Assembly: GCA_023251725.1 (NCBI GenBank)
Contig: JAHEYG010000001.1
Location: 26,739 to 90,738, forward strand
Direction of reading: 5' to 3'
Origin: Sphingobacteriaceae bacterium
GTDB taxonomy: Bacteria; Bacteroidota; Bacteroidia; B-17B0; Aurantibacillaceae
DNA length: 64,000 bases
The notes under the pieces were generated by a model that saw nothing but the letters and a program-made list of their open reading frames with translations, was not told where the DNA came from and made no database searches. Below, piece after piece: positions 1 through 64,000 of this stretch. The first letter of the stretch is position 1. Every line of letters begins with the position of its first letter. A program made the translations under genes and the position numbers.

Positions 1-31
1 TTTATAGAAGGCAATTTTTTATTTTTAGCAA

Positions 32-712
32 ATGCTTAAAAAATATAAAATACCACTGCTCACCATTTTTGCGGTTTTGTTTATTGACCAATACATTAAA
101 ATTTTTATCAAGCTGCATTATCCATTGGGCGAAGTAACACGTGTGGCCGGTAATTGGTTTATTTTACATTTTACCGAAAACCCCGGAATGGCATTTGGTT
201 TGGAATTTGGCGGCGACTACGGAAAATTAATTTTAAGTGTGTTCAGAATCATTGCTTCCGTTGCCGGGATATGGTACGTGATTTACATTGTAAAAAAAGG
301 AGAACATTGGGGATTTATTTTATCGGTGTCGTTAATTTTAGCAGGCGCTATTGGAAATATTTTAGACAGTGCTTTTTACGGAATGCTATTTAGCGAAAGT
401 GATGAATTTAATAAATCGGTTTGGATGCCCGAAGGCGGTGGTTACGCCGGATTTTTACATGGGAGAGTTGTTGACATGTTTTATTTTCCTATTTATAACG
501 GACATTTTCCGGGATGGTTTCCGTTTTGGGGAGGAGAAGAATTTCAGTTCTTCAGGCCGATATTTAATTTTGCCGATTCTTCTATTTCAACGGGTGTGGG
601 ATTGATTTTATTGTTTCAGAAAAAATTCACGGCCCGTAAAACAGAAGTTCAAGACGAGGAAACAAATTTAAATACTACAAATTCTGAAACCAATCCTTTT
701 ACTGCTTCCTGA
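32..712 (+). CDS. lspA: Lipoprotein signal peptidase (signal peptidase II)
   Basis: Multi-TM protein with ENPGMAFG, GNILDS and FNFADSSI motifs (catalytic Asp pair) typical of LspA, with the long Bacteroidetes insertion. Confidence 0.93.
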   Translation: MLKKYKIPLLTIFAVLFIDQYIKIFIKLHYPLGEVTRVAGNWFILHFTENPGMAFGLEFGGDYGKLILSVFRIIASVAGIWYVIYIVKKGEHWGFILSVSLILAGAIGNILDSAFYGMLFSESDEFNKSVWMPEGGGYAGFLHGRVVDMFYFPIYNGHFPGWFPFWGGEEFQFFRPIFNFADSSISTGVGLILLFQKKFTARKTEVQDEETNLNTTNSETNPFTAS

Positions 713-726
713 AATTTAAAATTAAA

Positions 727-1764
727 ATGAAAGAAGCAATACTTTTAATTAATTTAGGAACACCGGATTCTCCTAGCACTTCCGATGTTAGAAAATACCT
801 CACGCAATTTTTAAATGACAAACGGGTGATTGACATTGGCCCGATTGGACGTTTTTTTTTAGTGAATTTTATTATTGTTCCGTTTCGTTCATCCCGCTCA
901 GCAAAATTGTACCGGCAAATTTGGACTAAGGAAGGATCGCCGCTTTTAATTCACACAAAAAATTTAGCGGAGAAATTACAATTAGAAATGGGAGAAAATT
1001 ATATAGTTGATTTTGCTATGCGTTACCAAAATCCAGGCATTGTTAAAGTTTTAAATAAATTGAAAGAAGCTAAGCCGGCTAAAATATCAATTGTTCCATT
1101 GTATCCTCAGTATGCTTCTTCCTCAACCGGCTCAACGCTTGAGTTGGTTATGAAAGAAATTTCGGGCTGGGAAGTGATTCCTAATATTTCGATTCACAGT
1201 AATTTTTACAACCATCCTGCATTTATAAATTCTATCGTTGAAGAAGCTAAGCAATATCCCATAAACGAATTCGATCACGTTTTATTCAGTTATCACGGAT
1301 TACCGGAGCGCCATATTAAAAAAGCTTCGGCACATTATGGAAGCAATTCGTGCGACCCGGGTTCTCCCAAAAATAAGTGTTGCGAGACCGTTACGTCTAA
1401 TAATCAGTTTTGTTACCGTGCTAATTGTTACGCCACTACCAGGCAATTGGTAAAACAATTAAATATCCCGGAAGGAAAATTTATCACCACGTTTCAATCG
1501 CGTTTAAATGATAATTGGTTAAAACCCTACTCCGATAAAACCATTGAAGAATTAGCAAAAAAAGGTGCCAAAAAAATATTGGTGTTTTCACCGGCTTTTG
1601 TGGTCGATTGTTTAGAAACTATTTATGAAATAGGAACTGAGTACAACGAACTATTTAAAAAACACGGAGGTGAGTCTGTAACACTTGCAAAAAGTTTAAA
1701 CGATAATGCTACTTGGATAAAGGCGCTGAAAGAAATAATTATCCCGATAACTATCGAAACTTAA
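727..1764 (+). CDS. hemH: Ferrochelatase
   Basis: LLINLGTPDSP N-terminus, FSYHGLPERH motif, Cys-rich segment, TFQSRL...W motif. Confidence 0.94.
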   Translation: MKEAILLINLGTPDSPSTSDVRKYLTQFLNDKRVIDIGPIGRFFLVNFIIVPFRSSRSAKLYRQIWTKEGSPLLIHTKNLAEKLQLEMGENYIVDFAMRYQNPGIVKVLNKLKEAKPAKISIVPLYPQYASSSTGSTLELVMKEISGWEVIPNISIHSNFYNHPAFINSIVEEAKQYPINEFDHVLFSYHGLPERHIKKASAHYGSNSCDPGSPKNKCCETVTSNNQFCYRANCYATTRQLVKQLNIPEGKFITTFQSRLNDNWLKPYSDKTIEELAKKGAKKILVFSPAFVVDCLETIYEIGTEYNELFKKHGGESVTLAKSLNDNATWIKALKEIIIPITIET

Positions 1765-1925
1765 TTAAATTCTTTTTTAAGATGGTGCCTTCGTTATCGC
1801 TCACTTTAATAAAATAAATACCATCAGGTAAATTAGCAACGTTAACATTTACGCTATTACTGACAATGTTAATTTCAGATTTAGAATCAAGCAACATTCT
1901 TCCCAGGAATGGTATTAATCTACAG
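1751..1925 (-). pseudogene. Orphan remnant of a T9SS type A C-terminal sorting domain
   Basis: Minus-strand reading gives ...LGRMLLDSKSEINIVSNSVNVNVANLPDGIYFIKVSDNEGTILKKNLIKFR*, a CTD-like sequence with no upstream ORF; overlaps the hemH 3' end. Confidence 0.6.
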
Positions 1926-1992
1926 GTATTATCAAAGCTAATTAGCCGAAAATTTAAAAAATTAATAAAACTTAAGAAATAATAAAAAGAAA

Positions 1993-3657
1993 TTATTCTT
2001 TAACTAATTTGTATTTAATAATCTCGGAACTGGCGGGAGTAGAAATATTGATAAAATAAATTCCTTTATTAAATTCTTCTATATTTATATTTTTAAGAAC
2101 AGTTTCAGGAATAAATTTTTCTTCCTTTACAATTTGGCCGAGTGCATTAAAAATTACTAAATACGTTTCCTGATTTAAAGCATCTTTTCCAAAAACGATA
2201 TCGAAGTTTGAACTGGCAGGATTCGGTACAAAATGCGTTAAATCTTTATTTCCTTCGAGAGTTATTGCAATTAATTTAGAAAAGCCCGCAGTTCCATCCT
2301 GCTTAATTTCGTTTAATTTATAATAAAAGGTACCGTGCATGTTAAACCCTTTATCTGTATAAGAATATTTTTTACTCGACGAGCTGTTGCCGGCTGCAGG
2401 CAAAGTGGCTATTTCAGAAAAATTAATTCCATCTGCACTTCTTGTAATACTGAAATTTTTAGTATGTGTTTCAGAAATGGTTTCCCAATCTAATATTGTA
2501 CCCGAACCTGAATTTGTTTTACCAATAAAATATATAAGTTCTATTGGAAGCGGCGGGGTACATGGTACTGGAGATGCAGGTACATTTTGATAAGGCCAAA
2601 CAGTAACAAAACTGCTGCAATTGGCCAACTCAAACTGATACAAAAGAATATAACATGTTGAACAGGTTAATCCGTTTCCTGTTAAAGTATTAATATCACC
2701 ACAAGTTAAAATGCCGCATGAACAGTTATATAAGGTCCAATTTAACCAAACCACATTACCGCCTCCGCAATTACTCGTAATGATAGCCTGCCACGAAAAA
2801 TTAGACCAGGAAGCTGAACTTGTAAATTGTTGTGCAACACTAAATACTGCATTTGCCGAATAACCATTAGCCGCCAAAGGATAAGAAGCGCAGGTTGAAG
2901 TTACGGTTCCTACAGCAGGCGGCGAATTAAACCAACAACCCGGGTCGGGCGCAGCACAAGTACTTTCGTATTGAGGATTAGTAATAAAACCACCGGGATT
3001 AGCAGTAGTAACCTGAATATTAAATGTCGCATTGCTTCCGCATGGTCCACCGGATGGATAAATAATTTGAATATGATAAACAGCACCAACAGTTAAATTG
3101 GTGAGCTGATATATTTGAGTTAAGGGGCCCGAAGAAGAAGATTGGCAATTTATTGGTTTATCCGCGCAAGCGGTAGTAGGAAGTGCTGCTGTTGCATAAA
3201 CCGCGCTTCCAAAAAAACAAGATCCTCCGGTATGAACAATTTGAACATAATGAGTTGTACTGGTAGCAGTAAACTGAAACCAAACGGTTGGATCACCGGC
3301 GGTGTTACAAGCTGCAGTTTCACCGCCCTGAAAAGTTCCACAAGTTGTACCGGCAAAAAAACCGGCGTTAACTATTAAATTTTGAGCCGCTGCAAAATTA
3401 TCGTAAGCCGCAGTTCCGGCGCAAGCCATAATTTTTTGGGTGGGTGAATTAGTTTCGGGATCAACTGAATTAGAAATAATATAAGATTGTTTCAATTCAT
3501 TTTCCGTTAAGGCCTGCGCATTTCTGATGTTGGTTTGGGAATAGGAATTTAATATTCCAACAATTAAAAAAATTGGCAAAAATATCCTCTTCAATTTTAT
3601 TTTTGAGAAATTGATACTTTTTAAATCGCCCTTTGTATTCATAAAAATTTTCATCAC
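1993..3657 (-). CDS. Secreted protein with T9SS type A sorting domain
   Basis: Signal peptide; IELIYFIGKTNSG...DWETISE stalk module; FVPNPASSNFDIVF...GKIYFINIS...KYKLVKE-type C-terminus. Confidence 0.85.
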   Translation of the reverse strand: MMKIFMNTKGDLKSINFSKIKLKRIFLPIFLIVGILNSYSQTNIRNAQALTENELKQSYIISNSVDPETNSPTQKIMACAGTAAYDNFAAAQNLIVNAGFFAGTTCGTFQGGETAACNTAGDPTVWFQFTATSTTHYVQIVHTGGSCFFGSAVYATAALPTTACADKPINCQSSSSGPLTQIYQLTNLTVGAVYHIQIIYPSGGPCGSNATFNIQVTTANPGGFITNPQYESTCAAPDPGCWFNSPPAVGTVTSTCASYPLAANGYSANAVFSVAQQFTSSASWSNFSWQAIITSNCGGGNVVWLNWTLYNCSCGILTCGDINTLTGNGLTCSTCYILLYQFELANCSSFVTVWPYQNVPASPVPCTPPLPIELIYFIGKTNSGSGTILDWETISETHTKNFSITRSADGINFSEIATLPAAGNSSSSKKYSYTDKGFNMHGTFYYKLNEIKQDGTAGFSKLIAITLEGNKDLTHFVPNPASSNFDIVFGKDALNQETYLVIFNALGQIVKEEKFIPETVLKNINIEEFNKGIYFINISTPASSEIIKYKLVKE

Positions 3658-3714
3658 TGATTATTACTTTCTGTTATACTCTGTTTGAGAGATAAAGATA
3701 CTTCTGTTAATCTA

Positions 3715-3730
3715 ACTAAACTAGTTTAGT
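3715..3730. repeat. Perfect 16-bp palindrome ACTAAACTAGTTTAGT
   Basis: Sequence is its own reverse complement; lies between the CDS start at 3657 and the phased repeats at 3739. Confidence 0.8.
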
Positions 3731-3738
3731 AATTTTTA

Positions 3739-3795
3739 TTCGCTCAACAGATGAATTATTTCGCTCAATATTACAATCATTTCGCGCTTTTTAGA
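3739..3795. promoter_or_regulatory. 21-bp phased direct repeats (TTCGCTCAA core, three units)
   Basis: CGCTCAAC at 3741, CGCTCAAT at 3762, CGCGCTTT at 3783: exact 21-bp spacing. Confidence 0.55.
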
Positions 3796-4140
3796 AACTG
3801 AAATGATAAAGTATATAATTTTGGAATGTTAAATGTCGTTTATAAATGAAGTTGCAGAATAGCTATAAATGAAGCTGCAGAATTACAATAACAAACAAGG
3901 ATATTATTGAAAACCAAAAAGTAAGTTTAAGGTATTTGGCGGGAATTTGTTTTGGTGCTTGGTTCATAATTTCTTACATAAGTAATTTTTATTTATGGAA
4001 AGTAAAAATAATTTTTTTTGTACTGTTTTTCTTTTTTTTTAGACGAAGTGCTCAAATATTTCGTCTGATTTTTAATTTAATAAAATCACACAAATCTATT
4101 TTATTTAAAAGTTTCTAATTTAATATGTGAACGAATAGTT

Positions 4141-4195
4141 TTACTAATTAATAACTTGGTTTCACTCATTAATTCGATTACCTCACTCATTTATT
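4141..4195. promoter_or_regulatory. 21-bp phased direct repeats (TTCACTCATT core, three units)
   Basis: ACTAAT at 4143, ACTCAT at 4164, ACTCAT at 4185: exact 21-bp spacing. Confidence 0.5.
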
Positions 4196-4299
4196 ATGGC
4201 TATGCATTCGTTTTTGCCAATGGTGTTAAAAAAATCGATTTAGTTTATAACAAGGATTAACCCTTTCAAAATTTTAGCAAAACGATAAAGTTTATGAAT

Positions 4300-5445
4300 T
4301 TATTCTTTAATAAACTTTCTTTTAAAAGAGCTTAGACCATCGCTTACATTAAGAAAAAAAAATCCGGAACTATATTTTGATACATCTAACAAGAAAATGT
4401 TTGTGCCATTTTTTTCAGAACTGAATTCATGCGTTTCGATATTAATCCCTCTGCTGTTAATCACATTAATATTCCAATACTTATTTATTTCAGAATAAAA
4501 ACTAAGTTTAAGGTAATCTTTAGTAGGATTAGGACTTATTATTAGATTCGCATCATCATCATCAATTTTTAGCGATTGAATTTGTGAAATAGATTTCTGT
4601 CCGTCTTTATCCACTGCAACAATTCTATAATAATTTATTTGATCGAGCAACGGTTTTTCATCTTCAACAAAATAAGTTTTGGTTTCAAATGATTTTGTTG
4701 AATTCGGGTAAACTTTTGAAAGTTCAACAAACTCAAGGCCGTTAGTGCTGTTTTCCACCGAATAATATTCAAGATTTTCTTCCATGGCAGTCAACCACGT
4801 TAATTCGGCTTTTTTACTTGCCTGATTATACGAAACAGTAAATTTTATCAATTCTATTGGCAAAACAACCGGTCCGCATGGCGAGGCTGAAGATAAACTA
4901 AAACCATCGAGGCTGGCATAAGAATTACTTCCGTTCGGATGATCACATTGTAAAGTCATTGTTGCGGCCGACGCCACAAAGGTCATTGAATATTTATTCC
5001 AGGTGCTGGCTACCATTGGAATACTGGGAACAAATGTAGAAGTACCTACAATAATTCTCGGAGTAGAAGGAGCGCTATTATAAATGGCGGTTCCTGTTCC
5101 AAAACAGGCACCGCAAAAATAAAGTGTATAAGTAGTTCCAATAGTTAAACCGGTTATGGTGGTTTTGGCGCATTCAACTAAAGCTGCTAAACCTAACCAT
5201 GTTCCTCCATCTGGTGATAATGCAGGTGCTACCTGTGAGGTGGCCACATAAGAAGGCATAGCCAGACAGCATAAATCAGGTGAAAAACCGCAACCACTCC
5301 AACCCGCGGCATTACCGGTATTAATTCCGCTATTGGCACAAGGTGCCCCTGTAATAGAACCGTTAGTAACTAATTGTGATCTTACTAGAATTACATGGAG
5401 TAAAAAAAATACTGAAATGATTATTTTTTTATTCAATGCGCTCAC
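4300..5445 (-). CDS. Secreted protein with T9SS type A sorting domain
   Basis: Signal peptide, carbohydrate-binding-like region, LPIELIKFTVSY stalk module, ISPNPTKDYLKLSF...KRKFIKE C-terminus. Confidence 0.83.
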   Translation of the reverse strand: MSALNKKIIISVFFLLHVILVRSQLVTNGSITGAPCANSGINTGNAAGWSGCGFSPDLCCLAMPSYVATSQVAPALSPDGGTWLGLAALVECAKTTITGLTIGTTYTLYFCGACFGTGTAIYNSAPSTPRIIVGTSTFVPSIPMVASTWNKYSMTFVASAATMTLQCDHPNGSNSYASLDGFSLSSASPCGPVVLPIELIKFTVSYNQASKKAELTWLTAMEENLEYYSVENSTNGLEFVELSKVYPNSTKSFETKTYFVEDEKPLLDQINYYRIVAVDKDGQKSISQIQSLKIDDDDANLIISPNPTKDYLKLSFYSEINKYWNINVINSRGINIETHEFSSEKNGTNIFLLDVSKYSSGFFFLNVSDGLSSFKRKFIKE

Positions 5446-5515
5446 AAAATTTTAATTAAAGTAGTTTGGGAAATGATTTTGTAAGTGAGTTGAATTTGTA
5501 GGCTACGAATTATCA

Positions 5516-7054
5516 TTATTCTTTAACCAACTTTCGCTTGAAAAAATTGGTACCGTCGGAAATATTAATGAAATACAATCCGGAATTGAGTTCTCTTACA
5601 TCTAACACTATTTTATTTATTCCCTCAAGAGTGGCATCATAGCTAAGCAACTGCAGATTATTTCCCTTACTGTCGTACAAATTTATTCCCCAGTTTTTTC
5701 CAATCTGGGATTTAAACCGAAGCTCCACTTCGGTAGATGCAGGATTTGGAATCAAACTCAAATTAGCATCATTATCCTGAAATGCGACCGCCTGCAAGTT
5801 GGAAACCGTTTTGTGACTGTTTTTGTCGACCGTTATAATCCGATAATAATTTATTTCGTTAATCATCGGATTCGGATCAGTGCTGTGATAATTTCTAACT
5901 TCTTTTGAATTTCCGGTTCCATACGGACTCACTCTGTTTATTTCAGTAAAATTTTTTGCATCGCTGCTTCTTTCAATCGAATAATAATCAACATGGCTTT
6001 CGATAACGGTAGTCCAGTTTAAGTCGGTTTGTTTTGATCCAGAATTGTAAAATGCAGAAAAATTGGTCATCTCAACCGGTAAAATAGCGCAATTAAAAGT
6101 AGCTGTTCCTCCAAAAGTTAGGGCATAAGGTCCGCTGGGCGGTACCCACGAATCAACTACTATATAATACCTTTCTCCGGCTAAAACATTCATTTGAGAA
6201 CAAAAAGTGGGGCCGGTAACTATTTCAACAGGGTTTGTACCCGGAGGGCCTACGCCTGTATTACCACCTAAACCAGAATCATTGCATCTTATTGGTAAAC
6301 CTAATGCGGCACAAGTAGGGTTGGGGCCGAAAACAAAAAAATCATAATCTTCAGTGACAATTGTAGGAGCAATTGTAAAAAAGAAGGTTCCTCCGGTAGC
6401 AAATAAAACTTCATACCAGTTGGAATGATTTTCTCCACCGGCAGGACATGTTCCCGGCGTACATCCTTCGGCGACAATACCCGGCCCGTTTGCACTGGCG
6501 GAAACAGGAAGATTGCTGCATAGAGGCGTACGAAAATTACAATCGGCGTTAGATGTTCCTGTAGGACCACCCGCACAGGCAACACAACTAAATGCAACAT
6601 CCCAACCCGCTCGATTAATACTTACATCAGACCAAAAACGAAAACCCAAACAACCATCAATAGTTCCTGTAAAAGGCCCGATGGCTCCTGTTCCGCAACC
6701 AGAAAAGAGAAGTGGGCTGTTTTGTGTAGCACCATTTGAAACACGAAAAAGATCAAAAGGACACCCGGCTCCGCCTTCAGTACTGAATTGAGCAAAAGTG
6801 GCACGAATGCATTGGCCGGGAGTATTAGAACAGAATATTCTGTAAACACCATTAATGCCATCAGAATAATTTCCGGCAACTCCTGAAGCAACTGTGCTGC
6901 CACCAATTCCCCCATTATCATAATACGTACCGGTGCAAGTCGCCACTTCGCAGGCGCCAACATTTTCGAGATTAATACCAACTATAGGATGCAAAAACTG
7001 AGCTGATAAAACAACGCTGAGAAAGATAAATAATATGAAAAAATATTTTTTCAT
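5516..7054 (-). CDS. Secreted protein with T9SS type A sorting domain
   Basis: Signal peptide, LPVEMTNFSAFY stalk module, LIPNPASTEVELRF...GLYFINISDGTNFFKRKLVKE C-terminus. Confidence 0.85.
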   Translation of the reverse strand: MKKYFFILFIFLSVVLSAQFLHPIVGINLENVGACEVATCTGTYYDNGGIGGSTVASGVAGNYSDGINGVYRIFCSNTPGQCIRATFAQFSTEGGAGCPFDLFRVSNGATQNSPLLFSGCGTGAIGPFTGTIDGCLGFRFWSDVSINRAGWDVAFSCVACAGGPTGTSNADCNFRTPLCSNLPVSASANGPGIVAEGCTPGTCPAGGENHSNWYEVLFATGGTFFFTIAPTIVTEDYDFFVFGPNPTCAALGLPIRCNDSGLGGNTGVGPPGTNPVEIVTGPTFCSQMNVLAGERYYIVVDSWVPPSGPYALTFGGTATFNCAILPVEMTNFSAFYNSGSKQTDLNWTTVIESHVDYYSIERSSDAKNFTEINRVSPYGTGNSKEVRNYHSTDPNPMINEINYYRIITVDKNSHKTVSNLQAVAFQDNDANLSLIPNPASTEVELRFKSQIGKNWGINLYDSKGNNLQLLSYDATLEGINKIVLDVRELNSGLYFINISDGTNFFKRKLVKE

Positions 7055-7407
7055 TTACCTGACGTTTTAAGAGTATCGTTATTAATATTAATCGGTAAAA
7101 TCTGAAGTTCGTTATCAGCATTCTTCCCGTGTTTCATTTCATACTTCGAATAAAGAACAATTGTAAATCCGGTAATTTCATCAATGGTTTGAACCCGCTC
7201 TTCATCTTTTCTTAGCTTTTCGTATTTTGAAATGTCAATTTTAGAAAGAGTTGTTTTATCGGGATGAAAATTGTCTTTTATCTCAAATGTTTTTTTGTAT
7301 TGATCAATACCGGCATTCTTAAGATCATTCGACTTTTTTGATGAGTTTTGCCCAAAAGTATATAAACCACTTAGAAGGAAAATATAAAAAAACAAAATTC
7401 GTTTCAT
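7051..7407 (-). CDS. Small exported protein of unknown function
   Basis: Signal peptide MKRILFFYIFLLSGLYTFGQ; 4-bp overlap with the downstream T9SS gene suggests translational coupling. Confidence 0.65.
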   Translation of the reverse strand: MKRILFFYIFLLSGLYTFGQNSSKKSNDLKNAGIDQYKKTFEIKDNFHPDKTTLSKIDISKYEKLRKDEERVQTIDEITGFTIVLYSKYEMKHGKNADNELQILPININNDTLKTSGK

Positions 7408-7563
7408 TGGTTAATGGCCTTAAAAATATTATTTTTATCCAAACTCTTCTACTTTAAAATAACAACAATAACACCTCTTTTTTTTCCTTTGAAGATGAGT
7501 TTGACTATAAATATACCATTTTTAAATTACAATTCCTGCATTTTTAATAGAGAGATTGTTAAT

Positions 7564-7597
7564 TTTACTCACTAAACAATACATTTCACTCATTGAA
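7564..7597. promoter_or_regulatory. 21-bp phased direct repeat pair (TTYACTCAYT core)
   Basis: ACTCAC at 7567 and ACTCAT at 7588, spacing 21 bp; same core as the arrays at 3739 and 4141; overlaps the TTG start of the pabB-like gene. Confidence 0.45.
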
Positions 7598-8759
7598 AGA
7601 CATTAATACACATCCGAACAGCTTTAATGCCTATGCTTTGTTTGCTAATAATGGGTATTCTCAGGGCTTTGAAAACAAGCTCTTGGTGGGGGATTTAATG
7701 GTTGAAAATGAGAATTTGTTGGGATCGGAAAATGAAAAATTTGTGTTTTACAACTACGATTACAAAAATGAAATTGAAAATTTAAATACCAAAAATTTCT
7801 CGCCACTTAAATTTCCTCAAAGATGTTTTTTTGAAGCCAAGGAAGAAATTAATTTTAATTCTTTAGATGAATTTATTTCTCAAACAAATTATACTTGCCC
7901 TAATTTAAAAATAATCGCTAAAACTTCTAAAAAAGAGTATTTAGAAAATGTAAAAAAATTAAAAGACCATATTCAAAAAGGAAATATTTACGAAATAAAT
8001 TACTGCATTACTTTTGAAGCTTTTGATGTAAAAATAAATCCGATTGAAATTTATTCACGATTAAACTCCATCAGCAAAGCGCCCTACTCGGCTTTCGTAA
8101 AACTCAATGATAAATATATTATTTCTTCTAGTCCTGAATTATTTTTGAGTAAGCGTGGTAAAAATTTAATTACCAAACCCATTAAGGGAACAGCGCCAAG
8201 AAGCGAAAACACCAATGAAGATTTGCAAATAAAAAATATTTTACAAAACAGTTTAAAAGAACGCAGCGAAAATGTAATGATAGTGGATGTAGCGCGCAAC
8301 GATTTATCGCACATTGCTTCGCGAGGAAGCGTAAACGTAAATGAACTTTATAAAATAGAATCGTATAATCAGGTGCATCAAATGGTAAGTACAATTAGTT
8401 GTGAGGTGAAAGAAAATATTTTGTTAGATGATATTATTAAAGCCACTTTCCCAATGGCGAGCATGACCGGCGCCCCTAAAATTCGCGCCATGCAGTTGGT
8501 TGATGACTTTGAAACTCAAAACCGCGGACCGTATTCCGGCTGCATCGGCTACCTAAAACCCAATGGCGATTTTGATTTAAGTGTTTTAATAAGAAGTATT
8601 TTTTACAATGAAACTGAGAGGTATTTGTCTTTCTCTGTTGGAAGTGCTATTACCCATTTGTGTGAAGCAGAAAAAGAGTATGAAGAATGTTTGCTTAAAG
8701 CGAAAGCTTTGATGGAGGTGTTGGGAACTAGTGGTTCGGGGTTCGGGGTTCGGAGTTAG
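7593..8759 (+). CDS. pabB: Chorismate-binding enzyme, aminodeoxychorismate synthase component I-like
   Basis: KGTAPRS, NVMIVDVARNDLS, FPMASMTGAPKIRAMQ, GPYSGCIGY motifs; TTG start. Confidence 0.82.
   Translation: MKDINTHPNSFNAYALFANNGYSQGFENKLLVGDLMVENENLLGSENEKFVFYNYDYKNEIENLNTKNFSPLKFPQRCFFEAKEEINFNSLDEFISQTNYTCPNLKIIAKTSKKEYLENVKKLKDHIQKGNIYEINYCITFEAFDVKINPIEIYSRLNSISKAPYSAFVKLNDKYIISSSPELFLSKRGKNLITKPIKGTAPRSENTNEDLQIKNILQNSLKERSENVMIVDVARNDLSHIASRGSVNVNELYKIESYNQVHQMVSTISCEVKENILLDDIIKATFPMASMTGAPKIRAMQLVDDFETQNRGPYSGCIGYLKPNGDFDLSVLIRSIFYNETERYLSFSVGSAITHLCEAEKEYEECLLKAKALMEVLGTSGSGFGVRS
8733..8753. repeat. Three tandem GGTTCGG heptamers
   Basis: GGTTCGG x3 read directly at the 3' end of the pabB-like ORF. 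Confidence 0.85.
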
Positions 8760-8766
8760 TGGAGAT

Positions 8767-10125
8767 TTACTCTATTACAATTTTCCCGTTATTAACTTGC
8801 TGTTTATCGTTGAGTAAAATATAATGATACAGCCCTTTTGGAAGACCGTTAGTAACGATATTATTTTCACCCGATGAAATTTTTTGCTCGTGAACTTTTT
8901 GTCCGAGTGAATTGATTAGAATTAGTTCGGCATTAGAAATTTCATTGGAGACTTGTAGTTTGAATGAACCAGTGTTTGGATTGGGGGAGATTTTTGTTTC
9001 ACTTGGTTTAACAATTAAATCATTGATTCCAGCAAGGCAGGAACTAACACAAATTACTCTGATACGAACATTAGCCCAATCAGCAATGTATATATTATTT
9101 GAAACGTCAACCGCAACCGAATAAGGAGCAAAAATCTGTGCTGATGTGGCAAGTCCTCCGTCACCAGAAAAACTTCCAATACCATTTCCTACAATAGTAC
9201 TAATTACTCCTGATGCGTTTACCTTTCTAATTCTATGATTAGGATTATCTGCAATATATATATTGTTCGAAACATCAACAGCTACACCAAAGGGGAAGCT
9301 TAATTGGGCAGAAGTAGCTTGTCCTCCATCGCCGGAAAAACCATTTGTTCCCGTACCTGCAACAGTATTAATAATACAAGAAGTATTTATTTTTCTTATT
9401 CTTTTATTGTTTGCATCAGCAATAAAGATATTTCCAGAAAGGTCAACAGCAATTGCATTAGGGAAATTAATTTGGGCAGAAATTGCAATTCCTCCATCAC
9501 CTGAAAAACCACTTATTCCTGTGCCCGCGATTGTTGTAATTGTTCCTGATGTATTTATTTTCCTTATCCGATTATTGCCTAAATCAGCAATTAAGATATT
9601 GTTGCTAGCATCAATCGCAATTGCAGTAGGGCCATAAATTTGAGCAGAAATTGCTAAGCCGCCATCACCAGAATAACCGGTTCCACCTGTTCCTGCAATT
9701 GTTGTAATTATGCCTGAAGCGTTTACTTTTCGTATCCTGTTATTACCTTGATCAGCAATATAAATATTACCTGAAGCATCTATCGAAACTCCATGTGGAT
9801 CATAAATTTGAGCTGAGATTGCTGGGCCGCCATCGCCAGAAAAACCAGCTACTCCCGTTCCAGCGATTGTACTTATTATACCAGAAGTATTTACTTTTCT
9901 AATTCGATGGTTAAGATAATCTGCAATATAAACGTTACCTGACGCATCAACGGCAACTCCAACAGGATTGCTAATTTGCGCCACCGTTGCATTTAAACCA
10001 TCACAACAATATCCAACATTACCATTACCAGCAAAAGTATAAATATTTTGTCCTTTGCATAAGACCGTATGTAATATGATTATACCAATATAAACAATTC
10101 GAACCATAAAATCGTACTTAATCAT
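8767..10125 (-). CDS. NHL-repeat beta-propeller protein with T9SS type A sorting domain
   Basis: Tandem ~56-aa repeats NRIRKVNASGIITTIAGTGxxGxSGDGGxAxSAQIxxPxxIAxDxSxNIxIAD; ISPNPNTGSFKLQV C-terminus. Confidence 0.88.
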   Translation of the reverse strand: MIKYDFMVRIVYIGIIILHTVLCKGQNIYTFAGNGNVGYCCDGLNATVAQISNPVGVAVDASGNVYIADYLNHRIRKVNTSGIISTIAGTGVAGFSGDGGPAISAQIYDPHGVSIDASGNIYIADQGNNRIRKVNASGIITTIAGTGGTGYSGDGGLAISAQIYGPTAIAIDASNNILIADLGNNRIRKINTSGTITTIAGTGISGFSGDGGIAISAQINFPNAIAVDLSGNIFIADANNKRIRKINTSCIINTVAGTGTNGFSGDGGQATSAQLSFPFGVAVDVSNNIYIADNPNHRIRKVNASGVISTIVGNGIGSFSGDGGLATSAQIFAPYSVAVDVSNNIYIADWANVRIRVICVSSCLAGINDLIVKPSETKISPNPNTGSFKLQVSNEISNAELILINSLGQKVHEQKISSGENNIVTNGLPKGLYHYILLNDKQQVNNGKIVIE

Positions 10126-10143
10126 ACAACTGCGACATCCCCC

Positions 10144-12588
10144 CTACTGCAAAATAATTTTTTCTTTAGAAATAATTTTCCCACCGCTGAACAAACTCGC
10201 AAAATAAGTTCCCTTTGCAAAATGGCTGCAATCAATGGTGATGGAATTTGTTTTTATATTTTGCGAGTGAATTATTTTTCCTTCAATGTTTCTTATCTCT
10301 AAAATTTCCTTTCCGTTTAAATTATAATCTTCCAATGCTACCGTTATACTATTGCTCGCCGGGTTTGGGAAAATTTTTAGTTTCACGTTTTTTTCTGCAA
10401 CGGGTTTTATCCCAATCATATTAGGATTAGGTCCCATTTTATTGGCAAAACAATATTCTCCCAACTTAAAAGTATCTACCGTTAAAATTCCGGTTTTGCC
10501 GGCTGCCGGAAATCTTGTGGTTTTTAATTCGCGCCAATCGTCACCCGCATTTTTACGATACATAACAGCAATGCTGTCGCCATTAATAGAGGTTAAACAA
10601 GTATCCAAATAACTGTAAGTTCCGGTTCCCACCACCGTCGTTCCTGTTGGTACGGGAATGCCATCAAAATTTAATTTAAGTTTCGCTAAAAATCCCGCAC
10701 TTAAAATCCCATCAATTTTCCAGTAATGCTGATTCGATAATTTATAAAGCTTAGAATTATATTTTATAGGATCGGGTGCAGTATAATTATGTTCTACTCT
10801 TATAAACGACGAATCGGCACCTTTGTTGCTTACAATTAAATTTACTTTTCCGAGTGTGTAAGGGAATGATCCCACCGCTTTTATAGTTTTAAAATCGGAA
10901 CTTACCGCATCACTTATTTTTGAATCGAAATTAATAGCAGCGTAAACCGGATTAAAAGGTAAGTTAGCAGTAAAAGATTGAACCGGATTAAACATCATTA
11001 CTTTCTTCACCGTTTTATTCCAACCATTATCAAAAAAAGTTATTTCGAGCGGCACATTGTTATAATATACATTGCAACCGGTTAATTTTTGTTTTAAATG
11101 AATATTGGCCATATAACTGCCTCCCCCTTGCGGCGTGTACTTTATTGAATCAATCGAAAAATGCGGCCAGCCTCCGCTAAATACCCAACGATTAAAAAAT
11201 CCTACTAAAGTCTGCCCTGACGAAGTTTCGAGCAATTGCCTGAACTCATCACTATTCATAGTCTTATACGATTTTTGTACCAAGGCATATTTTAATCCCG
11301 CAAAAAAAGCAGTGTCGCCCATATACGTTCGCAAGGTATGCGCCACATCGGCTCCTTTTTTATAAACGTGGTCGCCATAAGTGTACTGAAAAGGCACTCC
11401 CGAAATTGGCCAATATACTTTTTCTTTAAAGTGCGCGAAATGCAAAATATAATCGTGTTCGGTTTTTACATCGGCAATATATTGCGCTTTGTTGTAAGCC
11501 CATTCTTTAAATAAATGTTCGCTATAACTGGCCATACCTTCGTTGAGCCACATGTCTTCTTTTGTTTCGCAAGTCATTAAATCGCCCCACCAATGATGCG
11601 ATAACTCGTGCGCCATAATGCTGGCCTCATAAGCTAAACTACCTGCTACTGCTTGAGGATATGAAATGTTGGTGGGATGTTCCATCGCTCCGCTTCCGAA
11701 TGGAACGAGACAATAACCAACACGATTCCAAACATAAGGACCATAATAATTTTCAAATGCTGCCAAGGCTGTTTTCAATTTTGCGAATCCAATTTTCATT
11801 GCGGACGTATCGGAAGGACGCGCGGTTAAAATTATCGGAACGGTTCCGAGCATTAAAGGTGCCGACCAATTTACCTGAGTGTAATCGGCCACTGCTACTG
11901 AAGCGAGATAACTTGGAATTTCTTTACTCAACACCCATTTGCGCGTACGTTTGTTTCCGGTTTTAATATCGCTTATTAATTGTCCGTTGCAATAAGAAGA
12001 TTTTGTTGTATCAGTAGTAATATTAAATTCATAAGTGCTTTTCTCAACAAAATTATCGAAGCACGGAAACCATGCGCGGCCATAGTTATGCGGGTTAGCA
12101 CCAAAACCTACTCCTAAATTGTAAGCGTACGGCGGTGTAAAATAAAATCCACCCCATCCGGTAGGATCGCCTTGAGGTTTACCGTGGTAGAAGACCGTTA
12201 TACTAACAGTATCCAAAATATTGTAGCCGGCTGCTAAATTTATTTTTGCTACCGTATCGTTATAAGTGAAAGTGAGCTTTGTGGCATTGTATTTTACCGA
12301 ATCGATAAATAATTTTAGAAGATCTAATCTTATTTTATTTTGCAAGTTTATTTTAGGAGTAAATTTTACAATGGTATTGGCGCGCACAGTATCGGTAACA
12401 AAATCGGTAACATTAAAGTTGATGGTGTATTTTAAAATATCGATGGTATCGCTACGCAGGTTTTCGGGAGATAAATAAAGACTCGCCACATTTTGTTTTG
12501 ATTTTATTTTATTGGGATGCTGCGCTTTTAAACTGCAGATTAATGCAAGTAGGATTACAATAAATATTGTATTTTTTGAACGGCTCAT
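10144..12588 (-). CDS. M1 family metallopeptidase (aminopeptidase N-like) with T9SS type A sorting domain
   Basis: HELSHHWWG...NEGMASYSE zinc site; GSGAMEHP; IFPNPASNSITVAL C-terminus. Confidence 0.9.
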   Translation of the reverse strand: MSRSKNTIFIVILLALICSLKAQHPNKIKSKQNVASLYLSPENLRSDTIDILKYTINFNVTDFVTDTVRANTIVKFTPKINLQNKIRLDLLKLFIDSVKYNATKLTFTYNDTVAKINLAAGYNILDTVSITVFYHGKPQGDPTGWGGFYFTPPYAYNLGVGFGANPHNYGRAWFPCFDNFVEKSTYEFNITTDTTKSSYCNGQLISDIKTGNKRTRKWVLSKEIPSYLASVAVADYTQVNWSAPLMLGTVPIILTARPSDTSAMKIGFAKLKTALAAFENYYGPYVWNRVGYCLVPFGSGAMEHPTNISYPQAVAGSLAYEASIMAHELSHHWWGDLMTCETKEDMWLNEGMASYSEHLFKEWAYNKAQYIADVKTEHDYILHFAHFKEKVYWPISGVPFQYTYGDHVYKKGADVAHTLRTYMGDTAFFAGLKYALVQKSYKTMNSDEFRQLLETSSGQTLVGFFNRWVFSGGWPHFSIDSIKYTPQGGGSYMANIHLKQKLTGCNVYYNNVPLEITFFDNGWNKTVKKVMMFNPVQSFTANLPFNPVYAAINFDSKISDAVSSDFKTIKAVGSFPYTLGKVNLIVSNKGADSSFIRVEHNYTAPDPIKYNSKLYKLSNQHYWKIDGILSAGFLAKLKLNFDGIPVPTGTTVVGTGTYSYLDTCLTSINGDSIAVMYRKNAGDDWRELKTTRFPAAGKTGILTVDTFKLGEYCFANKMGPNPNMIGIKPVAEKNVKLKIFPNPASNSITVALEDYNLNGKEILEIRNIEGKIIHSQNIKTNSITIDCSHFAKGTYFASLFSGGKIISKEKIILQ

Positions 12589-12689
12589 TTAAGAAATTTT
12601 AAAGTATAACCTTAAAAGTAAAGAAAATTTTGTTCTTTTACAATTAAATTAAGATTACAATAGTTAAATTAGTATTTTGAACTCCTAAA

Positions 12690-14243
12690 ATGATAGCTGT
12701 AAGCGTACAAGAGTTATATGATTTGGTGAAATCGCTGAGCAAATCGGAGAAACGGTTTTTTAAGCTCACCGTTTCGGCCGAGACGCATGCACCTATATTG
12801 AGTAAATTATTTGATGACCTCGAAAAATCACGGTCGTTCGACGAAGCGCATTTTCAAAAATTACTGAAACAAAAATCAAAATCAAAAATTGCGATACCTA
12901 GCGAAAAAGAACTTATTAAATTAACTTATGATGTAATTTTAAAAAGTCAGCGTGTGTTTTACGCCGAGTCTATTCGCGGACATGTTTTTAAGGATGAGAT
13001 TTCGAATTTACGAAATTTATTTGATAAGGCGCAATACAAACAATGCCGCAAAATGCTCACTAAATTAAAGCAAGACGCTTATGCGGAAGAAAGTTTTAAT
13101 TTTATTTTAGAAATAATTTCCATTGAAAAACAATTGCTCGATATTGAAAATAAATTTGGTATTGATACCAAATCGCTGGAGGAATTAATTACTGAAGAGC
13201 AGGATTTAATTGAGAAGGCAAAAAATTCGGGGGAATATGCTCAGGTTTTTTCTCAGTTAAATTATCAGATAAGGCAAAACATGGTGGCTAAAAACATCAA
13301 AGATTTTGAGCCTTATGATAATTTACTGAATTCGGTTCTTCTTAATAACAAAGATAAATGTCTTTCTAAAAAAGCGTTGGTAATTTACCATCACAGTCGC
13401 GCCCTTTGTTTTTCCAAAAAAAGAGATAATGTTCAGCGACAGAATGAATTTCAAAATATGGTGGATTTAATGGACAAGCATCCGTTTTTAATTACTGAGT
13501 TCCCAAAAAGGTATTTGTCGGCCATCAATAATATTTTATCGGTTGAAATTGAAAAATGCAATTACGCAACTGCCGAAAAATTAATTGAGAGTTTTACTAA
13601 ATTAAAAAGCCATCCTGCCTTTAATACCACCGATTTGCAGCTTAAAATTTTTACCAGCACCAGTAACGCTCAATTGCTAATTTATACTGATGGCGGAAAA
13701 TCGGAGAAAGCTTTACCGATAATAAAATACATTAATGAGCAAATTGACTTGTATAAGGAAAAAATAAATAAAGAGGAGTTACTTATTTTTTATTACAATT
13801 TTGCCAACCTTTATATTTATTCGCAAAATTTTGAATTAGCCGAAAAATACGTGAATATTATTTTAAATGAGAATGACAAATTGCTGCGGCAGGATTTACA
13901 ATGTTTTTCGAGGATACAAAACATTATTGTGCATTACGAATTAAAAATGTTTCCGCAACTAAAATATATTTTAAAGACTTCGCGCGATTTTTATAAAGAC
14001 CAAAAATATTTATTTAAAACCGAAAAACTAATTTTAGATGTGTTTGAAGAATTATTAGAAACCAATTCGGCAGAAATAGTGTGGGAAAAATTTTTAAAAG
14101 AATTAAAATCCGTAATGAAAGATTCTTACGAAAAAATGGCCAATTATTACTTCGATTTTTTAGCTTACGGCGAAAGTAAAGTGAGCGGCAAAAAAATAGG
14201 AGATTTAATTTATAGTAAACAAATCACAAACTGGAAAAAATAG
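12690..14243 (+). CDS. Uncharacterised alpha-helical (TPR-like) protein, paralogue 1
   Basis: Long ORF; co-linear similarity with the next ORF (QCRKML/QSRKVL, ITEFPKRYLSAI/ISEMPKSFITAH). Confidence 0.7.
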   Translation: MIAVSVQELYDLVKSLSKSEKRFFKLTVSAETHAPILSKLFDDLEKSRSFDEAHFQKLLKQKSKSKIAIPSEKELIKLTYDVILKSQRVFYAESIRGHVFKDEISNLRNLFDKAQYKQCRKMLTKLKQDAYAEESFNFILEIISIEKQLLDIENKFGIDTKSLEELITEEQDLIEKAKNSGEYAQVFSQLNYQIRQNMVAKNIKDFEPYDNLLNSVLLNNKDKCLSKKALVIYHHSRALCFSKKRDNVQRQNEFQNMVDLMDKHPFLITEFPKRYLSAINNILSVEIEKCNYATAEKLIESFTKLKSHPAFNTTDLQLKIFTSTSNAQLLIYTDGGKSEKALPIIKYINEQIDLYKEKINKEELLIFYYNFANLYIYSQNFELAEKYVNIILNENDKLLRQDLQCFSRIQNIIVHYELKMFPQLKYILKTSRDFYKDQKYLFKTEKLILDVFEELLETNSAEIVWEKFLKELKSVMKDSYEKMANYYFDFLAYGESKVSGKKIGDLIYSKQITNWKK

Positions 14244-14270
14244 CCTTCGAAGCCTATAATAAATAATAAT

Positions 14271-15812
14271 ATGAAGCCCTCGAATTTATTGTTTGACATA
14301 ATTAAATCGCTGAACGTTGAAGAAAAAAAACATTTTCAACAGGCTTCTTCCTTGCAACAGGGCGATAAAAATTATATTAAACTGTTCAATTATATTTCAT
14401 CACTAAGCGAATACGACGAAGAAGCGGTAAAAGAAAAATTTAAAAATGAAACCTTTGTGAAGCATTTGCCTTCCGAAAAAAATCAATTGCTTCATCATAT
14501 TTTAAAAAGTTTGCGCTATTTCAGAATTCAAAACAGCGCCACTGCACAAATTTACGAGCGAATAAAAGACATTCATTTATTATTTAATAAATCGCTTTAC
14601 AAACAATCGCGCAAAGTTTTAGATTACACAAAAGAACAGGCCTACAAACACGAATTGTTTTATTACATTTTAGATATTATTGATTTAGAAAAAGTGGTGA
14701 TTGACATGGAAGCACATTTTGGGGAAATTACAAATACAGCCATCGACACTTTAATTTTGGAAGAAGTTGACATCTATAAAAAAATTGAACAGCTTACGCA
14801 TTTCGAAAAATTATTAAGTCATTTAAATAAATTATCTACCCGTTTGTTATTTGTAAGAACGCAATCGGATGTGGATGAAATTGAAAAAATACTTAAAGAC
14901 AAATTATTAAATCTCCCAAAAAAAATTAATTCGCAAAAATCACTCATCACTGCCCTGCATGTAAAAGGTTTGGCGTATCGTCTCTTAAATAAATCAGACG
15001 AAATGTTTGAGGCCTTTACCGAATTGGTAAACATTATGGAAGAAAATGTTTCGCTTATTTCTGAAATGCCAAAAAGTTTTATCACTGCCCACGGTTACAT
15101 TATTCGTTATTACGCTATCAAACGATTATATACTGATGGATTTAAAACTATCGACAAATTAAAAGCGCTCACTTTAAATCCCGATTTTAAAAGCACCGAT
15201 TTACAAGTGGCTATTTTCCCGAAAGCTTACATTAACGAAATGTTATTGTACGATTACATTGGGCAGCACGACAAGGCAAAAAATGTAATACCGGCTGTAA
15301 TTAAAGGATTGGAAAAATACGAAAGCAAAATTAATGAAGAAGAATTATTACGAATTTATCATGTTATTACCATGGTATATTTTGGTGTGGGCGAATACAG
15401 CAAGTCGTTACACTGGATAAATAAAATTATAAATTCCAGCTATTCTGAGTTGCGGCAGGATATTATTCGTATTGCCAAACTGGTTAATTTAATCATCCAC
15501 TTCGAATTGGGTAACGATGATTTGTTGCCTTACATTTATAAATCAACGCAGCGTTTTGTTATGTCGCTCGACAATAAATACAAATTTGAAATTTTATTTT
15601 TAGAATACTTTAAAAAAATATCTTTATCTAAACGAGAAGGAAAACAAGTGGCCACTTATGTCAACTTCAAAGAAGAAATGCAAACTATTTTTAAAGACCC
15701 CTACGAAAAAAATGCTTTAGAATATTTTAATTTTTATGCCTGGTTAGATTCAAAAATTCACAACATTTCTTTTTCAGACGCCATTAAAATCCGGAAACAG
15801 AATATGGCTTAA
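14271..15812 (+). CDS. Uncharacterised alpha-helical (TPR-like) protein, paralogue 2
   Basis: Long ORF; tandem paralogue of the preceding gene. Confidence 0.7.
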   Translation: MKPSNLLFDIIKSLNVEEKKHFQQASSLQQGDKNYIKLFNYISSLSEYDEEAVKEKFKNETFVKHLPSEKNQLLHHILKSLRYFRIQNSATAQIYERIKDIHLLFNKSLYKQSRKVLDYTKEQAYKHELFYYILDIIDLEKVVIDMEAHFGEITNTAIDTLILEEVDIYKKIEQLTHFEKLLSHLNKLSTRLLFVRTQSDVDEIEKILKDKLLNLPKKINSQKSLITALHVKGLAYRLLNKSDEMFEAFTELVNIMEENVSLISEMPKSFITAHGYIIRYYAIKRLYTDGFKTIDKLKALTLNPDFKSTDLQVAIFPKAYINEMLLYDYIGQHDKAKNVIPAVIKGLEKYESKINEEELLRIYHVITMVYFGVGEYSKSLHWINKIINSSYSELRQDIIRIAKLVNLIIHFELGNDDLLPYIYKSTQRFVMSLDNKYKFEILFLEYFKKISLSKREGKQVATYVNFKEEMQTIFKDPYEKNALEYFNFYAWLDSKIHNISFSDAIKIRKQNMA

Positions 15813-15813
15813 A

Positions 15814-15896
15814 GAAAGATTAAAGTATTAAGTACGAAGTACAAAGATTTAATTATTTCATCTTAATACTTTTATCTTTCTACTTAATACTTTTAG
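15814..15896. terminator. Overlapping inverted repeats between convergent genes (candidate bidirectional terminator)
   Basis: GAAAGATTAAAGTATTAAG / CTTAATACTTTTATCTTTC (18 of 19 matches), plus a second partner TACTTAATACTTT for AAAGTATTAAGTA. Confidence 0.55.
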
Positions 15897-16858
15897 TAAT
15901 ATTTATTTCCAACAAGATAATTCTTCACATAATCCTCCACTCCATCTTCTAAACTTACAAACGCCTTGTTATACCCGGCCGATTTTAATTTTTGCATGTT
16001 TGCTTCTGTAAAATATTGGTATTTGTCTCTAATATCAATAGGTGTATCAATAAATTCAATTTTTGTTTCTTTATTTAAAGCTTTAAAAGTAGCTTTCGCC
16101 AAATCTAAAAAAGTTCGGGCTTTGCCACTTCCCAAATTATAAATGCCGTTTTTAATTTTGCTTTTATAAGCAAAAAATAAAACTTCAACCACATCTTTTA
16201 CATAAACAAAATCGCGAAGTTGCTCGCCATCTTTATATTTCGGATGATGGCTTTTAAATAATTTTACAAAACCATGCTTTTGAATTTGATTAAAAGCATG
16301 AAAAATAACGGAAGCCATTCGTTCCTTATGAAATTCGTTGGGACCATACACATTAAAAAATTTAAATCCCAACCAAATTGACGGCGCTTGTTTTTGTTGA
16401 AGCGCCCATTTATCAAATTCGTTTTTACTTATGCCGTAAGGATTTAATGGTTTCAATAAATTAATTTTTGTTTCGTCTTCGTCATAACCTTGTTCACCCA
16501 AACCATAAGTGGCGGCCGACGAAGCATACACCAATGGAATATTATTGTCCGTACAAATTTCCCAAATGCTTTTTGAATAATTTAAATTTAATTCGTTTAG
16601 CAAATCCATATTAAACTCTGTGGTATCTGTTCGCGCGCCAATGTGATAAACAAAATTTATTTTAGCAGCATTAACTTTAAACCAATTTAAAAATTCGGAG
16701 CGTTCAATTATTTGAGAATATTTTTTTGATTTGTAATTCGCTTCTTTTATTGTGGGCGAAAAATCATCGACCAAAATAATATCCGTTATTCCCTCGTTAT
16801 TAAAACGAGAAACTAAACAACTTCCAATGAAACCGGCGGCGCCTGTAATTACAATCAT
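15893..16858 (-). CDS. hldD: ADP-L-glycero-D-manno-heptose-6-epimerase-like NAD-dependent epimerase
   Basis: TGAAGFIGS Rossmann motif, YASSAATYGLGEQGYDE, NPYGISKNEFD, FNVYGPNE. Confidence 0.83.
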   Translation of the reverse strand: MIVITGAAGFIGSCLVSRFNNEGITDIILVDDFSPTIKEANYKSKKYSQIIERSEFLNWFKVNAAKINFVYHIGARTDTTEFNMDLLNELNLNYSKSIWEICTDNNIPLVYASSAATYGLGEQGYDEDETKINLLKPLNPYGISKNEFDKWALQQKQAPSIWLGFKFFNVYGPNEFHKERMASVIFHAFNQIQKHGFVKLFKSHHPKYKDGEQLRDFVYVKDVVEVLFFAYKSKIKNGIYNLGSGKARTFLDLAKATFKALNKETKIEFIDTPIDIRDKYQYFTEANMQKLKSAGYNKAFVSLEDGVEDYVKNYLVGNKYY

Positions 16859-16929
16859 AATAAATTTTACGTTTATAAAAGTACTAAATCTATTGGTAAA
16901 ATCAGTATCTTTGATTTCGGTTAAAAAAA

Positions 16930-18705
16930 ATGGAAATTACGCGTACGTTTGATATTTTAGATTTACACAAATCGGTTTACCATAAAGAAGATTTGCTTTG
17001 TGGGAAGGAAAATAAACAATGGAAAAAATACGGAAGCAATGATTTTGTCGACTTCAGCAATAATGTTAGCTATGGTTTACTTGCACTCGGTTTAAACCAT
17101 AAAGATAAAGTGGCTATTATTGCAAACAATCGTCCCGAATGGGTTTTTGTGGATTACGGCTGCCAGCAAATTAATATTGTAACCGTTCCCATTTTTCCCA
17201 CAGCCAGCAATTCTGATTTAAAATTTATTTTAAACCACGCCGAAATTAAAGCCATTTTTATTTCCGATAAAAGCATTTTCGCAAAATTGGCCGCCATCGA
17301 AAAAGAAATTCCCACTGTAAAACACATTATTAGTTTTGATAAAGTAGAAGGCCTCATGCATTTTACGGATTTTATTGAACTCGGAAAAAAAAATTCGGTT
17401 CCCGAAAAAGTCGAAACCATAAAAAAAACAATTAGTCCCAGCGATTTGTTAACCATACTTTATACCTCCGGAACAACAGGTACTCCCAAGGGTGTAATGA
17501 TTTCACATCAAAATTTGGTTCAGAATGTGATTAGTTGTCAGGATTTCGCCCCTTTTGAAACCTGGTGGAAAGCTTTGAGTTTTCTTCCGCTCAATCATGT
17601 TTACGAACGCATGCTCATTACTTTGTATTTATTTAAAGGCATTTCGGTTTATTTTGCCGAAGGTTTCGAAACCATTGGCGATAATTTAAAAGAAGTGAAA
17701 CCTCAAATGTTTGTTTCGGTGCCGCGATTAATTGAACGTGTGTACGAAAAAATTTGTGCCGCCGGCGAAAAATTAAGCAGCACAAAACGTAAAATTTTTA
17801 ACTGGAGCATTCGTATTGCCGAACAATATGAAGTAAATGGAGCCAATGGTTTTATTTATGAACTAAAAAGAAAAATTGCCGATAAATTAGTGTACAGCAA
17901 ATGGCGCGCTGCAGTAGGCGGAAAATTAGTTTGCTTGGCTTCGGGTGGCGCAGCCCTAAATCCGAAATTAGAACGTATTTTTTTATGCGCTAAAATTGTT
18001 GTGCTGCAAGGTTACGGTTTAACCGAAACTTGTGTTGTGGTGAGCGTTAATCGTTTTGGGAAAGATAATATAAGAATCGGTTGTGTGGGACCGTTAGTTG
18101 ATAAAGTAGAAGTAAAAATTGCCGAAGAAGATGGAGAAATTTTAATTAAAGGGCCGAGTGTGATGATGGGATATTATAAAAATCCCGAAGCTACCGCCGA
18201 AGTGATGGACAATGAAGGTTGGTTTCACAGCGGCGATGTGGGAACATTTTTAGAAAATAAATTTTTAAAAATTACCGATCGCAAAAAAGAAATTTTTAAA
18301 ACCAGCGCCGGAAAATACATTGCACCTTTGGCCATTGAAAATAAATTAAAAGAATGTAAATACATTGAGCAATGCATGGTGGTGGGCGAAGGACAAAAAT
18401 TTGCATCGGCCTTAATAGTTCCTGATTTTACCAATTTTAAAGAGTATTGCAACATCAATAATATAGAGTGGAAAAGTAATTTGGAAATGAGCCGGCACGA
18501 AGATTTGAAAAAAATGATTAATGAGCACGTTAAGATTATGAATAAAACACTGGCGCCTTATGAACAACTTAAGCGTTGCGAAATTGTAAAAAACGAATGG
18601 AGTATTGACGGCGGCGAACTCACACCAAAATTAAGTTTGAAACGTAAAATTATTAAAAGCAAAAACGAAGAAGCGCTCAGTAAAATTTATGAAATGGAAA
18701 ATTGA
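16930..18705 (+). CDS. Long-chain acyl-CoA synthetase (AMP-binding family)
   Basis: YTSGTTGTPKGVMISH, QGYGLTETC, WFHSGDVG, DRKKEIFKTSAGKYIAP. Confidence 0.9.
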   Translation: MEITRTFDILDLHKSVYHKEDLLCGKENKQWKKYGSNDFVDFSNNVSYGLLALGLNHKDKVAIIANNRPEWVFVDYGCQQINIVTVPIFPTASNSDLKFILNHAEIKAIFISDKSIFAKLAAIEKEIPTVKHIISFDKVEGLMHFTDFIELGKKNSVPEKVETIKKTISPSDLLTILYTSGTTGTPKGVMISHQNLVQNVISCQDFAPFETWWKALSFLPLNHVYERMLITLYLFKGISVYFAEGFETIGDNLKEVKPQMFVSVPRLIERVYEKICAAGEKLSSTKRKIFNWSIRIAEQYEVNGANGFIYELKRKIADKLVYSKWRAAVGGKLVCLASGGAALNPKLERIFLCAKIVVLQGYGLTETCVVVSVNRFGKDNIRIGCVGPLVDKVEVKIAEEDGEILIKGPSVMMGYYKNPEATAEVMDNEGWFHSGDVGTFLENKFLKITDRKKEIFKTSAGKYIAPLAIENKLKECKYIEQCMVVGEGQKFASALIVPDFTNFKEYCNINNIEWKSNLEMSRHEDLKKMINEHVKIMNKTLAPYEQLKRCEIVKNEWSIDGGELTPKLSLKRKIIKSKNEEALSKIYEMEN

Positions 18706-18722
18706 GCCTCGCCATCTCGCAA

Positions 18723-19790
18723 TTATTTCTTCTCACACACCTGAAGCGTGTGACTGATTCCTATTTGATTAGTTTCTTCTAAAATTTTAAATCCGGCTTT
18801 ATCAATTAATTTATTAAACACCGCCGAATCGTACATCTGGCTGTTTCCATTGGCAACATTGGTAAAATACAAAGAAGTCATTTGCAAACTAAAGGCGCCG
18901 GTTTTAAATCGCTGCCGGTCCCAAAAAGTTTCCATAATGTAAATTTTGCCACCGGGTTCTAATGCTTCATGGCAACGTTTTAAAATACTCACAATTTCTT
19001 CCTCTCCAAAACAATCTAAAAACTGACTCATCCAAATAGCATCGGCACCTTTCGGAAATTTTTGTGAATCATCTAAAATATTAATCTCATAATAATTTAC
19101 TCGTTTCTCAAATCCCGACTCTTTAATATTTTGTTTAGCCAAATTTAATTGTCCGGGCAAATCTAAAATAGTGACTTTAACTTCCTCATTAAAATGCATA
19201 CATTTCAAGGTAAACTTTCCGGTATTCCCACCTATATCTAAAATATGTTTTGGCTTATTTTTGAATAAAATTGGCAATGCTTGCGGAAAAGAACCATCGC
19301 TGTAAAAATGATCAAATGCAAACCAGCTTTTTTGCGCCTGCGCCGGTAAATGCGATAAAGCTTCATACACTGTTTTCCATCCTCCAAAAACTTCGAGTCC
19401 GGTTGGTTTTTCTTTTTTAATGCTGTCTTTTAACGAAAACATTCCTTCGTAACAAACATCCTGAGTAAAATCCATATTTACTCTTGTCATTGAATCGTTT
19501 AAAATAAAATTTCCGGTTTTAGTAATGGTATATCGATTTTCTTTTTTAATCAGTAATCCAATTCCCAAAGCTGCTTCAATCAAAACCCTTGTTCCATAAT
19601 TAGGCAAATTTGTTTTTTCTAAAATTTCTTCAATGGTTAATCCGTTGGTTTTACTTTCTTCAACTGCATCTAAAATTCCTAAATCGCGTAAGGCCAATGA
19701 AGCCTGAAAAACTATTGGAGCAAAAGCAATCCATTGAGCCAAATCAATAGCTTCCATTGCAGTTTTATTGTCTTTATTAAAAAAATCCAT
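18723..19790 (-). CDS. SAM-dependent O-methyltransferase (plant OMT-like dimerisation plus methyltransferase domains)
   Basis: HILDIGGNTGKFTLKC SAM motif, winged-helix N-terminus; adjacent to the ammonia-lyase cluster. Confidence 0.8.
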   Translation of the reverse strand: MDFFNKDNKTAMEAIDLAQWIAFAPIVFQASLALRDLGILDAVEESKTNGLTIEEILEKTNLPNYGTRVLIEAALGIGLLIKKENRYTITKTGNFILNDSMTRVNMDFTQDVCYEGMFSLKDSIKKEKPTGLEVFGGWKTVYEALSHLPAQAQKSWFAFDHFYSDGSFPQALPILFKNKPKHILDIGGNTGKFTLKCMHFNEEVKVTILDLPGQLNLAKQNIKESGFEKRVNYYEINILDDSQKFPKGADAIWMSQFLDCFGEEEIVSILKRCHEALEPGGKIYIMETFWDRQRFKTGAFSLQMTSLYFTNVANGNSQMYDSAVFNKLIDKAGFKILEETNQIGISHTLQVCEKK

Positions 19791-19941
19791 CCTAAAACGT
19801 TAACCTGCCCAGCGTTGCATCTGCTTTCAAACGGCCGGCAGGGAGGCAAATATACGGGCATTTAATTATATTCATAAATGTTTTTTATTTTTAAATTCTC
19901 ACTATCAGCAATTATAAAATTGTTTGTAATATTGTACCCTT

Positions 19942-20028
19942 ACAAATAGCCATAGATTTTAATAAAAATAAGAAAAAAAGACTATGGCGTATTCCATGTG
20001 GTAATAAAAAACAAATTATTTACACATG
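19942..20028 (+). ncRNA. Candidate structured leader motif, copy A
   Basis: AATA-GCCATAG / CTATGGC-G-TATT stem, then CCATGTGGTAATAAAAAACAAATTATTTACACATG. Confidence 0.45.
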
Positions 20029-20110
20029 AAATAGCCATATACCTTTGTGACAAACAGAAAATGAATATGGCGTATTCCATGTGGCAATAAAAAACAATTA
20101 AATACACATG
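20023..20110 (+). ncRNA. Candidate structured leader motif, copy B, ending on the start codon of the ammonia-lyase
   Basis: AATA-GCCATAT / ATATGGC-G-TATT stem with compensatory change relative to copy A, then CCATGTGGCAATAAAAAACAATTAAATACACATG, where ATG is the CDS start. Confidence 0.5.
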
Positions 20111-21655
20111 AAAACAATGGTAAAAATTGGAGATAATAAAATTTCGGCTGACGACTTTTACAAGGTTCTCATCAATAACGGGCAATTAAATATTGATGAT
20201 GATGCCATTAAAAAAGTGTATCGCAGTTTTTATTTCTTAAAAGAATTTACGCGCGAAAAATTAATTTACGGTATTAATACGGGTTTTGGCCCTATGGCGC
20301 AATACCGAATTAATCACGATGACCAAATTAAATTACAATACAATTTAATTCGTTCGCATTGTTCGGGCGCCGGAAACCCAATTCCTGAAATTGATTGTAA
20401 GGCGGTAATGCTTGCGCGCTTAAATACTTTGTTGCAGGGTTATGCCGGCATTCATCCCGATACATTAATTTTAATAAAAGACCTCATCAATAAAAATATT
20501 TCGCCTGTAATTTATGAGCATGGCGGTTTGGGTGCGAGTGGCGATTTAGTTCAGCTGGCACATTTGGCGCTGTGTTTAATTGGCGAAGGTGAAGTTTGGT
20601 ACGGTGGGAAAATTTGTGATGCTAAAGAAGTTTTTAAAAAAGAAAACTTAAAGCCAATGGACATTCACATTCGCGAAGGTTTAGCTTTAATGAATGGTAC
20701 TTCCGCCATGAGCGGCATTGGCGTGCTCAATGTAATTTATGCCGAAAATTTAATGAACTGGTCGCTGATGGCTTCGGCACTAATTATGGAAATTGTTGAA
20801 AGTTTCGACGATCATTACTCAACTCCGCTTAACGAAGTAAAACATCATTACGGACAAAACGCGGTATCAAAAGCCTTGCAAAAAGTTTTGGCCGATAGTA
20901 AATTAGTGAAGAGCCGCGAAGAACATCATTACAATCAAAAAGTAGAGGCCGATGTTTTGGTAGAAAAAATGCAGGAATATTATTCCATTCGTTGCGTGCC
21001 GCAAATTGCCGGTCCGATTGTTGACACCATTATTTACGCCAAAGAAGTTTTAATTAATGAAATTAATTCGGCTAACGATAATCCGATTGTTGATTGGGAA
21101 AGAAAAAATGTTTATCACGGCGGCAATTTTCATGGCGATTACGTAGCGCTCGAAATGGATAAATTAAAAATTGCGATTACTAAATTATGTATGTTATCCG
21201 AAAGGCAATTAAATTTTTTACTCAATAATAAATTAAATAATATTTTACCGCCTTTTGTAAATCACGGCACGCTGGGTTTAAATTTAGGAATGCAGGGCGT
21301 GCAATTTACCGCCACTTCTACCACGGCCGAAAATCAAATGCTTTCTAACCCCATGTACGTGCACAGCATTCCCAGCAATAACGATAATCAGGATATTGTT
21401 AGTATGGGAAGCAATGCAGCTTTAATTTGTAAAAAAGTTATTCTAAATTCTTACGAAGTTTTGGCCATTGAATGGATGACTATTTTACAAGCCGTAGATT
21501 ATTTAAAAATTGAGGATAAATTATCTTTAAAATCAAAAGAAATATACATTAATTTGCGTAAAGTCTTTCCGTGTTTTACCGAAGACAATATTCGTTACAA
21601 AGAAATAAAAGCAGTAAGAGATTATATTTTTAATAACCATATAGAAATATTATAG
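20108..21655 (+). CDS. Aromatic amino acid ammonia-lyase, probably tyrosine ammonia-lyase of flexirubin type
   Basis: MIO motif GGLGASGDLVQLAHL; YGINTGFGPMAQYRI and QYNLIRSHCSGAG resemble the remembered Flavobacterium TAL; MQGVQFTATSTTAENQM. Confidence 0.88.
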   Translation: MKTMVKIGDNKISADDFYKVLINNGQLNIDDDAIKKVYRSFYFLKEFTREKLIYGINTGFGPMAQYRINHDDQIKLQYNLIRSHCSGAGNPIPEIDCKAVMLARLNTLLQGYAGIHPDTLILIKDLINKNISPVIYEHGGLGASGDLVQLAHLALCLIGEGEVWYGGKICDAKEVFKKENLKPMDIHIREGLALMNGTSAMSGIGVLNVIYAENLMNWSLMASALIMEIVESFDDHYSTPLNEVKHHYGQNAVSKALQKVLADSKLVKSREEHHYNQKVEADVLVEKMQEYYSIRCVPQIAGPIVDTIIYAKEVLINEINSANDNPIVDWERKNVYHGGNFHGDYVALEMDKLKIAITKLCMLSERQLNFLLNNKLNNILPPFVNHGTLGLNLGMQGVQFTATSTTAENQMLSNPMYVHSIPSNNDNQDIVSMGSNAALICKKVILNSYEVLAIEWMTILQAVDYLKIEDKLSLKSKEIYINLRKVFPCFTEDNIRYKEIKAVRDYIFNNHIEIL

Positions 21656-21681
21656 ATTAAAGATTTTAAAAAGAGACTTAA

Positions 21682-21726
21682 GGGATTGAAGGGACTTGAG
21701 AGATTGAAGGGACTTGAGAGATTGAA
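21682..21726. repeat. Tandem 18-bp repeat GATTGAAGGGACTTGAGA (about 2.5 copies)
   Basis: Direct reading: units at 21684-21701 and 21702-21719, plus partial copies. Confidence 0.85.
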
Positions 21727-21732
21727 AATTGC

Positions 21733-21750
21733 TCCGAAGGAGTGCCTTCG
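21733..21750. repeat. Hairpin CCGAAGG-AGTG-CCTTCGG between the TAL and FabG-like genes
   Basis: Perfect 7-bp stem with 4-nt loop; not followed by a U-tract. Confidence 0.65.
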
Positions 21751-21779
21751 GAATAAATTGTAAATTAAAGATTATAGTA

Positions 21780-22508
21780 ATGGAATACGCATTAGTTACC
21801 GGAGGCTCAAGAGGAATAGGAAAAGCCATTTGCATAAAATTAGCTGCTATGGGATACAACGTTATTATTAATTATACTGCTAATGATGAGGAAGCAAAAA
21901 AAACACAAGTGGCTGTTATTGAAAAAGGCGTGGAAGGCATTTTAATGAAATTCGATGTGAGTAAAATGGATGCAGTTGATTCTTCATTGGGAAAATGGAT
22001 GGAAGAAAATAAAGACAAAACCATTACTGTTTTAATAAACAATGCCGGTATTGCACGCGATAACATTATGGTGCTAATGAATCCGGAAGATTGGCACAAA
22101 GTAATGGATATTGCTGTGGACGGATTTTTTTATGTTTCGCGTCACGTTGTAAAAGACATGTTGGTGAAACGTAAAGGAAGAGTGGTTAATGTGGTTTCCT
22201 TATCGGGATTAAAAGGTTTGCCCGGACAAACAAATTATTCTGCCTCGAAAGGAGCGGTTATTGCTGCAACAAAAGCTTTGGCGCAGGAAGTAGGAAAGCG
22301 AGGCATAACAGTTAACGCAGTAGCACCCGGATTTATAAAAACCGACATGACCGCCAATTTACCCGAAGCGCAAATAAAAGCAATGATACCGATGAATCGT
22401 TTTGGAGAAGCAGAAGAAGTAGCCAGCGTTGTTGGATTTTTAGTGAGCAAAGATGCTTCTTATGTAACAGGACAAGTTATTTCAGTTAATGGAGGATTAT
22501 ACAGTTAG
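21780..22508 (+). CDS. fabG: 3-oxoacyl-ACP reductase (SDR)
   Basis: TGGSRGIGKAI, NNAGIARD, SLSGLKG...YSASK; start set at 21780 (MEYALVTGG) rather than the ORF start 21729. Confidence 0.87.
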   Translation: MEYALVTGGSRGIGKAICIKLAAMGYNVIINYTANDEEAKKTQVAVIEKGVEGILMKFDVSKMDAVDSSLGKWMEENKDKTITVLINNAGIARDNIMVLMNPEDWHKVMDIAVDGFFYVSRHVVKDMLVKRKGRVVNVVSLSGLKGLPGQTNYSASKGAVIAATKALAQEVGKRGITVNAVAPGFIKTDMTANLPEAQIKAMIPMNRFGEAEEVASVVGFLVSKDASYVTGQVISVNGGLYS

Positions 22509-22605
22509 TGAGGTGATGAAGTGTGAAGTGTGAGTTTGTTATTACTAAAAAAATCAACAATTTTACGTCACAAAATCATCAACTCAGTAAATCATAATTA
22601 ATAAA

Positions 22606-23826
22606 ATGAACAGAGTAGTAATAACAGGAATCGGAATTTGGTCGTGCTTGGGAAAAAGTTTAGACGAAGTAAAAAATTCTTTATTCGAAGGAAAATCAGG
22701 AATTATTTTAGATCAAAAAAGAAAAGATTTGGGATACCGCTCAGGATTAACCGGGATGGTTGACCGGCCTCAACTTAAAGGTCTCATCGATCGTCGACAA
22801 CGCGTTGGCATGGGCGAGCCGGCCGAATTTGCTTACATGGCCACTCTTGAAGCACTCAAGAATGCCAATATGGAAATGGATTTTCTTGAAAAAAATGAGG
22901 TTGGAATTATTTATGGTAACGATAGTGTGGCCAAACCAACAATAGATACAATTGACACCATGCGTTTAAAAAAAGATACCACTTTAATTGGTTCTGGCGC
23001 CATTTTTCAAACTATGAATTGCACGGTTACCATGAATCTGTCTACCATTTTTAAATTAAAAGGAATCAATTTTACTTTAAGCGCCGCCTGCGCAAGCGGT
23101 TCTCATTCTATTGGAATGGCATATTTAATGATAAAATGGGGGCTTCAAAATCATGTTATTTGTGGTGGAGCTCAAGAAGTAAGCGAATATACTTTTGGAG
23201 CTTTTGATGGTTTAAGTGCATTTTCTGTTCGCGAAAACGAACCCTCAAAAGCCTCGCGACCATTTGATAAAGATCGCGACGGACTTGTTCCCAGCGGAGG
23301 TGGCGCCACTGTTATTCTTGAAAGTTTAGATTCGGCTTTAAAGCGAGGCGCCAATATTTTAGCTGAAGTTGTAGGTTACGGGTTTTCTTCCAATGGAGAA
23401 CATATTTCAAACTCAAATGTAGATGGGCAAATCCGCTCGCTTTCAATGGCCATGGAAGATGCAAAATTACTGGCGAAAGATATTGATTACATTAACGCCC
23501 ATGCCACCTCAACCCCGGGCGGCGATAAAGTAGAAGCACAGGCCCTTCATCAACTTTTTGGAAGTTCGAAAACCCCGATAAGCTCTACTAAATCAATGAC
23601 CGGTCACGAATGTTGGATGGCAGGAGCCAGCGAAATTGTTTACTCGATGCTTATGATGCAAAACGATTTTATTGCGCCAAATATCAATTTCGAAAATCCC
23701 GACGAGGACTCGGCAAAACTAAATATCATTGCTAATACCCGCCAACAACCTGTAAAAACGTTTTTATCTAACAGTTTTGGCTTTGGAGGCACAAATTCTA
23801 CATTAATAATTAAGAAATATTTTTAA
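22606..23826 (+). CDS. Beta-ketoacyl-ACP synthase (FabF/FabB-like KAS)
   Basis: Cys-His-His triad: AACASGSHS, NAHATSTPGGD, TKSMTGHE; FGFGGTNS. Confidence 0.9.
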   Translation: MNRVVITGIGIWSCLGKSLDEVKNSLFEGKSGIILDQKRKDLGYRSGLTGMVDRPQLKGLIDRRQRVGMGEPAEFAYMATLEALKNANMEMDFLEKNEVGIIYGNDSVAKPTIDTIDTMRLKKDTTLIGSGAIFQTMNCTVTMNLSTIFKLKGINFTLSAACASGSHSIGMAYLMIKWGLQNHVICGGAQEVSEYTFGAFDGLSAFSVRENEPSKASRPFDKDRDGLVPSGGGATVILESLDSALKRGANILAEVVGYGFSSNGEHISNSNVDGQIRSLSMAMEDAKLLAKDIDYINAHATSTPGGDKVEAQALHQLFGSSKTPISSTKSMTGHECWMAGASEIVYSMLMMQNDFIAPNINFENPDEDSAKLNIIANTRQQPVKTFLSNSFGFGGTNSTLIIKKYF

Positions 23827-23847
23827 ATTTGTACCCGATTTAGAAAT

Positions 23848-24108
23848 ATGACCAAAGAAGAGATAATAGAAAAAAGCACTGCTTTTTTTGTTGATGAGTT
23901 TGAGGTAGAGAGTTCAAAAATTCAGTTAGATGCTAATTTGCGCGAAACTCTCGACTTGGATAGTCTTGATTACGTGGATCTTGTTGTGGTAATAGAAAGC
24001 AATTTTGGATTTAAGGTAAAAGGTGAAGATTTTTTAACCATTCACACTTTCAACGATTTTTACACTTACGTGTACAATAAAATTCAGGAAAAATCGCAGG
24101 TCGCTTAA
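23848..24108 (+). CDS. Acyl carrier protein
   Basis: LDLDSLDYVDLVV phosphopantetheine site; 86 aa. Confidence 0.9.
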   Translation: MTKEEIIEKSTAFFVDEFEVESSKIQLDANLRETLDLDSLDYVDLVVVIESNFGFKVKGEDFLTIHTFNDFYTYVYNKIQEKSQVA

Positions 24109-24138
24109 TTTATCCATCCGAATATAAGGAAGGATAAC

Positions 24139-25038
24139 ATGAAAAATAAAACTCAATGGGAAGGACAATCTAAAGGCCGCATTTTAGGCTATCGCATTTT
24201 TGTTTTTATTCTCAATACATTCGGACTCTCTCCTGCGTATTTTATTTTAAGACTTGTTTCTTTTTATTATTTCCTTTTCAGCAAACCTAATAAACACATT
24301 CGCCAATATTTTATTAAAGGCCACGGTTATTCAAACACAAAAGCTTTTTTTGCCGTTTATAAAAACAATTTTATTTTCGGTCAAACTATTTTAGATAAAG
24401 TGGCAACTATGGCCGGTGCCAAAACTAATTTTAAAATTAACCGTGTTAACGGCGAGGTACTCGATAAAATTGCGGCTATTGGTAAAGGTGGTATTTTAGT
24501 GAGCGCGCACATTGGTAATTGGGAAATTGCCGGTCAGGGTTTAAACCGACTCAATACTAATTTTAATGTTCTTATGTACGAAAACGAACGTGCCAACATT
24601 AAAGATTATATGAATGAAGTTTTGAAAAAGAAAAAAATAAATGTAATTGCTATTAGCGACGAAACTAAAAGCCATATTATTGAATTGCATAATGCATTTA
24701 CTAAAAACGAATTGGTTGTGATGCATGGCGACCGTTACCGGGAAGGCGCCAAAACTTTAACGGCTAATTTTTTAGGAAGGCCGGCTAAATTTCCGGCAGG
24801 TCCGTTTATTATGGCAGCAAAATTTGGTGTGCCGCTTTGTTTTGTTTTTGCCAATAAACAAAATTCAAAAACCTATTTATTTTCAAGTACCGAACCTATT
24901 GTTGTGAATAAGGTTAGAGGCGAAAAAGAAGTAGATGCAGTTTGTATGGAATTATTGAAAAAATACATTACCGAAGTAGAAACCAGGGTAAAAGCTTATC
25001 CTCACCAGTGGTTTAATTATTACGACTTTTGGGCTTAA
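24139..25038 (+). CDS. LpxL/HtrB-like lysophospholipid acyltransferase
   Basis: HIGNWE (HX4E) motif, GDRYREGAKTLTANFLGRPAKFPAGP. Confidence 0.85.
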   Translation: MKNKTQWEGQSKGRILGYRIFVFILNTFGLSPAYFILRLVSFYYFLFSKPNKHIRQYFIKGHGYSNTKAFFAVYKNNFIFGQTILDKVATMAGAKTNFKINRVNGEVLDKIAAIGKGGILVSAHIGNWEIAGQGLNRLNTNFNVLMYENERANIKDYMNEVLKKKKINVIAISDETKSHIIELHNAFTKNELVVMHGDRYREGAKTLTANFLGRPAKFPAGPFIMAAKFGVPLCFVFANKQNSKTYLFSSTEPIVVNKVRGEKEVDAVCMELLKKYITEVETRVKAYPHQWFNYYDFWA

Positions 25039-25111
25039 TTAAATATTTGTAATAAACTATTCGCATATTAAGAATTTTTTTATTTTATTTGTTTTCCTAA
25101 ATTAAATTAAA

Positions 25112-25200
25112 CATGAAATAGCCCTCTTTGAAAAAAGCTATAAATTAGGATAAAGGGGCTATTCCATCTGACATTAAAAAAATAAATTATCTACCATATG
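25112..25200 (+). ncRNA. Candidate structured leader motif, copy C, ending on the pntA start codon
   Basis: ACATGAAATAGCCC...GGGCTATT stem, then CCATCTGACATTAAAAAAATAAATTATCTACCATATG. Confidence 0.45.
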
Positions 25201-26742
25201 AAAGTTGGAATCCCATCAGAAATATCTCCAAACGAACTAAGAGTTGCAGCAACTCCTAAAACTGTTAAGCGTTTGCAAAAACAGGGCTTTGAAGTTCAAA
25301 TTCAAAAAGGTGCCGGAGCAAAAGCAAATTTTTCGGATAAAGATTTTGAAGATGCAGGTGCGAAAATTGTAAATTCTGCTGCAGATGTTTATGGCAGCTC
25401 AGATATCGTTCTTAAAGTTAAGGAACCAAGTGTAGATGAAGTTGTAATGATGAAAGAAGGTTTAGTAATGTTGAGCTACTTGTGGCCTGCACAAAATCAA
25501 GACTTACTTAAAAAATTAGCCGATAAAAAAGTAAATGCAATTGCAATGGATGCGATTCCTCGTATTTCCAGAGCACAAAAAATGGATGTTTTGTCGTCGA
25601 TGGCAAACATCGCAGGTTACAGATCTGTTATTGAAGGTTCATTTTATTTTGGAAGATTTTTAAACGGACAAATTACGGCTGCCGGAAAAGTTGAACCTGC
25701 AAAAGTTTTAGTAATCGGCGCAGGTGTTGCGGGTTTAGCCGCAATTGGCGCCGCTAATTCGTTAGGTGCAATTGTAAGAGCATTTGATACACGTAAAGAA
25801 GTTGCAGAACAAATTGAATCAATGGGTGCACAATTTCTTACAGTAGAAATAAATGAAGATGGCGCAACTTCTTCAGGTTACTCAAAAGAAATGAGTAAAG
25901 AATTTATTGAAGCGGAAATGAAATTGTTTTTAGAGCAAGCGAAAGAGTGTGACATCGTAATTACCACTGCACAAATTCCCGGAAGAGAAGCCCCGAAATT
26001 GTGGTTAGATTATCATGTTGCAGCAATGAAACCAGGTTCTGTTATTGTGGATCTCGCGGCATCAACAGGCGGTAACTGTCCATTAACAAAAAACGGAGAA
26101 GTATATACAACCTCTAATGGCGTGACCATGGTTGGTAAATTAAATCAATTACCAAATCAGGCATCACAACTTTATGGAAATAACTTATGTCATTTATTAG
26201 ATGACATGGGTAAAGCAGAGAAATGGAAAATTGATATGGAAGATGCTGTTGTATCAAGAGCAATGGTAACTTACAATGGAAAAATAAATTGGCCTCCTGC
26301 GCCTCTTCCGGTTAGCCCTACTGCAGGTGGTGCTAAAAAAGTGGTTCCTCCAACCGCAGAAGAAACAAAAAAATCAGAAGAAGAAATTGCAAATAAAAAA
26401 GCAGTAACAACATGGATTAGCATTTCAATTATTGGGGCTTTGCTTTTATTAGTTGGTGCATTTGCACCTTCTGCTTTTATTCAGCACTTCACGGTATTTG
26501 TATTAGCTATTTTTGTTGGATGGCAAGTTATCAGTAATGTATCTCACGCTTTACATACTCCATTAATGGCTGTTACCAATGCCATCAGCGGTATCATTGT
26601 TATTGGAGGTTTGTTACAAACTAAAAATGATATTGGAAATGTGATGACCATTCTTGCTGCTGTAGCAATTTTGATTGCTAGTATTAATATTGTAGGTGGA
26701 TTTGTAGTTACACACCGTATGTTGAAAATGTTTAAAAAATAA
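25198..26742 (+). CDS. pntA: NAD(P) transhydrogenase subunit alpha
   Basis: [49 protein letters not shown]-terminal TM segments. Confidence 0.94.
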
Positions 26743-26754
26743 GAACCGAATATT

Positions 26755-28155
26755 ATGTTTATAGTTAAAGAAATACAAACAGCCGCATATTTATTTGCAA
26801 GTATCCTGTTTATTTTAAGTTTAAGTGGATTATCTTCTCAGGAATCAGCAAAACGCGGCGTTCTCTATGGAATTGTTGGAATGATAATGGCAATCATTGC
26901 AACTGTAATGGGACAAGGTGTAGAGGGACATGTTTACATTATCGGCGCAATTTCAATTGCATCTGTTATTGGAATTATGTTGGCCAGAAAAGTAGAGATG
27001 ACAGCTATGCCACAATTGGTTGCTATACTTCATAGTTTTGTTGGTTTGGCTGCGGTTTTAGTTGGTATTGGTTCTTACCTCGATCCTGCTACACAAGTTT
27101 TATCCGGTGCTGAACATACAATTCATTTAGTGGAAGTTTTTGTAGGAATTTTTATTGGCGCTATTACTTTCACAGGTTCCATTATTGCCTGGGGAAAACT
27201 GGAAGGAAAAATTCCTTCTAAGCCGTGGAGCTTTGCAGGACTTCAAATGATGAATTTAATATTATTTACAGCTTGTGTTGTTTGTGGTGTTTTCTTCTGT
27301 AAGGCTGAAGGTACCGATGGCATGCTTTATTTAAATATAATGATGGCAATTGCTTCTTTCATTGGAGTAGTATTAGTTATGGCAATTGGTGGTGGCGATA
27401 TGCCGGTAGTAGTTTCCATGTTAAATTCTTATTCAGGTTGGGCTGCATCTGCTGCAGGTTTTATGTTAGGAAACGATCTTTTAATTGTTACAGGAGCTTT
27501 AGTAGGAAGTTCAGGTGCTATACTTTCAATGCACATGTGTGAAGCAATGAATCGTTCTTTCTTCTCAGTAATATTTGCAAGCTCAAGTTTGGGAACCAGA
27601 ACCGGTGAGAAAAAAGCAATGGAAGGAGAGGTAACAGCATTGAATCACGAAGAAGTTTCAGCTTTATTAAAAGAAGCAAAATCAGTTGTTATTGTTCCCG
27701 GTTACGGAATGGCGGTTGCAAAAGCACAGTATCCAATTTATGATATGGTTCAAACATTACAAAAAGCAGGTAAAAAAGTTAGGTTCGCAATACATCCTGT
27801 TGCCGGACGTTTACCGGGACACATGAATGTATTATTAGCAGAAGCAAATGTGCCTTACGATATTGTTATGGAGATGGACGAAATTAATCCTGATTTACCT
27901 GAGACAGATGTGGTGATGGTTATTGGCGCAAACGATGTTGTGAACCCAAGCGCACAAGACGATCCCGGATGTTCAATTTATGGTATGCCGGTAATTGAAG
28001 CGTGGAAAGCAGAAAAAGTAATTATTATGAAACGTTCTATGTCTGCCGGTTATTCAGGTGAAGACAATCCTTTGTTTTATAAACCTAATTCTGAAATGCT
28101 TTACGGTGATGCGAAAGCAAGTGTTGAGAAACTATTAAGCTTTTTAAAATTATAG
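26755..28155 (+). CDS. pntB: NAD(P) transhydrogenase subunit beta
   Basis: [51 protein letters not shown]-terminus. Confidence 0.95.
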
Positions 28156-28208
28156 TTTCTTATTGCCAAAAAAAACAATTATTTTTTAATAAAACCTAAG
28201 TCATTTAA

Positions 28209-29462
28209 TTGAATAAAACTTTATTAAAAATACTTAAGTACGTTCTTGCTCCTGCTGCTTTATTTATTTTTTTGTATATAGAGTCGCAAGGCGAAGGCGA
28301 TTTTCATATTTTTCTTTCTGCTTCTTCCGATTTATTTAAGAACGAAAATATTTTTGAAAAACATTACGGCCTAGGTTTCCATTATTATTACTCCGTATTT
28401 TTTGCTGTTCTGCTTCATCCATTAACCTATTTACCTTTTCAACTCGCCAAATTTTTATGGCTGGCCGTAAATTGTTTTTTTATTTTTAGAATTTTTCAAA
28501 TCATTAAAAATTTATTGCCGCTTCATAATTTTTCTAAAAACGAATTATTGTTTTTACGAGTGGCAGGTTTTGTGTTTGCTTTTCGTTTTCTTTTCGAAAA
28601 TGTTCATTATTCGCAAATGACCATTTTTTTATTGTATTTATGTTTACAGGGCTTACAATTAATTTTTTCGAACAAACCGGTAACGGGCGCTTTTTTAATT
28701 GCTTTGGGAATTAATATAAAATTACTGCCATTGGTTTTATTGCCGTATTTATTTTATAGGAAATTTTTTGTGGCGGGCATTTTAGTTATTTTATTTTATG
28801 TAGGATTATTATTAGTACCAATAATTTTTATCGGCTATCCGCAAAATAATTTTTTATTATCAAATTGGTTTAGTTTAATTAACCCGGTAAACACTATTCA
28901 TGTTTTAGATGTTGAAGAAAGAAGTTTTCATGGCTTAAGCACTCTGCTTTCAACCTTGCTGGTACAAAATGTACCCGATATTCATGCCCTTAAATTAAAA
29001 AGAAACATTTCCGATATTTCATTGGAGCAACTCCATTTTATTTTAAATATTGTTCGCTGCGCTTTTATTGTTTTGAGTTTATACTTTTTAAGAAGTTTCC
29101 CTTTTAAATCGCCTCGGGGTTTAAAGCACCGTTTTTGGGAGTTAAGTTATTTGTTGTTGCTCATCCCCCTAATTTTCCCCCACCAACAGCATTATGCTTT
29201 TTTATTTATTTGTCCCGCGTTTATTTTCTGCATCTATTATCTTATCCAAAATAAAAACACCCTCCCAAAAACAAAATATTATTCTATGGTTTCCTTAAGC
29301 ATCCTCATTTACCTTTTATGTAATTTAAAAATACTGCTCGGCGAGTTTAACGAATATTACGAGCATTATAAAATTCTAACTTACGGCGCCTTGTTGCTGA
29401 TTGTTTTGCTCGCTAATTGTGTACCTAAAGAAGAAGAAAAGGAAATTACTTTAGAAGTGTAA
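28209..29462 (+). CDS. GT87-like (DUF2029) polytopic membrane glycosyltransferase
   Basis: Many TM helices, DFHIFLSAS and HYYYSVFFAVLLHPLTYLPFQLA pattern. Confidence 0.7.
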   Translation: MNKTLLKILKYVLAPAALFIFLYIESQGEGDFHIFLSASSDLFKNENIFEKHYGLGFHYYYSVFFAVLLHPLTYLPFQLAKFLWLAVNCFFIFRIFQIIKNLLPLHNFSKNELLFLRVAGFVFAFRFLFENVHYSQMTIFLLYLCLQGLQLIFSNKPVTGAFLIALGINIKLLPLVLLPYLFYRKFFVAGILVILFYVGLLLVPIIFIGYPQNNFLLSNWFSLINPVNTIHVLDVEERSFHGLSTLLSTLLVQNVPDIHALKLKRNISDISLEQLHFILNIVRCAFIVLSLYFLRSFPFKSPRGLKHRFWELSYLLLLIPLIFPHQQHYAFLFICPAFIFCIYYLIQNKNTLPKTKYYSMVSLSILIYLLCNLKILLGEFNEYYEHYKILTYGALLLIVLLANCVPKEEEKEITLEV

Positions 29463-31692
29463 CGTGACCGTAATGTTGCTCATGCCGCAAACTCACTACG
29501 TTTTTAAAATTAATTAGCCATACGTAAACATCCTGTTGGCAAATATGTCCGCCGTAATATCCATCCCAGCCCCCCTCGGTATCATTGGTATGATAAATAC
29601 ATTCGCCCCATCGGTCGTAAATATAAAATTCGTACTCTTTTACTCCAATTAAAACGGGTTTAAAAATATCGTTAAGTCCGTCTTGTTTCCCGGGTGTAAA
29701 ACAATTCGGTATCCAAAAACGAAACTCCGGTAAAATATGCACGATTCTTACAGCCGTATCGGGGCAACCAAAACCATTAGTTACCGTTTGCACCACTGTA
29801 AAATCTCCGTAATTATTATAATGGTGAGATGGGTTTACCATGCTCGATGTATCGTTATCACCAAAAGTGTAAAACCAGGTGGTGGCGCCTACACTCTCAT
29901 CAAAAAAATAAATATCGGGATCAAAAATAGTTGTTTCGGTAGGTAAAAAAGAAAATCCCGCTCGTGGAATTGGATTTACAGTAACATATCCGTTCACCAC
30001 AAATTTACTGGTATCAATACAACCGCTGTTGGTAATAATTGTTAATGTAACATTATAAACTCCCGGCGGTGTAAAAACATGTGTTGGATTCATTAAAGTA
30101 GAAGTTCCTCCATCGCTATATTGCCAAAAATAGGTAGTGGGCACATCAGTTGCACTGGTATTTGTAAACGTTACACTGGCAGGATCGCACAGTTTAAGCA
30201 AAGTAGGGTCAAAATTCGCATTGGGTTTTTTATTCACAATTACTGTATCAATTTTTATCACTGAACAAACACTTTCTTTTACGGTTACCTTAATGGGATA
30301 TTTTCCGGGCAAACTATAGGTGATTCCGGTTGGATTTTTTATGGTGGATGTGCTGGGTGTTGCGGCTGCACCGCCAAAAGTCCAACTGAAAGTACTGTAC
30401 GGTGCGTAGCTTCCTCCTACAGTAAAATTAAAACTATTACCCGTTATGCATTGCCCGGGTGGAGCCGTAAATGTGGGCGCCAATAACGGATAAATAAAAA
30501 AAGTTTTAGTAGAAGTATCAGAACAAGGTTTTCCCGGATTAGCAATAAGTGTAACCGTATATTTTCCTGAATCGGGATAAACATAAATTGGATTCGTTAA
30601 ATTAGAAGTATCATTGGTTAAGGAAGGAACTCCAAAATCCCAATGATAAACTGTGCCTCCAAAACTCTGATTCGAAAAATTAACAGTGTATCCCGAACAC
30701 GGCTGTATTTGATCTAACATGGCACTTATAACGGTCACGCTACACGTTACAACGTTAAACTGAAAATCGCGATAATGTGTGCCAATTAAAATTCCGGCTC
30801 TGTATTCTTTCACACAAACACCCACTACCCATTGTCCGTCGATATTTGGTATACCATTTAAAAATCCGGTAACGGGATTGATATTAATTGCCGGCGACGA
30901 AGACATTGGATACACACTGCTATAAGGCGGTAAAAAAGGAACGCTAAAATAAGGAGGGGGCGTATTTACAGAAGGACAAGCAGCCGGAGGAACCGGACAT
31001 TGTGGCCCGGCCGAAGGAGAAGAACCAACAGTTGGGCAACAACCATCCAAACCGTTAAAGGGTGAACCCAGAGAATAAACCAACTGATCACCATCAGGGT
31101 CAATGGCCGAATGGTCGAAGGCAATCTGCAAACCGTTACATACAAAGATATTTGGTCGGAGTTTAAAACGAGGGCTGCTATTTACTAAAACTACTTCCGG
31201 CCCGGGAATATGTTCCCAATAAGTAGTGCCTACGCCTCCCGGATTTACTAAATTTAAAATAGTTCCGTTGCGGCAGCAGCGTTGATAAACAATATAATAT
31301 CCTCCTGCTAAAGGCGGCAAATTAATGGTAGTTTCATAAATTCCTTCCTCTACGCAAACCGTATTGGGGGCCTGAATACAGGAACTGTTAATCGCCGGCG
31401 GCACCAGCGTACTTGATAAAAGCGGTAAACTTAAAGTAGTAAATACATTGCCGCCCGCGTCAAATATGGTAACAAAAGCCGGACTGTCTAACGGCGGAAT
31501 ACCGTTATAACAGTCGCGATACACTTTCATGTGAATTTTATAATTATTTCCTCCTAAATTATCGTAATAAATTTCGCCTCCCACAATATGTGTGGCGTGA
31601 CTTAATCTAATAAATCCGAAAAAGAAAATAATACAAAATATGTACGAAAACTTAATTTTCACTATAGTGATTATAACTAATAAAGTTAGCAA
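29446..31692 (-). CDS. PKD-domain surface protein with gliding-motility-type (T9SS type B) C-terminal domain
   Basis: PKD repeats (HWDFG, FWQYSDGG, WTFGG); FWIPNCFTPGKQDGLNDIFKPV...YDRWGECIYHT C-terminus. Confidence 0.9.
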   Translation of the reverse strand: MLTLLVIITIVKIKFSYIFCIIFFFGFIRLSHATHIVGGEIYYDNLGGNNYKIHMKVYRDCYNGIPPLDSPAFVTIFDAGGNVFTTLSLPLLSSTLVPPAINSSCIQAPNTVCVEEGIYETTINLPPLAGGYYIVYQRCCRNGTILNLVNPGGVGTTYWEHIPGPEVVLVNSSPRFKLRPNIFVCNGLQIAFDHSAIDPDGDQLVYSLGSPFNGLDGCCPTVGSSPSAGPQCPVPPAACPSVNTPPPYFSVPFLPPYSSVYPMSSSPAININPVTGFLNGIPNIDGQWVVGVCVKEYRAGILIGTHYRDFQFNVVTCSVTVISAMLDQIQPCSGYTVNFSNQSFGGTVYHWDFGVPSLTNDTSNLTNPIYVYPDSGKYTVTLIANPGKPCSDTSTKTFFIYPLLAPTFTAPPGQCITGNSFNFTVGGSYAPYSTFSWTFGGAAATPSTSTIKNPTGITYSLPGKYPIKVTVKESVCSVIKIDTVIVNKKPNANFDPTLLKLCDPASVTFTNTSATDVPTTYFWQYSDGGTSTLMNPTHVFTPPGVYNVTLTIITNSGCIDTSKFVVNGYVTVNPIPRAGFSFLPTETTIFDPDIYFFDESVGATTWFYTFGDNDTSSMVNPSHHYNNYGDFTVVQTVTNGFGCPDTAVRIVHILPEFRFWIPNCFTPGKQDGLNDIFKPVLIGVKEYEFYIYDRWGECIYHTNDTEGGWDGYYGGHICQQDVYVWLINFKNVVSLRHEQHYGHVTLLK

Positions 31693-31788
31693 AAATTATG
31701 CTAATAATTAAGCAAATGAGCCAAATCATCCTAAAATTTAGGGATTGATGCCTGAATTGCTCATGAGATTTGATTAACTTTGTATATA

Positions 31789-34047
31789 ATGCGTTACTTT
31801 CTTATAACCGTACTTTCTATTTCATTTATTTTAAGCGCTATTCTTAAAGCGCAGTTACCTGTTGGTATTGATACCCTTACTGTTTTTGAAAACAATAAAA
31901 TTTTAAAATCGGCATGGGCCGGAGGATTAAATTTTTGTGAATTTTCGGAAATTGATTTAAATCTGGATGGTAAAAAAGATATTGTAGCGTTTGATAAAAT
32001 AAATTATCTGGCTTATGGTGTTTTAAGAAGTTTTATAAATAAAGGAGGCGTGGGGCAAACCAATTATGTGCATGATGCTTCTTACTACAATAAATTTCCT
32101 ACAGTAAACAGCTGGACTTTATTTTACGATTATAATAATGATGGCAAGGCCGATTTATTTACTTACGTTTTAGGAGGCATTCAGGTTTATAAAAATACTT
32201 CTACGCTCGGTAATTTATCTTTTCAACTTAAAGATTACAGATTAAATTCAAACTCTACTCCAACAGCTACCTTTACCACTATGGGCAATATTTATTCGAG
32301 TCCGGTTTCTTTACCTGCATTTTACGATGTAGACAGTGATGGCGATATGGATATTTTAACTTTCGGCTCAGCAGGTTTCGTTATTGAATTTCATAAAAAC
32401 CGACAAGAACTTTTTGGTGCTACCGATACACTTGTTTACGAACTCACCGATTTTTGCTGGGGCGATATTAGCGAAAATAATTGCGGTGTTAATTTAAGTC
32501 AATGCGCGCTTTTTAAAATGTATCAAGATATTGTAAATCCTACGGCTAAAGTTTATCATTCGGGTTCTTGTTTAATGTGTTTAGACAGAGAAAGCGACGG
32601 CGACATTGATATGGTTTTAGGCGATGTAAGTTGCAAAGTGGTTAGTTACCTGGAGAATCAAGGAATCGGCAGCAGCAATTCGCACATGAATGATACCACA
32701 AAACTATATCCTAATTATCCCGCCAAGGCATCCACCACAGTAATTAATATGAGTTATTATCCTTGTACTTATAATTTGGATATAGATAATGATTCGAAAA
32801 AAGATTTAATTGCTTCTCCTAATATCAGCGGCAGCGAAAATTATCAAAGTGTTTGGCTTTATAAAAATATTGGAACAACAACTGTAGCCAATTTTCAATT
32901 TGTAAAAAATAATTTTTTACAGGATGAAATGATTGAAGTGGGCGAAGGCGCTTATCCTGTTTTGTTTGATAATGATAACGATGGTTTAAAAGATTTAGTT
33001 ATTGGTAATTTAGGATATTATAATGTAAACACCAATAATACCAAATTAACTTTTTATAAAAATGTGGGTACGTTATCGCAACCGAGTTATTCGTTAATCA
33101 CGAGAGATTTTGCAAACTTGTCGGCGATTGCTACCGCTTCGCTTCTTGGATGTTTTGTTCCCACCTTTGGTGATATTGATAATGATGGAGATATTGATAT
33201 GATTTTGGGAGATTGCTCAGGAAAAATTCATTGGGTAGAAAACATTGCGGGCGCCGGTGTTACTTGTAACTTCAGTATTTTTAAAAATAATTTTTTTGGT
33301 CTCGCCGCACCAACTGCCAATGCGTATCCGCAATTAATTGATGTGAACCGCGATGGTAAATTGGATTTACTTACAGGAAGAAAAAACGGAAGATTATATT
33401 ATTATCAAAATATTGGAACGCTCGCTGTTCCAAGTTTTAGTTTAATCAATTCTAATTTTGGAAATGTAAATGTAAAAGGCGATCCTACTTTTTTTGGTGC
33501 CGACGGAAGTTGCGCGCCTTTTATGTATGATGTTGGAGGATCTTATAAATTATTGTGTGGTTCCATTAGCGGAAGAATTTATTATTATGATAACATTGAT
33601 GGCAACCTCGCCGGAAATTTTAACCGCATAGATACTAATGTAAATAAAATTTATGTGGGAGGTCAGAGCGCTTTACAGTTTGTGGATATTAATAACGATG
33701 GTAAACGCGATTTAATAGTGGGAAATTATTCGGGAGGTTTAACTTATTATTCATCCAAAAGCACAATAGGAATTAATGAGTTAGAAAATAATTCGGTCGA
33801 ACAGGTTTTAGTTTATCCAAATCCTGCCAATGATTATTTAAATGTAAAATTTAAAAATTACGCTATAGAAAAATGCGAATTAGAATTAATTGACATTTGC
33901 GGCAAAACAGTTTTAAAACAATTTAACGAGTCTTCTTACTGTTATATTAATATCGAAACAATTCCCAAAGGATTATATTTACTCAAAATTAACTCTTACC
34001 ACCATAAACAGGTTCAAACCATTTACAAAAAAATTATCCTGCAATAG
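31789..34047 (+). CDS. FG-GAP/VCBS-repeat protein with T9SS type A sorting domain
   Basis: Repeated DIDNDGDIDMILGD and DVNRDGKLDLLTG motifs; VYPNPANDYLNVKF C-terminus; ORF track starts at 31780, ATG at 31789. Confidence 0.87.
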   Translation: MRYFLITVLSISFILSAILKAQLPVGIDTLTVFENNKILKSAWAGGLNFCEFSEIDLNLDGKKDIVAFDKINYLAYGVLRSFINKGGVGQTNYVHDASYYNKFPTVNSWTLFYDYNNDGKADLFTYVLGGIQVYKNTSTLGNLSFQLKDYRLNSNSTPTATFTTMGNIYSSPVSLPAFYDVDSDGDMDILTFGSAGFVIEFHKNRQELFGATDTLVYELTDFCWGDISENNCGVNLSQCALFKMYQDIVNPTAKVYHSGSCLMCLDRESDGDIDMVLGDVSCKVVSYLENQGIGSSNSHMNDTTKLYPNYPAKASTTVINMSYYPCTYNLDIDNDSKKDLIASPNISGSENYQSVWLYKNIGTTTVANFQFVKNNFLQDEMIEVGEGAYPVLFDNDNDGLKDLVIGNLGYYNVNTNNTKLTFYKNVGTLSQPSYSLITRDFANLSAIATASLLGCFVPTFGDIDNDGDIDMILGDCSGKIHWVENIAGAGVTCNFSIFKNNFFGLAAPTANAYPQLIDVNRDGKLDLLTGRKNGRLYYYQNIGTLAVPSFSLINSNFGNVNVKGDPTFFGADGSCAPFMYDVGGSYKLLCGSISGRIYYYDNIDGNLAGNFNRIDTNVNKIYVGGQSALQFVDINNDGKRDLIVGNYSGGLTYYSSKSTIGINELENNSVEQVLVYPNPANDYLNVKFKNYAIEKCELELIDICGKTVLKQFNESSYCYINIETIPKGLYLLKINSYHHKQVQTIYKKIILQ

Positions 34048-35483
34048 TGCGCAAACCGTTATATATTATTTTTACTTTTGCGATTATTTTTTTCTTTTCG
34101 TTTTGCATAAAAGATAAAGGCCTTACTAATTATGGCGATTACCCCAACGAAATTGGTAAAATTATTAATTTCAAATGCGCCACTTCGGGTTGTCATAACG
34201 ATTTAAGTTATCCGGCAGCCGACGGTTTAAATTTAAGCACTTGGGATAACCTATTTAAAGGAAGTAATAGCGGTTCGCCCGTAATTCCCTTCAACAGCAA
34301 ATTTTCAAGTCTTTGTAATTATATTAATACCTATCCCGAATTAGGCATTATTGATAAACCTACCATGCCGCTTAATCCGCCATTTTTAAGTAAAGAAGAA
34401 GTAACTACCATAAAAAACTGGATTGATGCCGGCGCGCCCGATGTAAATGGTTTTATAAAATGGAGTGATAACCCTAATCGCAAAAAAATTTATGTGGCTA
34501 ACCAGGGATGCGACGTGGTAACTGTTTTTGACAGCGAAACCATGTTGCCTATGCGATATATTTCGGTGGGAAACAATTCAGGTATTGAAGTGCCGCACAT
34601 GATACGCGTTTCGCCCGACGGACAATTTTGGTATGTGGTGTTTGTAAATAACAACATTATGCAAAAATTCAGGTGCAGCGATGATGTGTTAGTAGGCACC
34701 GCTAATTTAGGTGCCAATTTCGACTGGAATACATTTATTATTTCTGACGATGGCAAAAAAGCATTTTGCGTGGCATGGACAACTAACGGTCACATTGCCG
34801 CGGTTGATTTAAATCAAATGAAATTAATACGGAATTTTGGCGGATACAGTTTTCCTCACGGTGTGGCGCTAAACGGAACCAATGATACTATTTATGTAAC
34901 GGGCCAAAGCGGAAATTTTTTATATAAATTAGATACTGCCTTTAACACATCCGTACAAGTAAGTTTAGATGGTAACGTACCCAGCTTAACCCCCTCACTC
35001 GATCCTCACGAAATTATTATTTCTCCCGATAAAAAAACATTGTATATCACTTGTCAGAAAGTAAACCAACTTTATATTATGGATATTACTACATGGACAT
35101 TAATTAACATTATTTCTACAGGCTCCTTTCCTCAGGAAATGGTAATTTCTCCTACCGATAAAAAACTTTACATTTCCTGTACTTACGATTCCATCAGTTT
35201 TCCGGGAAGTTACGGCAGCGTGTATGTAATGAATACCTTGAATTATTTAGTGTCAAAAATAAATGTGGGATTTATGCCACACGGTATCGGGCTCGACGAA
35301 AGTAAAAATTTATTGTACGTGGCGAGCAGAAATATATTGGCTAACGGTCCGGCCCCACACCACACGGGTGTTTGCAGTGGGCGTAACGGTTATATTAATT
35401 ACGTAAATACGCAAACTCTTCTTATAGAAAAAAGAAGAACCGAAATTTCGATTGATCCCTTTAGTGTTGGTGTAAGAAAATAG
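34047..35483 (+). CDS. YVTN-type beta-propeller lipoprotein-like protein with heme c-like motif
   Basis: KIYVANQGCDVVTVFDSE propeller repeats; N-terminal CATSGCH (CX4CH). Confidence 0.72.
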   Translation: MRKPLYIIFTFAIIFFFSFCIKDKGLTNYGDYPNEIGKIINFKCATSGCHNDLSYPAADGLNLSTWDNLFKGSNSGSPVIPFNSKFSSLCNYINTYPELGIIDKPTMPLNPPFLSKEEVTTIKNWIDAGAPDVNGFIKWSDNPNRKKIYVANQGCDVVTVFDSETMLPMRYISVGNNSGIEVPHMIRVSPDGQFWYVVFVNNNIMQKFRCSDDVLVGTANLGANFDWNTFIISDDGKKAFCVAWTTNGHIAAVDLNQMKLIRNFGGYSFPHGVALNGTNDTIYVTGQSGNFLYKLDTAFNTSVQVSLDGNVPSLTPSLDPHEIIISPDKKTLYITCQKVNQLYIMDITTWTLINIISTGSFPQEMVISPTDKKLYISCTYDSISFPGSYGSVYVMNTLNYLVSKINVGFMPHGIGLDESKNLLYVASRNILANGPAPHHTGVCSGRNGYINYVNTQTLLIEKRRTEISIDPFSVGVRK

Positions 35484-35485
35484 TA

Positions 35486-35917
35486 TTGGATTTAACTCAC
35501 ATAAACGGCATATCTATAGGTTCAAAGCAAGCCATTATTTTATTTGACGGTAATTGCATGATGTGTAACCGAAGTATAAAGTTTATTTTAAGAAAAGAAA
35601 AACAATCTGAGCTTTTTTTTGCTGCTTTACAATCTGATTTCGGGAAAAATATTTTAAAACAATTTGGTTTGGAAGGAAAAGCAGACAGCATTGTTTTAAT
35701 AGAAAATGGAATAGCACATACTAAATCTGGCGCGGCCTTACGAATTTGTAAATATTTAAAAGGCGGTTGGCCATTAATGCTGGGATTTATAATTGTGCCG
35801 CCGTTTATAAGAAACGCCATTTACGATTACATTGCTAAAAACAGGATTAAATGGTACGGCACCACCGAATATTGTGAAATGATGAGGCCCGAATTAAAAA
35901 AAAGATTTTTGGAATAA
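35486..35917 (+). CDS. DCC-family thiol-disulfide oxidoreductase-like protein (DUF393)
   Basis: ILFDGNCMMCNRSIKFILR motif. Confidence 0.85.
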   Translation: MDLTHINGISIGSKQAIILFDGNCMMCNRSIKFILRKEKQSELFFAALQSDFGKNILKQFGLEGKADSIVLIENGIAHTKSGAALRICKYLKGGWPLMLGFIIVPPFIRNAIYDYIAKNRIKWYGTTEYCEMMRPELKKRFLE

Positions 35918-35931
35918 AAAAATTATAAAAC

Positions 35932-36441
35932 ATGAAACCACAAGACTTCGTAAAAAAATTCTATCCATTCGCCAAACAAACCGAAACAAAAACCGGAATC
36001 AGCGCCATTGCCATTTTAGCACAGGCCGCTCTCGAAAGCGGATGGGGCGAACACGCTCCCGGCAATATGTTTTTTGGTGTAAAGGATACCGATGGCGTAA
36101 ACGGAAATGAACAACTTTGTATTACTACAGAATACAGTCGACGCTCCGATTTAAAATTCCCTGAAATAATTAGTATCACACCATACACAAAAAATAATCA
36201 AAAATATTTTAAGTATAAAGTAAAAGATTATTTCAGAAAATACGATTCGCCCGAACAAAGCTTTACAGATCATACGCAATTCTTTTTTGAGAACAGCCGT
36301 TATGCAAAAGCGCTCACCGTAAAATCCGAACCGTATAAATTTATTGATGAAATTGCGAAAGCAGGTTATGCAACAGCGCCAAGTTATGCCGAAACTTTAA
36401 AATCGGTGGCTAAAAATATTGAGAATTATATTCCGAAATAA
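35932..36441 (+). CDS. Glucosaminidase-domain (FlgJ-like) peptidoglycan hydrolase
   Basis: AILAQAALESGWGEHAPGNMFFGVK...YDSPEQSFTDHTQFF...YATAPSYAETL. Confidence 0.87.
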   Translation: MKPQDFVKKFYPFAKQTETKTGISAIAILAQAALESGWGEHAPGNMFFGVKDTDGVNGNEQLCITTEYSRRSDLKFPEIISITPYTKNNQKYFKYKVKDYFRKYDSPEQSFTDHTQFFFENSRYAKALTVKSEPYKFIDEIAKAGYATAPSYAETLKSVAKNIENYIPK

Positions 36442-36464
36442 AATCAATTCTTAATTCTGCATTT

Positions 36465-36502
36465 GGCGAGGTAAACTCGCCATCGCGAGCCCCGCCTCGC
36501 GA
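36465..36502. terminator. Two adjacent GC-rich hairpins between convergent genes
   Basis: GGCGAG-gtaaa-CTCGCC and TCGCGAG-ccccgc-CTCGCGA in a very AT-rich context. Confidence 0.6.
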
Positions 36503-36503
36503 C

Positions 36504-37433
36504 TTAATTCTTAATTCTTTTTAACTGCTCCACCATAATTTTAATTCCTTCTTCGAAAGAATGCGGGCTGTAACCTAAATCCCTTTTGGCTTTCTCAATG
36601 ATGAATCCGGTGATGGGCGGACGCTTAGCCGGTTGTTTTATATCGGCCGATTTGGATGGTTTTATTAATGCCTTATCTAATTTATAATAGTCGGCCACTT
36701 TATGCGCCAGTTGCAAAATACTTAAAAAATCTTTTCCCGAAATATTATAAATGCCTTCTGCTTTTTTTTGCGCCATTAAAATACAACCATCCGCCAAATC
36801 CTCGGCTAAAGTTGGCGTGCGAAACTGATCGTCGACTACATTAATTGTTTTGCCTTGTTCTAAATTTTGCTTTACCCACAATACAATATTGCTTCGGCTC
36901 ATATTATCTACAATACCATAAACTAAAACGGTGCGTGCCATGGCCCATTTTATTTTACTTGCCTGAACAATTTTTTCGGCAGCCAGTTTTGTTTCGGCAT
37001 AAAAACTTAAAGGATTTGGTTTCTCGTCCTCTGTAAGCGGACCGTGAGTGCCGTCAAAAATAAAATCGGTGCTTAAATGAATAAAATGGGGTTTGTAATT
37101 TTGATTTTGTTCCTGTAAACTTTCTAACGCTATTATTTGGTATTCCACGGAAGTGGCATTCATCAGCATAGCGTTTTCCTTATCAGTTTCGCAAGCATCA
37201 ACATTGGTCATGGCTGCAGTATTAATCACCACATCGGGTAAATGTTTTTTAAAAACAGCATTTACGTTTTCTTTATTGGTAATATCTAATGATTCGTAAA
37301 TGTATCCTGCTTTATCGACCAAACGGTTTTCGCCACGGGCAGTTGCTATTAAAACAATGGTTGTATCCAGTTTTAATTTGTAAACGAGTTTTTGTCCTAA
37401 TAAACCGTTAGAGCCTGTTACTAAAATCTTCAT
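36504..37433 (-). CDS. SDR-family dTDP-4-dehydrorhamnose reductase-like protein
   Basis: MKILVTGSNGLLGQKL, HLSTDFIFDGTHGPLTEDEKPNPLSFYAETKLAAE. Confidence 0.78.
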   Translation of the reverse strand: MKILVTGSNGLLGQKLVYKLKLDTTIVLIATARGENRLVDKAGYIYESLDITNKENVNAVFKKHLPDVVINTAAMTNVDACETDKENAMLMNATSVEYQIIALESLQEQNQNYKPHFIHLSTDFIFDGTHGPLTEDEKPNPLSFYAETKLAAEKIVQASKIKWAMARTVLVYGIVDNMSRSNIVLWVKQNLEQGKTINVVDDQFRTPTLAEDLADGCILMAQKKAEGIYNISGKDFLSILQLAHKVADYYKLDKALIKPSKSADIKQPAKRPPITGFIIEKAKRDLGYSPHSFEEGIKIMVEQLKRIKN

Positions 37434-37439
37434 TGTATT

Positions 37440-38456
37440 TTACGAAGCTAAAATTTCTTTGAGTTTTTGTATTTGTTCCGGTGTTCCCAAAACAAATAAT
37501 TTTGATTGCGGAATTATTTTAGTTTCGGCACTAGGGTTTACAATATAATTTCCCTGAGCAGTTTTAAATCCAATAATGTTTGCACCCGATTTATTTCTAA
37601 TTTCTAAATCTTTAAGTGTTTTATTTTTTAAAGTTTCAGAGATGCTGTCGAAAGTAATATCTTCCAAATTAATATTATCGCCGCCTTCAGCAGTAATAAA
37701 ATCTAAAAATTCCATTACATCCGGTTTCATTACCAAACTCGCCATATGTGCGCCTCCTACCTTATCAGGCATTATTACATTGTTAGCGCCGGCTATTTTT
37801 AATTTGGTATCAGAATTATCTTCGCTTGCCCGGGAAATAATTGTGAGGTTAGGATTTAAATTGCGTGCACTTAAAACAATAAATAAATTATCGGCATCTG
37901 TAGGTAAAGTAGTGATGATTGCTTTTGCTCTTAAAATTCCCGCTTTAATTAATGTTTCATCTTCTGTGGAATCGCCCTGAATAACCAAATCGCTATACTT
38001 ATGATTTATTACACTTGTAATTGCTGCGTTATTTTCTATCACCACAAACCGACGGTTATGTTTTTTTAAAACCTGTGCTGCTTGCCGGCCGTTACGTCCG
38101 TATCCGCAAATAATAACATGGTCGTTTAATTTATCTATTGTGGCGTTCAATTTTCTATTTTTAAAAAATTCGTTAAACTCTCCGTCAATCACAAAACGCG
38201 TAATGGCCGAAACAGCATAAGCAAATGTACCAAAACTTGTCATTATTAAAAATACAGTGAAAATTTTTCCGCCGCTGGATAATGGCTCAACTTCTCCGTA
38301 TCCTACAGTAGCCACAGTAATTACCGTCATATAAAAAGCATCAAAAAAAGTATAATTATCAATAATCATATACCCTAAAGTGCCAATACACAATAAAGCA
38401 GTAAGTATTAATACAGGAATGGCAAAACGGAAGTAATCTTTAATAAATTGAATCAC
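37440..38456 (-). CDS. Potassium channel with TrkA-N (RCK) and TrkA-C domains
   Basis: TVITVATVGYGEVEPLS selectivity filter; VIICGYGRNGRQAAQVL. Confidence 0.88.
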   Translation of the reverse strand: MIQFIKDYFRFAIPVLILTALLCIGTLGYMIIDNYTFFDAFYMTVITVATVGYGEVEPLSSGGKIFTVFLIMTSFGTFAYAVSAITRFVIDGEFNEFFKNRKLNATIDKLNDHVIICGYGRNGRQAAQVLKKHNRRFVVIENNAAITSVINHKYSDLVIQGDSTEDETLIKAGILRAKAIITTLPTDADNLFIVLSARNLNPNLTIISRASEDNSDTKLKIAGANNVIMPDKVGGAHMASLVMKPDVMEFLDFITAEGGDNINLEDITFDSISETLKNKTLKDLEIRNKSGANIIGFKTAQGNYIVNPSAETKIIPQSKLFVLGTPEQIQKLKEILAS

Positions 38457-38545
38457 CTTAATAGATGTTTAACGGCTAATATACAAAATTCGCTTTAACC
38501 AAATATCTTAAATAAAATGAACAAAACCGTATCTTTACCGAAACA

Positions 38546-39859
38546 ATGAAAACAAAAACGTTTAAAAAAAATAAAGTCAATGTAGTAACTCTTGGTTGCA
38601 GTAAAAATTTGGTGGATAGCGAAGTTTTGATGGGACAATTGCTTGCCAATAAAATTAATGTTGAACACGAAAGTAAAAGCGACGACCACAACATTGTAAT
38701 TATTAATACCTGCGGTTTTGTTGAAAATGCAAAACAAGAAAGTATTGATACTATTTTACGTTATGTGGAGGCAAAAAAAAATGGTGATGTAGAAAAAGTT
38801 TATGTTACCGGATGTTTAAGTGAAAGATATAAAACAGAATTAGAAAAAGAAATTCCGGATGTGGATGCGTATTTCGGTACGCGCGAACTTCCTAAAATTT
38901 TAAAAACATTAAAGGCCGATTACAAACACGAATTGGTGGGCGAACGTTTATTAACAACGCCACAACATTATGCGTATTTTAAAATTAGCGAAGGCTGTGA
39001 TCGTCCGTGTAGTTTTTGTGCGATTCCGTTAATGCGCGGAAAACATATTTCGGTTCCCATTGAAGAATTAGTTGAACGTGCAAAAACTTTAGCCGCAAAA
39101 GGAACGAAAGAATTATTATTAATTGCACAGGATTTAACTTATTACGGATTGGATATTTACAAAAAACGTGAGCTCGCAAAAGTTTTAGATGCGTTGAGCG
39201 AAGTAAATGGTATTGACTGGATTCGCTTGCATTATGCTTTTCCGAGCGGATTTCCGATGGAAGTTTTAGAAGTAATGAAAAACAGACATAACGTTTGTAA
39301 TTATTTAGACATGCCTTTGCAGCATATTAGTGATAACATGCTAAAAAGTATGCGGCGCGGAATTAACAAACAAAAAACAATTGAAATTGTAAATGAAATC
39401 AGGGAGAAAATTCCCGGCATTGCAATTCGCACAACGCTGATTGCCGGTTACCCGGGAGAAACGGAAAAAGATCACGAAGAAATGCTTCAATGGGTAGAAG
39501 AAACTAAATTCGATCGATTGGGAATTTTTACTTACTCACACGAAGAAAATACGCACGCCTATTTACTAAAAGATTCAGTTTCCGAAAAAATAAAAAAACA
39601 ACGCGCCGATGCCGTAATGAAATTGCAGCAGGAAATTTCTTATAATTTAAATCAGAAAAAAGTAGGCCAAACATTTAAAGTGTTGTTCGACCGTAAGGAG
39701 ACAGATTATTTTGTGGGACGGACAGAGTTTGATAGTCCGGATGTTGATAACGAAGTATTAGTAAAGGCTAATAAAGAAACTTATATTCGTATTGGCGATT
39801 TTGCCAATGTAAAAATTAATGAAGCAAGCGATTTTGATTTGTATGGAAAATTAATTTAA
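38546..39859 (+). CDS. rimO: Ribosomal protein S12 methylthiotransferase
   Basis: VTLGCSKNLVDSEVL; CDRPCSFCAIPLMRG radical-SAM motif; C-terminal TRAM-like domain. Confidence 0.92.
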   Translation: MKTKTFKKNKVNVVTLGCSKNLVDSEVLMGQLLANKINVEHESKSDDHNIVIINTCGFVENAKQESIDTILRYVEAKKNGDVEKVYVTGCLSERYKTELEKEIPDVDAYFGTRELPKILKTLKADYKHELVGERLLTTPQHYAYFKISEGCDRPCSFCAIPLMRGKHISVPIEELVERAKTLAAKGTKELLLIAQDLTYYGLDIYKKRELAKVLDALSEVNGIDWIRLHYAFPSGFPMEVLEVMKNRHNVCNYLDMPLQHISDNMLKSMRRGINKQKTIEIVNEIREKIPGIAIRTTLIAGYPGETEKDHEEMLQWVEETKFDRLGIFTYSHEENTHAYLLKDSVSEKIKKQRADAVMKLQQEISYNLNQKKVGQTFKVLFDRKETDYFVGRTEFDSPDVDNEVLVKANKETYIRIGDFANVKINEASDFDLYGKLI

Positions 39860-39863
39860 TGCC

Positions 39864-40751
39864 ATGTTTTCTTTTTTAAAAAAACCATATCCTTATAAAA
39901 GTTTCACCACAAGAGATATCTTGCGAAGTTTTTTAACGGGTGTTTTCATTGCTTTTTTCCTTATTATTTTTCAGCCATTTCATATTAATGAATGGCAAAC
40001 CGAAAATAAACTTTTAAAACTAATTGGTTTTGGTATTGTTTCATTTGTTTGTCCGATTATTTTTAAATTGGTTTTAACATTTACGCTCAAAAATAAAAAT
40101 CCGGAAGAAACCTGGAATGTTTGGAAAGAAATAATTCTTATAATTTTAGCTGTGATTTTCATAGCTATTTGCAATTTAATTTTTGCCAGGTTAATCCGAA
40201 TGGGAAATATCGATCTTCCTACTTTTACAAATGCTGTATTGGTAACTTTTTTAATTGGTATTTTTCCAATAAGTATAAACGTAGCCGTAAAATATAATCG
40301 CTTTATCACCTTAAATAAACAGGACGCAGAAATCATGGAAATTCAGGTTCATGATTTTCAGAAAAAAGAAGAAGAAAAATCACCTCAAAAAACAGTTCCG
40401 GAAAAAATAATTATGATTGCCGAAAATAAAAAAGACAAATTAGAAATTTTGCCTGATGAATTGCTATTTATTGAATCTGCCGATAATTATTCCAATGTTA
40501 TTTTTTTTGATGAAACGAAAAACAAAAAACAGTTAATTAGAAGCAGCTTAAAACGAATTGAGCAGCAAATTAATCATCCGCATATTTTAAGATGCCATCG
40601 CAGTTTTATTGTAAATCTTTTACATATTAAACATATCGAGGGAAACGCACAAGGATACAGAATTAGCTTTAAATCCCGGCAAAATACTAGCGTTCCGGTC
40701 TCCAGAAATTACAGTAAAGCGCTTTTTGAACGGCTCGATTCCTTAAAATAG
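39864..40751 (+). CDS. Membrane-anchored LytTR-domain transcriptional regulator
   Basis: N-terminal TM segments, then LFIESADNYSNVIFF...RSSLKRIEQQ...HPHILRCHRSFIVNL; no receiver domain. Confidence 0.83.
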   Translation: MFSFLKKPYPYKSFTTRDILRSFLTGVFIAFFLIIFQPFHINEWQTENKLLKLIGFGIVSFVCPIIFKLVLTFTLKNKNPEETWNVWKEIILIILAVIFIAICNLIFARLIRMGNIDLPTFTNAVLVTFLIGIFPISINVAVKYNRFITLNKQDAEIMEIQVHDFQKKEEEKSPQKTVPEKIIMIAENKKDKLEILPDELLFIESADNYSNVIFFDETKNKKQLIRSSLKRIEQQINHPHILRCHRSFIVNLLHIKHIEGNAQGYRISFKSRQNTSVPVSRNYSKALFERLDSLK

Positions 40752-40760
40752 CCACTTCTT

Positions 40761-40829
40761 CATCCCAAAAACTTTGTTTTTCGTCCCAAACCTTGTTATT
40801 TATCCCAAAACCTTGCTAATGACCCCTTA
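40761..40829. promoter_or_regulatory. ~20-bp phased direct repeats TCCCAAAACCTTG (3-4 units)
   Basis: TCCCAAA at 40763, 40784 and 40803, degenerate ACCCCTT at 40822; spacing 19-21 bp. Confidence 0.65.
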
Positions 40830-40831
40830 AA

Positions 40832-40864
40832 TTTGACAAGTGCATTCCTATTGCCCTACATTTG
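40832..40864 (+). promoter_or_regulatory. Bacteroidetes-type promoter (-33 TTTG, -7 TAnnTTTG)
   Basis: TTTG 40832-40835, 21-nt spacer, TACATTTG 40857-40864, upstream of ATG at 40881. Confidence 0.6.
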
Positions 40865-40880
40865 CATAAAAACAAAAATT

Positions 40881-41441
40881 ATGGAATCAATTTTAAATAC
40901 TGCGGCTTGGTTATTTTTTGGCTCAGAAGTTCTGCTCTTTTTAATGAAGCGTTCAAAATCAAATGAAACAAAAATCAGGGAAGGCAAATCTTCAGTAATT
41001 ATATTATGGTTAGTAATTACTTTGTCTGTTTTTGCAGCCGTTTATTCTTCTAGTAATTATCCCCGTTCGGAGCAGTATTTAAGTTTGATATGGATGGGTT
41101 CTTTAATTCTTCTTTTTGGTTTTATTATTCGCTGGACTGCCGTGTTTCAATTAAAAAAAGCATTTACAGTGGATGTCGCCATTTCGCATGATCATAAATT
41201 AAAAAAAGACGGCTTGTATAAAAAATTGCGTCATCCGGCTTATTTAGGTTTGTTATTGGAGTTTTTAGGGCTTTCTTTTTTATTCAACAGTTGGTTACCT
41301 TTATTACTACTAAATATTCCCATTTTTTTGGGATTGGTTTATCGAATGAGTATTGAAGAAGAAATATTAAAAAATAATTTTGGTGAAGAATATAAATCAT
41401 ATATGAAAAACACGAATAAAATTTTACCGGGTATTTATTAA
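40881..41441 (+). CDS. Isoprenylcysteine carboxyl methyltransferase-family membrane protein
   Basis: DGLYKKLRHPAYLGLLLEFLGLS motif and C-terminal EEEILKNNFGEEYKSYMKNT; start moved to 40881. Confidence 0.82.
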   Translation: MESILNTAAWLFFGSEVLLFLMKRSKSNETKIREGKSSVIILWLVITLSVFAAVYSSSNYPRSEQYLSLIWMGSLILLFGFIIRWTAVFQLKKAFTVDVAISHDHKLKKDGLYKKLRHPAYLGLLLEFLGLSFLFNSWLPLLLLNIPIFLGLVYRMSIEEEILKNNFGEEYKSYMKNTNKILPGIY

Positions 41442-41456
41442 TTTAAAAAAATAGAA

Positions 41457-42122
41457 ATGGAATTATTCCTCAAAATATTGGTTATTATTCATGTCATTGC
41501 CGGCACATGCGCCTTAATTTTTGGAGGCATTGCTTTTGGTTTAAGAAAAAATACACCAAACCATAAACCAATTGGTCGTATTTATTTTTGGTGTATGACA
41601 GTGGTTTTTATAACCGCAATGATTGTTTCGGTGGCCAAAAGTTTATTGTTTTTATTTTTAATTGGAGTGTTTACCTATTACAGCACAATAATTGCTTATA
41701 GATCGCTGCGTTTAAAAAATTTGCATGAGGGACAAAAACCATTAAAAATTGACTGGATAATTGAAATTATTGCTGGCTTAACTTTTTTAGGTATGATTAC
41801 TTTAGGAATTTTAATTTTTATGAAACATGGCGGGTTCGGATGGCTGGTGCCAACCATTTTCGGAGCATTTGGTTTATTGAGTGTAAAAAGAAATATTACT
41901 TTACTTTATAAAGGACCAACACAGACTTTATATTGGCTTAAAAAACATATTGGGCACATGATGGGAAGTTATATTGGAGCCTTTACTGCGTTTTTAGTAA
42001 ATCAAACCCCGCATTTACCTTTTATTAATCCTACTTTACTTTGGTTTTTACCAACGTTAATAATTATGCCGGTGATGATAATGGAAATGAAAAAATTAAA
42101 AACGCAGCCAATAAACAAATAA
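41457..42122 (+). CDS. Multi-TM membrane protein of DUF2306 type
   Basis: HVIAGTCALIFGGIAFGLRKNTPNHKPIGRIYFWCM pattern. Confidence 0.6.
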   Translation: MELFLKILVIIHVIAGTCALIFGGIAFGLRKNTPNHKPIGRIYFWCMTVVFITAMIVSVAKSLLFLFLIGVFTYYSTIIAYRSLRLKNLHEGQKPLKIDWIIEIIAGLTFLGMITLGILIFMKHGGFGWLVPTIFGAFGLLSVKRNITLLYKGPTQTLYWLKKHIGHMMGSYIGAFTAFLVNQTPHLPFINPTLLWFLPTLIIMPVMIMEMKKLKTQPINK

Positions 42123-42148
42123 ATTAGTATTTAAGCTTACAGCCGGAA

Positions 42149-42565
42149 TTAATTGTTGTAATAGCCGTGTTTAATGTTGTAGCGAATTACATCCCAATAC
42201 CCCTTTGTGTAATCTACAAAAATTTCTTCACCCGCTTTAATATCTTTCAGTGCAATAATAAAACATTTGTTATCTGAAATATCGTACTCACAATTATTTT
42301 TTAATCCTTTTGCTCGTACAAGGCCTCTTGCATCGTTTGCATAACGCGCTTTGTATTGCGGTGTTGGGAAGGCATCGATGCATCGGTTTTTATCAATGTA
42401 AAAAAGATAACCGTCCTCATTATTTTCTACGCGTTTTGAATATTCTTTCCAGTCGATGATTTCGCCTTTATATTCTATTACTTTGCTTCCGGCTTTAATA
42501 CCTTTGGTAGTGAATAAGCCTTTTCCTGATTTAGGAATCTGTGATCTTTTTACTATTAGTGCCAT
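42149..42565 (-). CDS. SET-domain protein
   Basis: SGKGLFTTKGIKAGSKVIEYKGEII, YANDA...NC, DIKAGEEIFVDY motifs. Confidence 0.85.
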   Translation of the reverse strand: MALIVKRSQIPKSGKGLFTTKGIKAGSKVIEYKGEIIDWKEYSKRVENNEDGYLFYIDKNRCIDAFPTPQYKARYANDARGLVRAKGLKNNCEYDISDNKCFIIALKDIKAGEEIFVDYTKGYWDVIRYNIKHGYYNN

Positions 42566-42656
42566 AATTGAGTTTGCAAAAATAGTATAATTATTGGGAT
42601 AAAAAATTGAAAAAACAATGCTTCATATAAATGGAACACGGGTTTTTACTGATTAC

Positions 42657-44343
42657 TTATTCGAATACTAATTTCCCATTGCCAACTTTTTGTTTATCCT
42701 GCAGTAAAATATAGTTGTATAAACCTTGTGCGAGATTGCTTGTATTAATTGTATTTAAACCTTGAAACACAGTTTGCTCAAATACTTTTTGACCTATTGT
42801 ATTAAATAAAATTATTTCGCCGTTTTTAATTTCATTATCAATTAGGATATTAAAGGAGCCTGAATTGGGGTTGGGGAATACGTAATAAGAATATGCATAG
42901 TTCTCGTGTTCCTTGATTCCAATTGTTGTGTTATCTAATTTAACTATAAAAGCATCTCCATCGCCAAAAGAAGTCATATTATATACCCCTGCACCTGGAT
43001 CAAAATTAGGACTATTCTTGAATTCACCTGTTATGTACGTTGCGGGAAGCATCAAGCGCTATTCCATATGCCCGATCGCCTCCAAGTCTTTTCGCCCAAA
43101 CATAATTTCCCATTGAGTCTAACACGCTCACAAAAACTTGATGATCTCCATATGCCTGAAGAGAATCTTTTCCCGGGCCAGGATCAAAGTCTGTATTCCC
43201 ATAGATGCCGGTTGTATAAACATTCTTCTTATCATCAAGACATATTCCAAATGAAACTTCGTAACCAAAATTCCCTATCTGTTTTGCCCATACAAAAGTT
43301 CCATAAGTATCAAACTTTGTTATAAAAATATCTCTATCACCTACGTTGGTAGTAAAGGTGGAAACACTAATCCCGGGATCAAAGTCAACAGGGTCTCCAA
43401 AAAAACCTGTCGCATAAACATTAGACTGTGCGTCAACCGCTACAGACCAACCTACATCATAATCCCAATTCCCAAATTGCATTGCCCACGCAAAATTGCC
43501 ACTAGAATCTAACTTACACAAGAATGCATCATAACCACCGTTTGCAGCTAGCGGAAAAAATCCTAGTCCCGGATCGAAATCCGTAATACTTCCAAAACGT
43601 CCCGTTGTATATACATTCCCCAATTTATCTACTGCAATCGCATGCGACTCGTCCAAACCGTTTCCTGCAAATTGTTTGGCCCAAACAAATGATCCATTTA
43701 CATCTAACTTACTTACAAAAACATCAGTAAGACCGCTTGCAGTTAGAGTATAGGTTCCGGGTCCCGGATCAAAGTCAACTGTTTTTGAGAAATAACCCGT
43801 AGAATAAACATTACCGGTTTGATCTATACTAATTCCGTATGGGTAATCCCAATCCCAAGTTGGACTTTTAAATTGTTTGGCCCAAATCAAATTACCTGAA
43901 GGATTCAATTTAACTATTACAACGTCGGCATTTGCTGAAAAAGTTAGAACAGCGGGACCAGGATCAAAATCAACCGTACTTGAAAAAAATCCTACAATGC
44001 AAACGTTTCCTGAAGGATCAACTGCAATTGACATACCTTGATCTGTTAAAGTACCACCAATTTGTTTAGCCCACATGAAATTTCCATTCGCATCTAATTT
44101 ACTAACATACATGTCATAACCCCCGTTAGGAGTTAGGGTATAAATTCCTGGTCCGGGATCAAAATCAGCAGTACCACTGAAAGTACCTGTTGAAAATACA
44201 TTTCCTGAAGCATCAACAGCAACAGAACAACTTATTTCTCTTTCTGAGCCACCAAGTCCTTTCGCCCATGAAAAAAGACCTTGCCCTTTGCCATGAAAGC
44301 AAACGAGAATATTAATTATTATAATTAGAAAAGCCTTGTTCAA
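42657..44343 (-). pseudogene. SBBP-repeat protein with T9SS type A CTD, split by a frameshift near 43040
   Basis: ORF 43024-44343 ends ...ALDASRNVHNR*; ORF 42657-43055 continues the repeat as YITGEFKNSPNFDPGAGVY... and carries the PNPNSGSFNILID CTD. Confidence 0.82.
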
Positions 44344-44394
44344 CTTGATAATTTTTAATTAAATCTACAAGATAATTTTCTGAAAACCAAATGC

Positions 44395-45111
44395 TCAAGC
44401 GAAATAGGTTTTAATAGCTTCCGCTTTTCCAAACACAAAAGTCTTATCATTTTTCAAATACAAAACCTTATCTACATTTTTAAATAATATTTCAAGGTCG
44501 TGAGAGGAAACTATAATTGTTTTTTGCTGCTCAACGCACATTTGCTTAAGCCATTTAAATAAGTGTTGTTTAGAAGTGTAATCTAAAAACGCAGTAGGCT
44601 CATCCAATAAAATTACCGGCGTTTGCTGTGCGAATGATTTTGCAATCATTACTTTTTGTCTTTGTCCATCGCTTAATTCATCAATTAATTTATTACTTAA
44701 TTCAGCCAGACCGGTATTTTCTAAACTTTGTTTTACAATTTCTTCATCTTCAGTTTTTAATTGTCCGAATGCATTTAAAAACGGAATTCTTCCGCTCGCT
44801 ACAATATCAAACACTGTTAAATTAAATCCGCCAATTTTATCGGTTAACACGATGGAAATATTTTTTGAAATTTCTTTTGCTGAAATTGTATCAAGCGATT
44901 TTCCATTTATTAAAATAGTTCCTTTCAATGGCTTTAAATTTCCTGTTATAGTCTTTAGTAAAGTAGATTTACCGATACCGTTATCACCAACCAAGCCAAT
45001 TAATTCACCTTTATTAAATTCCACATTCAAATTTTCGAAAACGGTCCCCGAGCTCGTCGAGGGGCGTTTTTGAAATGAATAACCAATATGTAAATCTTTT
45101 AACTCAATCAT
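44395..45111 (-). CDS. ABC transporter ATP-binding protein (FecE/BtuD type)
   Basis: GLVGDNGIGKSTLLKTI Walker A, ELSDGQRQKVMIAKSFAQ signature, VILLDEPTAFLD Walker B. Confidence 0.92.
   Translation of the reverse strand: MIELKDLHIGYSFQKRPSTSSGTVFENLNVEFNKGELIGLVGDNGIGKSTLLKTITGNLKPLKGTILINGKSLDTISAKEISKNISIVLTDKIGGFNLTVFDIVASGRIPFLNAFGQLKTEDEEIVKQSLENTGLAELSNKLIDELSDGQRQKVMIAKSFAQQTPVILLDEPTAFLDYTSKQHLFKWLKQMCVEQQKTIIVSSHDLEILFKNVDKVLYLKNDKTFVFGKAEAIKTYFA
45038..45070. repeat. In-frame palindromic element inside the ATPase gene (PSTSSG / PELVEG type)
   Basis: AAAACG-GT-CCCCGAGCTCGTCGAGGGG-CGTTTT; encodes RPSTSSGTV in the ATPase frame and VPELVEGR on the other strand. Confidence 0.72.
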
Positions 45112-46103
45112 TAATTCAGTGTTCTTGATCTAAATATTAAATAAATAACAAACGGCGAACCTATTAATGTAGTTATGGTATTTATAGGTAAAGAAAAATT
45201 GGTGCTTAACAACTGACAAACACTATCGCAAAATAAAAGCGTGCACGCCCCCAGTAAAATACAATATACAATTTGATGGAGCTGATTGGAAGTTTTAAAT
45301 AATAATCGGCAAGCAATAGGAACAGACATTCCAACAAATGCAATAGGACCACAAAACGCTGTAATTATTCCGGTTAAAACTGCAGTGATAACAATTATAG
45401 TGATACGGAGTTTCGCCACATTAATTCCTAAATTTTGCGCGTACGATTCGTTTAACAATAACGCATTTAATGGTTTTGCTAAAAATAAAGAACTAAAAAA
45501 TAAAACGCCGCATACCGGAAGCATTAGTCCCAAATCTTTATTGGTGGTATTGCTTACCGAACCCATTCCCCAGATAACAAATGTTTTTAAACTATCGGCA
45601 CTCGCCAAATATTCAATTAATCCCTGAAACGCTCCCAGAATTTGCGAAAGCATAATTCCCACTAACAAAACCGTAATGTTACTGCCGCTTTTTTTGGAAA
45701 TGAATAAAATAACCAGTGTAACTAACAGTGCGCCTACAATGGCAGAAATGCTTATAATTGTTTTCCCCACAAAATAATGGTCGCCCAAACCAAATGAATT
45801 TACCAGCATAATAGCAATGGCGACAAATAAACTTGCGCCAGAACTTATTCCTAAAACGTATGGACCGGCCAACGGATTACGGAATAAAGTTTGCATTAGC
45901 AAACCTGCCAATGCCAATGCTGCTCCTGCTAATAAGGCTGTAAACGCTTTGGGTATTCGAATTTCATAAAAGATATTGGCAATGGAAGGGTTTTGTAAAT
46001 CGGCCAATGAAAATTTTACGGTGCCAAAAAATAAATTAATAAAAAACAGCAAGGCAGTTGCTGTAGCAAGAATAAAAATATTTAATATAAATTTTTTTTG
46101 CAC
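45111..46103 (-). CDS. ABC transporter permease (FecCD/BtuC family)
   Basis: RIPKAFTALLAGAALALAGLLMQTLFRNPLAGPYVLGISSGASL, FCGPIAFVGMSVP. Confidence 0.93.
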   Translation of the reverse strand: MQKKFILNIFILATATALLFFINLFFGTVKFSLADLQNPSIANIFYEIRIPKAFTALLAGAALALAGLLMQTLFRNPLAGPYVLGISSGASLFVAIAIMLVNSFGLGDHYFVGKTIISISAIVGALLVTLVILFISKKSGSNITVLLVGIMLSQILGAFQGLIEYLASADSLKTFVIWGMGSVSNTTNKDLGLMLPVCGVLFFSSLFLAKPLNALLLNESYAQNLGINVAKLRITIIVITAVLTGIITAFCGPIAFVGMSVPIACRLLFKTSNQLHQIVYCILLGACTLLFCDSVCQLLSTNFSLPINTITTLIGSPFVIYLIFRSRTLN

Positions 46104-46105
46104 TT

Positions 46106-46411
46106 TTAAAACTCTAAAGGCTCTCTACTTGTATGTCTTATCCTTAAAACATGAATTTCAGAATCTGTTACTTGATATGATATTCGATAACTATAAACTA
46201 CGCAAGCTCTAAAGTTACCACTTCGGTTATTTTTGAAACGGTCGGCTGGATGCACAAAAGGATTCTTAGATAGATTTTCAATTTCATCTAAAATTGAATT
46301 TCCAACAATATCAACCGCAGACATAGATTTTGAAGAAAGATACTCTAGGATTTCAACAAAACTATATGAAGCTTCACTACTCCATACGATTTCTATTTTC
46401 TTTTTAGCCAT
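46106..46411 (-). CDS. ParE/RelE-family toxin
   Basis: IEIVWSSEASYSFVEILEYLS...FRACVVYSYRISYQVTDSEIHVLRIRHTSREP. Confidence 0.82.
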   Translation of the reverse strand: MAKKKIEIVWSSEASYSFVEILEYLSSKSMSAVDIVGNSILDEIENLSKNPFVHPADRFKNNRSGNFRACVVYSYRISYQVTDSEIHVLRIRHTSREPLEF

Positions 46412-46653
46412 TTTTTGCTTTGCTTAACAACATCAGCATGGCTAACTCCTTTACCGGATTTAATTTCTTTCATCGCAGCTTCAATCTCAATGTTATATTG
46501 TTCAATTGTTATTCTCTTTTCTTTACCATCAATATGCAGAATACTTTTTATCATTTCTAAAATTAAGTTCTGTTGTTCCTTTGACAACAAGGGTAAATAG
46601 GTGCTTAATTCTTTTTCGATTGTGATGGCTTTCATTTTGAATATTTTAAACAA
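46393..46653 (-). CDS. Putative antitoxin overlapping the ParE-type toxin gene
   Basis: Small ORF directly upstream of the toxin with 19-bp overlap; QYNIEIEAAMKEIKSGKGVSHADVVKQSKKWLKRK antitoxin-like C-terminus; likely start MKAITIEKEL at about 46635. Confidence 0.75.
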   Translation of the reverse strand: MFKIFKMKAITIEKELSTYLPLLSKEQQNLILEMIKSILHIDGKEKRITIEQYNIEIEAAMKEIKSGKGVSHADVVKQSKKWLKRK

Positions 46654-46665
46654 ATTTACAAATAA

Positions 46666-47844
46666 TTATTCAATTTTTTTGTAATACTTCAGTTGGTACT
46701 CAGGCAAAACATTTGGGTGAAATATTTTTATCAGGTCTTTCAACAATTCGTCCGGATTAGTGATACCGTTCTCCCAATAATCGCTATAGCCTTTAGCATT
46801 GGCAATTTTGTTGTTGTTATAAATATTTTCGGTTTTAAAAGCTTTAAATAAATTGTAACGCGGTTCAAATCCCAATAATTCTTTTTTTGAATTTACATTG
46901 ATGAAAAGATTTAACCAGTAGTCGGCATCCCTTGCCACATTATAAACGGTTTCAAAATTTAAAGGAATGCTTCCGGTTTGTTTTTCATTTTTCCAGATAT
47001 AATTAGCGCCGGCATCATTTAATATATTAGCCGCAAAACTATTTCCGCCGGGCACGTACCAGGCATCAGCATATTTCATTTCCGTGAATACGCTTGGTTT
47101 ATTTTTTATGGTGTCGCACATCAATTTTAATTGCTTGTAATTTGTTTCGGTAATTTTAAATAATGAATCGGCTAATTGCTCTTTATTAAAAAACGAAGCG
47201 ATAAATTTTATCCATTCTGCTCTTCCGAGTAGCGTTTCCTCTAAATGATCTAAACTTATGGCAACAGGTATGTTGGCATTAATTATTTTTTCGTTGATAT
47301 CTTTTTTGGGATTGCCCATTCCGAAAGTGAGAAGTAAATCGGGATTTAAAATTAGAGTCTGTTCAACATTTATCTCCGGACCTTTAGCCAGTTCTTTTAT
47401 TTTATTTTTAGAAACGCTGTTTACAATAAAAGAATTGTTATAATAATCTACATTATCAATTGCCACAATTTTTTGCTGCAAATTTAATTTGGTAAGCATG
47501 GCCGCGTAAATAGAACTTAAACAGGCTACACGTTCAACTGGTGTTGCAATGCAAAAAGCATTTTTTATTAAATTGGGTTTTGTTTCCGTTTTGGGATATA
47601 GAATAAAAACGGCAGTAGTGTCTTTTAAATCCTTGCTGCCGAACAAAAATAAAGTTTTATAGCCGTTTATTTTGGCAATACTAAAACGTTTTGCGTAGAG
47701 TAAAGAATTTTCTTTTTGGATATTTATTTTTTGGGAATCAACGTTTGTTTCAATAGAATTACATCCGACTAAAAAAAGTGTCACGCAGATCCCGATAGCT
47801 ATCGAGAGCAGGGACGAAGTGAGATATGATTTAACATTTCTCAT
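46666..47844 (-). CDS. ABC transporter substrate-binding lipoprotein (Fe-siderophore/cobalamin type)
   Basis: Lipobox LVGC; VERVACLSSIYAAMLTKLNLQQKIVAIDNVDYYN periplasmic-binding signature. Confidence 0.85.
   Translation of the reverse strand: MRNVKSYLTSSLLSIAIGICVTLFLVGCNSIETNVDSQKINIQKENSLLYAKRFSIAKINGYKTLFLFGSKDLKDTTAVFILYPKTETKPNLIKNAFCIATPVERVACLSSIYAAMLTKLNLQQKIVAIDNVDYYNNSFIVNSVSKNKIKELAKGPEINVEQTLILNPDLLLTFGMGNPKKDINEKIINANIPVAISLDHLEETLLGRAEWIKFIASFFNKEQLADSLFKITETNYKQLKLMCDTIKNKPSVFTEMKYADAWYVPGGNSFAANILNDAGANYIWKNEKQTGSIPLNFETVYNVARDADYWLNLFINVNSKKELLGFEPRYNLFKAFKTENIYNNNKIANAKGYSDYWENGITNPDELLKDLIKIFHPNVLPEYQLKYYKKIE
47790..47807. repeat. Palindromic element TCCCGATAGCTATCGAGA within a signal-peptide coding region
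   Basis: Near-identical to TCCCGATAACTATCGAAA at 1742-1760 in hemH. Confidence 0.6.
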
Positions 47845-48801
47845 TTAAAACTCAACATTAACTATAGTTCCCTTTGGACTATTATTTAAAATTAAAATTC
47901 TCGCTTGATGCGCATCGGCTATTTTCTTTACGATGTATAAACCCAAACCTGTTCCTTTTGCGTTTCGGGTCTCTTCGTTGCCAATACGATAAAATTTTTC
48001 AAATACATTTTGTTTTTCATTATCCGGAATTCCAATTCCATTATCATATACTTCCAAAATAAGTTTTCCGTTTTTATTTTGGAGATTAACTTTTACTTGT
48101 TCGGTTTCAGGCGAATATTTTATGGCATTCTCAACCAAATTAATAACGATTGAAGGAAATAATAATTTATCGCCATTGCAAAATAAATTTTTCTCCACCT
48201 TTACATTTATTTTCTCATTCGGAAAATAATTCTTTACGGTTTGTTCAGTCAATTCACTTACGTCAAAATTTTCTTTACTAATTTTTAAATTATTGTTCTC
48301 AGCCTGATTCGCCAACAACACGTCTTCAATTAATCGATTCAATCGGTTGGTTTCATTAACTGCCCCTATAATTAATTCTTTTTGTTTCGCTGAATCCAGT
48401 TCAGGATGTTTCAATAAAGTTTGTAATTGTAATTTTGTAGATGCAATTGGCGTTTTCAATTCATGCGTTACACTTAATAAAAAATTCTTTTGCAATTGAA
48501 CCAATTGTGTCTCGCGGTTGTAAGCTTGTTTTATTTTAAAGATGCCAAACAATAACAGTAATAAAAAAACGGTTCCTTCTCCAACAATCATGTAAGTGCG
48601 CATTTGTTTTTTATGTTGCAATTCTTCTATTTGTGTTTTTAATAAATCAGCATCGGTTGAAGTGAGTTCAATTATTTTTTGTTTTTCGTTAATAATATCA
48701 TTCGCCTGCCTTACCAGTAAAACTTCCCACCATAAAAATTGTAAAATAATATAGCCGAATAAAATCGTAAAAATTAATATGGACCGCGAATTATTTTTCA
48801 T
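47845..48801 (-). CDS. Sensor histidine kinase (HisKA/HATPase)
   Basis: SVTHELKTPIASTKLQLQ H-box; NLVENAIKYSP; DNGIGIPD; GTGLGLYIVKKI. Confidence 0.9.
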   Translation of the reverse strand: MKNNSRSILIFTILFGYIILQFLWWEVLLVRQANDIINEKQKIIELTSTDADLLKTQIEELQHKKQMRTYMIVGEGTVFLLLLLFGIFKIKQAYNRETQLVQLQKNFLLSVTHELKTPIASTKLQLQTLLKHPELDSAKQKELIIGAVNETNRLNRLIEDVLLANQAENNNLKISKENFDVSELTEQTVKNYFPNEKINVKVEKNLFCNGDKLLFPSIVINLVENAIKYSPETEQVKVNLQNKNGKLILEVYDNGIGIPDNEKQNVFEKFYRIGNEETRNAKGTGLGLYIVKKIADAHQARILILNNSPKGTIVNVEF

Positions 48802-48807
48802 TTTAAA

Positions 48808-51800
48808 TTATTCCTTTACAACAGGTGTTTCAATAATTAATTTTTCCATTTGCATTAAAACCCCCATGGCTTTATTTACCGAATCTACATTTTCTATGGT
48901 TAACCACAACTTATTATTCGATTCTTTTAAATAACATAAATGAGTAAACTTTTGCACAAAAGCTAAAACACCATGAAATTCTTTAGTATTAAAGTATTCC
49001 GAATTTTTTTGATTATGAAAATAAGAAAGCATTTTTCCGTTTTTCAAAGTAATTTTTTCAAAGCCCAATTTCATAGCTTTCCATCTGAAACGAACCACAT
49101 TTATTAACTCTATGGCTTCAGGTGGCACCGGACCAAATCTATCCCTCAAATTAATTTCATAATTTTGCAAATCTTCTTCCTTAATAATATTATCCAGCTC
49201 ACGGTACAAAATTAACCGCTCGGTAATATTATTTATGTATGAATCCGGAATTAATAATTGCAAATCAGTATCCATTACAGTTTCTTTTACAAATTGCCGC
49301 GAAAAAACTGTTTTATCTGAAGCCAATGAAAGTCCGTCTTGTTCTACCGAATCTTTATACCATTTTTCCTCTTTCATTTCTTCCATGGCTTCATTTAAAA
49401 TTTTCATATAGGTATCAAAACCCATATCGTTAATGAAACCGCTTTGTTCTGCTCCCAATAAATTTCCCGCTCCTCTAATATCTAAATCACGCATCGCAAT
49501 TTGAAAACCACTTCCTAAATCACTAAAATCAACAATCGCTTTTAATCTTTTTCGAGCTTCGCCCGTTAATGTTATTTGTGGCGGCGCCAGTAAATAACAA
49601 AATGCTTTTTTATTGCTCCTCCCCACCCTACCGCGCATCTGATGTAAATCGCTCAATCCAAAATTTTGAGCGTCATTAATTATCATCGTGTTGGCATTGC
49701 TAATATCTAAACCCGATTCAATAATGGTTGTAGCCACTAAAACATCCACATCGCCCTCCATAAAACTCAGCATAACGTCCTCCAGATTGTCACCGTCCAT
49801 TTGGCCATGCCCAATCGCCACACGCGCATCCGGAACCAAGCGCTGAATAATGCCTGCAATGACTTGAATGTCCTGAACTTTATTGTGAACGAAGAAAACT
49901 TGTCCGCCACGTTGTAATTCATAAGCGATCGCATCTCGTATCAGAGGCTCATTAAATGCAAATAATTCGGTATGCACCGGATAACGGTTTGGCGGCGCAG
50001 TCGAAATAACCGAAAGGTCGCGCGTGCCCATTAAACTAAATTGTAAGGTGCGCGGAATCGGTGTAGCCGTTAATGTTAATGTATCAACGTTGGCTTTCAA
50101 TAACTTTAATTTATCTTTTACGCCAACACCAAATTTTTGTTCTTCATCAATAATTAATAAACCAAGCTCCTTAAATTTCATTTCTTTCCCCGCCAAACGG
50201 TGCGTGCCAATAATAATATCAATTTTACCCTCACCTAATTTTTGAATAATTTCTTTTTGGTCTTTCGCATTTCTAAAGCGTTTAATATAATCAACCGTTA
50301 CAGGAAAATCCTTTAAGCGCTCAATAAATGTTTTGTAATGCTGATATGCCAAAATTGTAGTGGGAACCATTATTGCAACTTGTTTACTATCGCACACCGC
50401 TTTAAACGCCGCGCGAATGGCAATTTCTGTTTTACCGAAACCTACATCGCCACAAACCAAACGGTCCATAGGGTGCGGCTTCTCCATATCTTTTTTTACG
50501 TCGGCTGTAACTTTTATTTGGTCGGGCGTGTCTTCATAAATAAAACTTGCTTCGAGTTCGTGTTGCAAATAATTATCTTTTAGAAAAGCGTGACCGTGTT
50601 GCGATTTTCTTTTCGCGTATAATTTAATTAAATCGTAGGCCACTTCTTTTACTTTGCGTTTGGTTTTATTTTTTAATGTACTCCAGGTGGTACTTCCTAA
50701 TTTATCAATGCGCGGCACATTTCCTTCCTTGCCGCTGTATTTACTAATGCGGTTTAAACTGTGAATACTAACAAAAAGTAAATCGTTATCCTTAAATAAT
50801 AAACGAACCACTTCCTGTGTTTTTCCATTCACATTTAATTTATCTAATCCGCCAAATCTTCCTATACCATGATCGATGTGTGTAACATAATCGCCCGGAT
50901 TTAAACTTAAAATTTCTTTTAACGTTAAACTCTGCGCCGTTTTTTGTTTGGTTTCTTTTAATCGGAAACGATGGTAGCGTTCAAATATCTGATGATCGGT
51001 GTAACAGGCAATTTTTAAATCGTGATCAATAAATCCTTCATGAATATTTAAATTTACATGCTCAATTAACGAATCGTGCGTGCGGTGTTCTTTAGAAAGT
51101 ATATCATTAAAAATACTGAAGAGCCTGTCGGCCTGTTTCGGATTATCTGTAAAAAAATAATTTTTGTAACCTTTGGTTTTGTTCTGTTTTAAATTATTAA
51201 TGAGCAATTCGAAATTTTTGTTGAAAGAAGGCTGCATACTTTCGTTAAAAGCAATTTCTTTTCCTGTAAAAAAAGCAGAATTTCCGTATTCAATAATGTC
51301 AAATTTTTTTAAGCCTTCGGTAAACTCATTTTCGCTTAAAAAAAGCTCGTTTGGGGGTAAATGTTGTATTTCTGACTGAAAATTAGCATATGATTTTTCA
51401 GCGATTTTATAGTGTTTTTGAACGATTTCGAGCGATAATTGGGTGTTTTCTAGGCAAAATATGGCATTTTCATCAAAATAGTCGAAAAGCGAAGCTCGCG
51501 TTTCAACGAGTTCAGATGAATTGATATTTGGTATGATGGTAATGAACTCGTGGCGTGTATTTGAAAGCTGACTTGAAGGATCGAAGGTCTTAATACTCTC
51601 CACCTCATCGCCAAAAAGTTCAAGCCTAAAAGGAAACTCGTTGGCAAAAGAAAATATGTCAACAATTCCGCCGCGAATAGAAAATTGTCCGGGTTCAAAA
51701 ACAAAATCTACTTTTTCGAAACGAAAAGAATTTAAAAAGTCGGAAATAAAATCGATACTTAATTTTTCGCCTTTAATAATTTGCAGTGTGTTTTTACTTA

Positions 51801-52194
51801 ATTGTTTTTTGGTGGTAATTTTTTCGGTAAGCGCATCGGTGTAAGTAACTAAAATTCCTCTATAGGAATCGCGGTTCAAACAACTTAAAACCTCGGCACG
51901 TTCCTGCACATTGGCATTATTTGTTTTTTCGATTTGATAAGGTGCTCGATGAGATTCTGGAAAAAATAAAATGTTTTGGTTTGGAAATAAAGACTCTAGA
52001 TCGTTATACAAATAAGCAGCCCGTTCTTTCTCGGAAGCTATTAAAACTATAAGTTTTGGATTGGTTTTATAAATTTCTGCTAAAAAAAAGGCATAGGAAG
52101 AGCCCTTTAAACCCGAAAACCAGGTAATTTTTTGTGGGTTTAAACCAATCTCCTTCTCATCTAAGAGCTTCCTAAAAATCTGCCCTTCAAGCAT
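48808..52194 (-). CDS. mfd: Transcription-repair coupling factor
   Basis: RLVCGDVGFGKTEIAIRAAFKAV, IIIGTHRLAGKEMKF, IDEEQKFGVGVKDKL, TATPIPRTL, HQMRGRVGRSNKKA. Confidence 0.96.
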   Translation of the reverse strand: MLEGQIFRKLLDEKEIGLNPQKITWFSGLKGSSYAFFLAEIYKTNPKLIVLIASEKERAAYLYNDLESLFPNQNILFFPESHRAPYQIEKTNNANVQERAEVLSCLNRDSYRGILVTYTDALTEKITTKKQLSKNTLQIIKGEKLSIDFISDFLNSFRFEKVDFVFEPGQFSIRGGIVDIFSFANEFPFRLELFGDEVESIKTFDPSSQLSNTRHEFITIIPNINSSELVETRASLFDYFDENAIFCLENTQLSLEIVQKHYKIAEKSYANFQSEIQHLPPNELFLSENEFTEGLKKFDIIEYGNSAFFTGKEIAFNESMQPSFNKNFELLINNLKQNKTKGYKNYFFTDNPKQADRLFSIFNDILSKEHRTHDSLIEHVNLNIHEGFIDHDLKIACYTDHQIFERYHRFRLKETKQKTAQSLTLKEILSLNPGDYVTHIDHGIGRFGGLDKLNVNGKTQEVVRLLFKDNDLLFVSIHSLNRISKYSGKEGNVPRIDKLGSTTWSTLKNKTKRKVKEVAYDLIKLYAKRKSQHGHAFLKDNYLQHELEASFIYEDTPDQIKVTADVKKDMEKPHPMDRLVCGDVGFGKTEIAIRAAFKAVCDSKQVAIMVPTTILAYQHYKTFIERLKDFPVTVDYIKRFRNAKDQKEIIQKLGEGKIDIIIGTHRLAGKEMKFKELGLLIIDEEQKFGVGVKDKLKLLKANVDTLTLTATPIPRTLQFSLMGTRDLSVISTAPPNRYPVHTELFAFNEPLIRDAIAYELQRGGQVFFVHNKVQDIQVIAGIIQRLVPDARVAIGHGQMDGDNLEDVMLSFMEGDVDVLVATTIIESGLDISNANTMIINDAQNFGLSDLHQMRGRVGRSNKKAFCYLLAPPQITLTGEARKRLKAIVDFSDLGSGFQIAMRDLDIRGAGNLLGAEQSGFINDMGFDTYMKILNEAMEEMKEEKWYKDSVEQDGLSLASDKTVFSRQFVKETVMDTDLQLLIPDSYINNITERLILYRELDNIIKEEDLQNYEINLRDRFGPVPPEAIELINVVRFRWKAMKLGFEKITLKNGKMLSYFHNQKNSEYFNTKEFHGVLAFVQKFTHLCYLKESNNKLWLTIENVDSVNKAMGVLMQMEKLIIETPVVKE

Positions 52195-52316
52195 TAAGGC
52201 TCAAAATTAACATTTTTCCGAGATTAATGCCTTATTTTTTGAATTTTTAGGATTCCAATTCTATTAAATAAGAACGATTGTTTTAAGTACTTTAATGTGA
52301 TAATATTGTATAAGTA

Positions 52317-52347
52317 TTTGTTTTGGACAGAATTTTCATTACATTTA
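52317..52347 (+). promoter_or_regulatory. Candidate Bacteroidetes promoter (-33 TTTG, -7 TACATTTA)
   Basis: TTTG at 52317-52320, 19-nt spacer, TACATTTA at 52340; same TTCATTACATTTACT string recurs at 55334. Confidence 0.45.
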
Positions 52348-52392
52348 CTAAACCAATTTAATTTTTGTAAAACCACTAAAACCAATAACAAA

Positions 52393-54393
52393 ATGAAAAA
52401 AACATCTATCCTTTTAAGTTTGATGACAGCAAGCTTGATGACAGTTGCACAAACTGCTCGCTTGTCGTTATACGAAGAATTCACCGGTGAAAACTGCCCT
52501 CCTTGCGCAGCAGCAAATCCGGCATTACAAACGCTGTTAAATGCCAACACTGCTAAAGCAGTTTCAATTAAATGGGAAGTTCCAATTCCAAGTGCTCCTG
52601 CTAATCTCTGGTCTATTTATCAAACCAACAAAGCAGAAATCGATTGGCGTTACAAATCAAGCGGTGGTCCTGTTGGTTCGCCTCCAAGTGTTGCGGGTTA
52701 TGGATATCCGGCACAATGGAATTTTACCACTACAGCTACTAATGGTATCAACTCTGCTCCAACAGGTTTATTGGACGGAAAACATACATGGCAATGGGGT
52801 GGAGCTAATGATCACGCTGCAAGTTTAACTGCTGCTTGTATCAATTCAGCCCAAGCTGTTATGTCTCCTTTTTCTGTTGTAATGAACAGAGCATGGAACG
52901 GTACTTTTTCGGCTGTTACTGTAACTGTTAGCATCACCGCTTCTCAAGCGTTTACTTCGGTAGGTGCTTTAGTTTACAGATTAGTAATGGTTGAACAAGA
53001 AATACATTTTGCCTCCGCTTCAGGAACAAACGGCGAGAAAGATTTTTACAATTCGGCTCGCGCTACATTCCCAAATATCCAATCAGGATATGCATTACCT
53101 GGAACATGGACGCTTGGACAAAATGTTACTTTTACGGTTAATTGTACCTTGCCTGCATACATTATTGATAAATCGATGGTTAATTTTATAGGATTTATTC
53201 AAGACGATGGTAACAGACAAGTAAAACAAGCCGCAAAAACTAATACAGTTGGTTTAGCTAATGACGGCGCTGCTACTGCAATTAGTGGTGTTGCTGTTTC
53301 TTGTGGTACTACTTATTCTCCCACTATTACTTTAAAAAATAATGGTACAAACACGATCAACAGTATGACTATTACTCCTTACGTTGATGGTGCTGCCGGT
53401 ACCCCGTTTACTTATGCAACTCCTTTAGCTCCTGCAGCTACAGTTAATGTGGTAGCACCTGTTGTTACCACTACCGGTGGTTCTCATACTTATTCTGTAA
53501 ATATTAGCGGTGTAAGTGGTGGTATTGACTATAATTTAGCTAATAATGGAACACAAACTACTTTCATTTTAATTTCTACTTATTTCCCGACTCCTATAAC
53601 TGAGCCTTTCAGCGCTGTTACTTTCCCTCCAACTAATTGGTGGATGACTAATGCTAATGGTGGTACAGCTACTTGGACACGTGCTGCCGCTACCGGTGGA
53701 TATGCTACAGGATTAGGTTCAGCAAAATATGATTTCTATAACAATAATGTGTTAGGAGATGCTGATGATTTAGATATGACTCCTGTGAGTTTCAGTGGTA
53801 TTTCTAATCCAACTTTAAAATTTGATGTTGCGTATTGTCAATATGCAGCTGAACTTGATAAGTTAGATGTAATGGTATCTACTAATTGTGGCGTAACTTG
53901 GGCTAACGTTTATAGCAAACAAGGTGCAGTTTTAGCAGGAACTAACCCTCCTCAAACAGCTGCATTTACTGCTGCAGTTGCCGGACAATGGCGTACCGAG
54001 ACTGTAACTTTAAATGCTTATGCTTTAATGCCACAGGTGTTACTTAAATTTGTTGCTACCAGCCAATATGGTAATAACTTATTTATTGATAACGTAAATA
54101 TATCTAATGCGCTTGGTGTTAATTCAATTTCTAACAATGTTACTGCTGTTGAATTATATCCAAATCCTGCACAAAACGAAACTAATGTTCGTGTTACTTT
54201 ACTTCAGGCCGGAGACGTTACTATTACCGTAATGAATTCGATTGGCCAAACAGTTAATCACAAAATGGTTAGCTTAAACACTGGCGACAACAATATTAAT
54301 ATCGATACCAAAGGTTTTGCTGATGGTATTTATAGTGTGCTTGTTGATACTAAAAATGGTTCTACAGTTAAAAAATTAACTGTAAGCAAATAA
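52393..54393 (+). CDS. Omp28-like secreted protein (CXXC) with T9SS type A sorting domain
   Basis: Signal peptide MKKTSILLSLMTASLMTVAQ; YEEFTGENCPPCAAANP; LYPNPAQNETNVRV C-terminus; start moved from 52297 to 52393. Confidence 0.85.
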   Translation: MKKTSILLSLMTASLMTVAQTARLSLYEEFTGENCPPCAAANPALQTLLNANTAKAVSIKWEVPIPSAPANLWSIYQTNKAEIDWRYKSSGGPVGSPPSVAGYGYPAQWNFTTTATNGINSAPTGLLDGKHTWQWGGANDHAASLTAACINSAQAVMSPFSVVMNRAWNGTFSAVTVTVSITASQAFTSVGALVYRLVMVEQEIHFASASGTNGEKDFYNSARATFPNIQSGYALPGTWTLGQNVTFTVNCTLPAYIIDKSMVNFIGFIQDDGNRQVKQAAKTNTVGLANDGAATAISGVAVSCGTTYSPTITLKNNGTNTINSMTITPYVDGAAGTPFTYATPLAPAATVNVVAPVVTTTGGSHTYSVNISGVSGGIDYNLANNGTQTTFILISTYFPTPITEPFSAVTFPPTNWWMTNANGGTATWTRAAATGGYATGLGSAKYDFYNNNVLGDADDLDMTPVSFSGISNPTLKFDVAYCQYAAELDKLDVMVSTNCGVTWANVYSKQGAVLAGTNPPQTAAFTAAVAGQWRTETVTLNAYALMPQVLLKFVATSQYGNNLFIDNVNISNALGVNSISNNVTAVELYPNPAQNETNVRVTLLQAGDVTITVMNSIGQTVNHKMVSLNTGDNNINIDTKGFADGIYSVLVDTKNGSTVKKLTVSK

Positions 54394-54404
54394 TAAATTA
54401 ATTT

Positions 54405-54440
54405 AAAGAGCTCCCCGATTTTTGGGGGGCTCTTTATTTT
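54405..54440 (+). terminator. Rho-independent-like terminator
   Basis: AAAGAGCTCCCC-gattttt-GGGGGGCTCTTT followed by a T-rich stretch. Confidence 0.8.
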
Positions 54441-54454
54441 TTAAAACTATGCTT

Positions 54455-55216
54455 ATGAAAAAAATATTTACAATTTGTACCCTTTCATTAATTTCTTTTT
54501 TGAGTTTTTCTCAATCAAGCATGAAGTTAAATCATAAAGCTCCTTTATTTAATCTTCCTAACGACTCAATATTGATAGTTGCAGTAACTGCCAGTACATC
54601 GACTCAGGATCGTATAGATATTCAAAATACGAGTGCAGTAACAAAGACTTTTTTACTGCATAAGATGGTAATTGCTCTTAACAACGCCCCATTAACAGAT
54701 TTAACTTTTTGTTTTGGCGGTGCTTGTTTTGGTGCTGCTACCCAAACCGCTCAGATTACTTTACCAGCCGGAATAAAAGCATCCCAATTAGGCACTAACT
54801 ACTTCGACTTATATGCCGATTACCAGGAAGGAACTTGGGCAGGTTATAGTTATGTAAAATATACTTTTAAAGATGTTGCTAATATGAACGACAGTATGAG
54901 TGTTAGAATTAAATATAATCCCACACTTGCTGGAGTAAAAAGTATTACTAATGTTTTAGAATTCGTTTCTGAGGTTTATCCTAATCCTTCAAACGATAAC
55001 GCTTCTTTATCCATTAGTTTAAAACAAGAAAACGACATAAAAATTCAAATATATAATTGCATTGGTGCCATGGTTTACAATGGCGCTTCCCAAAAATATT
55101 CACCCGGTAAAAATAAAGTTTCAATAAATTGTTCTGATTTTAATTCGGGACTGTACTTTGTTTCAGTATTAGCCGGAGATAGTAAAATTAGCAGGCGATT
55201 AATTGTAAATAAATAA
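54455..55216 (+). CDS. Small secreted protein with T9SS type A sorting domain
   Basis: Signal peptide MKKIFTICTLSLISFLSFSQ; VYPNPSNDNASLSISL C-terminus; ATG at 54455. Confidence 0.82.
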   Translation: MKKIFTICTLSLISFLSFSQSSMKLNHKAPLFNLPNDSILIVAVTASTSTQDRIDIQNTSAVTKTFLLHKMVIALNNAPLTDLTFCFGGACFGAATQTAQITLPAGIKASQLGTNYFDLYADYQEGTWAGYSYVKYTFKDVANMNDSMSVRIKYNPTLAGVKSITNVLEFVSEVYPNPSNDNASLSISLKQENDIKIQIYNCIGAMVYNGASQKYSPGKNKVSINCSDFNSGLYFVSVLAGDSKISRRLIVNK

Positions 55217-55234
55217 TTTTTCGCCTAAAAAATT

Positions 55235-55266
55235 AAAGCCTCGCTAAATCAGCGGGGCTTTTTTAT
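55235..55266 (+). terminator. Rho-independent-like terminator
   Basis: AAAGCCTCGCT-aaatc-AGCGGGGCTTTTTT. Confidence 0.8.
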
Positions 55267-55386
55267 TTACTCCTTTTTAAATTCTCTAGGATTACTATTT
55301 TAATCGTTATAAAATTGCCATTGAAAAAATAATTCATTACATTTACTTAAGGAAATTTTAATTTTTACAATCTTAAAAACAAAATC

Positions 55387-57285
55387 ATGAAAAAAAAATT
55401 ACTTAGTCTTTTGGCAATTGGATTTATGGGGAATATTGGATTTGCCCAGGTTCAACGGATGGAATTATACGAAGAGTTTACAGGCGAAAATTGTCCGCCT
55501 TGTGCTTCAACCAATCCGGTTATTCAAGTAGTGGCAAATAATAATCCCAATAAAATTATTTTTCTGCATTATCAATGTAATATTCCTACTACACCACCTC
55601 CGGGCTCGCTTTATCAAGATAACCCAAGCGAAGTAGCTACTCGGCAAACCTATTATGCAGTACCTTTTGCACCTTACGCACGTTTAGACGGTTCAATAAT
55701 TGGCGGTGGAGCAAATGCAGGACATGCCGGTTACTTAACTCAGGACACAGTAAATAAATATTATTTGGTTAATGCCCAATTTAATCTTGGAATAACTCAT
55801 ACTGTTACTCCCGCAAATGATTCGGTAAAAATTACAGTAAATATTTCTTGTGCACAAAACACTGTAGGCACTTTAAAACTTCAATTGGCTTTAATTGAAA
55901 CCGAAATACATTTTGCAATACCTCCCGGAACTAATGGCGAAAAAGATTTTTATAATGTTATGCGTAAAATGGTTCCTAACGCCAGTGGTACTGCTTTAGC
56001 GGGAGTGTGGACAGTTGGACAAACGCAAACATTAACTTTCAATGTAAAACTTCCTTCCTATCTTAAAAACCTGACTAAATTAGCAGTAGTTGGTTTTATT
56101 CAAGACGACGCTAATAAAAGAGTTCATCAATCTGCTATTAGCAAACCGGTTCCATTGTTTCTAGACGGTACTGCAAATTCAGTGAATGGAATTTCTGCTT
56201 TTGTTTGTACACCTCCAAATCCTGCATTAGTAATTACCAATGCCGGCGTTACCACCATTAATAACGTTAACGTTTCTTACAAACTTAATGCGGGTTCAGT
56301 TCAAACTGCAACCTATGTTGGTTCTATTTTAAGTTTAGCAAACGCTACACTTAATACGCCAATTGCAGGAATGATTTTTGGAACCAATACTTTAAGCTAT
56401 ACTTTAACTTCTGTAAATGGCGGACCGGATTATTTAGTGAATAATACTTACACCACTTCATTTCTTTACAACGCAAATCCTACCGGAACCTTAACACCTT
56501 ATTCTTACAATTTTATGAATGTTGCTTTTCCGCCGGCTAACTGGTCGTATACAAAAGCAGGATTAACTATGGCAAGATCATCTGTTGGAAATGGAAACGC
56601 CGGATCATTTTATGCGAATTTTTACAATGATCAATTTGGTTACGCCACTCTTACAATGCTTCCGGTTGACTTAACTACCATTACCAACCCTGTGTTATCA
56701 TTTGACAGAGCTTATAGTGGATTTTACGATGTTACTAACGGTCTGTTATACGATACACTAAAAGTTTTTATTTCTACTAATTGCGGAACCAGCTGGACAC
56801 AAATTTACAGCAAAACAAACACCGCTTTAGCAACAGTTCCGACTCAAACTGCTTCTTATACACCACTAAGCGCTGCCGATTGGGCTAATGACAATATTTC
56901 GTTAGCAGCTTATTCGGGTGCTAATAAAGCATTTATTATGTTTTACGGTGGCACCGATTACGGTAATCAATTATATGTAGATAACATTAATGTTAAAGCT
57001 GCTTTAGGCGTTAAAACATTGCAGAATTTGTCGGAGAACGTTAGTTTGTATCCAAATCCTGCCAACGGAAATGCCACTTTATTAATTAATTTATTTACCG
57101 ATGAAAATGTGACCATTAATGTGACGAATACTTTAGGTCAGTTAATTTATACCGGCACTAAAAATGCCAGCATCGGACAAAATACTTTTAATTTAAATTC
57201 AGAAGCTTGGCCAAGTGGTGTGTATAACGTAAGCGTAATGACCACTGAAGGATTTACAACAAAAAAATTAACGATCAGTAAATAA
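55387..57285 (+). CDS. Omp28-like secreted protein (CXXC) with T9SS type A sorting domain
   Basis: YEEFTGENCPPCASTNP; paralogous to 52393-54393; LYPNPANGNATLLINL C-terminus. Confidence 0.86.
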   Translation: MKKKLLSLLAIGFMGNIGFAQVQRMELYEEFTGENCPPCASTNPVIQVVANNNPNKIIFLHYQCNIPTTPPPGSLYQDNPSEVATRQTYYAVPFAPYARLDGSIIGGGANAGHAGYLTQDTVNKYYLVNAQFNLGITHTVTPANDSVKITVNISCAQNTVGTLKLQLALIETEIHFAIPPGTNGEKDFYNVMRKMVPNASGTALAGVWTVGQTQTLTFNVKLPSYLKNLTKLAVVGFIQDDANKRVHQSAISKPVPLFLDGTANSVNGISAFVCTPPNPALVITNAGVTTINNVNVSYKLNAGSVQTATYVGSILSLANATLNTPIAGMIFGTNTLSYTLTSVNGGPDYLVNNTYTTSFLYNANPTGTLTPYSYNFMNVAFPPANWSYTKAGLTMARSSVGNGNAGSFYANFYNDQFGYATLTMLPVDLTTITNPVLSFDRAYSGFYDVTNGLLYDTLKVFISTNCGTSWTQIYSKTNTALATVPTQTASYTPLSAADWANDNISLAAYSGANKAFIMFYGGTDYGNQLYVDNINVKAALGVKTLQNLSENVSLYPNPANGNATLLINLFTDENVTINVTNTLGQLIYTGTKNASIGQNTFNLNSEAWPSGVYNVSVMTTEGFTTKKLTISK

Positions 57286-57310
57286 AATATTTTAATTTTA
57301 CATTTGTAAG

Positions 57311-57341
57311 AGCCCTGACGAAAATCGTCGGGGCTTTTTTT
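57311..57341 (+). terminator. Rho-independent-like terminator
   Basis: AGCCCTGACG-aaaat-CGTCGGGGCTTTTTTT. Confidence 0.82.
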
Positions 57342-57388
57342 ATAGCGAAATTTTTGCTTTCTTTGTGTAGCAAAATTTAAAATTTATT

Positions 57389-58393
57389 ATGGAATTATAT
57401 TTAGACTCGGCCAATCTTAAAGAAATTGAAGAAGGTTTTAAACTCGGTTTTTTAAACGGATTAACCACCACCCCCACCTTCATGCAAAAAGAAGGAATTG
57501 CCGATGTGGATGGCACTATTGTTAAACTCAGCAAAATGGTTCCGGTTTTACAAATTGAAGCGCTCGGAAATACTGCCGAAGAAGTATTAAAAGAAGCCGA
57601 ACGCCAATTGGCATTGGGCTTAGATGCTAAAAAAACAGTTTTTAAAATTCCGGTTTCTCTTGAAGGCGTTCGCGCCTGCAAAATGTTACGCAATAAAGGC
57701 TATTTGGTAAATGTGCATTTGGTGTATACTTTGCAGCAAGCTTACATGGCCATGCAAGCGGGCGCCTCGTATGTTTGTCCGCTCGTTGGGCGTTTGCAAG
57801 ATCAGGGGCACGATGCATTAAGTTTGGTAGAACAATGTGTGGATGCCGTTGAATATTACGGATACGATACTAAAATAATGTTTTCATCGGTGCGCAATGC
57901 CGAGCACGTTAGAAACGCCATTAATATTGGTGTACACACCATTACTGTGCCGCTAAAAGTTTTAAAACAATTAACCGAAAATAATTTTACTACTTTAGGC
58001 ACCGAACAATTTATTACAGATACTCGTTTGATGACCGTTAGAGTAAAAGAAGCCATTAACGGCATTAATCCGGTAGTAAAAGCAAGCACCAACATTACCG
58101 AAGCCATAATTAAAATGACAGAATTTGGTTTTGGTGCAATTACCGTAGTGAATGATGATGGAAGTGTTAGAGGTGTTTTTACAGATGGTGCTTTGCGCAG
58201 ATTGATTGGTGAAAAAGGAAGAGATGTTTTACAAAAAAAATTATCTGACTTAACTTATGCTAATCCCATTTCTATTGACGCCAATATTTTATTGAATGAA
58301 GCCAATGCGTTATTTAAAAAAACTAATGTAGATACTATTTTGGTTACCGAAAATGGCAAACCAATTGGGATGCTGGATATACAGGATATTTAA
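57389..58393 (+). CDS. Transaldolase/fructose-6-phosphate aldolase-like TIM barrel fused to a CBS-domain pair
   Basis: MELYLDSANLKEIEE, GLTTTPTFMQKEG, FKIPVSLEGVRA; C-terminus GVFTDGALRRLIGEKG...VDTILVTENGKPIGMLDIQDI is CBS-like (KdsD-like). Confidence 0.82.
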   Translation: MELYLDSANLKEIEEGFKLGFLNGLTTTPTFMQKEGIADVDGTIVKLSKMVPVLQIEALGNTAEEVLKEAERQLALGLDAKKTVFKIPVSLEGVRACKMLRNKGYLVNVHLVYTLQQAYMAMQAGASYVCPLVGRLQDQGHDALSLVEQCVDAVEYYGYDTKIMFSSVRNAEHVRNAINIGVHTITVPLKVLKQLTENNFTTLGTEQFITDTRLMTVRVKEAINGINPVVKASTNITEAIIKMTEFGFGAITVVNDDGSVRGVFTDGALRRLIGEKGRDVLQKKLSDLTYANPISIDANILLNEANALFKKTNVDTILVTENGKPIGMLDIQDI

Positions 58394-58407
58394 TTTCTTC
58401 CCGTCTA

Positions 58408-59109
58408 ATGGATTTTTTAAAAGCCTTCGAAAATAATGGCGCCAAACTTTTAGTTACGTCACACGATTTTAATTCGAAACTACAATCTATAAAAGTTTTT
58501 GTTTTTGATTGGGATGGTGTTTTTACCGATGGCAGTAAAGATTTTGAAATGCAAAGTCGGTTTAACGAAGTTGATTCGATGGGAACAAACTTATTGCGCT
58601 TTTGTTTTTTTTTAAGATTCAATCAAATTCCCGTTACAGCTATTATCTCCGGCGAAAATAATAGGGCGGCATTTACTTTTGTTAATCGCGAATGTTTTCA
58701 TGCTAATTATTTTAAAGTGGCAAATAAAATTGAAGCCGCCAATCATTTATGCAAAACATTTAATATCTCTTTAAATGAGATAGCCTATGTATTTGATGAT
58801 GTGTTGGATTTGAGTATCGCGCAAAGTTGCGGACTCCGAATTTTTATTCCCCGCAAGGGAAACCCGCTTTTTAACGAATATGTTATTAAAAATAAACTGG
58901 CCGATTATATAACGGCTTCCGAAAGCGGAGATTACGCAGTTCGCGAAACCTGCGAATTACTGATGGGCACTTATAAATTATACGACGAGGTAATTAAGCA
59001 ACGAACAAACTATTCCGAAAAATACGATCAGTACATTCAATTAAGGCGCGCTACTGCTGTAAGGCATTTTACTTCGGTAGAAGGAATTATTTGTGAAAGT
59101 AAAAGTTAA
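58408..59109 (+). CDS. HAD-family phosphatase, KdsC-like (3-deoxy-D-manno-octulosonate 8-phosphate phosphatase-like)
   Basis: VFVFDWDGVFTDGS, AIISGENNRAA, AYVFDDVLDLSIAQSCGLRI. Confidence 0.75.
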   Translation: MDFLKAFENNGAKLLVTSHDFNSKLQSIKVFVFDWDGVFTDGSKDFEMQSRFNEVDSMGTNLLRFCFFLRFNQIPVTAIISGENNRAAFTFVNRECFHANYFKVANKIEAANHLCKTFNISLNEIAYVFDDVLDLSIAQSCGLRIFIPRKGNPLFNEYVIKNKLADYITASESGDYAVRETCELLMGTYKLYDEVIKQRTNYSEKYDQYIQLRRATAVRHFTSVEGIICESKS

Positions 59110-59128
59110 TTTATTTCACCAGGGCGAA

Positions 59129-60934
59129 ATGAAAAAATTACTCCTCTTTATTATCTTATTTTTTTCAAGTCTCGCTTATTGCCAAAACCGAACAGTTCTT
59201 GATAGTTTATCACAGAAATTTGATACCACTAATAACGACTCCCTAAAAGCAATTTTAATGGATGGTATATTTTATGAATACCTTTTTCGCGATATTAAAA
59301 AGGCTAGAGAATGTGCGCTTGCGCAAATTAATCTGGCTCATAAAATAAATTTTAAATTTGCCATTTTAGGCGGATTGATGAATCTGGGTACAGTTTATCG
59401 ACAGGAAGGCGACGATAAAGAGGCACTGAAATATTATTTGCAGTGCTTAGAGATAGGCCGCAAAATAAAATACAATCTGTCGCCCCTTTATATTAATATT
59501 GCCATAGTGTATGAAGACTTAAAACTTTATAATAAATCGTTAGAATATGATTTAAAGGTTTTAAAATTAAACCGTGAAAAAATAGACACTACTTCTACAG
59601 AAAACAAAAGAATATTAATCGTTATTTACAACAATCTGGGAACCGATTATTACAATTTAAAAGATTATCAAAGGTCGTTAAAATATTATTTTGCCGGAAT
59701 TAAAAAAGCAAGAGTAGAAAACAATAAAGAAGCTCTGGCGGTTACCTATGGAAATATTGGCACAAATTATTTTAATTTAAAGTTGTACGATAAAGCGTTA
59801 GATGCTCACAAACAATCGTTACAAATTGCCGAGGAAATTAATAGTGTTTCTGATATTGCCGAAGCCCGTTTAAACATTGGCATTTTACATAATGCCATTG
59901 AAAATTATGCTATTGCCTTAAATTACCTCGAGAAAACTTTAGTTACCGTGTATAGTTCCGGAGACAAACTTCAGATTTTAGCTATTTATAAAAATATAAT
60001 AAACTCTTACCACGGTTTAAAAGATTTTAAAAACAAAAGTATTTACCTTTCTAAATACATGGCGCTTAACGATTCTATTTTTACAGAAGAAAAAACAGCT
60101 CAGCTTTCTCATATACGCACTAAATTTGAAACCGAGGAAAAGGAAAAAGAGAATACCATTCTTTCGGATAAAAATAAAATTCAATTCCTCCAACTCAAAA
60201 ATAAAAATTATTTAATGCTAAGTTTGGGATTGCTTTTTTTGATAACCGTTATCGTTTCGATGTTATTGTTTCGTCAGAATAAATTAAGGTCAGAACAAAA
60301 AGCCATTCAGCTCGAACAAAAATTATTGCGTTCACAAATGAATCCGCATTTTATTTTTAATTCGCTGGCCACCATTGAAAGTTTTATTTATGAGAATCAA
60401 CCCAAAGAAGCAGGCCGTTATTTATCGGATTTTGCCCGGTTGATGCGCCTCATTTTAGAAAACTCAACAGTAGAATATATCAGCCTTGCAAAAGAAATTA
60501 AAACGCTTGAATACTATCTGGTATTGCAAAAGCTGCGACTCGACGACAATTTAAAATTTACTATTCACGTTGATGAAAATTTAGATTCCGAATTGGTAAT
60601 GGTGCCGCCTATGCTCACACAACCTTTTATTGAAAATGCCATAGAGCATGGATTTAGGGGCAGCCAGCAAACAGGAAATATTTTAGTGTCGTTTAAACAA
60701 TTAAACGAACAGCTTTTGGTTGAGGTAGACGATAACGGAGTAGGAATTAATAAAGCCATGCAAACCGAAGAAAAAAATAAAAAACACAAATCAATGGCTA
60801 TGCAAATTACCAAAGAACGTTTATCGGTTTTAAACCGTTCTAAAAAACAAAAACTTACTTTCTCAATTTCAGATATTTCTGATTCCGATAAGCAAACCAC
60901 GGGTACAAAAGTTGTTTTTTCGATTCCACTGTAA
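59129..60934 (+). CDS. TPR-repeat sensor histidine kinase (LytS-type His_kinase domain), copy 1
   Basis: Signal peptide, TPR repeats, TM, LLRSQMNPHFIFNSLATIESFIYENQP, QPFIENAIEHGF; ATG at 59129. Confidence 0.88.
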   Translation: MKKLLLFIILFFSSLAYCQNRTVLDSLSQKFDTTNNDSLKAILMDGIFYEYLFRDIKKARECALAQINLAHKINFKFAILGGLMNLGTVYRQEGDDKEALKYYLQCLEIGRKIKYNLSPLYINIAIVYEDLKLYNKSLEYDLKVLKLNREKIDTTSTENKRILIVIYNNLGTDYYNLKDYQRSLKYYFAGIKKARVENNKEALAVTYGNIGTNYFNLKLYDKALDAHKQSLQIAEEINSVSDIAEARLNIGILHNAIENYAIALNYLEKTLVTVYSSGDKLQILAIYKNIINSYHGLKDFKNKSIYLSKYMALNDSIFTEEKTAQLSHIRTKFETEEKEKENTILSDKNKIQFLQLKNKNYLMLSLGLLFLITVIVSMLLFRQNKLRSEQKAIQLEQKLLRSQMNPHFIFNSLATIESFIYENQPKEAGRYLSDFARLMRLILENSTVEYISLAKEIKTLEYYLVLQKLRLDDNLKFTIHVDENLDSELVMVPPMLTQPFIENAIEHGFRGSQQTGNILVSFKQLNEQLLVEVDDNGVGINKAMQTEEKNKKHKSMAMQITKERLSVLNRSKKQKLTFSISDISDSDKQTTGTKVVFSIPL

Positions 60935-60936
60935 AA

Positions 60937-63042
60937 TTGAAAAATTTACTAATTTTACTTATTGCTTTCTCCATAAATAATCATATTCATAAGCGAAAAA
61001 ATAGGTTCTTATTTGTTTTTTTGTTTTTATTGATGCGGACCTTTTGCCAAAATGATACGCCCGTTGATAGTTTAACCAAGCTATTGCAGATAGCGAAAGA
61101 AGATACAAATAAGGTAAAAACTCTAAACAAATTAAGCTGGGAATATTGCATAATAAGCAATTACAATAAAGCGATGTTAATGGCTCTGGAAGCAAAAAAA
61201 CTGGGAGAAAAGCTGGCTTTTACAAAAGGGCATGCCGTTGCTTTGAGTTGCGTTGGTAAAATTTATTACTATATGGGTAATTTGTCATTCGCTAACGAAT
61301 ATCAATTTAAAGCCTTAAAATTATTCGAACAAATTAATGACAAAAAAAATATTGCCATTTCGCTAAATGCTCTTGGAACGGTTTATAAAGAACAGGGCAA
61401 TTACGAGATGGCCCTGCAATATCTTTCTAAATCATTAAAAATAAACGAAGAACTTAAAAATAAAAGCGGTATTTCTTCTTCGTTAACCAATATCGGAAAC
61501 ATATATAACTCTAAGGGCGATTATACAAAAGCCCTCGATTATTATTTAAAATCGCTAAAGATAAAAGAAGAACTTGGCGATAAAAATGGAATTGCAGGAT
61601 TGTATACAAACATGGGCAATATTTATTATCTCCTTGGTGATTATTCTAAAGCTTTAGATAGGCAACTTAATGCCTTAAAATTATTCGAAGAAATAAATAA
61701 TAAAAAAAACATTGCCAACTCTTTAAATGCTATCGGAAATCTTTATTATGCGGGTGCTGATTATTCGAAAGCTTTAGAATATCAATTCAAATCCATAAAA
61801 ATAAAAGAAGAAATTGGTGATAAAAAGGGCCTTGCCGTTGCATTTGATAATGTTGGAGCCGTGTATCAAAAACAAAAAGATTATCCCAAAGCATTAGAAT
61901 TTCATTTTAAATCGTTAAAAATACAAGAAGAAGTGGGTGATAAACAAAACATGTCTACCTTATTAAATAACATTGGAAATATTTATTTAGAAAAAAAAGA
62001 TTACGGAAAGGCGATTAGTTTTTGTGATAAAAGTTTAAAAATCGCCAAAGAAATTTATTCGCTCGAAGATGTTAAAGAAACCGCATTTACACTTAGCGAA
62101 ATATATGAACAAATGCATAATGGTAATAAATCTCTTGAATATTATAAATTATTTGTTACCGCAAAGGATAGCCTCTTTAACGAAGAAAATACAAAAAAAA
62201 CAGTTCGCCTCGAAATGCAATTTGATTTCGATAAAAAAGAAGCGGCCGCTAAACTGGAAAAAGAAAATTTATCGAATCAAAATAAAATTCAATTCCTCCA
62301 ACTTAAAAATAAAAATTATGTCATGCTAAGTTTGGGATTGCTTTTTTTGATAACCGTTATTGTTTCGATGTTATTATTTCGCCAAAATAAATTACGCTCC
62401 GAACAAAAAGCAATACAACTCGAGCAAAAATTACTGCGTTCGCAAATGAATCCGCATTTTATTTTTAATTCGCTGACTACCATCGAAAGCTTTATTTATG
62501 AAAATCAACCCAAAGAAGCCGGTCGTTATTTATCGGATTTTGCACGGCTCATGCGACTCATCCTCGAAAATTCTACGGTAGAATATATAAGTTTAACCAA
62601 AGAAATTAAAACGCTTGAATATTATCTAACACTGCAAAAATTACGGCTCGACGATAATTTAAAATTTACCATTCACGTCGATGAAAATTTAGATCCCGAA
62701 TTGGTAATGGTTCCTCCCATGTTAACGCAACCTTTTATAGAAAATGCCATTGAGCACGGATTTAGAGGCAGCTCGCAAACCGGAAATATTTTAGTTTCAT
62801 TTAAACAATTAAACGAACAATTAATTGTAGAAGTTGAAGATAACGGCATGGGAATTAATAGAGCCTTGCAAACCGAAGAAAAAAATAAAAAACACAAATC
62901 AATGGCCATGCAAATTACCAAAGAACGCTTGTCGGTTTTAAACCGTTCTAAAAAACAGAAACTCACTTTCTCGATTTCCGATATTTCTGATTCCGATAAG
63001 CAAACCACAGGTACAAAAGTTGTTTTTTCGATTCCTTTATAA
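60937..63042 (+). CDS. TPR-repeat sensor histidine kinase (LytS-type His_kinase domain), copy 2
   Basis: ~40-aa TPR units, TM, and a kinase module almost identical to the preceding gene. Confidence 0.9.
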   Translation: MKNLLILLIAFSINNHIHKRKNRFLFVFLFLLMRTFCQNDTPVDSLTKLLQIAKEDTNKVKTLNKLSWEYCIISNYNKAMLMALEAKKLGEKLAFTKGHAVALSCVGKIYYYMGNLSFANEYQFKALKLFEQINDKKNIAISLNALGTVYKEQGNYEMALQYLSKSLKINEELKNKSGISSSLTNIGNIYNSKGDYTKALDYYLKSLKIKEELGDKNGIAGLYTNMGNIYYLLGDYSKALDRQLNALKLFEEINNKKNIANSLNAIGNLYYAGADYSKALEYQFKSIKIKEEIGDKKGLAVAFDNVGAVYQKQKDYPKALEFHFKSLKIQEEVGDKQNMSTLLNNIGNIYLEKKDYGKAISFCDKSLKIAKEIYSLEDVKETAFTLSEIYEQMHNGNKSLEYYKLFVTAKDSLFNEENTKKTVRLEMQFDFDKKEAAAKLEKENLSNQNKIQFLQLKNKNYVMLSLGLLFLITVIVSMLLFRQNKLRSEQKAIQLEQKLLRSQMNPHFIFNSLTTIESFIYENQPKEAGRYLSDFARLMRLILENSTVEYISLTKEIKTLEYYLTLQKLRLDDNLKFTIHVDENLDPELVMVPPMLTQPFIENAIEHGFRGSSQTGNILVSFKQLNEQLIVEVEDNGMGINRALQTEEKNKKHKSMAMQITKERLSVLNRSKKQKLTFSISDISDSDKQTTGTKVVFSIPL

Positions 63043-63072
63043 TGAATTGAAGTATTTTGCTATATTTACTAC

Positions 63073-63825
63073 ATGTTACCGCTCAAAATAATTATTGTTG
63101 ATGATGAAAAAAGAATAAGAACTTCTTTACAACATCTTTTAAGTATGTATTATCCTTCTGCTACCGTAGTTGCAGAAGCCGGTGATGTAGAAACCGGAGT
63201 AACAGAAATTCAAAAACATAAACCCGATGTGGTTTTATTAGATATTAAAATGCCCGGCGGCTCCGGTTTCGATCTCGTGCAAAAATTAAGTCCGATTACT
63301 TTCAAAATTATTTTCATCACTGCCTTCGATAAATACGCTGTACAAGCATTTAAATTCAGCGCACTCGATTATTTATTAAAACCGGTAAATCCCGATGAAC
63401 TTGTAAGCGCCCTTCAAAAAGCAGAACATCAAATCGAAACCGAAGAAATAAGTTTGAAACTAAATACTTTTATTGGTAACATGACCGGTAAAAATAACGA
63501 GCAAAAAAAAATAGTGCTCAATACTCAAAATACCGTTCACGTATTAAATATAACCGATATCATTCGCTGCGAAGCCGACCGCAATTACACACGCTTTATT
63601 CTTAATGCAGGTAAAAATATTTTAGTCACCGGTTCATTGCAGAAGTACGACGATATATTATGTCCGGTTGGTTTTTTCAGATCTCATCATTCTCACTTAA
63701 TTAATTTATCGTATATCGACCGTTTAGAAAAACAAAATGCCGAACTGGTAATGAAAGATGGTTCCATTGTACCTTTAGCCACCCGCAAAAAGGACGATTT
63801 GCTTGAACTTTTAGGGAAAATATAG
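63073..63825 (+). CDS. LytTR-family response regulator
   Basis: IIVDDEKRIRTSL receiver with VVLLDIKMPGGSG; LytTR domain IIRCEADRNYTRFIL...FRSHHSHLINLSYI. Confidence 0.93.
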   Translation: MLPLKIIIVDDEKRIRTSLQHLLSMYYPSATVVAEAGDVETGVTEIQKHKPDVVLLDIKMPGGSGFDLVQKLSPITFKIIFITAFDKYAVQAFKFSALDYLLKPVNPDELVSALQKAEHQIETEEISLKLNTFIGNMTGKNNEQKKIVLNTQNTVHVLNITDIIRCEADRNYTRFILNAGKNILVTGSLQKYDDILCPVGFFRSHHSHLINLSYIDRLEKQNAELVMKDGSIVPLATRKKDDLLELLGKI

Positions 63826-63899
63826 CCCATCCCATCCTTCCCAAAGGGAAGGAGAAAGACTAAAAAATTGCCCCTTCCCTTTGGGAAGGATGGGATGGG
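63826..63899. repeat. Perfect 27-bp inverted repeat with 20-nt spacer
   Basis: CCCATCCCATCCTTCCCAAAGGGAAGG (63826-63852) and its exact reverse complement (63873-63899). Confidence 0.93.
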
Positions 63900-63903
63900 T
63901 ATT

Positions 63904-63965
63904 ACGCCTGTTTACAAAAACACCAATCCGGGTAACAAAACCCCTACGCGGGTACATTTAGCGTT
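63904..63965. promoter_or_regulatory. 20-bp phased direct repeats downstream of the LytTR regulator gene
   Basis: GTTTAC at 63910, GGGTAA at 63930, GGGTAC at 63950: exact 20-bp spacing. Confidence 0.45.
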
Positions 63966-64000
63966 TTTAGCCCATTTTAACCCTCTACTTTTATCCTATA

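What the first reader, a model, noticed from the sequence alone, without database searches (positions are those of the whole stretch)
19942..20110. Tandem copies of a candidate cis-regulatory RNA before the tyrosine ammonia-lyase gene, the second ending on its ATG
Seen: two adjacent ~85-nt copies, each made of (i) an AATAGCC.../...GGCGTATT hairpin, (ii) the invariant string TATTCCATGTGGYAATAAAAAACAA, and (iii) TACACATG. The stems differ by a compensatory pair (GCCATAG/CTATGGC versus GCCATAT/ATATGGC) while the loops diverge, which suggests RNA structure. In copy B the terminal ATG is the CDS start and could pair with the conserved CATGTG (CATGTG/CACATG), hiding the start codon. In copy A the same ATG begins a two-codon ATG-AAA-TAG mini-ORF. 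Tandem leaders upstream of one gene recall tandem riboswitches. I could not place this in a known riboswitch class.
Basis: partly seen in the sequence, partly recalled or inferred. Interest (0 to 1): 0.85.

Follow-up and report, generated by a model that had tools for sequence, protein, structure and literature searches.

The report
Mobile DNA elements inserted at start codons
The tandem 'leader' is two copies of a tiny (about 85-letter) jumping DNA element, found across Bacteroidota, that inserts itself exactly at gene start codons and hands the gene a new start codon; it carries a built-in guide complementary to its own ends and shares those ends with RNA-guided IS110-type transposons.

Summary
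The repeats, hairpin and start-codon complementarity are real. They are not a riboswitch: they are two copies (19944-20028, 20029-20110) of a dispersed mobile element, with a third copy at 25116-25200 before pntA and two more in the genome. The family is widespread but patchy in Bacteroidota, with up to 37 matches per genome, in front of unrelated genes. Relatives supply empty sites: at 11 genes the element (AAATAGCC...CANATG) sits precisely between the start ATG and codon 2, restoring ATG at its 3' end. Tandem copies are head-to-tail joins of the same kind. An internal strand, TATTCCATNTG, is complementary to the element's joined ends CANATG|AAATA. N covaries in 111 of 120 copies, and the nucleotide at the join is mismatched in 86 of 87. 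The same strand matches target ATG|.AA, which explains the start-codon preference. In three genomes IS110-family transposons (DEDD + Transposase_20) sit next to these elements and share their ends. Best reading: a non-autonomous, IS110-type, guide-directed mini-element that uses the start codon as its recombination core. Mobility at start codons is strong; mobilisation by an IS110 recombinase is supported but unproven; any effect on TAL translation is untested.

The parts
19935..19943 (+). TACCCTTAC: promoter -7-like box and left flank of the insertion before TAL (orthologues carry TACTTTAC, ATCTTAC here)
19944..20028 (+). Element copy A, AAATAGCC...CACATG
19945..19993 (+). Copy A helix P1: 19945-19955 with 19982-19988 and 19990-19993 (bulged G 19989)
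19990..20000 (+). Copy A guide strand TATT-C-CATGTG, complementary to the join CACATG|AAATA except opposite the first base of the element
20023..20028 (+). Copy A right end CACATG (P2 3' arm); its ATG starts the ATG-AAA-TAG mini-ORF and is the left flank of copy B
20029..20110 (+). Element copy B, AAATAGCC...CACATG
20073..20083 (+). Copy B guide strand TATT-C-CATGTG
20105..20110 (+). Copy B right end CACATG; ATG 20108-20110 is the start codon the element supplies to TAL
20108..21655 (+). FlxA tyrosine ammonia-lyase of the flexirubin cluster; start in orthologues corresponds to ATG at 20117
25116..25200 (+). Element copy C, AAATAGCCC...CATATG, after ATG 25113-25115; precise insertion at the pntA start (empty sites L153, L154)
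25160..25170 (+). Copy C guide strand TATT-C-CATCTG (5 of 6 pairs with CATATG)
25198..26742 (+). pntA, transhydrogenase alpha subunit, starting on the ATG supplied by copy C

Best explanation
The feature is two head-to-tail copies of a mobile, protein-less element of about 82-95 nt. It inserts directly after a start codon and ends in its own ATG, so the gene keeps a start codon and gains an 85-nt leader. The element is a non-autonomous relative of an IS110/IS1111-type insertion sequence. Its two ends (AAAT... and ...CANATG) are held together by one internal strand, 5'-TATT-C-CATNTG-3', which pairs with the left end (base of P1), with the right end (P2) and therefore with the joined ends CANATG|AAATA of a circle or tandem, and which also fits target ATG|.AA. 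The start codon acts as the recombination core: the target's ATG stays on the left, the element's ATG goes to the right, and no further duplication is made. An IS110-family recombinase acting in trans is the likely enzyme. SHOWN by sequence: precise insertion, mobility, complementarity with covariation, shared ends and adjacency with IS110. INFERRED: a circular intermediate, that the strand acts as an RNA guide, and that the recombinase moves the mini-element. For TAL the insertion point is 6 nt upstream of the ancestral ATG and adds residues MKT; whether expression changes is unknown.
For: Family: covariance model from copies A, B and purD matches 45 of 60 relatives at E<=1, many at 1e-5 to 1e-13. 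Copies are numerous: 32, 26 and 37 pattern matches in G036, G041 and G250 against 0-1 for the reversed pattern. In 85k genomes the first 80 loci shown of at least 116 are all Bacteroidota. Mobility: within-genome identity 0.90 (G036) and 0.82 (G041) against 0.66 between genomes. Precise empty sites for OsmC, RidA, FeoA and GcvT and for purD, pntA, thyA, SOD, rhodanese, SbtA and RfbA. Structure: 92.8% of cells paired (83.2% shuffled) and 14 pairs with double changes (6.8 shuffled). Guide: N complementary in 111/120; joined-end match 9.2/11 against 8.2 permuted (maximum 8.4), first element base matched in about 1%. Left flank ATG in 72/92. IS110: elements abut IS110 transposases in G041, G461/SJ452 and G250; PF01548 + PF02371; IS left end matches the same genome's elements, 25.5 against 7.9+-1.7 in G250, with weaker support in G041/SJ452. 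IS110 biology: PMC11208160, PMC11187229.
Against: No IS110 relative at E<=1e-25 in the window's genome, in G036 (32 copies) or in G242; MAGs often break at multi-copy IS, but G242 is in five contigs. Only three genomes show the IS. One IS left end (L085) does not match its genome's elements. The IS has its own right-end non-coding region, and the mini-element's guide strand was not found in it by eye. The TAL insertion itself has left flank TAC, not ATG. About a fifth of copies are not at a recognisable start codon. Identity within several low-copy genomes is no higher than between genomes.
Confidence: 0.68

Rival explanations
1. A cis-regulatory RNA (riboswitch, thermosensor or protein-bound leader): P2 hides the start codon and a signal opens it; copies form a regulon.
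For: Two covarying helices and near-perfect CATNTG/CANATG complementarity including the start codon; 63 of 82 copies end on an ORF start, against roughly 22% of comparable YATGAA sites in non-coding DNA by a crude count.
Against: Unrelated genes; orthologues lack it; precise empty sites; within-genome amplification; copies away from genes; no Rfam match. P2 is one short helix closing a 22-27 nt loop. The mini-ORF peptide is not conserved (MK in most, 24 aa in G250).
Confidence: 0.1
2. An independent MITE/REP-type element moved by another enzyme, which IS110 merely uses as a landing site, as IS1111 does with the QMITE2/REP of Coxiella (PMC5896051).
For: IS110 copies seen here sit immediately after an element's CANATG end; most genomes with many elements lack that IS.
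Against: The IS left end resembles the elements of its own genome over about 45 nt, not only at the join, and the right end also agrees. Y1 transposases are absent from G036 and none was flanked by the element.
Confidence: 0.18
3. A translational bypass element (as in phage T4 gene 60 or mitochondrial byps): ribosomes take off at ATG-AAA before TAG and land on the second ATG-AAA.
For: ATGAAA flanks on both sides, with a stop codon and hairpin right after the first ATG-AAA.
Against: The landing site has its own ATG, so bypass is unnecessary; in G250 the first frame is a 24-codon ORF without that stop; left ATG missing in 20 of 92.
Confidence: 0.02
4. A DNA operator or promoter repeat: the left arm of copy B overlaps TACCTTTG (20040-20047), a Bacteroidota -7-like box, so transcription could start inside the element.
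For: Sequence at 20040-20047.
Against: The box is not kept in other copies (TAGATTTT in A, TACTTTAA at purD); empty sites show native promoter-like boxes upstream.
Confidence: 0.02

Closest known systems
IS110/IS1111 family insertion sequences with bridge RNA/seekRNA (PMC11208160, PMC11187229)
   Same: Shared ends with an adjacent IS110-family IS (PF01548 + PF02371); insertion without target duplication beyond a shared core; internal segment complementary to donor and target; seekRNA is 70-100 nt, about this element's size.
   Different: No transposase in the mini-element; one continuous guide strand spanning the join rather than separate loops; very short target (ATG.AA) at start codons; not shown to be transcribed as a guide.
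MITEs, including prokaryotic examples such as QMITE1/2 of Coxiella (PMC5896051)
   Same: Short, non-coding, multi-copy, dispersed, presumably mobilised in trans.
   Different: No terminal inverted repeats; regenerates a start codon and is concentrated exactly at start codons; tandem head-to-tail arrays; much shorter.
REP/RAYT (Y1 HUH) repeats (PMC3733652)
   Same: Hairpin with a bulge, dispersed and sometimes tandem.
   Different: No link to a Y1 transposase; ends at ATG; located at gene starts.
Tandem riboswitches / Rfam cis-regulatory leaders
   Same: Structured 5' leader covering a start codon, tandem here.
   Different: No Rfam hit, no common pathway, mobile.

Membership tests
IS110/IS1111 non-autonomous derivative | Ends shared with an IS that encodes a DEDD IS110 transposase | tested here: met
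   (strong in G250, moderate in G461/G041, not for L085)
IS110/IS1111 non-autonomous derivative | Insertion without target-site duplication other than a short shared core | tested here: met
   Empty versus filled sites
IS110/IS1111 non-autonomous derivative | Segment complementary to donor join and to target | tested here: met
   complementarity only, no RNA shown
IS110/IS1111 non-autonomous derivative | Cognate recombinase present in the same genome | tested here: inconclusive
   Present in G250, G041, G461; not found in G000, G036, G242; MAG assemblies incomplete
IS110/IS1111 non-autonomous derivative | Circular intermediate and RNA-dependent transposition | not testable with these tools
   Needs experiment
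MITE (broad sense) | Short multi-copy dispersed element with empty sites, no transposase gene | tested here: met
MITE (strict sense) | Terminal inverted repeats and target duplications | tested here: not met
   Ends AAAT.../...CANATG are not inverted repeats; no duplication beyond ATG(AA)
Riboswitch / known cis-regulatory RNA | Match to a described family | tested here: not met
   at gathering; only chance-level matches
Riboswitch / known cis-regulatory RNA | Conserved association with functionally related genes | tested here: not met
REP/RAYT element | Association with a Y1 transposase | tested here: not met

The most novel reading that the evidence does not exclude
The element is a self-contained mobile guide: an 85-nt DNA whose own transcript is a minimal single-strand bridge RNA, programmed against the start codon, that borrows any compatible IS110 recombinase and spreads through the translation start sites of Bacteroidota genes (and at least one viral contig), rewriting their 5' leaders.
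Probability: 0.3. Interest if true: 0.93.

Novelty: new variant of a known kind. Interest (0 to 1): 0.8.

Why it matters
If right, many Bacteroidota genes carry a start codon and leader donated by a parasite, so annotated starts and 5' leaders there are element-made. It would be a naturally programmed RNA-guided insertion system aimed at start codons, with a guide-target code as short as ATG.AA and a natural record of compensatory guide/end changes, useful for understanding IS110 recombinases. It also warns that covariation next to start codons can come from guide-end complementarity rather than regulatory RNA.

Tried and rejected
Rfam at gathering and lax thresholds: only chance matches. Y1/RAYT mobiliser: absent from G036, and the one nearby Y1 gene (L330) sits by a different repeat. 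Search for unpaired right halves to find an autonomous version: none in the loci held. Covariation of the guide base N with the target base before ATG: not found. IS110 in other genomes (L410-L412): no shared ends. Wider searches for close IS110 relatives in 395 class genomes, viral contigs and plasmids gave few or distant ones. Literature searches found no description of start-codon-targeting elements of this kind in the open-access library; subscription journals and preprints were not searched.

Full report
OBSERVATION. The two copies are real and adjacent. Copy A is 19944-20028 and copy B 20029-20110; each runs AAATAGCC...CACATG. The hairpin pattern is absent from 100 shuffles of the window. 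Both copies fold better than shuffled sequence (z -5.2 and -3.7). A third copy, 25116-25200, ends on the start codon of pntA. Two more lie elsewhere in the genome: before purD, ending on its start (L002), and a degenerate one about 150 nt upstream of an exonuclease gene (L003).

A LARGE FAMILY. A covariance model made from A, B and the purD copy, with P1 only, matched 45 of 60 relatives at E<=1, with best values down to 5e-13 outside the own genome. A pattern of the right half gives 32, 26 and 37 matches in G036, G041 and G250 against 0-1 for the reversed pattern. In a sample of 297 Bacteroidota genomes 26 had matches at E<=1e-3 with strict filters, across several families, so the family is wide but patchy. 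One copy lies in a viral contig, at the start of an amidase-like gene. None of 20 element-bearing loci matches Rfam.

IT IS MOBILE AND INSERTS AT START CODONS. Comparison with orthologues lacking the element shows the insertion point. Example, OsmC: filled 'ggtatctttaaaccATG[AAATGATTGGG...GCATATG]AAAATTACTATTAAAAGA', empty 'ggtatctttaaagcATGAAAGTTATTATAAAAAGA'. The same holds for RidA, FeoA and GcvT and for purD, pntA, thyA, SOD, rhodanese, SbtA and RfbA. The sequence upstream of the first ATG in the filled copy corresponds to the native leader. The SOD case sits at the junction with the upstream gene, so a promoter at the site is not required. Copies within high-copy genomes are alike (median 0.90 and 0.82) while copies from different genomes are not (0.66). 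RidA is hit in two genera by elements only 64% alike. Tandem arrays are head-to-tail joins in which CANATG of one copy is the left flank of the next.

START-CODON BIAS. In 82 copies from named genomes, 63 end on an ORF start; six or seven of the other 19 run into another copy or an IS110 (my count from the table). A crude background count of YATGAA sites gave 56 at ORF starts and 197 in other non-coding DNA. The second number is inflated by ORFs cut off at locus ends, so the enrichment is real in direction but its size is uncertain. Selection against harmful insertions could contribute.

THE TAL CASE. Orthologues start at ATGGTAAAG. In the window the pair of elements lies between TACCCTTAC and AAAACAATGGTAAAA, so the ATG at 20108 comes from copy B and extends the protein by MKT. 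The left flank here is TAC, an exception to the ATG rule (ATG in 72 of 92 copies).

STRUCTURE AND GUIDE. On 75 aligned copies P1 and P2 show 14 of 17 pairs with changes on both sides, 43 further pair types (24 in shuffles) and 92.8% paired cells. The alignment was fitted to P1 but not to P2. Relatedness inflates such counts, but P2 also shows without alignment: CATATG/CATATG, CATGTG/CACATG, CATCTG/CAGATG and CATTTG/CAAATG, with the N position complementary in 111 of 120 copies. The strand TATT-C-CATNTG is continuous and pairs with both ends of the element. Compared with the joined ends (last six + first five bases), it matches 9.2 of 11 on average against 8.2 when guides and ends are permuted among copies (maximum 8.4 of 500). 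The single position opposite the first base of the element is mismatched in 86 of 87. Subfamilies with other left ends keep the relation (AAATG with CATT, AAACA with TGTT). The left junction with the target matches at ATG (0.87-0.92) and the right junction at the AA after the first base (0.71, 0.84). This is what a guide for both donor and target would look like, and it explains why ATG followed by AA is chosen. That it works as RNA or single-stranded DNA is inference.

LINK TO IS110. Clustering of neighbouring ORFs picked out an IS110-family transposase next to the element in three genomes (L085, L197, L400). The protein has PF01548 and PF02371. The IS left end begins right after a CANATG and carries the internal motif of that genome's mini-elements (G250: ACACAGGGGGATGATTAT; SJ452: ACCAACCG..ATGAATAT). 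Alignment scores are highest in the same genome or genus (25.5 against 7.9+-1.7 in G250; z 4.5-4.8 for G041-type), except for L085. The IS right end is ...CAGATG followed by AAA; in L197 it lands on the start of pheT. Its right-end non-coding region, the seekRNA/bridge RNA position in IS1111-type elements (PMC11187229, PMC11208160), contains two conserved ATGAAA-bearing stretches. The same transposase was not found in the window's genome, G036 or G242.

JUDGEMENT. That this is a mobile element which enters at start codons is, in my estimate, above 0.9. That it is an IS110-type non-autonomous element with an internal guide is about 0.65-0.7. A regulatory role is possible as a side effect or later use, but nothing here shows it.

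Noticed in passing
L197:4378-5652 and L400:1169-2491: The IS110 transposase is split into two overlapping frames at the same GGKKK (A-rich) site in two genomes, which suggests programmed frameshifting.
   Followed up: no
window 18723-25038: Flexirubin-type pigment cluster (FlxA, FlxB, FlxJ-like methyltransferase, KAS, ACP, acyltransferase) with element copies at TAL and at the following pntA.
   Followed up: partly
L415 (IMGVR_UViG_3300027265_000045): A complete element in a viral contig, at the start codon of an amidase/endolysin-like gene.
   Followed up: partly
L330: A Y1 (RAYT-like) transposase with its own CCCCGACAGGGGTT-type repeats beside an unrelated copy of the element.
   Followed up: partly
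L334/L343 and L352/L373: The same genes (dihydroorotase-like, aminopeptidase P-like) carry elements in different genera; could be chance or preferred targets.
   Followed up: no
G250 copies, e.g. L337, L400: In this subfamily the frame opened by the upstream ATG is a 24-codon ORF (MKSSMTKIVTHWDDYKPCEIPSDL) instead of MK-stop.
   Followed up: no
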